Position numbers and translations under genes: made by a program. The notes below the pieces were generated by a model. The model was given only the letters and a program-made list of their open reading frames with translations, was not told where the DNA came from and ran no database searches. A DNA stretch of 35,044 nucleotides from a virus. Location of the stretch: the IMG/VR virus record IMGVR_UViG_3300028007_000006, positions 1-35,044 of that record; one strand, given 5' to 3'. Shown piece by piece: positions 1 to 35,044 of this stretch (its first letter is position 1; the number at the start of each line of letters is the position of its first letter).

Positions 1-51
1 CGCTTCGACCTGCATGCGCGCCATCAGGCGCTGCGCGAGCTGGTCGAAGCG
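1..51. repeat. 10-bp inverted repeat at the left edge
   Basis: CGCTTCGACC at 1-10 is the exact reverse complement of 42-51, with a 31-nt spacer. It begins at the very first base of the window, which raises the suspicion of a fold-back at a contig end. The inner part TTCGACC is also the last 7 bases of the window. Confidence 0.5.
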
Positions 52-54
52 TGA
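1..54 (+). CDS. C-terminal fragment of an early-operon protein (cut by window edge)
   Basis: The first frame is open from base 1 and reads RFDLHARHQALRELVEA before a TGA at 52-54. The stop overlaps the GTG start at 51 of the next gene, the same 4-base coupling used elsewhere in this operon, so this is very probably the tail of a real gene. No function can be assigned from 17 residues. The fragment begun at 35015 at the other edge joins it in frame if the molecule is circular, which would give a 27-residue protein. A missing stretch between the two edges is equally possible. Confidence 0.5.
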   Translation, partial: RFDLHARHQALRELVEA

Positions 55-557
55 TCGATCTGTTCACCTGGTCGGCCGACAGCCAATCGGCCGTCGCGGA
101 TCGGCGGGGCTTCGCCCCGCCGATCAAGCGCCGCTGCGCGGCGGATGCGATGCGGACGCCGGGGCCAACCCCTCGGCCCCGGCGTCTTCATCGCACCCGC
201 CGCCGGCACAACCGCACCCCGGCGGGCGCCATCTATGTCGGTCGTCCGACGATCTGGGGCAATGTCTTCGCTCATCGTCCGCGCATCGGACACAAGCGCA
301 GCGTCATCCTCTACGCCGCCTGGCTCCGCGGCGACTGCTCGCCCCGCATTTACCGCGCCGCGGGCTTTAGCCGCGCCGAGGCGGTCACGCTCGATCGCCG
401 CCGCGACCAGTTGCTCGCCAAACTCCCCCGCCTCGCCGGCAAGGACCTCCAATGCTGGTGCCCGACGACGTCGGAATGGTGTCACGCCGACGTCCTGATC
501 GCCCTCGCCAACCCTGCCCAAGGAGATCGGCCATGCCCGTCACCACCGACCGCCTGA
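51..557 (+). CDS. DUF4326 domain phage protein
   Basis: The C-terminal half carries the DUF4326 signature: AIYVGRPTIWGN near residues 60-71, a basic middle, then GKDLQCWC and WCHADVLIALAN near the end. The biochemical function of this phage and plasmid family is not known. The conserved CWC and CHAD motifs suggest metal or nucleotide binding, but that is inference. The annotated GTG start overlaps the preceding stop. The first 50 or so residues are low-complexity, Arg/Pro-rich and contain two DNA hairpins (74-92 and 99-125), so the real start may be the in-frame ATG at 150. The gene overlaps the start of the ParB-like gene at 533. Confidence 0.75.
   Translation: MIDLFTWSADSQSAVADRRGFAPPIKRRCAADAMRTPGPTPRPRRLHRTRRRHNRTPAGAIYVGRPTIWGNVFAHRPRIGHKRSVILYAAWLRGDCSPRIYRAAGFSRAEAVTLDRRRDQLLAKLPRLAGKDLQCWCPTTSEWCHADVLIALANPAQGDRPCPSPPTA
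99..125. repeat. 12-bp perfect hairpin inside the DUF4326 N-terminus
   Basis: GATCGGCGGGGC (99-110), loop TTC, and GCCCCGCCGATC (114-125) form a perfect stem. A second stem GGCCGA/TCGGCC (74-79 with 87-92) lies just upstream. They resemble a short palindromic repeat element that inserted near the gene start, or a structured leader if translation begins at 150. Confidence 0.6.
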
Positions 558-1454
558 AGATGAACCCCGTACTGGGCGTGCCGCCCGTCCTCCAATGGGC
601 GACGCCGTCGCAACTGATGATCGACCCCAGCTATCAGCGATCGATCCAGACCGGACCGTCGCAGCGGCTGATCCGCGCGATCGCCGCGCACTGGAACTGG
701 GATCTGTGCCAGCCGCTGATCATCTCCAAGCGTGCGGGGGGGGGGGCTGTACGTCATCGACGGCCAGCATCGCCTCGCCGCCGCCAAGCTGCGCCGCGAC
801 ATCCCGCATCTGCCTTGCGTCATCCTGGAGCTTCCCGACCGCGCCGACGAGGCGGCGAACTTCGTTCATCTGAACCAGCGCCGGCGGCCGCTGTCGCAGA
901 TCGACGTGTTCAAGGCCGCGGTGGCGAGCGGCGACGGCGAGGCCTCGGCGATCGCCCGCGCGCTGGCCGAGAACGACCTGTCGATCGCAAGCTCGACCAA
1001 CCCCAACAGCTGGAAGCCCGGACAGATCAGCAACATCGGCGGGATCCAGCAGGCGTGGAAGCGCCACGGCGCGGCCCGCACGCGCGCGGCGCTCCACGTC
1101 CTGGCCAACGGCTTCGCGGGCCAGGTGCTGCGCTACGCCGGCACGATCTTCCCGGGCGTGGCCGTGCTGGTCGCCGAGCTGACCGCCAAGCGCGATCCGC
1201 TGATCTGGAAGGACGGCGAGGATGCGCTGATGCTGATCGAGATGCTGGGCGAAACGCCGCAGCAGGAATGGCGCGAGATCATCCTGCTCGAGATGGCGCG
1301 CAATCCCAACATGAAGTTCCGCGACGCCGCCCGCAAGGTGATCGCCGACGCCTGGTCGGACCTGCAGGACGCCTTCACCGGCGACGACGAGGACGAGGTC
1401 TTCGACCAGGCGCGCACCGGCGAGCTCGGCGCGCTGGCGCAGGCGGAGGGCTGA
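533..1454 (+). CDS. ParB-like DGQHR-domain protein, split by a poly-G frameshift
   Basis: ATG at 533 follows an AGGAG at 521-525. The first 68 codons (PSYQRSIQTGPSQRLIRAI, WNWDLCQPLIISKRA) are in one frame, while the remainder (LYVIDGQHRLAAAKL, FVHLNQRRRPLSQIDVFKAAV) is in the next frame. They meet in an 11-G run at 736-746; removing one G restores a continuous protein of about 306 residues. VIDGQHR is the phosphate-binding box of the ParB/sulfiredoxin-like fold found in many phage early operons. Plausible roles are DNA binding or nuclease activity. The downstream part is intact and well conserved, which argues against long-term decay and for either a sequencing slip or a slippage-prone on/off tract. 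Confidence 0.75.
736..746. repeat. 11-G homopolymer tract causing a frameshift
   Basis: Eleven consecutive G encode the glycine turn immediately before the conserved VIDGQHR box. Ten G would be in frame. It is the longest homopolymer noticed in the window. Confidence 0.9.
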
Positions 1455-1458
1455 ACTG

Positions 1459-1677
1459 ATGGACACCAGCACCCCCGCGCTCTGGGAAAAGATGCGTGCA
1501 CTGGCGGCATCGGGGCACGACCGCGCTGAAGAACTTACGAAGCAGGCCGACGAGTTGGAACAAAAGACGAGCGGCTACTACGCCGATCCACCGACCGTCG
1601 AAGTCAAGTCGTTCGTTGGCGCTTGGGCCCGGGCAAAGCGCACCTGGAGCGAATGCACCGGGGAGCCCCTACTATGA
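1459..1677 (+). CDS. Hypothetical 72-aa protein
   Basis: I do not recognise this family. It starts 4 bases after the ParB-like stop, with GGAGGG at 1445-1450 as ribosome binding site, and its stop overlaps the start of the ASCH-like gene. The protein is charged, with an N-terminal helix containing EELTKQADELEQK followed by YYADPPTVEVKSFVGAWARAKRTW. No transmembrane segment or metal motif is seen. Its place in the tightly packed early operon supports it being a real gene. Confidence 0.65.
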   Translation: MDTSTPALWEKMRALAASGHDRAEELTKQADELEQKTSGYYADPPTVEVKSFVGAWARAKRTWSECTGEPLL

Positions 1678-2261
1678 TCCTACCCATTTCGATCCGCGAG
1701 CCCGAGATCGGCGCGTTGATGCACGGCGACATGGCCGCGCTGATCCGCCCGCTCGGCCGCCTCGCCGTGCTGAAGAAGTTCGACCTGCTGTGGGTGCGCG
1801 AGCCCTTCTATATCCCGCGTGCCTTCGCGCACCGCGCGCCGACGAGCGCTGCGGCCGATGCCGCCTGCCGCCCGGTCTTCGCGGCCGATCACAGCATCGC
1901 CTGGTTCGCCGCTAACAGCGGACAATTCGGCCAGCGGCGTCACGCGCGCGAACTACCCAAGGCGTGGCACCGCGCGCACCTGCGGATCCTCGCTGTCGAG
2001 CAGCTGCCGTTGCACGACGTCGACGATGTCGACCTGGCGAGGGCTGGCTGGGCCAGCCGCGACGCGTTCGTCAAGCGCTGGAACCAGGACGCCGAATTCG
2101 ACAAATATCGCGCCAGCCCATCGGTCCGCTACGCGGCCAACCCGGTCGTGCTGCGCATCGCCTTCCGCCGCATCGACGGCCAGCTTCCCGACTACAAGCC
2201 GACCGCGGGCCGCGTCCAACCCCGGGCGCAGTCACGCCTGTCGGCCGAGGCGCGGCCATGA
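1674..2261 (+). CDS. ASCH-like domain phage protein
   Basis: ATG at 1674 overlaps the previous stop, giving 195 residues. The order of elements fits the ASCH/PUA-like fold: MILPISIREPEIGALMHGD near the start, LLWVREPFYIP around residues 40-50, AHLRILAVEQLPLHDVDDVD around 110-130, and a terminal strand NPVVLRIAFRRI. ASCH proteins bind RNA or nucleosides, and phage versions are usually of unknown target. The HDVDDVDLARAGW segment followed by FVKRWNQ matches the usual arrangement in phage members. About 25 C-terminal residues are low-complexity. The assignment is by pattern only. Confidence 0.55.
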   Translation: MILPISIREPEIGALMHGDMAALIRPLGRLAVLKKFDLLWVREPFYIPRAFAHRAPTSAAADAACRPVFAADHSIAWFAANSGQFGQRRHARELPKAWHRAHLRILAVEQLPLHDVDDVDLARAGWASRDAFVKRWNQDAEFDKYRASPSVRYAANPVVLRIAFRRIDGQLPDYKPTAGRVQPRAQSRLSAEARP

Positions 2262-2386
2262 CCTGGTGGCGCCGCTTCTGCAGCGTCATGCGCTGGCTCT
2301 TCGCGTCCCCGCCGACGTGCTTCCGGTCCGATTGCACCGCGGAGCATCTGTGCGACGACTGCGTCGATTTCTGGAGCATCAAATGA
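2258..2386 (+). CDS. 42-aa four-cysteine microprotein, copy 1
   Basis: The protein starts MTWWRRFCSVMRWLFASPP and continues to a C-x4-C-x5-C-x2-C cluster (TCFRSDCTAEHLCDDC), ending VDFWSIK. ATG at 2258 overlaps the ASCH-like stop and its own TGA overlaps the J-domain start. The N-terminal helix is hydrophobic and Trp/Arg-rich, suggesting membrane or partner contact. The four cysteines are spaced like a small zinc knuckle. A clear paralogue of identical length is on the other strand at 32171-32299. No known family was recognised. Confidence 0.75.
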   Translation: MTWWRRFCSVMRWLFASPPTCFRSDCTAEHLCDDCVDFWSIK

Positions 2387-2973
2387 CCGTCGATCGGCGC
2401 TTTCCCCTGCACTGGCCGGACGGCTGGCCGCGCACTCCGCTGGGCCTGCGCAAGACGGCGCCCTTCAAGGTAACCGCCGCCAAGGCGCGCGACGAGATGT
2501 TGCGCGAGCTGCAGCTGCTCGGCGCGAAACGCATCATCATCTCGTCGAACAACCCCCGCAACCGCGACGGATCGCTGTCGGTTGCCCGGCAGCGTATCGA
2601 TGACACGGGCGTAGCGGTCTATTTCCTACGCAAGGGCGCCGACGTCGTGATCGCCTGCGACCAGTACGCCGATCTCCACGCGAACATGCGCGCGATCGGC
2701 AAGACCGTCGAGGCGTTGCGCGGGATCGAGCGCTGGGGCGCCTCGGATCTCCTCGATCGCGCCTTCACCGGCTTCGCGGCGCTCCCGGCTCCCGAACAAT
2801 GGTGGCAGGTACTCGGGGTGGCAGCGAGCGCGACGTTGGCCGAGATCGACGCTGCATGGCGCGACAAGATGCGCAGGGCGCACCCCGACAGGCCCGGCGG
2901 AAGCGACGCCGAAGCCTCCCGCCTCAACCGCGCCCGCGATGACGGCCGTAAAGCTCGAGGACAGAACGCATGA
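2383..2973 (+). CDS. J-domain (DnaJ-like) phage protein
   Basis: ATG at 2383 overlaps the preceding TGA. The protein has 196 residues. Residues 140-185 form a J domain: WWQVLGVAASATLAEIDAAWRD, then the invariant HPD tripeptide at 167-169 and a Gly-rich turn. The N-terminal 130 residues are a separate domain (AKRIIISSNNPRNRDGS, GVAVYFLRK) common in phage J proteins and not otherwise assigned. J proteins recruit and stimulate the host Hsp70. In an early operon this suggests remodelling of replication complexes, which is inference. The stop overlaps the AlpA-type gene. Confidence 0.8.
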   Translation: MTVDRRFPLHWPDGWPRTPLGLRKTAPFKVTAAKARDEMLRELQLLGAKRIIISSNNPRNRDGSLSVARQRIDDTGVAVYFLRKGADVVIACDQYADLHANMRAIGKTVEALRGIERWGASDLLDRAFTGFAALPAPEQWWQVLGVAASATLAEIDAAWRDKMRRAHPDRPGGSDAEASRLNRARDDGRKARGQNA

Positions 2974-3173
2974 CCCGGCCCCGCTTGCCCGCCGGCTATA
3001 TCAACATCCACGAGGTGAGCGCCTTCACCACTTGGAGCCGCGCCACTATCTGGCGCCGCGTCAAGGACGGCGACTTCCCGCGGCCACACATCCTCGGCCC
3101 CCAGAAGCGGGGCTGGGACGTCGACGAAGTCGCCGCCTGGAAGGCCAGCCGCCAGCCCACCGCCACCAACTAA
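2970..3173 (+). CDS. AlpA-family helix-turn-helix regulator / excisionase-like
   Basis: 67 residues, ATGA overlap with the J-domain gene. The sequence INIHEVSAFTTWSRATIWRRVKDGDFPRP followed by GWDVDEVAAWKASR is the MerR-like winged helix of AlpA, in which the first helix pair reads the groove and the wing follows. AlpA proteins activate integrase expression or serve as directionality factors. It is the last gene before the terminator and lies about 270 bp ahead of an integrase, which fits control of excision. Confidence 0.85.
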   Translation: MTRPRLPAGYINIHEVSAFTTWSRATIWRRVKDGDFPRPHILGPQKRGWDVDEVAAWKASRQPTATN

Positions 3174-3174
3174 A

Positions 3175-3217
3175 ATGCCCCCTCGGGCGACCCTCAACGG
3201 GTCACCCGAGGGGGCAT
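3175..3217 (+). terminator. Strong hairpin closing the early operon
   Basis: A 13-bp perfect stem pairs 3175-3187 with 3205-3217, extended by an inner ACCC/GGGT pairing, just after the AlpA-type stop. The downstream bases are CGTATTT, a weak U stretch, so termination efficiency is uncertain. Confidence 0.7.
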
Positions 3218-3443
3218 CGTATTTAACCCGGACTAGCAAAACTCATAATTCTTAGGGAGTTACCAATGACATCGCATTCCTACCCGGGGAGCCACAAACC
3301 TGTATCAACCAGCGTCATAGAGGCTCAAAAGGCTTGCTTTCCTGAGGGCTTCGCCCCCAAGGATGGAGCATGCCGTCTCAACCTGTCTCAGCTAATGACC
3401 CCCGGCGAGGGGTCATCGCAGGGGTCACCGATCGGCAGGGCAT
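3218..3443. other. Integrase leader and possible attachment region
   Basis: This non-coding stretch is more AT-rich than its surroundings at 3225-3265. It carries an 8-bp stem ATGACCCC/GGGGTCAT with a 6-nt loop around 3395-3416 and the tandem repeats at 3408-3431. An ATG at 3266 has a fair GGAG-like site, but the frame shows no protein-like sequence. No tRNA-end core was identified. Confidence 0.4.
3408..3431 (+). repeat. Two tandem 12-bp repeats before integrase 1
   Basis: AGGGGTCATCGC (3408-3419) is followed immediately by AGGGGTCACCGA (3420-3431), with 10 of 12 bases matching. They end 12 bases before the integrase start. They resemble the paired repeats in front of the second integrase and are likely integrase arm-type or autoregulatory sites. 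Confidence 0.6.
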
Positions 3444-4664
3444 TTGCTGACCGATCTCGCCTGCAGGAAGGCGCAGCCGGCGGCGCGCGACTACAAGCTG
3501 ACCGACGGCGGCAGCCTCTTTCTGCTGGTGACGACCAAGGGCGCCAAGTCCTGGCGCTGGAAATATCGCTTCGGCGGGAAGACCAAGCAGCTGGTGATCG
3601 GCCGCTATCCGGCGGTGTCGATCGGCGCAGCGCGCAAGGCGCGCGACGAGGCGCGGGCGCTGGTCGACAAGGGAATCGATCCGGGCATCGCGAAGCAGCA
3701 GGCCAAGGCGCGCGCAGCGACCGCGGCGCTGGACAGCTTCGAAGCGATCGCCCGCGCCTGGCACACGGTTCGCAAGCAGACGCTGGCGAAGCGCTATGGC
3801 GGGCAGGTGCTCGATCGGCTCGAGGCCGACGTCTTCCCCCAGTTCGGCAGCTTGCCGATCGGCGAGATCACGCCCCCGATCGTGCTCGCGGCGATTCGCA
3901 GGATAGAGGCCCGCGGCTCCACGGAAATGGCACACCGCGTCCGCATGCATATTTCGGACGTCTTCGTCTGGGCGATCGCCTCGGGGCTGGCGGAGAACGA
4001 CCCGGCGGCGATCATCCGCAAGGCGCTGGTACCGACGAGCGGCAAGCTGCGCCCGGCGCTGATCCGCATCGAGGAAGCGCGCGCCATGCTGGCGGCGAGC
4101 GAGAAGGTCGAGGGCGCCTGGTGGGCCACGCGCGAGGCGTCGAAGCTGCTGGCGCTGACGGCCGCGCGCCCGGGCGTGGTGCGGCTGGCCGAGAAGAAGG
4201 AATTCGAGGGGCTCGGCGGCCCGTCGCCGATCTGGCGCATCCCGGCCGAGAAGATGAAGCTGACGCGCGAGCGCAAGCGCGATGCGAGTTTCGAGTTCGT
4301 CATTCCGCTGTCGCGCCAGGCGGCGGCCGTCGCGGCCGCGGCGATCGCGCGCAGCCCCAGCCCCGATTGGCTCTTCCCCGGCGCCGCAGGCTGGAAGAAA
4401 CCGATCAGCGATTCGACGCTGTCGAAACATTATCGCGATGCGAAGTATCGGGATCGGCATGTCCCGCACGGCTGGCGGGCCAGCTTCTCGACGATCATGA
4501 ACGAACGCGCGGGCGCCGAAGGCAGCAAGGACGATCGCGAGATCATCGAGCTGATGCTCGCGCATGTCCAGGAGGGCGTCGAGGCGTCCTACAATCGCGC
4601 GCTCTATCTGCCCCGCCGGCGCGAGCTGGCGCAGATCTGGGCGGACATGCTGATGCCCGACTGA
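3444..4664 (+). CDS. int: Tyrosine recombinase / integrase 1 (DUF4102 + catalytic domain)
   Basis: 406 residues. The N-terminal DUF4102 arm-binding domain spans about 1-90 (LTDLACRKAQPAARDYKLTD, SWRWKYRFGGK, LGRYP-like IGRYPAVSI). A SAM-like core-binding domain covers about 95-200, and the catalytic domain follows. The visible catalytic set is R242 (TAARPG), H342-x-x-R345 (HGWRAS), H374 and nucleophile Y383 (ASYNR). The Glu usually following RPG is Val here. The only start between the upstream stop at 3396 and the conserved LTD motif is TTG 3444, with AGGG close by. It should integrate or excise the element, with AlpA upstream as likely partner. It is similar in length and motifs to integrase 2. 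Confidence 0.9.
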   Translation: MLTDLACRKAQPAARDYKLTDGGSLFLLVTTKGAKSWRWKYRFGGKTKQLVIGRYPAVSIGAARKARDEARALVDKGIDPGIAKQQAKARAATAALDSFEAIARAWHTVRKQTLAKRYGGQVLDRLEADVFPQFGSLPIGEITPPIVLAAIRRIEARGSTEMAHRVRMHISDVFVWAIASGLAENDPAAIIRKALVPTSGKLRPALIRIEEARAMLAASEKVEGAWWATREASKLLALTAARPGVVRLAEKKEFEGLGGPSPIWRIPAEKMKLTRERKRDASFEFVIPLSRQAAAVAAAAIARSPSPDWLFPGAAGWKKPISDSTLSKHYRDAKYRDRHVPHGWRASFSTIMNERAGAEGSKDDREIIELMLAHVQEGVEASYNRALYLPRRRELAQIWADMLMPD

Positions 4665-4689
4665 CGGCGCTTGCCGCGGGCGGTGCGGC

Positions 4690-5421
4690 ATGAACTGGGT
4701 CAAGCTCGGCACCATGTCGCGCGGGATGCGCGGCGACGCCCCGCGCAGCGGGCAGCCCGTCTGGCGCAACAGCTATTATGAGGGGCAGCTCGAGGACCGG
4801 CTCTGGACGCCTTTCATGGGCGGCAACACCCGGCTCGCCAGACGGCGAATCGGAGCAGTGATGAAGGTCGCGCGCGACCTCGAGCGGCGGACGCGCCTCG
4901 CGCGCCAGCAGCAGCAGCCCGGCGCCAAGAACGGCGTGCTCGGCCATGTCGGCCTCGCCGTGCTCGAGGCGATGTACCGCTTCTATCTCGACTTCCGCAC
5001 AGGCAAGTGCGACCCGGCGATCGCGACGATCGCCGCCGCCGTCGGCCACAGCTACCAAGCCGTGCATGCCGCGCTCGGCCGCCTCGCCGCAAAGGGCTTC
5101 CTAGGCTGGTGGCGACGAAGCAAGCCGCGCGAGGACGCCGATGGCGCCGGCCCCCAGGTCGAGCAAATCAGCAACGCCTATGTAATGATGTTGCCGCGCG
5201 CGCTAGAGCCGCTCGTCGACCATCTGATGCGCAAAGCCCCGCCGCCCGACGACGCGGCCTGGAGCGCTCAGCAGCACAACAACGAGTTCAAGGCGTTGCT
5301 CGACGCGATGAGCGCGACCGACTTCCTGCAGGCCACCTGGACCGGCAGCGACGAAATGGGAGCAATCCTCGCGCGCATGGCCGCGTCGTTGGACCAGCAG
5401 CGCGAATCTCAGAAGACGTGA
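4690..5421 (+). CDS. Winged-helix protein, possible replication initiator
   Basis: 243 residues, starting 25 bp after integrase 1. The central part YRFYLDFRTGKCDPAIATIAAAVGHSYQAVHAALGRLAAKGFLGWWRR is a MarR/GntR-like winged helix: the TG-C-DP-IATIA arrangement recurs in replication-associated or regulatory proteins of alphaproteobacterial plasmids and prophages. The end (QISNAYVMMLP, then an acidic helical region) also fits that group. Whether it initiates replication or only regulates is unknown. Its place between two integrases suggests a role in mobility or in maintaining an excised form. Confidence 0.6.
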   Translation: MNWVKLGTMSRGMRGDAPRSGQPVWRNSYYEGQLEDRLWTPFMGGNTRLARRRIGAVMKVARDLERRTRLARQQQQPGAKNGVLGHVGLAVLEAMYRFYLDFRTGKCDPAIATIAAAVGHSYQAVHAALGRLAAKGFLGWWRRSKPREDADGAGPQVEQISNAYVMMLPRALEPLVDHLMRKAPPPDDAAWSAQQHNNEFKALLDAMSATDFLQATWTGSDEMGAILARMAASLDQQRESQKT

Positions 5422-5430
5422 GAGATCAGG

Positions 5431-5448
5431 GGGATATAAATATATCCC
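5431..5448. promoter_or_regulatory. AT-rich 18-bp palindrome downstream of the winged-helix gene
   Basis: GGGATATAAATATATCCC is symmetric except for its two central A bases. It is conspicuous in GC-rich DNA, and lies 10 bp after the winged-helix stop. It could be an operator or an origin-type unwinding element. Nothing shows which. Confidence 0.4.
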
Positions 5449-5761
5449 GATGAAAGGAGTGGTTTCGCCACACGCTATATAGATTGGCCCCCTTCTAAGA
5501 CCCCAGCCCTTAAATCGGCCTTACCGCCGACTGCACCGTCGTGCGCGGCGGCTGCGCCGCCGCGGGGCTCGGCAGGGGCCGAGAGCAAGGGCCGTGCCAT
5601 CCCGGACCGTCCCTTCGGCATGCGCGCGCAGCGCCCTCATCGGGACGATTGACGGATGGCCCAAAGAGGCGCATCGATCGGACGCTTGCGAGAGCATGGG
5701 CACAGGTGAAGGGCTTCTCACCGAGGGAAGGGGCGGCAGCGACCGTCGCCCCTTCTTTCCC
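5449..5761. other. Non-coding region between the convergent winged-helix and integrase 2 genes
   Basis: No convincing gene is present. It holds a 9-bp GC hairpin with a 3-nt loop (CGCGGCGGC 5544-5552 with 5556-5564) and the terminator-like stem at 5727-5755. Confidence 0.5.
5727..5758 (+). terminator. Putative intrinsic terminator between convergent genes
   Basis: GAAGGGGCG at 5727-5735 pairs with CGCCCCTTC at 5747-5755 and is followed by TTT. It would end transcription coming from the winged-helix gene before it meets integrase 2. Confidence 0.55.
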
Positions 5762-6964
5762 TTACCCGCAGAGCATCGCGCCCCATCGATCCATCAGCTC
5801 CCGGCGACGCTGCAGCCGCTCGGCACGATTATACGCCGCCTCGACCTTATCCTTCGGCGCATGCGCCAGCGCCGCGTCGATCGCGGCCGACCAGTCCTCG
5901 CCGAGCTCTTCGTTCAGGATCGTGCTGAAGCTCGCGCGCCACCCGTGCGGGACATGGCGGCCGGCGCCGCCGGCGCGCGCGTGAACGTCGCGCAGCGTCG
6001 CCTCGCCGATCGGCCGGGCGGACAAGCGCCCAGGAAAGACCAGGGCCGAAGAACCTGCGCAAGATCCTGCGCGACTTTTTTGCGCCGCGCGCAGGACCGC
6101 GACGGCGGCCGGCGACAGCGGAACGACGTGCGCGAATCGCGCCTCGCCCTTCTTCGCGCGCGATAATTTCATCCGCGCCGGCGGCACGCGCCAGACCGGC
6201 GCGTCGCCTTCCAGGTCCTCGACTTCGTTCCAGCGCATGCCGCGCACCGCATCGAGGCGGACCGCGGTGAGCGCGAGCAGCTGCACCGCGCCGAGTACGG
6301 ACGGCGCGATATCGAGCGCCGCGATCGCGGCGAGCAGCGCGCGGCAGTCGGCGATCGTCACCAGCGCCGGGTGCGGTATGGTGAGCTTGCCCCCCGTCAT
6401 CGCGCGGCCGAGCTGCGCCGCGGCGTCGACCTCGGCCTTGCCGCCGGCGATCGCGAAACCGAAGATCGCCGAAAGCCGCTGGCGCAGGCGGCCGGCTGTC
6501 TCGAGGCAGCCGCGATCTTCGACCGCGCGCACGATATCGAGCAGCTCGCTCGGCTCGATCGACCGGATCGACCGTCCGCCCATCCGCGGGAAGACGTCGC
6601 GCTCGAGCGACGACAGCACGTCCTCGCCATGCGCGGCCGACCAGCGACCGAGCTGGTGCCGGTGCCATGCGCGCGCGACGAGCTCGAACGATTCGCCCCC
6701 CATCCTGTCCGCTCCGCGCTTCGACGGATCCACGCCCGCCTCGAGCTTCGCGCGCGCCGCCTCGCGCGCGCCGCGCGCGGCCGGCAAGGTCATGTCGGGG
6801 AAGCGGCCGAGGACGAGCAGCTTCTCACGGCCGCGCCAGCGATATTTGAGCCGCCAGCTTTTGGTGCCTGCCGGCGTGACGAACAGGAACATCCCGCCGC
6901 CGTCGGTCAATTTATAGGCGCGCGCCTGCGGCGCCGCGGCTTTCACCGCGCCGATCGTCAACAT
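5762..6964 (-). CDS. int: Tyrosine recombinase / integrase 2 (DUF4102 + catalytic domain)
   Basis: 400 residues from ATG 6964, which has a GGAGG site 8 bases upstream; a longer in-frame extension exists but lacks protein-like sequence. The DUF4102 domain spans about 1-85 (YKLTDGGGMFLFVTPAGTKSW). Catalytic residues visible are R236 (LTAVR), H340-x-x-R343 (HGWRAS), H368 and Y378 (AAYNR). The Glu normally following the first Arg is Asp (VRLDAV). It shares the HVPHGWRASFSTI segment with integrase 1, so the two belong to one family but are clearly divergent. It faces integrase 1 across the winged-helix gene. Paired 12-bp repeats lie upstream at 7089-7112. Confidence 0.92.
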   Translation of the reverse strand: MLTIGAVKAAAPQARAYKLTDGGGMFLFVTPAGTKSWRLKYRWRGREKLLVLGRFPDMTLPAARGAREAARAKLEAGVDPSKRGADRMGGESFELVARAWHRHQLGRWSAAHGEDVLSSLERDVFPRMGGRSIRSIEPSELLDIVRAVEDRGCLETAGRLRQRLSAIFGFAIAGGKAEVDAAAQLGRAMTGGKLTIPHPALVTIADCRALLAAIAALDIAPSVLGAVQLLALTAVRLDAVRGMRWNEVEDLEGDAPVWRVPPARMKLSRAKKGEARFAHVVPLSPAAVAVLRAAQKSRAGSCAGSSALVFPGRLSARPIGEATLRDVHARAGGAGRHVPHGWRASFSTILNEELGEDWSAAIDAALAHAPKDKVEAAYNRAERLQRRRELMDRWGAMLCG

Positions 6965-7088
6965 GGTCTTCCTCCGGTGATGACCGAAAAACCGCCACTT
7001 TCGCGGGCGAGTGTCGCGGATAATCCCTCCGCGCCACTGCGCGCCGGAAACGGCGCTATTCTGGGGCCGGACGCCGACGCGCTGCGCG

Positions 7089-7112
7089 GCGATACCCCCA
7101 GCGATACCCCCA
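7089..7112 (-). repeat. Perfect tandem 12-bp repeats upstream of integrase 2
   Basis: GCGATACCCCCA occurs twice without a gap (7089-7100, 7101-7112). Read in the direction of integrase 2 it is TGGGGGTATCGC, close to AGGGGTCATCGC in front of integrase 1. Likely arm-type integrase binding or regulatory sites. Confidence 0.7.
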
Positions 7113-7141
7113 ATTTGCGCGCGGCTTTGGCGTCGATAGAA

Positions 7142-7158
7142 TGACTCAGATTGAGTCA
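7142..7158. promoter_or_regulatory. Perfect 7-bp inverted repeat, operator-like
   Basis: TGACTCA, spacer GAT, TGAGTCA. It lies between the integrase 2 leader and the structured RNA element, a typical size for a dimeric regulator site. The bound protein is unknown. Confidence 0.5.
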
Positions 7159-7182
7159 CATTCTTCTGCTATGTCGGAACCC

Positions 7183-7318
7183 GCGCAGCCGAGTTGCCGA
7201 GCCAGGTCTAAAGCTGAAGCCCGAAAGAGTAAGGGCCTCGACGTGCTAGTTCCCTGAGGTGGCGCACGACAGCCGATACCGAGGGGGCCGTGGGTCCGAA
7301 TCCCTACCTCGGCTGCGC
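7183..7318 (+). ncRNA. Structured tRNA-like RNA element
   Basis: GCGCAGCCGAG (7183-7193) pairs perfectly with 7308-7318, and TGTCGGAA (7172-7179) with 7330-7337 outside it. Inside the stem, TTGCCGAGC..GGTCTAAAGC resembles the D arm of a class II (Leu/Ser) tRNA. GGG-TCCGAAT-CCC (7292-7304) resembles a T arm, with C instead of the usual U55 and three extra bases before the acceptor strand. Further local stems are GCCC/GGGC (7219-7222 with 7233-7236) and CGTGC/GCACG (7242-7246 with 7264-7268). The total is about 40 nt longer than any normal tRNA, no clean 7-nt anticodon loop can be assigned, and CCA is not encoded. It could be a divergent or inserted tRNA, a tRNA remnant at an attachment site, or another RNA. 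Confidence 0.5.
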
Positions 7319-7343
7319 AACTTCACTGTTTCCGACAACAGGA

Positions 7344-7367
7344 CAACATGGGGTGAACCCCATGTTG
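7344..7367 (-). terminator. Hairpin at the end of the late operon
   Basis: CAACATGGGG (7344-7353), loop TGAA, CCCCATGTTG (7358-7367): a perfect 10-bp stem 144 bases beyond the last late gene. There is no U run on either side, so termination is likely but unproven. The intervening 7368-7510 shows no gene. Confidence 0.5.
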
Positions 7368-7510
7368 ATCAGGGGAAAGAACCAGATTGAGGCTAGTTCC
7401 GCTGGCGGCGATCGCGCGCGACGCTACCATGACGCCCGGGCTGGTCGGCCGCTGTCGTGAGAAGCGGGGGCCTCAGGGTCGGACGTCGGGCTTAGGTTCG
7501 CCCGCCAGCC

Positions 7511-8044
7511 TCATTGCGCCGGCGACGTCGGTACCGCCGCCTGACGCTCGACCCAGCTGATCAGCTCGTCCAGCTGGATCGCCTGCTCGGCCGCGATCAG
7601 TCGCTCGTCGGTGGTAAGAACGGAAGGAAGAAGGTCGCCGGTCGCTTCAGCAGCGCCGCCGGCGGCGTCGCCGGTACCGGACATTGCAGCCGCGCCGGCG
7701 CGGCCGGTATCGGTTGCGGCGCCTGCATCGCGCAGCCGGCGGCGAGCATAGGCAAGGCGAGCATCGTAAGACGCGAGAACTTCATCGGAGATCCTTTCCT
7801 GGTCGGCGCGCACACGCACGAGATTGGCGGCCTGGACGCGCGCGGCCTCGGCCGCGGCGGCGCGGTAATTGGCGACCGTCCCGGCGTGCGCGGTCTTTTC
7901 GTCCTTCGCGAGCTTCTGCGCCTTGTCGCGCTGCGTCTCGAGGCGATCGATCCTGCAGCCCTGCAGTCCGGCGAACATCAGCAGCGCGAGCGTCGTGGCG
8001 CCGAAGATCTTCGAGGTCAGCGCGGTGAAGGGATCGAAGGTCAC
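7511..8044 (-). CDS. Rz-like inner-membrane spanin
   Basis: 177 residues from GTG 8044, overlapping the endolysin stop. A single N-terminal membrane helix (about residues 12-29, KIFGATTLALLMFAGLQGC) is followed by a long charged coiled coil (RIDRLETQRDKAQKLAKDEK and onwards), the architecture of i-spanins that bridge the envelope. The second half carries an Ala/Gly-rich stretch and a terminal helix. A lipoprotein Rz1 is encoded inside it in another frame, which settles the identification. It is the last gene of the lysis cassette. Confidence 0.8.
   Translation of the reverse strand: MTFDPFTALTSKIFGATTLALLMFAGLQGCRIDRLETQRDKAQKLAKDEKTAHAGTVANYRAAAAEAARVQAANLVRVRADQERISDEVLASYDARLAYARRRLRDAGAATDTGRAGAAAMSGTGDAAGGAAEATGDLLPSVLTTDERLIAAEQAIQLDELISWVERQAAVPTSPAQ
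7597..7785 (-). CDS. Rz1-like outer-membrane lipoprotein spanin, nested in Rz
   Basis: 62 residues from ATG 7785 with an AAAGGAT site upstream, wholly inside the Rz gene in a different frame. The signal peptide MKFSRLTMLALPMLAAGC has a lipobox (LAAGC, acylated Cys18). The +2 residue is Ala, compatible with outer-membrane sorting. The mature part is short and Pro-rich (QAPQPIPAAP, PVPATPPAAL, PFLPPTSD), as in known o-spanins. It should bind the C-terminus of Rz and fuse inner and outer membranes at the last step of lysis. Confidence 0.85.
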   Translation of the reverse strand: MKFSRLTMLALPMLAAGCAMQAPQPIPAAPARLQCPVPATPPAALLKRPATFFLPFLPPTSD

Positions 8045-8703
8045 GCCGCAATCCCCTTTCCGCAATCGCGCCGGTCGATGTTGCCGATCCGGTGCGCGAT
8101 CCATCCCTTGTGGAACGTCTTCAGCTTCACATTGACCCGGACGAGCCGGTCATATTCGGCGCGCTGCTTCGCATCGAGGCGATCGAGCGTCGCGACGCAG
8201 GCCGCCGTCGGGCCCAGCCGCAGCTGCAGCGACCGATAGGCGCGCACGGTCGCCGGCCCGACACGCCCGTCGACCTTCAGCCCCGCATCGCCGAGATCGT
8301 TCATGCTTTGCTGGAACCAGCGGCTCGGCCGCGGCGGTCCGAAATTGACCGCGCTGTCGACCAGCTCGCCGGCGACGGCGGGATCGGCGTTGAGCACGGG
8401 CATGTAGCCAGGCGCGACGATGTATTTCTTGAGATATATTTCGTCGGCGCACACCGTCACCGGGCCCGAGCAATGCTTGGGGAAGTAGCGCATGTCCCCG
8501 CGGTACCCGTTGGCCCGCGCGACGGCCTGCGTCACCCCATAGCGCGTTGCCCCGCCCGGGTCGTTCGGATTGTTCACATAGCCGCCCTCATTGGCATAGA
8601 CGCCCGCCAGGATCGTCGCGATCGCGGCGGCGACCGCGGCGCCCGCCTTCAGCTTCCCGGTGCTCGAGCTCGCCGGCGCCGGCGCCGCGACGTTATCGCT
8701 CAC
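8041..8703 (-). CDS. Endolysin, glycoside hydrolase family 108 with peptidoglycan-binding domain
   Basis: 220 residues from GTG 8703, overlapping the holin stop. The GH108 signature EGGYVNNPNDPGGATRYGVT begins at E39, the predicted catalytic acid. The C-terminal half has the PG_binding_3 pattern (LVDSAVNFG, WFQQSMNDLG, KVDGRVGPATVRAYR). It cleaves the glycan backbone of peptidoglycan. Unlike most relatives it carries about 35 extra N-terminal residues with a weakly hydrophobic Ala-rich segment (20-37) directly before the catalytic Glu. That segment may be a signal-arrest-release anchor. Confidence 0.9.
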   Translation of the reverse strand: MSDNVAAPAPASSSTGKLKAGAAVAAAIATILAGVYANEGGYVNNPNDPGGATRYGVTQAVARANGYRGDMRYFPKHCSGPVTVCADEIYLKKYIVAPGYMPVLNADPAVAGELVDSAVNFGPPRPSRWFQQSMNDLGDAGLKVDGRVGPATVRAYRSLQLRLGPTAACVATLDRLDAKQRAEYDRLVRVNVKLKTFHKGWIAHRIGNIDRRDCGKGIAA

Positions 8704-8912
8704 TGGCCGGCCTTCCCGGCGCGCTCGGCCGCGCGCTCCTTCAGGAACTTGTGCACCAGCAGCGCGATCTGCAGCACGGTGTAGACCAGCGTGGCGAACA
8801 GCACCCAATTCTGCAGCGGCACGCCGGCGATCGCCGCGCCGGTGACCGCCAGCGGCGGCGACGCCTTCGTCGCGGCGGCGGCATAATCCCCCGCGTGGGT
8901 CTCGAGGTTCAT
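8700..8912 (-). CDS. Holin-like small membrane protein
   Basis: 70 residues from ATG 8912. A moderately hydrophobic segment (about 22-33, PLAVTGAAIAGVP) is followed by a strong membrane helix (34-53, WVLFATLVYTVLQIALLVHK) and a basic tail KERAAERAGKAGQ. This fits the phage holins that sit directly before an endolysin. The start overlaps the preceding stop (ATGA) and its own stop overlaps the endolysin GTG. It would set lysis timing by permeabilising the inner membrane. Confidence 0.75.
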   Translation of the reverse strand: MNLETHAGDYAAAATKASPPLAVTGAAIAGVPLQNWVLFATLVYTVLQIALLVHKFLKERAAERAGKAGQ

Positions 8913-9034
8913 GGTCTTCCGCCCTTCAGCAAAGCGCCGCCGATCGCGGCGGCAAGAAAAAAGGGCACCGCGGTGCCCTTCATATGGAAACAGATCGCGA
9001 ACAGCAGCGCGGCGCCGGCGACGCGCGATGCCAT
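8909..9034 (-). CDS. 41-aa membrane microprotein of the lysis cassette
   Basis: ATG 9034 overlaps the tail-fibre stop, and the TGA (8911-8909) overlaps the holin ATG, so the reading frame is bounded by coupling on both sides. The protein (MASRVAGAALLFAICFHMKG, then TAVPFFLAAAIGGALLKGGRP) has two hydrophobic stretches, about 5-16 and 22-36, separated by a short polar turn. It could be an antiholin, a second holin or an accessory membrane protein. I know no family for it. Confidence 0.65.
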   Translation of the reverse strand: MASRVAGAALLFAICFHMKGTAVPFFLAAAIGGALLKGGRP

Positions 9035-11496
9035 CAGAAGATTCCCTGGACGGGATAGAAATCGAGCTCGCCACGAGACACGCTATTGTCGGCGGTGATG
9101 TGAATCTTGTCGGCCTGCTTCAGACCGGCGGCGCTGGCGACCAGCGAAGCATCGGCGTTCGCCAGGACGAAGGCCGTCTGGGCCGCGCGCACCGCGTCGA
9201 CGCCCGCCTGCGTGTAGTTCGACTGCCCGGTGTCGAAGGGGAATAGCTCGCCGACGTTTATTTTCAGGCCGTCGAAGAGCAGCTGCTCTTTCAGCTTGTC
9301 CCAGATCCCCTGCATGTTCGCCTGATATGCGGCGGGCCAGCCGTTCGCGACGCCGGTATTGTTCGCCTCCTGCTCGCCATTCTGGGTGTTGACCGCAAAC
9401 AGCCGGACGCCCTCGCCGCGGTTCAGGAAATGCTGTTCCAGGTCGCGCCAGCTCTTCAATGCGAAACCGAGCATGCCGGTCCCGGGTGGCACCGACGCGT
9501 TCCAGCTGAGCGCGGTGGCGTCGGAGATGTTCGAGCTGCCCGCCGCGACCTTGCAGATCGCCAGCTTGCGCCGCGCGCTGGCATTGGCTTTCTCGTGAGC
9601 CAGTGCCATCCCGGCTTCATAGCCCATCCCCAGCGCGCGAAAGCCGGGGAAGCTGTTGAAGCCGGCCCGATACTCGGAGGGCGTGGCCATCGGCGTTGCT
9701 TCGTCGCGCCGCCCTGCGGACAGGATGAACGTGTTTGGCGTGAACGAAAGAGCGGCGATATTGGCAGCGGACAGATCAGCGGGGCTGATCGAAAGGTTGC
9801 CGGTGTTGGACTGGCCGATGTTGAAGGCGCCCGCGTGCACGGTATCGCAGTCGCGCCAGTCGATCCGGATGCCGCGCACGGCGAGCGAGCGGCGAAGGGC
9901 GCGGCGGATCGCCGTGCGCTGGTCGCTGGTCAGCGTACCCGAATAGACCGCGAAATAGACGCAGACCATCTGGGTCGAACGGACCGTATCGGCGGTGACG
10001 TTGCACTGCCCACCCATCCCGAGATTGCCGGTGATCCCGGCACTGCTTTCGGAGAAGACCATCAGCGGCCCGCCGCGGCTGATCGCATAGCCGTTGGTGC
10101 TGGCGTCGCGATAAAGCGGCACGACGCCCTCGCCGCCATGGCCGACGTGGACCGTCTGCGTCGATTGCGTCGACCCGCCCGACGCCATGCGGGCATGGTT
10201 CGAATTGATCGCGGTGTTGTTGCTGACGTTCCACTGGACGTTGCTGCCGTCCTCGCGGAGCGGGACATAGACGGCGACGACCGTGCGCGTGCTGGTCAGG
10301 CTCGGCGACTGGATCATCGCCTTGCGCAGCAGCAGCCCGCGCTTGGTCCAGGAATAGTTGGTGCCGAACGCCCCGCCATAGGTAGCGCGATGGCTGCTGT
10401 CGAAAACGATGTGCCGCCCGTTGCCCGAGCGGTCGTAGACGGTCTCGCCCGTCCCCTCGTTGAAGAAATATTCGCACAGCAACCCGGCGCCCGAAACGGC
10501 GGCGGCGTTGAAATCGATGGGTTCGGCGAACACGACGTCGCCGGGGTTCGCGCTCTGCTGCGTCAGCACCTTGCCGCGCACCGTCTCGGGCGGGATCTTG
10601 TAAAGCGTATCCTGTGCGCCGTTCGCGAACTTGAACTCGATCTCGAGCATCCGCCCGCTGCCCGCGGTCCCGCTGTCGAACACGCATTTGAGGCCGAGAT
10701 AGCCGCCCTTGTCGATCGCGGTCAGCGCGATGGTGACCGACGTCGCGCCGCCGATGTTCGAACTGGTGCTGACCGCAACCCAGGTGCCGTCGTTCTTCAG
10801 CGCATAGAAGGTGGCCGCGCCATAGCTCTGGGTGCCGCTGTTCTTGATCGTCACGCTGTCGCAGATCAGCGATCGGCCGAGGGGGAAAATCCAGTGGAAC
10901 AGCTCGTGCCCGGTAAGGGCAATGCCGGTCAGCGTGATCGCGTTGCTATTGTCGTTGGTGACATTGCCGTTAATCAGGTTGAGGATCGTGCCGCCGCTCG
11001 GCGTCAGCGTCGTCGTGAAGCTGCCGCCGTTGGCGATGGCGGTCGCCGTCCGGTCGCCACTGGAAAGCGCGTGCGCGCTGCTGGTGACGTAGACCGAGGC
11101 GGCCGCGGTCAAGGCATCTGCCGCAGCGTCGATCGCCTGCAGGATCAGCGACGAGGCGCCGAGACCAAGGTCGGTGGCGACCGTCGCGACGTCCGCCGCG
11201 TTGGCGGCGACGATATTGACGCTGGCGATATTGGTCGCGACCGTGCCGATCGCGGTCAGCGCGCCGGCAACCGAACCGATGTCGGCGATCGCGCCCGACA
11301 CGGCGGTGACCGCCGCGATGTTCGTCGCGACGGTGCCGATCGTGTCCGCGCCCGCCAGGTCGCCGGCCACGAGCACGAAACCCGCGTCGGCCAGCACCGC
11401 CTCGGCGCGCAGCGCTGCGTCGCGCGCCAGCCCGGTGTTTTCGCCCATCTGCAAGGCGATCGTCTGCTCGACGCGCTGGAGGATCATCTCGGCCAT
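9034..11496 (-). CDS. Tail fibre / receptor-binding protein with SASA-type carbohydrate esterase domain
   Basis: 820 residues from ATG 11496. Residues 50-115 contain repeats of TIGTVATNIA type, likely a trimeric stalk. Residues 335-540 look like a LamG/concanavalin-type sandwich (EYFFNEGTGETVYDRSGNGRH). From about 550 the SASA/SGNH esterase blocks appear: FNIGQSN with nucleophile S563, NGEQEAN at 706-712, and the D796-x-x-H799 pair near the end. Enzymes of this fold remove O-acetyl groups from sugars. A virion version would deacetylate host surface polysaccharide during adsorption. It lies between tail-tip genes and the lysis cassette, the usual site for receptor-binding proteins. Confidence 0.8.
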   Translation of the reverse strand: MAEMILQRVEQTIALQMGENTGLARDAALRAEAVLADAGFVLVAGDLAGADTIGTVATNIAAVTAVSGAIADIGSVAGALTAIGTVATNIASVNIVAANAADVATVATDLGLGASSLILQAIDAAADALTAAASVYVTSSAHALSSGDRTATAIANGGSFTTTLTPSGGTILNLINGNVTNDNSNAITLTGIALTGHELFHWIFPLGRSLICDSVTIKNSGTQSYGAATFYALKNDGTWVAVSTSSNIGGATSVTIALTAIDKGGYLGLKCVFDSGTAGSGRMLEIEFKFANGAQDTLYKIPPETVRGKVLTQQSANPGDVVFAEPIDFNAAAVSGAGLLCEYFFNEGTGETVYDRSGNGRHIVFDSSHRATYGGAFGTNYSWTKRGLLLRKAMIQSPSLTSTRTVVAVYVPLREDGSNVQWNVSNNTAINSNHARMASGGSTQSTQTVHVGHGGEGVVPLYRDASTNGYAISRGGPLMVFSESSAGITGNLGMGGQCNVTADTVRSTQMVCVYFAVYSGTLTSDQRTAIRRALRRSLAVRGIRIDWRDCDTVHAGAFNIGQSNTGNLSISPADLSAANIAALSFTPNTFILSAGRRDEATPMATPSEYRAGFNSFPGFRALGMGYEAGMALAHEKANASARRKLAICKVAAGSSNISDATALSWNASVPPGTGMLGFALKSWRDLEQHFLNRGEGVRLFAVNTQNGEQEANNTGVANGWPAAYQANMQGIWDKLKEQLLFDGLKINVGELFPFDTGQSNYTQAGVDAVRAAQTAFVLANADASLVASAAGLKQADKIHITADNSVSRGELDFYPVQGIF

Positions 11497-11498
11497 GA

Positions 11499-11879
11499 TC
11501 AGCTCCCCAGCCTGGTTGCGCGGAAATAGGCCCAGATCTCGGGATCGCCCCCGTCGGGCGTCACCAGCACGCGGCCCCACAGCGCGATCTCGCGACCGAT
11601 TTCGGCCGCGAGCCCCAGCGCCGACACGCCGGCGTCGTCCAGCGTCGCGTCGATCAGCGTGTCTTCACCTACCAGCGTCGCGTCGCCCATCGTCATGTCG
11701 GTCGCGCTGACGCGCAGGTCGGGCTCCGGACGCAGGTCGACCGTGATGGTCGCCGCGGTGAAATCCTCGCCGGTGAACTTCAGCGCCAGCGTCCAGCCGA
11801 CACCGTTGCCCATTGCATATTCGGCGAACGGAATGCCCGCGCGCGCAGCGAGCGCCGCGTAATTCGATGGTGCTGCCAT
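11499..11879 (-). CDS. Hypothetical tail-associated protein
   Basis: 126 residues from ATG 11879 with GGAGAGG upstream. It contains GWTLALKFTGEDFTAATITVDLRPEPD, a beta-strand-rich pattern common in small baseplate or fibre-connecting proteins, and a short C-terminal strand region (EIWAYFRATRLGS). I do not recognise a named family. Its position between the tail tip and the fibre suggests a fibre-attachment or virion-decoration role. Confidence 0.7.
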   Translation of the reverse strand: MAAPSNYAALAARAGIPFAEYAMGNGVGWTLALKFTGEDFTAATITVDLRPEPDLRVSATDMTMGDATLVGEDTLIDATLDDAGVSALGLAAEIGREIALWGRVLVTPDGGDPEIWAYFRATRLGS

Positions 11880-11902
11880 CGACCTCTCCTGTTTTCAGAT
11901 GT

Positions 11903-13822
11903 TTAGGGCAGGACTTCGTAGGGGTTCGTGCCGCCGCTGCCCGGCGGTACCGCGCCGCCGCCCGTCGTGCCGCTGCCGCCGATCGCGTCGGTCACGATGT
12001 AACCGGCATAGTGCCGGCCCGGCTCGTCGGGGCTGTTCTGCGCTTCGAAGAAATCCTCGGTCGCGAACCAGGTCACCGCGCCGCCGGCGCGCGCCTCGTC
12101 GTCGTAATAGAGGTAGTAGAGCGTCTCGTCGGTCAGGCCCGTCAGCGTGTCGCCCGTGACATTGATGACCTTGTCGGAATAGACGCGCTCGTGGTTGCTG
12201 ATCGTGATCTCGTCGTCGGTGGCGCTGACCGTCAGGCCACGCTGCGACGAGGTCGCGATCAGCGTGTCGCCATAGCCGAGCGGATCGAGGTTGAAGCCGA
12301 AGGCGAAGTCGCGATCCTCGGCGGTCGGGATCGACACCACCGGCGGGGCATCGGCCGTCGCGCCCAGCACGTCGTCATGCTTGTCCGGGTTCTCGCCCTC
12401 GAATTCGAAGGTCACCAGCCCCGTCAGCGGATCCGGCGCTTTCGATTTGATGACGACATCCAGATCCGCGCTCTCGTCCCAAAGCCCCGTATCGGCGAGC
12501 AGGGTCAGCGTGTCGCCCGGCTGATAGGTCATATACTCCGGGCCCAGCGTGATCGGGCCGACCGGCGGCTCGCGCCGCTGCCAGATCTCGTAGCGGGCCA
12601 GCTCGGCCGCCTGGTCCTTGTCCTGCACCAGGTCGTACTGGATTTCCTCGACGTCGTCGGGCGGCCGATCGGCGGTGACGAAGGCCGCGACCGTCTGCTC
12701 GGTCGCCTGGACATAATTCCACTGATTGGCCTCGCTGCGAAAGCGCGGGACGATCGTCGCCACGCGTTCGCGAAAGGTCTGACCGCTCGCCGCCTCGGCC
12801 GCGTCGCCCTTGATGTCGGCGCGCCCGATCGTGCCGAGCGATACGCGCGGCGCGCGAAAGTTGAACGACAGCACGCCGCCGGCGCCGGGGATCGGCTCGC
12901 ACCCGCCGGCCTGGCAGATCCGCTTGAGATTGTTCCACGCGTCGCCCGGCTCGAAGATCGTGCCGCCGATCGTCCAGCCATTGGCGTCGCAGACATTGGC
13001 CCAGGCCACCGCCGAATTGAGGTTGATCGCCTCGACCTCGAGCCCCGGTCCGAAGATCGGCAACCCGTTCTGCAGCCGGCCATAGGCATAGGTGACCGCG
13101 TGCAGCGCCGGGTTCTCGCTCCATTCCCACGTCGACTCGTCGTCGATCCGGTGCGCCCCCGATCCGCCCGGGTATGTGCTGTCCAGGCGCGGGTCATAGA
13201 CCTTGACGAAATGCCCGACGAAGCCGATCGGCGGCACGCCCTGCGCGAACTTCTTGCCTTCCTTGTCGAACTTCAGCGACAGGCCGACTGCCGCGAAACC
13301 CGACAATTTGTAATCACTGCCCCAGCCCGGCGGCGTGCCCCAGCCCTGGCCCGGGGCCGAGGCGAGCGCCGACGCCTCGGGCCCTTCGCCCAGCTGATCG
13401 TCCTTCCAGACGAAGCCGGCGTAATAGCCCGTCGCCGCCGATCCGCTGAACGGCACCTCGGCGTGGTCGAACCACACGCTGTCGATCGACGCGATCGGCC
13501 CCGCGCAGCACAGCACGATCGCCAGGAAGCGATAGGGGTTCCAGACCTTGCCGACCTTGCCGCCCCACGCCGCGTCGTGCACCTGCACGCCGGGGGTGTA
13601 GGTGCGGCCCATGACATAGGGCAGCGGCGTGTTGGCGCCGAACAACCTCCTTTCCACCTGTCCCTGCGCGACAGGCTTCTTGGCGAGGAGATTGCCCGCG
13701 GTGGTTGCGACGACGGCGACGGCCGCGGCGATCGCGGCGATCGTCTGCCCGCCGGGAATGAAAGACGCTACGGTCGACACGACGCCGGCGACCTTGCCGA
13801 CGAATTTCAGCGCGCCGCTCAC
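11903..13822 (-). CDS. Tail tip / host-specificity protein (J-like)
   Basis: 639 residues from GTG 13822 overlapping the previous stop. The N-terminus is a hydrophobic segment (about 5-40, rich in Val, Ala, Ile), followed by LLAKKPVAQGQVERRLFGAN and NTPLPYVMGRTYTPG, typical of the central tail-tip proteins of siphophages. The middle contains hub-like sequences (VEAINLNSAVAWANVCDANG, NNLKRICQAGGCEPIPG). The end has fibronectin-like beta strands and a Gly-rich tail. It would form the distal end of the tail and position the fibre encoded next. A truncation is not evident. Confidence 0.8.
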   Translation of the reverse strand: MSGALKFVGKVAGVVSTVASFIPGGQTIAAIAAAVAVVATTAGNLLAKKPVAQGQVERRLFGANTPLPYVMGRTYTPGVQVHDAAWGGKVGKVWNPYRFLAIVLCCAGPIASIDSVWFDHAEVPFSGSAATGYYAGFVWKDDQLGEGPEASALASAPGQGWGTPPGWGSDYKLSGFAAVGLSLKFDKEGKKFAQGVPPIGFVGHFVKVYDPRLDSTYPGGSGAHRIDDESTWEWSENPALHAVTYAYGRLQNGLPIFGPGLEVEAINLNSAVAWANVCDANGWTIGGTIFEPGDAWNNLKRICQAGGCEPIPGAGGVLSFNFRAPRVSLGTIGRADIKGDAAEAASGQTFRERVATIVPRFRSEANQWNYVQATEQTVAAFVTADRPPDDVEEIQYDLVQDKDQAAELARYEIWQRREPPVGPITLGPEYMTYQPGDTLTLLADTGLWDESADLDVVIKSKAPDPLTGLVTFEFEGENPDKHDDVLGATADAPPVVSIPTAEDRDFAFGFNLDPLGYGDTLIATSSQRGLTVSATDDEITISNHERVYSDKVINVTGDTLTGLTDETLYYLYYDDEARAGGAVTWFATEDFFEAQNSPDEPGRHYAGYIVTDAIGGSGTTGGGAVPPGSGGTNPYEVLP

Positions 13823-14274
13823 CAGCCGATCCTCCACGCCCCGGTGCAGTCGGCATGGACCGCCAGCACCGATTCGATGCGGCGGAACCCGGTGGCGGCG
13901 TGCCACCCGAATACATTGCCCTGCCCGTCGGCGATCATCACCGCCGCCAGCCCGCGCGGCCCGTCGGGATCGTCGGCCCCGGGCACGGTGCAAAGGTCGC
14001 CGACGCGCATCATCGCGGGCGGGATGCGCGGGAACAGGCTGGTCAGCATGTCCTCGACCGTTTGGAAACCCATCTTTTCCAGCGCTCGGCGCGCCGCGCG
14101 GGGGCTGCGGATCGACGGCAGCGCCGGCACCTTCGCCCCCATCGCCCGCGCCTGCGCATGCGCCAGCGCGATGCAATGGTGCCGCGCGCGCCAGTCGAGC
14201 GGCCGCTCGCGCCACATGTCGATCAGCCGCTGCGTGCGCCGCCCGCGTTGCGCGAGGCTCAGCGGCTTCGTCAT
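13819..14274 (-). CDS. DUF6950-like phage tail protein
   Basis: 151 residues, ATGA overlap with its upstream neighbour and GTGA overlap with the tail-tip gene. Residues 18-45 (LIDMWRERPLDWRARHHCIALAHAQARAMG) match the pattern of DUF6950, a family occupying the slot of the NlpC/P60-type tail peptidase. A conserved Cys34 and the later GDLCTVPG and HAATGFRRI pieces keep the outline of that fold. Whether it is catalytic is doubtful, because a clear Cys-His pair in the canonical spacing is not obvious. Confidence 0.65.
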   Translation of the reverse strand: MTKPLSLAQRGRRTQRLIDMWRERPLDWRARHHCIALAHAQARAMGAKVPALPSIRSPRAARRALEKMGFQTVEDMLTSLFPRIPPAMMRVGDLCTVPGADDPDGPRGLAAVMIADGQGNVFGWHAATGFRRIESVLAVHADCTGAWRIGW

Positions 14275-14888
14275 CGCAGCGCGTCCAGCCAGGTGCGTCC
14301 GCCGCCGCCGCCCGGCGTGGTGCTGCCGCCCGCCTTGCCGCTCGGCGCGGCCTCGGTGCCCCACGGCACCGACACCTCGACGTCGGTGCAATTGTCGAAA
14401 CCCTTTTCGCCCGCCCAGATCGACTTGTGCCAGCGCGGGCTGCACACATTGCCGCGGTTGCGGATGAACAGCCGCTCGAGGCGCGTGATCAGCTCCAGCG
14501 CGACGGTGCGCGCCCCCTTCGCCAGCCGCACGCGCGTAAAGTCGACGATCCAGTCCGCCAGCCGGTGCGCGGTGCCGACCAGCCCCGTCGCGGGGTCGAC
14601 CTCGCCCATCCAGGCCTGGACGCGCGATCCGTGCAGCGCCTCGTCGCGCAGCGTCGACACGGGCGTCGCCTCGTCCGGCGCCAGCACCAGCGCGCCGCCC
14701 GGCGCCAGGTCGCCGATGCTTGCATCGCCCGGCGGGATCTCCGCCACCCGGCCCCACACCGCGTCGCGCGCGGCATAATCCTCGCCGTCGAACGCCAGCA
14801 CCCCGCCGTCACACAGCCGGACGTCGCCGCCCGGCAGCTCGAGCTTGACGAAGGTCGCCAGCGTGAGATGGCGATCGGAGAGGCTCAT
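14271..14888 (-). CDS. Tail tip component (baseplate hub-like, DUF2163-type)
   Basis: 205 residues from ATG 14888. It starts with FVKLELPGGDVRLCDGGVLAFDGEDYAA and has a motif of two cysteines (NVCSPRWHKSIW, NCTDVEVSVPWG) typical of hub-like proteins that follow distal tail components in alphaproteobacterial phages. The C-terminus is a Gly/Pro-rich linker. It is coupled by 4-base overlaps on both sides. Function by position: tail tip assembly between the distal tail protein and the tip protein. Confidence 0.65.
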   Translation of the reverse strand: MSLSDRHLTLATFVKLELPGGDVRLCDGGVLAFDGEDYAARDAVWGRVAEIPPGDASIGDLAPGGALVLAPDEATPVSTLRDEALHGSRVQAWMGEVDPATGLVGTAHRLADWIVDFTRVRLAKGARTVALELITRLERLFIRNRGNVCSPRWHKSIWAGEKGFDNCTDVEVSVPWGTEAAPSGKAGGSTTPGGGGGRTWLDALR

Positions 14889-15478
14889 TCGACTTCCTCG
14901 ATCGAAAATCCGGCCCCGCCGAGCCGCATCCGGTCGATCGTCCAGCTCGGCGGGTCGCCGCCCAGCAGCCCCTCGATCGACGGCGCGAAGCTGACCGGCG
15001 CATCATCCGCCGGCACCGCGCGCAGCGGCGTCGTGAAGGCGAGCGCAGCGACCCCGCTGCCGTCTGCGAAACCCGGTGCCGCGGTCAGGTAAAGGCAGCT
15101 GCTGCCCGGAGCGCCGACCCCGACCCACTGGCCCGCCATCCAGGCTGCCCCGTTCGTCATGCCGTCGACGTCCAGCGCCATGCCCATCTGCCCTGCGCCG
15201 GCGACCAGCGGCGCACCGATCGGGCCCGATTCCAGCCCGACCTGCCGGATCTTCCAGCGCACGCCGTTCTTCAGCCCCAGCGACAGCGCCGCCGACCAGC
15301 GCCGCGCGTCGGCGAGCGACAGCGGCGGCAGCGCGACGTCGACCGCCCAGCGGTTGCCCTGCCGGTTGACCCGCTGTCCGCCGCCGCCCAGCAGCCCGGG
15401 CAGCACGCCGCCGAAATCCTGCTCGCGCCAGGCGACGCTCGCCGGACCCGGCGAGTCGGGAAGATCGACCAGCGCCAT
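14885..15478 (-). CDS. Distal tail-like protein
   Basis: 197 residues from ATG 15478, 5 bases after the tape-measure stop. The sequence (NRWAVDVALPPLSLADARRW, then GLKNGVRWKIRQ) resembles small distal tail proteins with a beta-sandwich that form the first ring at the end of the tube. No catalytic motif is seen. The assignment rests mainly on gene order, being the first gene after the tape measure. Confidence 0.6.
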   Translation of the reverse strand: MALVDLPDSPGPASVAWREQDFGGVLPGLLGGGGQRVNRQGNRWAVDVALPPLSLADARRWSAALSLGLKNGVRWKIRQVGLESGPIGAPLVAGAGQMGMALDVDGMTNGAAWMAGQWVGVGAPGSSCLYLTAAPGFADGSGVAALAFTTPLRAVPADDAPVSFAPSIEGLLGGDPPSWTIDRMRLGGAGFSIEEVE

Positions 15479-15482
15479 CGGG

Positions 15483-17960
15483 TCAGCTCAGCGCGCGCTG
15501 CTGCATGCGCCGCGACTGGGCGATCGCCTGGTTGGCGCCCATGCTCGCGATCGCCGGCGACGCTGCGGCGATATTGCTCTGCGAAATCTCGTTCATCTGA
15601 CGCAGCAGATCTTCGGTCACCACTGCGCCGCGCAGGTCGAAATAGGCGACCCGACCGCCGGGGCCATGGCCGTTCGCCGGCGTGATCGTCATTGTCTCGT
15701 CGCGCGAGACCTTGGCGATCGGCCGCCCGTTCATCGACAGCAGGTTGCGGTCGACCCCCGCCAGCCCGCCGATCTTCATAGACCCGCCCGTCGCAAAGCG
15801 CGGCAGACTGCTGGAGTTCCCGCCGGTGTCGCCGAATTTGAACGGGCCCAGGTCGAAGCCCTTGCCGTCCGTGAAGATCGATCCGAACTTGTCGAGCGCG
15901 TTGAGCAGCCCGCCGACGATATCGAGGATATTCCCCGACTGGATCCCGCGCGCGAATCGGTCGAGCTCGCGCATCGCGCCGTCGACCATCTGCGCAAAGC
16001 TTTCGACGACGCGGACGCGCGTGTCCTCGGCCTTCTTCGTCACGCGGCCGAGCACTTCTTCGCTGCTCGCGACGATGTCCTTGTTTAGATCCTCGATCGA
16101 CCGCGACTGCGATTCGATGCCGGGGTAGAACTCCTCGCCCGGCGCGGCGGCCAGCATGTCGCGGTGCAGGCCGAGATATTCGCGGCGCAGCGCCTGGATC
16201 GCAGCCGCCCGCTGCTCCTCGGTCAGCTTCGATTCCTGGATCAGCTTCAGCTGCGCCTCATATTCGCGGCGCGCCGCGTCCTCGGGAAACAACCGGTCGA
16301 GCACCGCCTGCAGCGCCTCGGCCTTTTCCTTCGCGGTCTGCGCCTCCTTGCTAAGGCCACCCACCGCCTTCGAAGCGCGGCCGACCGCCTTCGTGCCTTC
16401 GTCCACAGCGGCGACGCTGATCGGCGCCAGCTTCGGCGGATTGGCGGCATTGGCGATCTGGCGATCAAGCTCCGCGCGGGCGCGATACAGCGTGATGACC
16501 GCTTCTTCGGCCGCCTTCGCATCGGCGTCGGCCTGCCCGGCGCGCTTGCGCGCGTCGTTGAACTTCTGCTGGCCGGACGAGATACGCCCTCGCACGCCCT
16601 CGCCGGGCCCGCCGCCATCGGCAAGCGCCGCAGCCTTCTTTGCCTCAGCCGCTGAGGTGCGCGCCTCATATTCCGCGGCGAGCAGCTTTTTCTGTGCCGC
16701 GCGAAGGCGCTCCTCGGCCAGCACGCGCTGTGCCTGCGCCGCCTTCAGCGCGGCTTCGCGTTCCTTGCCCATCGCTTGGGCCAGATTCTGAGACGCGACC
16801 TGCGCGTCCTTCGCGGTCTGCCGCGCGGTCTCGAGCGATTGGCTGTACGCCTTCGACGCCGGTACGGCTTCCTTGGTGCGCGTCGTATAGGCATAGATCG
16901 CGCCGGCGAGCAGCGCGATCGCGCCACCGACGCCGGTGGCGATCAACAAAAGGCGAAGCGCTGCGGCCAGCGCGGCGGTCGCCGCGGTTGCCGATGTCAT
17001 CACCGCCGCGGTCTTCCAGAAAGCGACCTGGAGCAGCCCCAGCGCGGGGATCAGCCTGGTCACCAGTGCGACGGTCAGCGACCCCGCCGCGACTAGGATC
17101 GGCCCGAACGCGGCGGCGATCAGTCCCCCTACCACCACCAGCTGCTGCATGCCGGGCGAAAGGTCTGCGATCGCCTGCGCGACACGGATGATCGCATCGC
17201 TGATCGCGGGGAGCATGGGTAGCAGGATCGCGCCGAACTGCTCGGCGGTCTGGTTGATCGCGACCTGCGCCTGGCGCCATGGCGTCGTATCGGCCGCGGC
17301 CTTGGCTGCGCCGCCGAATTGTTTCTCGAGCTCGTCAAGAATGATCGCCTGGGCCTTCGCGACCTCGCCGGTCTTAACAAAGGCCTTGATCTGTTCCTTC
17401 TGCGCGGCGCTCAGCTGGACGCCCGCCTTGGTCAGCGCGGTGACGCCCTTGATCGGATCGTTCAGCGCCTTGCCCAGCATGATCGCCGCCGCCTGCGGTT
17501 CGCTCCCCAGGCGCGTCGCCATGTCGACCGCCGCCTGCTGTGCCCGGTCGAACACCTCGCCGGCGACATTGCCGAACGTAAGCAGATTGGCGGTGACCTG
17601 CTTCAGGATGATATCGCCCTCGAAAAGCGAATTCATCTCGAGCGCGTCTGCCTGCTTCGCGAGCTCCTCCGCCGTGCGGCCCGCGGTGTTGCCCATCGAC
17701 TTGATCGCCGTTTCGACCTGCGCCATGGCGGCTGCCTGTTCCTGCGCACCCTTCACGGCGGCCGCACCGGCGGCGAGCAGCGGCAGCGTGACGCCGACGG
17801 TCAGCGCCTTGCCGATACCCGACATCCGGTTGCCGAACTCTACGATGTCTTTCTTAGCGTCGTCGACCGACTGGCGCGCGCGATCGACGCCCTCGGTGAA
17901 TTCAGCGCTGTCGAGACCCAGGGTGACGCGCAGCGCACCGATCAGGCTTTTGCCTGCCAT
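15483..17960 (-). CDS. Tail tape measure protein
   Basis: 825 residues from ATG 17960 with a GAAAGG site upstream. Helical, Ala-rich N-terminus (LDSAEFTEGVDRARQSVDDAKK) with coiled-coil pattern, hydrophobic segments at about 273-300 and 335-358, a second coiled coil with abundant Arg/Glu/Ala around 370-470, and a C-terminal region with Gly/Ser. This is the standard tape-measure outline. Length suggests a tail of roughly 120 nm if the usual 0.15 nm per residue holds. It follows the frameshifted chaperone, as in most siphophages. Confidence 0.9.
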   Translation of the reverse strand: MAGKSLIGALRVTLGLDSAEFTEGVDRARQSVDDAKKDIVEFGNRMSGIGKALTVGVTLPLLAAGAAAVKGAQEQAAAMAQVETAIKSMGNTAGRTAEELAKQADALEMNSLFEGDIILKQVTANLLTFGNVAGEVFDRAQQAAVDMATRLGSEPQAAAIMLGKALNDPIKGVTALTKAGVQLSAAQKEQIKAFVKTGEVAKAQAIILDELEKQFGGAAKAAADTTPWRQAQVAINQTAEQFGAILLPMLPAISDAIIRVAQAIADLSPGMQQLVVVGGLIAAAFGPILVAAGSLTVALVTRLIPALGLLQVAFWKTAAVMTSATAATAALAAALRLLLIATGVGGAIALLAGAIYAYTTRTKEAVPASKAYSQSLETARQTAKDAQVASQNLAQAMGKEREAALKAAQAQRVLAEERLRAAQKKLLAAEYEARTSAAEAKKAAALADGGGPGEGVRGRISSGQQKFNDARKRAGQADADAKAAEEAVITLYRARAELDRQIANAANPPKLAPISVAAVDEGTKAVGRASKAVGGLSKEAQTAKEKAEALQAVLDRLFPEDAARREYEAQLKLIQESKLTEEQRAAAIQALRREYLGLHRDMLAAAPGEEFYPGIESQSRSIEDLNKDIVASSEEVLGRVTKKAEDTRVRVVESFAQMVDGAMRELDRFARGIQSGNILDIVGGLLNALDKFGSIFTDGKGFDLGPFKFGDTGGNSSSLPRFATGGSMKIGGLAGVDRNLLSMNGRPIAKVSRDETMTITPANGHGPGGRVAYFDLRGAVVTEDLLRQMNEISQSNIAAASPAIASMGANQAIAQSRRMQQRALS

Positions 17961-17993
17961 CGCTTCACCCTTTCCGTTCGATTGCTGTGCGCC

Positions 17994-18302
17994 CTAGTCG
18001 GGGGCAATCTCGACGCGCTCGGCCTTCAGGCCGAAGATCTGGCGCCACATCGCCATGTTGTGCGCCATCTGGACGTCGGACTGCGCCGGGCCATCGGCCG
18101 CGCCGGCCTCGGCCGCCGGCAGCAGCTCGGCGAAATCGGTGATGTTGCCGTTCGACACCAGCCCGCTGTGCCACGCGAGCCAGGCGCGGCGGCGCAGATA
18201 GCCGTCGATCGCCAGCACGACCTCGCGCGGCGTCGCCGGCCAGAAGTCGGCTAGCCTTTGCCCCGCTTCGCACCAGCGCTCGAGGAGCGCGCTCCAGTCC
18301 CA
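17994..18302 (-). CDS. Tail assembly chaperone extension, reached by a probable -1 frameshift
   Basis: From about 18302 the -1 frame relative to the preceding chaperone gene reads WDWSALLERWCEAGQRLADF, then WPATPREVVLAIDGYLRRRAW and on to KAERVEIAPD. This segment looks conserved (FWPATPREVVLAI resembles the second chaperone domain of gene transfer agents). The first possible start in this frame is a GTG at 18218, inside the conserved part; upstream the frame stays open without a usable start. Translation therefore probably enters by slippage from the upstream gene, as in the G/GT proteins of lambda. No canonical slippery heptamer is visible in the overlap, though GGC repeats near 18330 are candidates. 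Confidence 0.65.
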   Translation of the reverse strand, partial: WDWSALLERWCEAGQRLADFWPATPREVVLAIDGYLRRRAWLAWHSGLVSNGNITDFAELLPAAEAGAADGPAQSDVQMAHNMAMWRQIFGLKAERVEIAPD

Positions 18303-18661
18303 CCGCGTTTCCGGCCCGCCGGCTTCGGAGGGTTGCCGCCGCCGCCCTTCGCGACCGGCATCGATTCGGTATAGCCCTCGATCAACGCCTCGTTCACAGC
18401 GGGGTCGACCGCCATAGCCATCGCCGTCTCGGGATCGACGTCGGGATGATAATGCGCGAGCCCCGCGCAGATCAGGTCGCCGAGCACCGTCAGGCGTACC
18501 CGTTCGCGACCTTCCTGCACCGCCTGGATGTGATCGAAGGCGTCGAAGACCGAACCGCCAGTCGCGCGCTCGTAGGCGCGGATCGCGCCCATACCGAAGC
18601 GGAGCGTATAGTCCGCTCCTCCCCAGCTGAAGCCGACCTCGCCGGCGGGTTCGGCCTTCAT
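18251..18661 (-). CDS. Tail assembly chaperone (gpG-like, GTA family)
   Basis: 136 residues. The N-terminal domain (FSWGGADYTLRFGMGAIRAYERATGG) is typical of the GTA/siphophage chaperone family that binds the tape measure before tube assembly. The C-terminus is a basic, Gly/Ser/Lys-rich tail (KGGGGNPPKPAGRKRGG). The start overlaps the neighbourhood of the major tail protein stop. The 3' end overlaps the -1 frame described at 17994-18302. Confidence 0.8.
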   Translation of the reverse strand: MKAEPAGEVGFSWGGADYTLRFGMGAIRAYERATGGSVFDAFDHIQAVQEGRERVRLTVLGDLICAGLAHYHPDVDPETAMAMAVDPAVNEALIEGYTESMPVAKGGGGNPPKPAGRKRGGTGARSSSAGAKRGKG

Positions 18662-18662
18662 A

Positions 18663-19112
18663 TCAGGTCACCGCGCCCTTCGCGTCCATCGGACCGGTCG
18701 GGGTCAGCGTGAACGACGCGGTCTGCTTGCCCTTCACCGGCGCGTCGTCCGGACCATAGTCGCTGACATAGGCCGACAGCGGCGTCTTGATATAGCCGGC
18801 GGCGCCATATTCGTGGATCTCGACGTCCTGCAGTCCGCCATCCGGCGCGCAGGCGGCGATCATTGCCTGGTCGAACGCGTCGTTCGCGATATATTCGACC
18901 TGGATCGTGAACGGCTCGACCTTCGCGGTGCCGTCGGGGATGACTTCCTCCCAGCCGCCGGCGCTGTCGTGCGACGTCGCATCCTGCATTCCGCGCGTGA
19001 TCTTCGGCTTGCCGACATTGATCACCTTCGCGACGGCGCCGGTCTCGATATCGCCGCCCGCGGCGACGACGAAGATCTTGGTGCCGAAGGTCTTCTTGGC
19101 GTTGCCCGTCAT
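18663..19112 (-). CDS. Major tail tube protein
   Basis: 149 residues from ATG 19112, with GGAAGA upstream. Beta-rich sequence (KIFVVAAGGDIETGAVAKVI, VEPFTIQVEYIANDAFDQAM, KQTASFTLTPTGP) fits the tube proteins that polymerise into the siphophage tail. Position between the DUF3168 tail terminator and the chaperone is canonical. No Ig-like extension is present, so it is a minimal version. Confidence 0.8.
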   Translation of the reverse strand: MTGNAKKTFGTKIFVVAAGGDIETGAVAKVINVGKPKITRGMQDATSHDSAGGWEEVIPDGTAKVEPFTIQVEYIANDAFDQAMIAACAPDGGLQDVEIHEYGAAGYIKTPLSAYVSDYGPDDAPVKGKQTASFTLTPTGPMDAKGAVT

Positions 19113-19128
19113 CAACTCTTCCTTTCGC

Positions 19129-19533
19129 TCAACTCAGATATTCCCAGAAAAACTCATATTCCTGCAGGCGGCGGTACACGCGCGCGCCGCCGTCGAGCAT
19201 CTCGGGCTCGACCGTGAAGCTCGTGACCAGCGCGGCCTCGTGAAAGCGGACGCCGTCGACGTCGCGCAGCTGCAGCATCTCGGTGCGCACGGCATTGCGC
19301 AGCGCGATCAGCGCCGGCACCTCGAGCCCGAAATAGTCGAACTGCCACCGCGCCGAGCAGAGCCCGTCGGGCCCGCCATGATTCCATTCCTCGCCCGGCG
19401 ACGCCTCGGTCAGCACGATCGCCGGAAAGCCCAGCGACGTCGGCCTCTCGTCCAGGCTGACCGCCGTCCCGTTGGCGACGAGTGCGGTGATCGCGGGCAC
19501 CGCGAGGAGCCGGGCGCGAAGCTGCAGATCCAT
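19129..19533 (-). CDS. Tail terminator / DUF3168 protein
   Basis: 134 residues. The pattern LQLRARLLAVPAITALVANG at the start and RLQEYEFFWEYL at the end is that of DUF3168 tail-completion proteins, which cap the tube and join it to the neck. It starts one base after the end of the HK97 gp10-like gene region, within a densely packed neck cluster. Confidence 0.85.
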   Translation of the reverse strand: MDLQLRARLLAVPAITALVANGTAVSLDERPTSLGFPAIVLTEASPGEEWNHGGPDGLCSARWQFDYFGLEVPALIALRNAVRTEMLQLRDVDGVRFHEAALVTSFTVEPEMLDGGARVYRRLQEYEFFWEYLS

Positions 19534-19534
19534 G

Positions 19535-20023
19535 TCAGTCGGCCCCGCCTGGCAGTTCGATGCCGCGCTTCTTCGCCAGGCGCTCGACCCCGGCCCACAA
19601 TCCCAGCCCGATCTCGGCGGGCAGGTCCGGCGCCACGCGGCTCCAGGTCATGCGGATCACCGGATTGGCGGGCTGGTCGACCGTCCCGAATTCGTTCATC
19701 CACCACCAGAAGGCGGCATTCGTGCTGACCGTCCACACCAGCGCGGTCTGCCCGGGCGCCTTGCGGATCTTCTTCGTCGCCAGGTTGGTGGTGACGCGGC
19801 CGTAATCGGCTTCGGCCACCGTGCCGTTCTTCCGCTTCCGCCTGCGCAGCGTCGGGCGCGTGCCGACCGGCAGCGCCTCCTTGATCGCCGGCAGCACCTT
19901 GCGGCGCATGATCCGCCCGCCGACCTGCGTCCCGATCTTGTTCATCGCCTCGGGATCGGCGAGCGACGCGAAAACTTTCTCGAGCTCGTCAAACCCGTGC
20001 ATGCCGGTCTGCGACGAACTCAC
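19535..20023 (-). CDS. HK97 gp10-like neck/tail completion protein
   Basis: 162 residues. GFDELEKVFASLADPEAMNKIG at the N-terminus, a basic central region (RRKRKNGTVAEADYG), and FWWWMNEFGTVDQPANPVIRM are the hallmarks of the HK97 gp10 family. It helps attach the tail to the head. The start overlaps the head-closure stop by 4 bases. Confidence 0.85.
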   Translation of the reverse strand: MSSSQTGMHGFDELEKVFASLADPEAMNKIGTQVGGRIMRRKVLPAIKEALPVGTRPTLRRRKRKNGTVAEADYGRVTTNLATKKIRKAPGQTALVWTVSTNAAFWWWMNEFGTVDQPANPVIRMTWSRVAPDLPAEIGLGLWAGVERLAKKRGIELPGGAD

Positions 20024-20373
20024 GCCCCGGCCCCCAGCGCCGCCATGGCGGTGAACTCGATATCGCCAGAGCCGACCGGCGCCAGGCCGGTGATCGCGCC
20101 GGTCAACTCGAGCCCGGTCAACCGGTTCTTCACCGACACTTGATCGGCGATCGTCACCGTGCGCATCTTCGCGGTACCGCGCACCCGGACGGTGAAAGCC
20201 TGCCCGGCTTCGGTGCCCGCGGCGGTCCGACGCTCGGCCCCGCTGCCATAAAGCACCTTGGCCCAGCTCTGGCCGATCGGCGATGGGACGCGCACCTCGA
20301 TACCGGCGGCGTCCTGGCCAGGCACCATCCGGTAAAAGGTGGCGCGGTGATCATAATCTGCCGCGCCGCCCAT
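20020..20373 (-). CDS. Head closure / head-tail joining protein
   Basis: 117 residues. HRATFYRMVPGQDAAGIEV followed by SWAKVLYGSGAERR and a beta-barrel-like remainder (FTVRVRGTAKMRTVTIAD, DIEFTAMAAL) match the SPP1 gp16-like joining family. It seals the portal channel after packaging. Neighbours on both sides are neck proteins. Confidence 0.85.
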   Translation of the reverse strand: MGGAADYDHRATFYRMVPGQDAAGIEVRVPSPIGQSWAKVLYGSGAERRTAAGTEAGQAFTVRVRGTAKMRTVTIADQVSVKNRLTGLELTGAITGLAPVGSGDIEFTAMAALGAGA

Positions 20374-20393
20374 TGCCGGAACCTATGCGGCGC

Positions 20394-20801
20394 TTAAAGC
20401 GCGACGCCGGATTCGTGATACCGCACGTCCAGCACCGAAGTGCTGGTCGCGATACCGACGATCACGACATAGTCGCCGCTCTGCACGTCGGCGAGCGGGC
20501 AGATGCCGCCCGGGGTCGGCGACAGATAGTAGGTCGTACCGGCGACCAGCGTGGCGCCGATCGTGATCGGGCCTTGCGTATGCACCTGCAGCGGCTGCCC
20601 GTTGCTCGCGCCGTGGAGAGCAGTCCCGCCCGGCGAGCGCAGCGCGGCTGCGCCGTCGGCGTCCGCCAGCTTCCACTTGTTGTCGGTGGCGTCGAGATAG
20701 ACCTGCTGGCCCGCCGTGATTGTCGCGCCGGCCACGCCGGGACGGCTCTTCGCCCCATTGCCCGCGACGACGTTGGCGGCGGTAATCGAAAGATCGGCCA
20801 T
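20394..20801 (-). CDS. Decoration or structural protein, DUF2190-like
   Basis: 135 residues from ATG 20801. AGATITAGQQVYLDATDNKWKLADADG and PITIGATLVAGTTYYLSPTPG resemble the capsid-decoration or cement proteins seen in other phages. It is Gly/Ala/Thr-rich with short strands and no enzyme motif. Placement between the connector and the head-closure gene is unusual for a decoration protein, so identity is tentative. Confidence 0.6.
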   Translation of the reverse strand: MADLSITAANVVAGNGAKSRPGVAGATITAGQQVYLDATDNKWKLADADGAAALRSPGGTALHGASNGQPLQVHTQGPITIGATLVAGTTYYLSPTPGGICPLADVQSGDYVVIVGIATSTSVLDVRYHESGVAL

Positions 20802-20833
20802 GAAACTCTCCTGCTAGAAGGGGCGCCGCGTGA

Positions 20834-21412
20834 TCAGAGCGAGATCCGGCGAAAGGGGCGGCATAGAAATTCGAAGCCGAGCGGCAGCTCGGTGACGATC
20901 GTCCCCGACACCACCGTCTCGCGAAATTGGTAGAGCGTGCCGAGCATCAGCCGCGCGGCCGAGATCAGCGGCGCCGGCGCCTGCCCCGCGGCGAGGCCGG
21001 CGTCGAACTCGATCACCACGCCGCCCGATACATCGTTCGGCCAGCTGGCGCCGGCGACGGGCATGACGCCGCTCTGGTCGACGATGCGCAGGTCGGCGAC
21101 GTCGATCTCCTGTTCGGCGCCGACGCTGTCGAGATAGATCGCGGACTGGAGCCCGGTCGCGGGACGCACGCCCAGGGGCAGCGCATTCGAATATCGGGGA
21201 AGGCTCTCGGCCCGCCAGACGAGGCCCGTGCGCGGCCCCAGCACCAGGCCGGTATAATCCTCGACCGTCGCGATCGCCGCGTCGCGCATGGCCGCGATCA
21301 GCGCGTCATCGTCGTCCTCGAGGACCCGGAGCTGCTCCTTCGCCTCGGCGATCGGCAGCAGGGCTTCGCCATAGCCCTCGGGCAGCGCGGCGATATCGAG
21401 CGAATAATGCAT
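20834..21412 (-). CDS. Head-tail connector protein (gp6-like)
   Basis: 192 residues from ATG 21412. PIAEAKEQLRVLEDDDDALIAAMRDAAIATVEDYTG is the helical N-terminal pattern of the HK97 gp6/phiE125 gp8 connector family. The C-terminus continues with ISAARLMLGTLYQFRETVV, also typical. It forms the ring beneath the portal. A longer in-frame start upstream is unlikely because it is Arg-rich without motif. Confidence 0.85.
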   Translation of the reverse strand: MHYSLDIAALPEGYGEALLPIAEAKEQLRVLEDDDDALIAAMRDAAIATVEDYTGLVLGPRTGLVWRAESLPRYSNALPLGVRPATGLQSAIYLDSVGAEQEIDVADLRIVDQSGVMPVAGASWPNDVSGGVVIEFDAGLAAGQAPAPLISAARLMLGTLYQFRETVVSGTIVTELPLGFEFLCRPFRRISL

Positions 21413-21476
21413 CGCCGCCTCGCTTTCCGAAAGAACAAGGCGCGCGCGACCGTTGCGTCGCGCGCGCCTGTCAGCT

Positions 21477-21920
21477 TCAGGCCGCGTTCGCCACCGGGGC
21501 GAGATGCGGATTGCTGCGGATGCACACGGCCGACATCGGCGTCGGCGAGGCATGCGTCCCGCTGAAGTCGGCGAGCAGCTTCAGGTAGCGCTTGCCCCCG
21601 ACATAGCCGACGCGATACGCGGCCGCGGCGGCATGGGCCGCGGTCAGCGACTTGATGATGCCGCCGGTGCCGACCGACTCGAGGCCCAGGACATCGGCGA
21701 TCGTCACCGCGGTATAGGTGCTGTCGTCGTCGCTGTGGGTCAGCTTGTACTCGACCTTGTTGGTGCCGGTGAAGGTGATGCCGCCGACTCCGATCGAGAT
21801 CACGATCTCGGCGCTGTCGAAGCCCTGCAGGTCGATGGCGGGCGGCGTGTTGTCGGCGTCGAGCGCCGCCGCGGCGATCGCCACTGCGATCGACACGCGG
21901 CTGTGAAGATCCTTCTTCAT
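21477..21920 (-). CDS. Putative capsid-associated structural protein
   Basis: 147 residues from ATG 21920. Strand-rich sequence (FDSAEIVISIGVGGITF, NKVEYKLTHSDDDSTYTAVT, YRVGYVGGKRYLKLLADFSG) found in many alphaproteobacterial prophages directly after the capsid gene. No specific function is known. The preceding gene is the major capsid protein, so it may decorate or stabilise the shell. Confidence 0.7.
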   Translation of the reverse strand: MKKDLHSRVSIAVAIAAAALDADNTPPAIDLQGFDSAEIVISIGVGGITFTGTNKVEYKLTHSDDDSTYTAVTIADVLGLESVGTGGIIKSLTAAHAAAAAYRVGYVGGKRYLKLLADFSGTHASPTPMSAVCIRSNPHLAPVANAA

Positions 21921-21988
21921 GAATTCGTCCTTTCGAAAATCGGGAAATCGAAACCCGGGCGGGGATCGCTCGCCGCCCGGGCCCGCGA

Positions 21989-23269
21989 TTAGGTGCTGAT
22001 CTTCAGCAGCTTGATCGCTTCGAAGTTGGTGATCCCGCCGCCGACGCGCCGCGTGGCATAGAAATGCACGAACGGCTTGTTGGTGAAGGGGTCGCGCAGG
22101 ATGCGCACGCCGACGCCATCGGTGATGGTGTATGCGCGCATGAAGTTCGCGAACGCGACTGCGAATGCGTCGGCCGCCACCGTCGGCATATTGTCGTCGG
22201 TGTAGCACGGCTTGCCGAGCACCAGCTCGGGAGCCTCGGCCGTCGGCGGCTGCCACAGCCATTTGCCGTCGCCGTCCTTGAACTGGCGGATGGTGGCGAC
22301 GGTAAGGTCGTTCATCATCCACGCCGCGCCGGCGCGATAGCCCGACCTGAGGCTGTGGTAGAGATTGACCAGCGCGTCCGCCGGCGAGGCGGTCGAGGTC
22401 GGCACCAGGAAGCCGTCGGCCTTGCCCGACACCACGAAACCGGTCTTGCCCCAGCTATAGGAAGCGTTGGCGACCTTGTCGTATGCAAGGATCCCGCGCG
22501 GCTTGTTGACGCCGTTGCCGGTGATGAAGGCGGCGCCTTCCTCTTCGGCGAACTCGATCGCGATTTCCTCGGCCAGCCAGGCCTCGACGTCGAAGATCGA
22601 ATCGTCCAGCATGCGCTGCGTCGCCGCGGGGTTCGCATAGAGCTCGCCGTTCGGAACGCCGATCTCGCTCAGGTCCGGCGTGCCGGTTTCGGGGCGCGCC
22701 GACTTTTCGCCGACCCAGCCCGACGTGGCTCCGCCGAGGTTGACCGCCTTCTTGTAGCCGCCGCCGCCGACATTGATCACGCGAGCCGCAGTGCGCATCG
22801 CCGACACGACACCGAGCACGCGGTCGATGCCTTCGACCACCGGCGCCGGCACCAGGAAGCCGCCGTCCGGATCGCTGTCCGTGGTCAGCGCGGCGCGCAC
22901 TTCAAGCGAGCGCATGCCGGCGTCGGGCTCGATGCCACGACGCAGCAGCGCGTTGAACGCGGTGCGATGCTCCTGCGCCTCGGCGCTCAGGCTGTTGCCG
23001 GCGCCGCCGATGCGCGCGGCGTCGATCGCGGCTTTCGATTCGTTGACGGCCGTGGTCAGCGCGCTGATCTCGCCATTGATGCGATTCAGGGTTTCGCGGT
23101 CGACGACGTCGTCGGCGCGCCCGGCTTCCAGCGCGGCAAGGCGCGTTTCCTGGCGAGTCTGGAATTCGGTCAATGCGGTGTTGAGCGCGGCAAGCTGGCC
23201 CGGCAGGTCCGAACCATCGGCGCGCACGGCGACGATCCCGCGAGCGCGGGGGAATTTTTCCATCTTCAT
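21989..23269 (-). CDS. Major capsid protein, HK97 fold
   Basis: 426 residues. About the first 100 residues form a coiled-coil delta (scaffold) domain, presumably removed by the downstream-encoded protease. The remainder has HK97-family landmarks: DPDGGFLVPAPVVEGIDRVL, GVPNGELYANPAATQRMLDD, EEGAAFITGNGVNKPRGIL, and the C-terminal TDGVGVRILRDPFTNKP. It builds the icosahedral shell. Two ATG starts 6 bases apart (23269, 23263) are possible. Confidence 0.93.
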   Translation of the reverse strand: MKMEKFPRARGIVAVRADGSDLPGQLAALNTALTEFQTRQETRLAALEAGRADDVVDRETLNRINGEISALTTAVNESKAAIDAARIGGAGNSLSAEAQEHRTAFNALLRRGIEPDAGMRSLEVRAALTTDSDPDGGFLVPAPVVEGIDRVLGVVSAMRTAARVINVGGGGYKKAVNLGGATSGWVGEKSARPETGTPDLSEIGVPNGELYANPAATQRMLDDSIFDVEAWLAEEIAIEFAEEEGAAFITGNGVNKPRGILAYDKVANASYSWGKTGFVVSGKADGFLVPTSTASPADALVNLYHSLRSGYRAGAAWMMNDLTVATIRQFKDGDGKWLWQPPTAEAPELVLGKPCYTDDNMPTVAADAFAVAFANFMRAYTITDGVGVRILRDPFTNKPFVHFYATRRVGGGITNFEAIKLLKIST

Positions 23270-23294
23270 TTTGGGATACTCCGTGGAGCGCAGC

Positions 23295-24143
23295 CTATGC
23301 GGCGCGCAGCTTCTCGATCAGGGACTGGATCCCCGCGGTGACGCTTGCATCGCGCTGGGCGTCGGGATGGGAGGTTGCATCGCGCGGGCCCCCCAGCGCC
23401 TCGATCATCTGGCGACGATCGGGACGCGAAACATTGGCGCGCGCAAGCGCGGCCTCGACACGGCGGCGCGCCATCACGCCCCCGTCGATCTTGTTGCTGG
23501 CCTTGGTCGCGACCTCGGTTTCCCCGATCATCGCGTCGGCGAACCCTTTCGCGATCGCGTCTTTCGGCGCGATGTAGGATTCGGCGTTCATCATCGACAC
23601 GATCTCGTCGCGGCCGACGCTGACCCGCTCTTCGTAGATATCGGCGAGCGCGCTGTCGAAGGTCGCGAAGATCTCCGCCGCCTCGCGCAGATCGTTCTGG
23701 TTGCCGATCACGACGGCCCAGCAATTGTGGATCATGATGAAGGATCCGGTCGCCATGCGCACGTCGTCGCCCGCCATCGCGATGATCGACGCGGCCGACG
23801 CCGCCAGCGCCACGACATTGACCGTCACCCGCGCCGGATAATTGGCGAGCAGGTTATAGATCGCGATGCCCTCGAACATGTCGCCGCCGGGCGAATTGAT
23901 GTTCACCGTGACGTCGCGGCCGCTCGCGGCGCGCAGCTGGTCCTGCACCCATTTCGTCGTGATGCCGCCGCCGTCCCACCAGTCGTAACCGATGACGTCG
24001 AACATGTTGATCACGGTCTCGCCGTCGTCGACCGCTGCCAGCGGCTGCTCGGCCCAGCGCGCGAGCACGTCGCTCGGCGCGTCCCACTGGAAATTCTGCG
24101 GACGCGCGGGCGCCCTCGCCTGCGGCGGCTTACGCAAAGACAT
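23295..24143 (-). CDS. Head maturation protease, ClpP-type (S14)
   Basis: 282 residues from ATG 24143 with a GGAG site, overlapping the portal by 14 bases. The ClpP core is clear: VNINSPGGDMFEGIAIYNLL, nucleophile S116 in ALAASAAS, and H139 in MIHNCW; the acid residue is probably one of the Asp between 163 and 168. It cleaves the capsid delta domain. The C-terminal 80 residues are an extension that may act as scaffold. Confidence 0.93.
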   Translation of the reverse strand: MSLRKPPQARAPARPQNFQWDAPSDVLARWAEQPLAAVDDGETVINMFDVIGYDWWDGGGITTKWVQDQLRAASGRDVTVNINSPGGDMFEGIAIYNLLANYPARVTVNVVALAASAASIIAMAGDDVRMATGSFIMIHNCWAVVIGNQNDLREAAEIFATFDSALADIYEERVSVGRDEIVSMMNAESYIAPKDAIAKGFADAMIGETEVATKASNKIDGGVMARRRVEAALARANVSRPDRRQMIEALGGPRDATSHPDAQRDASVTAGIQSLIEKLRAA

Positions 24144-25407
24144 CGGGTTTTTCTCCGGTGGGCGCCGTCATGTTGGGCGGCGGATAAAAGACATCGCCGC
24201 CTTCGCGGGGGTTCATATCCTCGAGCGCGCGGACCTCGTTGGGCGACATGACGCCCCATTGCAGCGCCAGCACATAGGCGCCCCAGCGCGTCTTGATATC
24301 GCCGCGAACCATTGCCTGGCGATTGATGCGAACGAAGATGTTGGCGTCGCGGATCTCGTCCAGGCAATCGCCGTTGAGCCCTTCCTCCCACATCACGAAA
24401 TCATCTTCGCAGCTGAAGGTCACATAGCCCTGCGTCTGCGAATCGATCCCTGTCCCCCAACTCGTCGACTTCTCGGTGTCGCCGATCATGTGCGGCGGCA
24501 CCGCGAACAGCATCGCGATATCGCTGCGGCTGAATTTGCGGGAATCGATCCAGGCCGCGTCCTCGATCGACATGCCGAGCTGATCGAACTCGAGGCCGTC
24601 CTCGAGCACCATGACCTTGCCCTCGCGGGCGCCGCCGGAACGGAAATCCTCCATATCGGCCTTCAGCCGATCGATGTGCTCGGGCTTGAGCTTGGTGTCC
24701 TTGGGGATCTTCAGCGTCTGCGCGACCACCGCGCCATTGCCGAACACGGCCGTCCCGTGCGCCTCGAGCGCCATCGCCAGGCCCAGTGTTTGGCGCGCAT
24801 AGGTGATCGGCGACACGCCGCGGACGCCGTCGAGCGACAACCCCATCAGGTGCAGGATCTCGTCCTGCTGGAAGGTGAACTTCGCCCCGTCCTTCCGCGT
24901 CCATTCGTAGCGCCGCGACAGATCGTCATTCTGCTCGACTTGCACGCGGTCAGGGTGCAGCGGCGTCAGCGCCAGAACCTCGCCGCGGATACCGCGCGTG
25001 ATCTTCGCATAGGCATTGCCGCGCAGCAGGACATGCGCCTGCATCATCTTCTTGAATTCGCGGGGCTTCTGCCACTTGTTCGGCTTGCGCGTCAGGACGG
25101 CGTGCAGGCTATGATCGGTGGCGTCGACGCGGGTGGTATCGTTGACGCGCCGCTTCACCTGGAAAGGGATCGTCCCGACCGTCTTCGATCTCAGCGAAAC
25201 GCAGGCGAAGACCGCCGTCACACGCATCGCCGTTTCGGGCGTCACCGCCTGCCCCGCCACCGTATTTCCGCGGCGCAGTGCTTCCTCGAGCTCCGCCGGC
25301 GTGGTGATGATCACCGGGTCGCCGGGCGCCGCCATGGCGCGGGGGCCGGGCGCAACCATGGCGCTGGTCGCGGCAAGGCCTGCGAACCAGTCACGCATCC
25401 AACCCAT
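24130..25407 (-). CDS. Portal protein, HK97 family
   Basis: 425 residues. Typical phrases are AVFACVSLRSKTVGTIPFQV near residue 70, RGNAYAKITRG, FTFQQDEILHLMGLSLDGV and the C-terminal helix with RALEDMNPREGGDVFY. It forms the dodecameric DNA channel at one vertex and docks the terminase. ATG 25407 has AAAGGAAAAG upstream. Confidence 0.93.
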   Translation of the reverse strand: MGWMRDWFAGLAATSAMVAPGPRAMAAPGDPVIITTPAELEEALRRGNTVAGQAVTPETAMRVTAVFACVSLRSKTVGTIPFQVKRRVNDTTRVDATDHSLHAVLTRKPNKWQKPREFKKMMQAHVLLRGNAYAKITRGIRGEVLALTPLHPDRVQVEQNDDLSRRYEWTRKDGAKFTFQQDEILHLMGLSLDGVRGVSPITYARQTLGLAMALEAHGTAVFGNGAVVAQTLKIPKDTKLKPEHIDRLKADMEDFRSGGAREGKVMVLEDGLEFDQLGMSIEDAAWIDSRKFSRSDIAMLFAVPPHMIGDTEKSTSWGTGIDSQTQGYVTFSCEDDFVMWEEGLNGDCLDEIRDANIFVRINRQAMVRGDIKTRWGAYVLALQWGVMSPNEVRALEDMNPREGGDVFYPPPNMTAPTGEKPDVFA

Positions 25408-25417
25408 GCTTTTCCTT

Positions 25418-27193
25418 TCAGATCACCAGGAGTCCGCGGTCCTGGTACGACGAGGGCGCGCCCTCCTCGGTCGTCATCGCCACGCCCATCGCCATGATCA
25501 GCGCGACCGGATTATCGATTTTCGCTTCGTCGCGCGGCTTGTTGGGGTAGACATTGTCCTTCTTGTCGGGCGCGGCGACGACATTACTCATCTGCCATTC
25601 CATCACGCCGTCGCCGCCGTGCGCGATCGTCCCCGCCCGGGCGCAGGCCTCGACCTGCTTCATCGGCTCGGACATGTTGAGCACGATCTGGCGGTACTCG
25701 ATCATCGGAAAGCCGTCCTTGCCCGCCGTCGTCGCGAGCATGGTGGCCTGGTGCGGGTCGTACGCGACCGCCTCGAGCTGGAAGTGCTCGCGGATCTCGC
25801 CCATCAATTCCAGAATTTCGTCGTAATCGATGATGTTGCCGGGCGTGACGATGATCAGCTCGGCCTTGTCCCAGTCCTGATAGAGCGGGACGTTGAGTAT
25901 TGTTTCCTCGGGAAGGAAGTAAAAGCCGATCCGGATATAGGGATCGTCCGGCGTCGCCTTCTCGCCCTCGGGAAACAGCAGCAGTTCGCCTGCAGCGATG
26001 TCCCACTTCGACGCCAGGTCCAGCGCCAGGACGCCACGCCGCCCGCGCAGGCGCTCCAATTTGATCGCGTCGACCCCGCGCATCGGGATTTCGGGGTCGC
26101 GGCATCGGCGCCAGGCTTCGATATCGAAATAGGCCGCCTTCGCCGCGACCCAAAGGTTGAGGTGCTTCGTCTTGAAAACACCGGCTTTTCGTGGCTTCGC
26201 GATCGCGTCGCGCTGCCGCGCCTTCAGGAAGTCGGCGTCGACCGAGATCCCGTAGTTCGGATTGGCCTTGCGAAGCGCCGCCTCGCTCTTCCAGTCGTCG
26301 CCCTCGTCGATCGAATATTCGACGAAGAATGTCTCGTGCGACAGCGATGGCCCGGGCGGCATCCCCAGCGCCGCGAGCTCGGCCTTCGCCTCGTCGAGGA
26401 CGCCGACCCCGTTGAGGAACTCCCGCTCCTCCTGGACCTCCTTGTAGCACGGCCCCGCCAGGTTATCGCCGGCGGTCGTGATCTTCGCCTGCAGGGGCTG
26501 CTCGCGCGCGCCCATGCCGGTCTGCATCGTGTCGACCTGGCCGTCGTCGTCATGCTCGTGATACTCGTCGTGGATCGAGCAGCTGGGGCTTTGTCCATCC
26601 CCGGGGTTGCCGATGATCGTCTCGAACTTGCTGTTGTCGTCGATCCGGACCAGCGACTTCGCGTTCACCTCGACGCCGAACTTCGCGAGCAGCGCCGGCG
26701 TGCGCAGCGCCATCATGCGCGCGGGCTGGAAAACCTCCCACGCCTGCTTTTCGTTGGTCGCGCCCGAATAGACCTCGGCGCCGTATTCCCCGTCGGCGCA
26801 CAGCATGTAGAGGCCGATGCCCGCGGCCAGCGCCGACTTGCCGTTCTTGCGTGGCACGACGACGAACAGCACGCGGTACCGGCGCAGCCCGTCGGCCTTG
26901 CGCAGCCACCCGAAGGTACAGGCCAGGATCCAGATCTGCCACGGCTCGAGGCGGATCGTTTCCTTCTTTCGGGCCCACTTCCCCTTGCTGTGGGGCAGTC
27001 GTTCGATGAAGCGGCAGACCCGCGCCGCCTTGTCGACGTCGAAGCGAAACGGAAAATTCTTCCGCTTCTCGACCTTCAGCTCGTCCAGGAAGCGCCGGCA
27101 CTGCAGCCGGATCGACTTCCCCGCCAGGATCTTGCCGCTGACTACGTCGCGCGCATACCCCTTCGCGATCGCGGCATAAGGACGCGCTTCCAC
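25418..27193 (-). CDS. terL: Large terminase subunit
   Basis: 591 residues, starting at GTG 27193, because an in-frame TAA at 27206 prevents anything longer. The ATPase has Walker A VVVPRKNGKS at 111-120 and Walker B-like PSCSIHDE around 203-210. The nuclease domain shows its acidic residues in VLALDLASKWD, DYDEILELM and DNPVALIMAMG. This is the HK97 gp2-like group, which cuts concatemers and pumps DNA into the prohead. Confidence 0.95.
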   Translation of the reverse strand: MEARPYAAIAKGYARDVVSGKILAGKSIRLQCRRFLDELKVEKRKNFPFRFDVDKAARVCRFIERLPHSKGKWARKKETIRLEPWQIWILACTFGWLRKADGLRRYRVLFVVVPRKNGKSALAAGIGLYMLCADGEYGAEVYSGATNEKQAWEVFQPARMMALRTPALLAKFGVEVNAKSLVRIDDNSKFETIIGNPGDGQSPSCSIHDEYHEHDDDGQVDTMQTGMGAREQPLQAKITTAGDNLAGPCYKEVQEEREFLNGVGVLDEAKAELAALGMPPGPSLSHETFFVEYSIDEGDDWKSEAALRKANPNYGISVDADFLKARQRDAIAKPRKAGVFKTKHLNLWVAAKAAYFDIEAWRRCRDPEIPMRGVDAIKLERLRGRRGVLALDLASKWDIAAGELLLFPEGEKATPDDPYIRIGFYFLPEETILNVPLYQDWDKAELIIVTPGNIIDYDEILELMGEIREHFQLEAVAYDPHQATMLATTAGKDGFPMIEYRQIVLNMSEPMKQVEACARAGTIAHGGDGVMEWQMSNVVAAPDKKDNVYPNKPRDEAKIDNPVALIMAMGVAMTTEEGAPSSYQDRGLLVI

Positions 27194-27205
27194 ATGCTCT
27201 GCGGC

Positions 27206-27433
27206 TTAGGAGCCGGCATCCTCGGCGGGCAGCGGCAGCTCGTCGAACGCGATCGACCGCGAGTTGGTGATGTAGAACGTACGCTCGCTTTGCGGCGGCA
27301 CCGTCTCGACGGTGGTGGTTTCGGTCAGGACACGCTGCGCGTTGCCGCCCGAAACATGGTCGGCCGAGTAGCGATCGACGGTGGTGACCTGGACGGGCCA
27401 GCTGCAGGTCTTCACGGTGACGTTGGTGGTCAT
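27206..27433 (-). CDS. Hypothetical 75-aa protein between terminase genes
   Basis: ATG 27433 has GGAG upstream and follows the small-terminase stop by 10 bases. The protein is Thr/Val-rich with alternating strands (NVTVKTCSWPVQVTTVDRYS, VLTETTTVETVP) and an acidic end. It is in the same frame as the large terminase with a single TAA and five codons in between. I do not recognise the family. Confidence 0.65.
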   Translation of the reverse strand: MTTNVTVKTCSWPVQVTTVDRYSADHVSGGNAQRVLTETTTVETVPPQSERTFYITNSRSIAFDELPLPAEDAGS

Positions 27434-27443
27434 GCTCTTCTCC

Positions 27444-27959
27444 TCAGAACTCGTCGAAATCGCCGGCTTGCGGCTTGTGGCCTGACGCGATTCGCAGCGC
27501 CGCCGCGGGGTTGAGCATGAGCTCGCCGAGCAGCGACTGCGCATGTCGCAGCGCATCCGACAGCATCGCCACCTCGGGCCGCGCCCGAACCATCTTGGTA
27601 ATCACGACCTTGGCATTCTCGCCCTTGCCGACGGCCTTCACGGACTCGGTTGCGAAGGTGTCGCCCTCGACTTCGAGCACCGCGCTGTACCGCTGGATCT
27701 GCTCGAGCCGGATGGCGAGCAGCCCGACATGCTCCGAATAATGGGCGTCGGCGCGCCCCTGCTCCTGCAGGATCGCGACGATCGACGCGAACAGCAGCTG
27801 CGCCAGGTCCGACAAATGCATCGGCGCGATCATCGGCGCCGACGTCGCCGGCGCCGGCAGCGCCTTGTCGCGGTCAGCGCGCGTCGTTCCCGCCAGCGCC
27901 TTCAGCGCCGGATCCTTTCGCCGCCGCCCCGACCCGGGCCGGGCTCCTCCTCGAGACAT
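27444..27959 (-). CDS. terS: Small terminase subunit, P27 family
   Basis: 171 residues. The N-terminal GGARPGSGRRRKDPALKALAG is the phage P27-family opening, followed by a helical oligomerisation region (AQLLFASIVAILQEQGRADA) and a C-terminal helix (SLLGELMLNPAAALRIASG). It recognises the packaging site and controls the large subunit. Confidence 0.88.
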   Translation of the reverse strand: MSRGGARPGSGRRRKDPALKALAGTTRADRDKALPAPATSAPMIAPMHLSDLAQLLFASIVAILQEQGRADAHYSEHVGLLAIRLEQIQRYSAVLEVEGDTFATESVKAVGKGENAKVVITKMVRARPEVAMLSDALRHAQSLLGELMLNPAAALRIASGHKPQAGDFDEF

Positions 27960-28074
27960 CGGTCAGCGCCAGGTCACAGGAGAACAAAGCCGCAACTTTT
28001 TCCCCTTTGAAATCGACCGCGTAAAAATTTGGCTGGAAGGCGGTGTCCGGTGGGCGGGGCGCGGAGGTTTCGAC

Positions 28075-28389
28075 CTACCCCCCCCATCGCCCTTGCTCCC
28101 GCTCGGCCTTGGACTTCGCGTCGTGGCAGGGGTCGCAGAGGCCCTGCTTGTTGCCCCGGCTGTCGCTGCCGCCCCAGGCGAGCGGGATGATGTGGTCGAC
28201 CACGTCGGTCTTCACATGCTTGCCGGCCTCGAGGCATTTCCTGCAGAAGGGCTCTTCGGCGATGACCTCGGCGCGATCGCGCTGTCCTGCGCGACCACGC
28301 TTGCGGGGATCCTTGAACACGCTGGGACGTTCCCAGGCCTTGCGCTCTCTCCAGCCCGGCGCGCGGAACACCGGAGGCTGCGTCGGCAT
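28075..28389 (-). CDS. HNH endonuclease
   Basis: 104 residues, ATGA overlap with the Gam-like gene. Two CxxC-type pairs (CRKC, CDPC) frame the nuclease core DVVDHIIPLAWGGSDSRGNKQGLCDPCH. The invariant His in DHI and the following Asn and His are present. HNH proteins next to TerS/TerL are required for packaging cleavage in HK97-type phages. The gene ends in a G8 run just before its stop, so a slip would change its C-terminus. Confidence 0.9.
   Translation of the reverse strand: MPTQPPVFRAPGWRERKAWERPSVFKDPRKRGRAGQRDRAEVIAEEPFCRKCLEAGKHVKTDVVDHIIPLAWGGSDSRGNKQGLCDPCHDAKSKAEREQGRWGG
28078..28085. repeat. 8-bp C run (G8 on coding strand) at the end of the HNH gene
   Basis: The last codons TGG GGG GGG are followed directly by TAG. 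Gain or loss of one base would remove the stop and extend the protein. Confidence 0.8.
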
Positions 28390-28907
28390 CAGGCGCTGCC
28401 GAGCGTACCTTGCGGCGCGACGGCGCGAACGAACACGACGTCGTCGCCCTCGACGCGGCTGAAGCCCATGGCCTTCAGCTCGTCGGCGTGCGCGCCGTCG
28501 ATCGACTTGAGCACCGCGGCCCGATCGACGCTGACGGTCGTGACCACCAGCTCGCCTGCCCAGCGCTTCTTCTGCAGCAGCTTGGCGATCTCGGTTGCGT
28601 CGCCCGCGATGCCCAGCTTGTCGGGATGCTTGCGGCTACCGATCTCGCATCCGCCGATCGTCATCGACTTCCGCTTGCCCTCGGTCAGGAGGTGACCGCT
28701 CTCGCTCCACCAGCCCGACAGCTTGGCGACCAGGTCGTCACGCTCGGGCAGCCAGGGCTCGATCTTGCCATCGGCCTCGGCGTGCACCGCGGCCAGCTCG
28801 GCCTTGCGCTCGGCCTCGATGGCGCCGATCGCGCCCTCGACCACGGCCAGGCGCTCGAGCAGCAGCGTCGCCGCCTTCAGCGTCCGGGGCTTTCGTACGG
28901 CCGCCAT
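28389..28907 (-). CDS. gam: Gam-like host-nuclease inhibitor
   Basis: 172 residues from ATG 28907 with GAAGGA upstream. The coiled-coil start (LLLERLAVVEGAIGAIEAER), then the Gam signature KRKSMTIGGCEIGSRKHPDKLGI and the C-terminal helices (VTTVSVDRAAVLKSI) match the Mu Gam family, a Ku-like double-strand end-binding protein that protects phage DNA from RecBCD/AddAB. It is transcribed ahead of the packaging genes. Confidence 0.85.
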   Translation of the reverse strand: MAAVRKPRTLKAATLLLERLAVVEGAIGAIEAERKAELAAVHAEADGKIEPWLPERDDLVAKLSGWWSESGHLLTEGKRKSMTIGGCEIGSRKHPDKLGIAGDATEIAKLLQKKRWAGELVVTTVSVDRAAVLKSIDGAHADELKAMGFSRVEGDDVVFVRAVAPQGTLGSA

Positions 28908-28909
28908 GA

Positions 28910-29230
28910 TCAATCCTTCACCAGCAGCAGGTCGATGACCGCCACGATGCGATCGTCGGGCTTGGCGAGGCGGGTATTCCACCCCAGCTCTGCCTCGGCG
29001 ACGATACGCCCGGGAAGATCGATCTCGGCATCGCGCAGGCCCATCAGCATCGGTTCGGCAGCGGCGACAGCCTCGGCGCCCAGATATTCCAGGCACAGCT
29101 CGTCGCGCGACCCTTCGAATGTCGCCGACGCCCAACCCTTGCTCTTGTGCCAGAGCAGCCGCCCATGCCCGCCGGCGAGCGCCATCAGCGCCGCGGGGAC
29201 ATCGGCGTCGGGCTCGCGCGTTCCGATCAT
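28910..29230 (-). CDS. Hypothetical protein, 106 aa
   Basis: ATG 29230 overlaps the stop of the next upstream gene and is followed after two bases by the Gam-like gene. Sequence blocks ALMALAGGHGRLLWHKSKGW and ATFEGSRDELCLEYLG look like a compact alpha/beta protein. It has no motif I can name. Coupling supports a role linked to Gam. Confidence 0.65.
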   Translation of the reverse strand: MIGTREPDADVPAALMALAGGHGRLLWHKSKGWASATFEGSRDELCLEYLGAEAVAAAEPMLMGLRDAEIDLPGRIVAEAELGWNTRLAKPDDRIVAVIDLLLVKD

Positions 29231-29460
29231 GCGCTGCGCGATCGATGGCGTTCGAGCGTTGCCACCTGCAGCCCGACCTGACGCCGGGTCTCGAGCGTGA
29301 TCGCACGCACGACCGGCTTCAACGCCGTGTCGATCGCCGCCTGCGCTGCTCGGCCCTGCCGTAGCTCGACGAGCACCTGACGGAGCCACCGACGCGAGAC
29401 GACCTCGTCCTTGTCAAGCGGCAGCGCCGCGACCTTCGCAAGTTCGTCCAGGCTGATCAT
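29227..29460 (-). CDS. Hypothetical protein, 77 aa
   Basis: ATG 29460 overlaps the stop of the 69-residue gene. The sequence (ISLDELAKVAALPLDKDEVV, RRWLRQVLVELRQGRAA) is helical and basic, suggesting a small DNA-associated or regulatory protein. No conserved family was recognised. Confidence 0.65.
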   Translation of the reverse strand: MISLDELAKVAALPLDKDEVVSRRWLRQVLVELRQGRAAQAAIDTALKPVVRAITLETRRQVGLQVATLERHRSRSA

Positions 29461-29666
29461 CCCCGCGCTCCCGTGCGAAAGGCCCCGCGCACGCCGTCGG
29501 CGATCGCGCTGGCGCGCGCCTCGAGCTGGTCGAAACGCGCCTGGCTGCGGATCCCGCAACTGACGTCGCGCAGCAGCAGATCGAGCTCGGCCTGCTGATC
29601 GCTCAGCAGCTGCTCGATCGTCGGCCGCTTCGGCGCGCGGATTGTGCGGAGCATGCCCGTCGCCAT
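29457..29666 (-). CDS. Hypothetical protein, 69 aa, first gene of the late operon
   Basis: ATG 29666. Mostly helical (PTIEQLLSDQQAELDLLLRD) with a basic N-terminus and a Gly/Arg tail. It is the promoter-proximal gene of the rightmost minus-strand transcription unit. Function unknown. Confidence 0.6.
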   Translation of the reverse strand: MATGMLRTIRAPKRPTIEQLLSDQQAELDLLLRDVSCGIRSQARFDQLEARASAIADGVRGAFRTGARG

Positions 29667-29875
29667 GCCGCACCGCCTTTCGAAAGATCGGGTATGATGC
29701 CCGTTCCGGCGGGCGCCTCGGCCAGTTCGCCAAGCAGCGCGCCGGGCCCGGAACGGGCGACGCCCGCACCCCGGGGACCAGCGGGTGCGGGCGCTTTGGA
29801 CGCAATTATCGCGGGGTCTTTTCTGGCCTTCCCGATGACAAAATGGCAGGGTCGTTTTTGTGACAGGAGAAAATT
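29667..29875. promoter_or_regulatory. Structured leader between divergent genes
   Basis: There is no gene in this 209-bp stretch. An 11-bp stem GCCCGTTCCGG (29699-29709) pairs with 29748-29758, and a second perfect 11-bp stem CGCCCGCACCC (29761-29771) pairs with 29783-29793. They lie upstream of the late operon and could act as attenuators or as sites for an antitermination factor. No clear promoter boxes were found. Confidence 0.5.
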
Positions 29876-30094
29876 GTGCGGGAAATTGCCCCCTTGACCA
29901 AAGTTGAAACGGGCGGCCGCGTCGTCATGACATTTCCACCGGAAAGCATCCCGATCGCGCCGGTGATCGTGCGTGAAGGCGGCGTGACGCAAACCGTTCC
30001 CTTACGCGAGGGCGACGACGGCTGCGGTCGATACCTGGTGCTCGATATTGCTGCCGGCGACTATTGGACCACTAACGATCCGCCAGATCTTTAG
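29876..30094 (+). CDS. Hypothetical protein, 72 aa, isolated plus-strand gene
   Basis: GTG 29876 with AGGAG at 29865-29869. The sequence (TFPPESIPIAPVIVREGG, TVPLREGDDGCGRYLVLDI) is strand-rich and acidic. It stands alone between two minus-strand operons, overlapping the end of the next gene by 4 bases. It may have its own promoter, suggesting expression in the lysogen. Function unknown. Confidence 0.6.
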   Translation: MREIAPLTKVETGGRVVMTFPPESIPIAPVIVREGGVTQTVPLREGDDGCGRYLVLDIAAGDYWTTNDPPDL

Positions 30095-30726
30095 ACCAAA
30101 CCAGCCTGCGCCGCCGCCAGATCCGCGGCATCGACCTGGTCGCGCGCCATCTGCCGATACACCGGCCACAGATCCAGCGCCGCGACCAGCAACGCCTTCG
30201 CCGTCGCCCCACGCATGCCGAACCGCCGCGCCGCGGCCGTCACCGCCAGATCCTCGGCGATCATCGCCAGCACGACCCCGGCCTTCGGCAGCCGCCGCCG
30301 CCACGCCGAATAGGCGATCTCGGCGCGCACCCGCCCCAATGCCTCGTAAAAGATCGCATCGCCGCCGCGCCCCGCGTCGACCCGGGTTTCCAGGCTGACC
30401 GTCGCCGGCACGACCTCCCGCACGATCTGCGCATGCACGCGCGCGATCTCGGCCGAGCAGGCGAGCTGGTCGGCGTCGATCGCCCCGGCCATATACAGCC
30501 GCGCCAGCGCGCCCTGCACCGTGCGCGACGCCTTGTCGTGGGTTTCGGGGGTGCCTTCGCGCTTGTGACGCCAGTCGGGGCCCAGCTTCGCCTGCGTCTG
30601 GCGCAGTGCGCGCTCCTCGCGCGCCCGTTCGGGGTGGCGCGCCGACCACGCCTGGTTGATCCGGTGGCGCCGGACTTCTTCCTTCGCCTCACGAATTTTG
30701 CGATCGCGCGTCCGGCGTTTCGCCAT
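30091..30726 (-). CDS. Hypothetical basic protein with C-terminal HTH-like segment
   Basis: 211 residues. A very basic N-terminus (MAKRRTRDRKIREAKEEVRR) leads into a helical region. Near the C-terminus AVTAAARRFGMRGATAKALLVAALDLW looks like a helix-turn-helix. It overlaps the winged-helix gene upstream by 38 bases, so the two are co-transcribed. Possibly a late-gene activator, an idea from position only. Confidence 0.55.
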   Translation of the reverse strand: MAKRRTRDRKIREAKEEVRRHRINQAWSARHPERAREERALRQTQAKLGPDWRHKREGTPETHDKASRTVQGALARLYMAGAIDADQLACSAEIARVHAQIVREVVPATVSLETRVDAGRGGDAIFYEALGRVRAEIAYSAWRRRLPKAGVVLAMIAEDLAVTAAARRFGMRGATAKALLVAALDLWPVYRQMARDQVDAADLAAAQAGLV

Positions 30727-31105
30727 GCATGGGTCCCTCCTCGCAGGGGCCGGTGTAATCCAGCGCCGCAGGGGGCAGCAGGGTCGCTTTTACGGCAAGC
30801 GACAGATCGTGGTTCACCGTCCAGCCCAGCGCGCGCAACTTGCGCACCGCCTCGGCCTCGGCCGTCGGCAGCGCCAGCCCGCGCGGACCCGGGGTGCGGA
30901 CCAACAGGCCGTCGGCCTCCAGGCTGCGGATCGCGCGCCGCACCTTGGTCCGGTCGATCTCCAGCGCGACCGCGATCTCGCCATGGCTGGGGGACTCCGC
31001 CCACTGATCGATATAGCGCCGCACGAAATCGAGCACCAGCAGCCGCTGGCTCGCCATGGTCGCGGACAATCGCACGCGCTCAAAATCATCGGGTCGCCGG
31101 TGCAC
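30689..31105 (-). CDS. Winged-helix transcription regulator (LexA-N-like)
   Basis: 138 residues from GTG 31105; an ATG at 31057 (MASQRLLVLDFVRRYIDQW) is the alternative. SPSHGEIAVALEIDRTKVRRAIRSLEADGLLVRTPGPRGLALP is a classic winged helix in which the second and third helices read DNA and the loop before RGL is the wing. No protease or ligand domain follows. It lies just below the palindromic array at 31199-31240. Confidence 0.7.
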   Translation of the reverse strand: MHRRPDDFERVRLSATMASQRLLVLDFVRRYIDQWAESPSHGEIAVALEIDRTKVRRAIRSLEADGLLVRTPGPRGLALPTAEAEAVRKLRALGWTVNHDLSLAVKATLLPPAALDYTGPCEEGPMHGETPDARSQNS

Positions 31106-31198
31106 GAAAACGCCCTACCCCCAGATGGTGGAACATAGGGTGAATATGCCATTATGCCAATCGCGAAGCGCGGTAACGAATTCCGGCTTTCCGGCTTT

Positions 31199-31240
31199 CT
31201 GCATTTCCCGATCGTGCAAATTTGCATTGCCGGGATGCAG
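31199..31240. promoter_or_regulatory. Nested palindromes upstream of the winged-helix operon
   Basis: An outer pair CTGCAT (31199-31204) and ATGCAG (31235-31240) with inner CCCG/CGGG flanks the perfect 12-bp palindrome TGCAAATTTGCA (31215-31226). Symmetric AT-rich sites of this kind are typical regulator targets. They sit about 95-135 bp upstream of the winged-helix start. Confidence 0.6.
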
Positions 31241-31245
31241 ATTGC

Positions 31246-31584
31246 CTAATCCGCAGGCGCAAAGTCCCTCCAACCGATCGGCTCGCCGTCGATCAGCGCG
31301 ACCGAGATCGTCACCCCGCCGTCCGGCGCCGCCTCGATCGACGCCGTCGCGCTCTTGCCTTCGTCGACCAGCGCGCCGCGCAACCAATTGTCGCGCGGGA
31401 CATAGCCCAGCGTTCGCGCATCGCCGTCGACCACGGCGATCGCGTCGGCATCATGGGGATTGCCCAGCTCGCGCAGCAGCGTCACCGGATCGCCCGCCAC
31501 CGCCTGGCCGACGGCGTCGGCATAGCTGCGCGTGCCGGCGAGGCGGACGGGATAGAACTTCAGGGGCTTGGGCATCGGGCGCAT
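31246..31584 (-). CDS. HIRAN domain protein
   Basis: 112 residues from ATG 31584; a GTG at 31623 (inside the operator) and an ATG at 31575 are alternatives, none with a good ribosome site. FYPVRLAGTRSYADAVGQAV, LLRELGNPHDADAIAVVDG and LGYVPRDNW are the core of the HIRAN fold, which binds 3' single-stranded DNA ends or stalled forks when joined to helicases. A stand-alone HIRAN protein in a lysogeny region could sense replication or repair intermediates. That role is inference. Confidence 0.75.
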   Translation of the reverse strand: MRPMPKPLKFYPVRLAGTRSYADAVGQAVAGDPVTLLRELGNPHDADAIAVVDGDARTLGYVPRDNWLRGALVDEGKSATASIEAAPDGGVTISVALIDGEPIGWRDFAPAD

Positions 31585-31604
31585 ATTTACGGCGGGAACA
31601 CATA

Positions 31605-31630
31605 ATTTAATGTGACCTTTCACATTAAAT
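31605..31630. promoter_or_regulatory. Perfect 11-bp inverted repeat, AT-rich operator
   Basis: ATTTAATGTGA, 4-nt spacer CCTT, TCACATTAAAT. The half-site contains TGTGA as in CRP-type sites, but the spacing is 4 rather than 6. It lies between the membrane-protein gene and the HIRAN gene, so a phage or host regulator probably controls HIRAN from here. Confidence 0.65.
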
Positions 31631-31647
31631 CATGGGCGTCAGAGGGG

Positions 31648-32106
31648 TCAGTCGCGCTTCGCGAAGGATCCCATGATCGCACCTGCAGCCGCCGCGATCA
31701 GGCCCATGATCATCGCGGCGACGCTGCCGCCGAGCGCCAGGCCCTTTCGAAATAGAAGGTCGATATTTACGATCTCGGACGTGGCTTCGCCACCGAGCGC
31801 CGCAGGCACGACGATGCCGAGGGTGGTTTTTAGGTTCAGGCTGAGGACGAGGGCAACGACGCCGGCTCCGAAAAGCAGCCAGCCGAACAGCCGCCAATTT
31901 TCGCCGTCGGATTTTCTGGCAGGCTGCCCCATTGATGCAGCCTGCCGATCGTCGTGGGTAGTCAGATCAAGATCGACCTTCTCGCCGGACTCCCGCTGTG
32001 CTCGCGCCAACGCCCGCGCCTCGTCTCCGCTGACGGTCACAATGACGGCAGTTACGGAGACGCCGGCGAGCGCCAAGACGAACCAAAACCAAAAAACATC
32101 GCTCAT
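31648..32106 (-). CDS. Three-helix membrane protein of the immunity region
   Basis: 152 residues. Hydrophobic helices at about 5-25, 72-92 and 122-146, with a charged cytoplasmic or periplasmic loop (28-70, RALARAQRESGEKVDLDL) between the first two. No enzyme motif. Membrane proteins next to a phage repressor often mediate superinfection exclusion, which is a reasonable but unproven guess here. Confidence 0.65.
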   Translation of the reverse strand: MSDVFWFWFVLALAGVSVTAVIVTVSGDEARALARAQRESGEKVDLDLTTHDDRQAASMGQPARKSDGENWRLFGWLLFGAGVVALVLSLNLKTTLGIVVPAALGGEATSEIVNIDLLFRKGLALGGSVAAMIMGLIAAAAGAIMGSFAKRD

Positions 32107-32170
32107 CGTCCGCCTCCACCCAAAAAAGTAGACTAGCTGCCGCCGATTAGGGTGGGATCGTCGGCCGAAA

Positions 32171-32299
32171 TCATTTGATGCTCCAGAATGCGGCGCAATC
32201 GTCGCACAGATGAGCCTTGGTGCAGTCTGCGCGGCTGCAGGTAGGCGTGGTGGCGAAGATCCAGCGCAGCAGGCCAGCGACGCGTGCCCACCAGTTCAT
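32171..32299 (-). CDS. 42-aa four-cysteine microprotein, copy 2
   Basis: ATG 32299 to TGA 32171. MNWWARVAGLLRWIFATTPT, then the cluster TCSRADCTKAHLCDDC with the same C-x4-C-x5-C-x2-C spacing as copy 1, and AAFWSIK at the end. 42 residues in both, with the same first, central and last motifs (WW, RW-F, HLCDDC, FWSIK). The two genes lie on opposite strands about 5 kb apart if the molecule is circular. It sits between the membrane protein and the repressor, so it is likely expressed in the lysogen. Confidence 0.75.
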   Translation of the reverse strand: MNWWARVAGLLRWIFATTPTCSRADCTKAHLCDDCAAFWSIK

Positions 32300-32404
32300 G
32301 ACCGCACCTGACCCGTCTCCATGCTGGAAAAAAACCACATGACGAAGGCCGAAGCCGCAATTAACGGCAGGGCGCGCCTAGAAAAATCGTTCACCAAGCC
32401 CTCC

Positions 32405-32830
32405 TCAGGCTGCTTCCCCTTTGCTCATATCTTTGCCCGCAAAAGACCGCGAAGGCGAATGAAGAGTCGCCGACGCGGTCGATGCCTGATCCGCGGGGAT
32501 CGAGGCTTCTCCGGATAGTGACCTCATCAGTTGGCGAATCGTCTCCCGGTCGCGACTCGACAGCCGCTGCAGCATCGCCAGATCGTCCCGGTCCTGAGAA
32601 GTCATTGCATCGTCGGGTTGATCGCTCGTCGGATCGTCGGTTTCGCCGGTCAGGTAGGCGGGCGTCGTCTGGAGCTCGCGGGCGATAACGTGAAGCTTGG
32701 TCGATCCCTTTTTTCCCCGATGAATCAAATTGAAGATCGTCGGCTGCGACAGTTTCACGCGCCGCGCCAACTCGGCCTGCGACAAGCCCAGAAGCGCCAT
32801 CCGCTCCAAAATCCGCGATCCGATGATCAT
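32405..32830 (-). CDS. CI-like repressor, XRE family, without protease domain
   Basis: 141 residues from ATG 32830 (AGGATGG upstream). Residues 1-65 are an XRE helix-turn-helix: ERMALLGLSQAELARRVKLS, QPTIFNLIHRGKKGS, then LTGETDDP. The rest is a charged, largely disordered tail with no S24 autocleavage domain, so induction must occur by another route than RecA-stimulated cleavage. It is divergent from the Cro-like gene across two matching operators. Confidence 0.8.
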   Translation of the reverse strand: MIIGSRILERMALLGLSQAELARRVKLSQPTIFNLIHRGKKGSTKLHVIARELQTTPAYLTGETDDPTSDQPDDAMTSQDRDDLAMLQRLSSRDRETIRQLMRSLSGEASIPADQASTASATLHSPSRSFAGKDMSKGEAA

Positions 32831-32841
32831 TGGGCGCCATC

Positions 32842-32859
32842 CTATAGATTCGCCTATTG
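32842..32859. promoter_or_regulatory. Operator 1 between repressor and Cro-like gene
   Basis: CTATAG-ATTCGC-CTATTG. The right half matches the operator at 32890 exactly, and the left half differs by one base from the symmetric CAATAG. It is 12 bp from the repressor start, so it would autoregulate the repressor. Confidence 0.7.
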
Positions 32860-32889
32860 CGTTCGATGAAGATCGTGATAAGACTCGCA

Positions 32890-32907
32890 CAATAGCTAAA
32901 TCTATTG
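32890..32907. promoter_or_regulatory. Operator 2, perfect 6-bp palindromic halves
   Basis: CAATAG, spacer CTAAAT, CTATTG. It lies 11 bp upstream of the Cro-like ATG and 30 bp from operator 1, so it would block the early promoter when occupied. Confidence 0.75.
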
Positions 32908-32918
32908 GCCGAGATTCG

Positions 32919-33248
32919 ATGTCCACTGTCGCCACCCTTTCTACCCCGCTCGACGCGCTGAAGCGCGCGATCGCGGCTGCGGGGGGTCAGGCAGCGCTCG
33001 CTCGGGCGTGCGGCGTAAAGCAGCCCACCGTCTGGAACTGGCTTCACAATATCGGTCATGTCCCCGCCGCCGAGCACGTCCTGAAGGTCGAAGCCGCCAC
33101 GGGCGTATCGAAGCATGATCTGCGCCCGGACATCTATCCGCGCGACGCCGCGGTCCCGCATACCGGCGTTGCCACGGTCGGCGCGGGAGGTTCCTCAATT
33201 CCCCCCTCCCGCGCCGAAACCGACCCCATGTCGGGGCTGAACCCCTGA
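32919..33248 (+). CDS. Cro/YdaS-like early repressor
   Basis: 109 residues from ATG 32919. PLDALKRAIAAAGGQAALARACGVKQPTVWNWLHN is the YdaS/Cro-type helix-turn-helix, followed by PAAEHVLKVEAATGVSKHDLRPDIYP. The C-terminal 35 residues are disordered. It begins the rightward early operon and should compete with the repressor for the two operators. No strong ribosome site precedes it, so the message may be leaderless or weakly translated. Confidence 0.82.
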   Translation: MSTVATLSTPLDALKRAIAAAGGQAALARACGVKQPTVWNWLHNIGHVPAAEHVLKVEAATGVSKHDLRPDIYPRDAAVPHTGVATVGAGGSSIPPSRAETDPMSGLNP

Positions 33249-33532
33249 TGCCCGCGCCTGTCACCCCTGCCGCGCCCCTTTCGCCCACCGGCGCTAGCGG
33301 GTCCGCCGCCGCCGGTCCCTTGCCGTCGGCCGCCACATTGGCCAGCCGCGAGTTCTGCGGTGGCTGGGCCGACCGTCGGCTGAGCGAGGCCTATGAGCTG
33401 ATCGACGCCGTGCTGCGTGACAATGAAGACGCCCCCGGCGGCGATGTGCGCGCCGACCTGTTCAAGGCACGCGCTGCTGTCGAAGATGCGGACGTGACGC
33501 TCGCGGCCGAGCGAAAGACGGCCGCGTCATGA
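33248..33532 (+). CDS. Hypothetical protein, 94 aa
   Basis: TGATG overlap with the Cro-like gene. The first 35 residues are Ala/Pro/Gly-rich. Then REFCGGWADRRLSEAYELID and ADLFKARAAVEDADVTLAAE form helices. No named family. Its stop overlaps the CII-like start, so all three early genes are coupled. Confidence 0.6.
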   Translation: MPAPVTPAAPLSPTGASGSAAAGPLPSAATLASREFCGGWADRRLSEAYELIDAVLRDNEDAPGGDVRADLFKARAAVEDADVTLAAERKTAAS

Positions 33533-34038
33533 CCAAGCCCCGCGCGCCCCTTTCGATCGAAGATGCGATCATCCGGATCGCCGCGCAGGTCGATGGCGGC
33601 TTCGAAGCCATGGCGCCCGTCGTCGGCCGCGAACCGCGCACCGTGCGCAACTGGAGCGATCCCGACACCCCCGAACAGGTGCCCGTCGACTGCGCGATCG
33701 CGCTCGACCTCGCCCATATCGCCGCCGGCGGCACCGGCGCGCCGATCTTCGAGGCCTATGCGCTGAAGCTCGAGCTCGCCGACGCCGCGAAGTTCGGCGA
33801 TCGCCACCAGCTGCTCCGCCACGCGCAGGAGCTCGCCAAGGAAACCGGCGAAGCCAACGCCGCGATCATCGGCGCCGCCCACCCCGCCGCCAGCGCCGCC
33901 GATCGGCAGATCGCGCTCAAGGAAGCGACCGAGGCGCGCGCCAAACTCGACGAAGTCATTCCGCTGCTCGCGGCCGACGGCGATCGCTTGCCGATCGGCG
34001 CGACCAAAGCGCCACCGCCCAACGAGCAGCCACCCTGA
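33529..34038 (+). CDS. CII-like phage regulatory protein
   Basis: 169 residues. The pattern DAIIRIAAQVDGGFEAMAPVVGREPRTVRNWSDPDTPEQVPVDCAIALDLAH is that of the phage CII/CP76 regulatory family, with helix-turn-helix in the central GREPRTVRNWSD. These proteins influence lysogeny decisions by activating repressor or integrase promoters. The C-terminal half is helical (ELAKETGEANAAII) and ends in a Pro-rich tail. Confidence 0.8.
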   Translation: MTKPRAPLSIEDAIIRIAAQVDGGFEAMAPVVGREPRTVRNWSDPDTPEQVPVDCAIALDLAHIAAGGTGAPIFEAYALKLELADAAKFGDRHQLLRHAQELAKETGEANAAIIGAAHPAASAADRQIALKEATEARAKLDEVIPLLAADGDRLPIGATKAPPPNEQPP

Positions 34039-34123
34039 TCGCTTCCCCGCGCGCGCCTTGCGACCGTTTGCGCGCGTGGATGCCTGGGGGCCGGTCGCGT
34101 CGGTTTTTATCGGATTGGCCCGC

Positions 34124-34141
34124 GGGGCCGGCCCCTTTTTT
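34124..34141 (+). terminator. Intrinsic terminator within the early operon
   Basis: GGGG, loop CCGG, CCCC, then T6 at 34136-34141. Its location after the CII-like gene recalls the early terminators that are overcome by an antiterminator. Confidence 0.65.
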
Positions 34142-34170
34142 CTTCCACCACCGCCCGCCGATCGCACTCG

Positions 34171-34203
34171 CTTTCGGCAGCGGTTTCTTGCTGCCGCCGA
34201 AAG
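34171..34203 (+). promoter_or_regulatory. Hairpin overlapping the ribosome site of the 34213 gene
   Basis: CTTTCGG (34171-34177) pairs with CCGAAAG (34197-34203) and CAGC (34178-34181) with GCTG (34190-34193), leaving a 3-base bulge. AAAGGA of the ribosome site (34200-34205) is partly inside the stem, which could restrain translation. Confidence 0.55.
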
Positions 34204-34212
34204 GACTGCCCG

Positions 34213-34701
34213 ATGTCACAGGACCGGCCCAAGCCTTCACCCCTCGAACCCGTCCCCGCTCCCGGCGCTTATCTAGCGCGCCGCCGCGCCGTCGCCGGCC
34301 TCAACCGCGTCCAGGTCGCGCAGCAGCTCGCCGTCATGCCGTGGATGCTCCTCGAGGCAAACGCCGACGACGTCGCGCGCCTCGCCGATCGGCTGTTTGC
34401 CGCCGAGCGCAACGGCAAGCATTTCAGCGCCGAGCAGGCCCCGCTTCTGCGCGACATCTTCCCCTTCGACGTCGACGTCTATCGGCAGCTGATCGCCATC
34501 GAGGCCGCGGGCCCGGACCACGGTCTGGCGGTGCCGCAGATCTGCGTCGACTGCGCCTGCAGCTGGCACGACCCGTGCGAGGTCGACGTCGACGGCGGCA
34601 TGGACACCACCACCTGCGCCTGGTCGGCCGACCCCACCCGCTGCACCGCCTGCGCCCCGGCCCAGGCGGGTGCGCTCGGCGCCATGGAGCTGCTCTCGTG
34701 A
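34213..34701 (+). CDS. HTH-like protein with a C-terminal cysteine cluster
   Basis: 162 residues, AAAGGA 7 bp before ATG. Residues 18-60 (AYLARRRAVAGLNRVQVAQQL) look like an XRE-type helix-turn-helix. The C-terminal part has six cysteines (CVDCACSWHDPCEVD, then CAWSADPTRCTAC), spaced like a zinc-binding module. It probably binds DNA and may help regulate early transcription. No named family is known to me. Confidence 0.7.
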   Translation: MSQDRPKPSPLEPVPAPGAYLARRRAVAGLNRVQVAQQLAVMPWMLLEANADDVARLADRLFAAERNGKHFSAEQAPLLRDIFPFDVDVYRQLIAIEAAGPDHGLAVPQICVDCACSWHDPCEVDVDGGMDTTTCAWSADPTRCTACAPAQAGALGAMELLS

Positions 34702-35018
34702 GCCCGCTCGGCCTGATGGCGCCCGACGATCTCCGCCGCTCGCTGCGCGAGTTGCTTCTGGGGGGGGGGCTACCGCCGCAGCACGTCGACGAGATCGCGG
34801 ACCTCGCGACGCTCGCCGTGGTCGAGGCGCTGGCGTCGATCGACCGCGTCGGCGCCCGCGCCAGCAGCCAGCCGGCGCAGATGGCGATCGTTTCCGCCGC
34901 CCTGAGCGCCGCGGCCGCGGTCATCGACCTCAACCTGCAGGCGCTGGCTAGCTTCGGACGTTCGCAGGGCACGCGCGTGGTCGAAACCACCGCATCGATG
35001 GGGCTCGGTAAGTCGTGA
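34698..35018 (+). CDS. Hypothetical early protein, 106 aa, with internal poly-G tract
   Basis: GTGA overlap with the preceding gene. LMAPDDLRRSLRELLLGGGL is followed by DEIADLATLAVVEALASIDR and AIVSAALSAAAAVIDLNLQA, two amphipathic helices. The three Gly codons are part of a G10 run. It is in frame here, and a slip would truncate the protein early. No family was recognised. Its 3' end forms half of the terminal inverted repeat. Confidence 0.6.
   Translation: MSPLGLMAPDDLRRSLRELLLGGGLPPQHVDEIADLATLAVVEALASIDRVGARASSQPAQMAIVSAALSAAAAVIDLNLQALASFGRSQGTRVVETTASMGLGKS
34760..34769. repeat. 10-G homopolymer tract inside an early gene
   Basis: Ten G run from the last base of a CTG codon through three GGG codons. 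The frame is intact here, unlike at 736-746. Confidence 0.9.
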
Positions 35019-35044
35019 GCCCCATCGATGCGGTGGTTTCGACC
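34979..35044. repeat. 27-bp perfect inverted repeat at the right edge
   Basis: 34979-35005 is the exact reverse complement of 35018-35044, with a 12-nt spacer. The right arm ends at the last base of the window. It may be an assembly fold-back, a chimeric read or a genuine palindrome. Confidence 0.85.
35015..35044 (+). CDS. N-terminal fragment of an early gene (cut by window edge)
   Basis: GTG at 35015 overlaps the preceding TGA (GTGA) and opens ten codons MSPIDAVVST to the window edge. If the molecule is circular the frame continues into RFDLHARHQALRELVEA at 1-54. The fragment lies within one arm of the inverted repeat, so it may instead be a fold-back copy of the preceding gene. Confidence 0.35.
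   Translation, partial: MSPIDAVVST

What the first reader, a model, noticed from the sequence alone, without database searches (positions are those of the whole stretch)
2258..2386. Duplicated 42-residue four-cysteine microprotein on opposite strands
Copy 1 (2258-2386, early operon) and copy 2 (32171-32299, next to the repressor) are both 42 residues, share WW, RW-F, C-x4-C-x5-C-x2-C, HLCDDC and FWSIK, and diverge elsewhere. One would be made in lytic growth, the other probably in the lysogen. This is consistent with a new family of zinc-knuckle membrane-tethered microproteins, perhaps acting as paired regulators or as immunity and anti-immunity partners.
Basis: partly seen in the sequence, partly recalled or inferred. 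Interest (0 to 1): 0.75.

Follow-up and report, generated by a model that had tools for sequence, protein, structure and literature searches.

The report
Paired phage microproteins flanking immunity region
A temperate phage of (probably) sphingomonad bacteria carries two related 42-residue, probably zinc-binding proteins, one in its lytic operon and one in its repressor operon; both look like real protein genes, no known family matches them, and what they do is not yet known.

Summary
Copy 1 (2258-2386 +) and copy 2 (32171-32299 -) are both 42 aa, 26/42 identical, 97/129 nt identical without gaps, and the similarity stops at the start and stop codons. Both look translated. Copy 1 overlaps genes by ATGA at both ends, copy 2 by ATGA at its start. 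dN/dS is about 0.4, and neutral drift rarely keeps every Cys and Trp. A colinear related prophage shows that the window is cut open inside the early operon, so the copies probably lie about 5 kb apart, pointing outward from the repressor/Cro switch.

No close homologue was found in the phage, plasmid or IMG/VR collections, in 401 sphingomonad genomes, or in Pfam, PHROGs or NCBIfam. One distant relative (43 aa) sits in the same early operon of a related prophage; a further related ORF lies elsewhere on that host's chromosome.

'Membrane-tethered' is plausible but unproven. Immunity/anti-immunity has no positive evidence beyond position. Best reading: a new orphan family of helix plus Cys4 microproteins, an accessory factor supplied in both lytic and lysogenic programmes. 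Existence as genes is well supported; function is inferred.

The parts
2258..2386 (+). copy 1 microprotein, 42 aa, MTWWRRFCSVMRWLFASPPTCFRSDCTAEHLCDDCVDFWSIK
   Evidence: ATGA overlap with gene 1674-2261 upstream and with the DnaJ-like gene downstream
32171..32299 (-). copy 2 microprotein, 42 aa, MNWWARVAGLLRWIFATTPTCSRADCTKAHLCDDCAAFWSIK
   Evidence: ATGA overlap with the upstream 32-33 aa ORF
1674..2261 (+). gene upstream of copy 1, phrog_874-like, function unknown; orthologue adjacent to the related microprotein in L022
   Evidence: 33% identity, E=1e-21
2383..2973 (+). DnaJ-like gene (phrog_9210, C-terminal J-domain stretch), starts on the copy 1 stop codon
732..1454 (+). ParB-like / DUF6551 gene of the early operon
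2970..3173 (+). AlpA/excisionase-like gene
3444..4664 (+). tyrosine integrase
32296..32394 (-). 32-33 aa ORF with one hydrophobic, TM-like stretch, between repressor and copy 2
   Evidence: start GTG 32394 or TTG 32397; no family above chance
31648..32106 (-). 152 aa protein with about three hydrophobic stretches, downstream of copy 2
   Evidence: no family
31246..31623 (-). HIRAN-domain protein
32405..32830 (-). CI-type repressor (HTH_3)
32841..32913 (.). operator-like inverted repeats between repressor and Cro/YdaS-like gene
32919..33248 (+). Cro/YdaS-like HTH gene, first gene of the early operon
33529..34038 (+). CII-like regulator

Best explanation
Two paralogous, translated phage genes encode 42-residue proteins made of an N-terminal, Trp/Arg-rich, probably amphipathic helix (about residues 3-15) and a C-terminal Cys4 hairpin that probably binds one zinc ion. 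Shown: two intact, constrained, translation-coupled ORFs in the two divergent operons of the immunity region. Inferred: the helix lies on the inner face of the membrane, and the zinc hairpin with the conserved HLCDDC..FWSIK tail docks onto a host (or phage) protein. The phage supplies the same activity twice: copy 1 from the early lytic operon, copy 2 with two membrane-like proteins from the repressor operon, as an accessory (moron-like) module that modifies the lysogen, for example against superinfecting phages. Divergence in the helix and loops tunes each copy; the conserved tail keeps the common target.
For: Intact paralogues with constraint on Cys and Trp. Gene overlaps at both ends of copy 1 and the start of copy 2. 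Position in the repressor and early operons. Neighbours of copy 2 are membrane-like proteins, and the slot after the repressor is variable and often carries hydrophobic or HIRAN proteins in relatives, as accessory regions do. A distant relative keeps R6, R/K12, W13, C21, R-x-D-C, C-x2-C and the operon position, coupled at both ends. The low-confidence AF2 model gives helix 3-15 and helix 33-40.
Against: Amphipathicity is not above composition-matched shuffles (P=0.09 and 0.23), so membrane binding is unproven. The structure model is poor (pLDDT 59, pTM 0.23). Zinc binding is inferred from cysteine spacing only. No data on expression, target or phenotype. Most related phages lack the family.
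Confidence: 0.4

Rival explanations
1. Soluble nucleic-acid or ribosome-binding microprotein: the cationic Trp/Arg helix and zinc hairpin bind RNA or DNA and serve phage gene expression or replication, in keeping with ParB-like, DnaJ-like and excisionase neighbours.
For: Copy 1 and the L022 relative both lie in the ParB-like / phrog_874-like / DnaJ-like cluster; positive charge in the helix.
Against: Does not explain a second copy between two hydrophobic proteins in the repressor operon; the tail is acidic and aromatic; no nucleic-acid-binding family match.
Confidence: 0.22
2. Immunity and anti-immunity partners: copy 2 supports lysogeny and copy 1 antagonises it, by heterodimerising or competing for the repressor or a shared partner, as P1 Lxc and Coi act on the repressor.
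For: One copy in each divergent operon of the switch; conserved core with divergent surfaces; phage small proteins with such roles exist (PMC11323111).
Against: The related prophage with a similar repressor and early-operon arrangement has only the early copy, and most related phages with this repressor type have neither; no HTH or antirepressor similarity.
Confidence: 0.15
3. Toxin-like membrane-active peptide plus partner: the Trp/Arg helix perturbs the bacterial membrane, and the 32-33 aa hydrophobic ORF or the 152 aa protein controls copy 2.
For: Short Trp/Arg-rich helix and a coupled hydrophobic ORF.
Against: Copy 1 has no such partner; the conserved Cys4 core is not typical of membrane-lytic peptides; no PADLOC, Pfam or NCBIfam match.
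Confidence: 0.08
4. Chance or decaying ORFs: a recent duplication of a short stretch without function.
For: Very few homologues; no codon-usage support for either ORF.
Against: Cys/Trp retention, dN/dS 0.39, no indel or stop, double ATGA coupling and a syntenic relative.
Confidence: 0.04

Closest known systems
43-aa ORF in the early operon of provirus IMGVR_UViG_2887832712_000002 (L022:3298-3429; identical in sphingomonad genome G196)
   Same: Length, first Cys at position 21, R6, K12/W13, R-x-D-C, C-x5-C-x2-C, ATGA coupling at both ends, adjacent to the phrog_874-like gene and close to the DnaJ-like gene
   Different: 24% identity; C-x6-C in place of C-x4-C; no WW, HLCDDC or FWSIK; lies before, not after, the phrog_874-like gene; single copy in the prophage, though a separate chromosomal ORF shares its C-terminal half
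Retroviral-type CCHC zinc knuckle
   Same: Short cysteine-based putative zinc site
   Different: CCHC spacing C-x2-C-x4-H-x4-C absent; ligand set here is most simply C4
P1 Coi/Lxc and other small lysis-lysogeny proteins (PMC11323111)
   Same: Small proteins tied to the lysogeny switch
   Different: Sequence relation not tested; Coi and Lxc are not described there as paralogues; no link of the present proteins to the repressor shown

Membership tests
CCHC zinc knuckle | C-x2-C-x4-H-x4-C spacing | tested here: not met
   Sequence is C-x4-C-x5-C-x2-C with H two residues before the third Cys
Zinc-binding Cys4 microprotein | Four conserved cysteines in both copies and the relative | tested here: met
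   C21, C26, C32, C35 invariant in A2
Zinc-binding Cys4 microprotein | Actual zinc binding | not testable with these tools
   Needs purified protein and metal analysis
Single-pass membrane protein | Uncharged hydrophobic stretch of about 18-20 residues | tested here: not met
   Residues 2-16 carry net +3 (copy 1) or +2 (copy 2), mean hydrophobicity 0.05 and 0.31
Peripheral membrane amphipathic-helix protein | Amphipathic helix | tested here: inconclusive
   Hydrophobic moment 0.56 and 0.41; shuffles reach it in 9% and 23%; AF2 helix 3-15 at low confidence
Any Pfam, PHROGs or NCBIfam family, or PADLOC model | Profile match | tested here: not met
   No match for either copy, with limits of E=1 (Pfam) and E=10 (others)
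Lysogeny regulator / immunity pair | Effect on repressor or switch | not testable with these tools
   Only position is shown

The most novel reading that the evidence does not exclude
The two paralogues are a matched regulator pair, one made in each state of the switch, that compete for one membrane-associated target or for each other, so that their ratio tunes the lysis-lysogeny decision or superinfection immunity.
Probability: 0.1. Interest if true: 0.7.

Novelty: new member of a known kind. Interest (0 to 1): 0.36.

Why it matters
It adds an unannotated, constrained family to phage small proteins. A pair supplied by both arms of one immunity region gives a clean genetic test (delete one, the other, both) of whether phages supply one small effector in both life-cycle programmes or use paralogues as opposing partners. 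It also shows how gene overlap and paralogy can validate very short ORFs that profile libraries and codon-usage scoring miss.

Tried and rejected
Direct searches with the pair gave nothing real: phages, plasmids with copy 2 (95), IMG/VR profile and pattern scans, genome profile scan, whole related virus records, 401 Sphingomonadaceae genomes, genera of two hosts. An IMG/VR scan with the relative's profile returned only the relative itself. Promising-looking hits such as L098 (...CSAQHLCDDSLDFGS) were rejected as chance: short frame without the helix, next to an ORF on the other strand. L262 and L031 small Cys ORFs were judged unrelated or uncertain. PDB profile search gave only chance matches to small disulphide peptides. 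No fold search was run because the AF2 model is too poor. Antisense regulation between copies was rejected: both mRNAs carry the same sense sequence. Rfam and tRNA scans found nothing; no sigma-70-like promoter matched near the switch.

Full report
The observation. Both ORFs are present exactly as described. Copy 1 reads MTWWRRFCSVMRWLFASPPTCFRSDCTAEHLCDDCVDFWSIK and copy 2 MNWWARVAGLLRWIFATTPTCSRADCTKAHLCDDCAAFWSIK. They share 26 of 42 residues and 97 of 129 nucleotides with no gap, and the 60-nt flanks show no resemblance. Copy 1 has a fifth, non-conserved cysteine (C8).

Is it more than chance? Under a neutral simulation with the same number of changes, at least 26 identities are kept in 1.2% of runs, every Cys and Trp in 0.055%, and all conditions together in 0.005%; NG86 dN/dS is 0.39 on few sites. 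The other forward frames are nearly as similar (27 and 24 identities), so raw identity does not choose the frame. Gene overlaps do: copy 1 starts on the stop of gene 1674-2261 and ends on the start of the DnaJ-like gene 2383-2973, and copy 2 starts on the stop of a 32-33 aa hydrophobic ORF. Only 3 of 152 comparable short ORFs in the window overlap at both ends. A codon-usage score gave no support for either ORF on its own, as is common for very short genes (inference).

Setting. The window is a temperate tailed phage: TerL, integrase, AlpA-type excisionase, CI-type repressor, Cro/YdaS-like and CII-like regulators, with operator-like inverted repeats between repressor and Cro. Copy 1 is in the early operon; copy 2 is behind the repressor, with a hydrophobic 32-33 aa ORF upstream and a 152 aa protein with several hydrophobic stretches and a HIRAN protein downstream. 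A related prophage in genome G196 carries repressor, CII and DnaJ-like genes colinearly, with CII and DnaJ about 4.6 kb apart. The window therefore appears to be cut open inside the early operon, and the two copies probably lie about 5 kb apart, pointing outward from the switch, rather than 30 kb apart. The exact joint is uncertain because the last 28 bases are a perfect fold-back of 34979-35006, probably an assembly artefact.

Relatives. Neither copy has a database family or a close homologue in phage, plasmid, IMG/VR or species genome collections, in 77 records of related phages or in 401 sphingomonad genomes. Looking for small Cys ORFs by position found one: L022:3298-3429, 43 aa, MKILSRLIAAAKWAIGQIGACPYGRPDCRPGNRCLQCRQDEIF, ATGA-coupled at both ends, next to the orthologue (33% identity) of gene 1674-2261 and followed by the DnaJ-like gene. 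Alignment puts R6, R/K12, W13, C21, R-x-D-C and C-x2-C in register. It was found by its Cys motif, and an A1-only profile did not report it, so homology is probable, not proven. It also occurs in genome G196, a member of the family sampled around Sphingomonas sp. Root720, which is the basis for the sphingomonad host guess. The same genome has a second ORF away from the prophage whose C-terminal half is 55% identical to it; the 16 kb around that ORF shares no extended similarity with the prophage region. No second member lies in the L022 prophage, its repressor operon included.

Mechanism. Best reading (0.4): a peripheral inner-membrane, zinc-hairpin microprotein that acts on a common target, supplied once in the lytic and once in the lysogenic programme. 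Shown: two constrained, coupled genes in the two divergent operons, and a conserved Cys4 core. Inferred: zinc, membrane contact, target and benefit. The helix has a moderate hydrophobic moment that shuffled versions often reach, and the AF2 model is weak (pLDDT 59). Soluble nucleic-acid binding (0.22) and an immunity/anti-immunity pair (0.15) remain open. Against the pair model, the related prophage keeps a similar switch with only the early-operon member. For comparison, phage P1 uses small proteins Coi and Lxc on opposite sides of its switch (PMC11323111).

Novelty. A new orphan family among phage accessory small proteins; the paired arrangement is unusual but its meaning is untested. It is not a zinc knuckle (spacing tested and not met) and not a single-pass membrane protein by hydrophobicity.

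Noticed in passing
window 34979-35044: The last 28 bases are a perfect reverse complement of 34979-35006 with a 10-nt loop at the very end of the contig; probably a fold-back assembly artefact.
   Followed up: partly
window 32841-35044 and 1-2973: Colinearity with a related prophage (L375) indicates that the record is cut open inside the early operon, so genes near both ends belong together.
   Followed up: partly
L358/L364 1501-1566 region (genome G196): An ORF away from the prophage, next to a transporter-like gene, ends in CQQREGGDPNCQPGNRCSACHREEIF, 55% identical to the L022 phage microprotein C-terminus.
   Followed up: partly
L025:136-309, L029:3079-3219, L003:3062-3274, L007:4546-4746, L031:1834-1977: Early operons of related phages carry many short ORFs with CxxC-type motifs, two of them just upstream of the phrog_874-like gene; a recurrent slot for small Cys proteins.
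   Followed up: no
window 31246-31623 (-): HIRAN-domain protein in the repressor operon, with similar-looking proteins behind the repressor in related phages, and weak similarity to PADLOC PDC-M03B.
   Followed up: no
window 32171-32299 versus 2258-2386: 26 of the 32 differences between the copies are transversions; unexplained, possibly G-C bias or long divergence.
   Followed up: no
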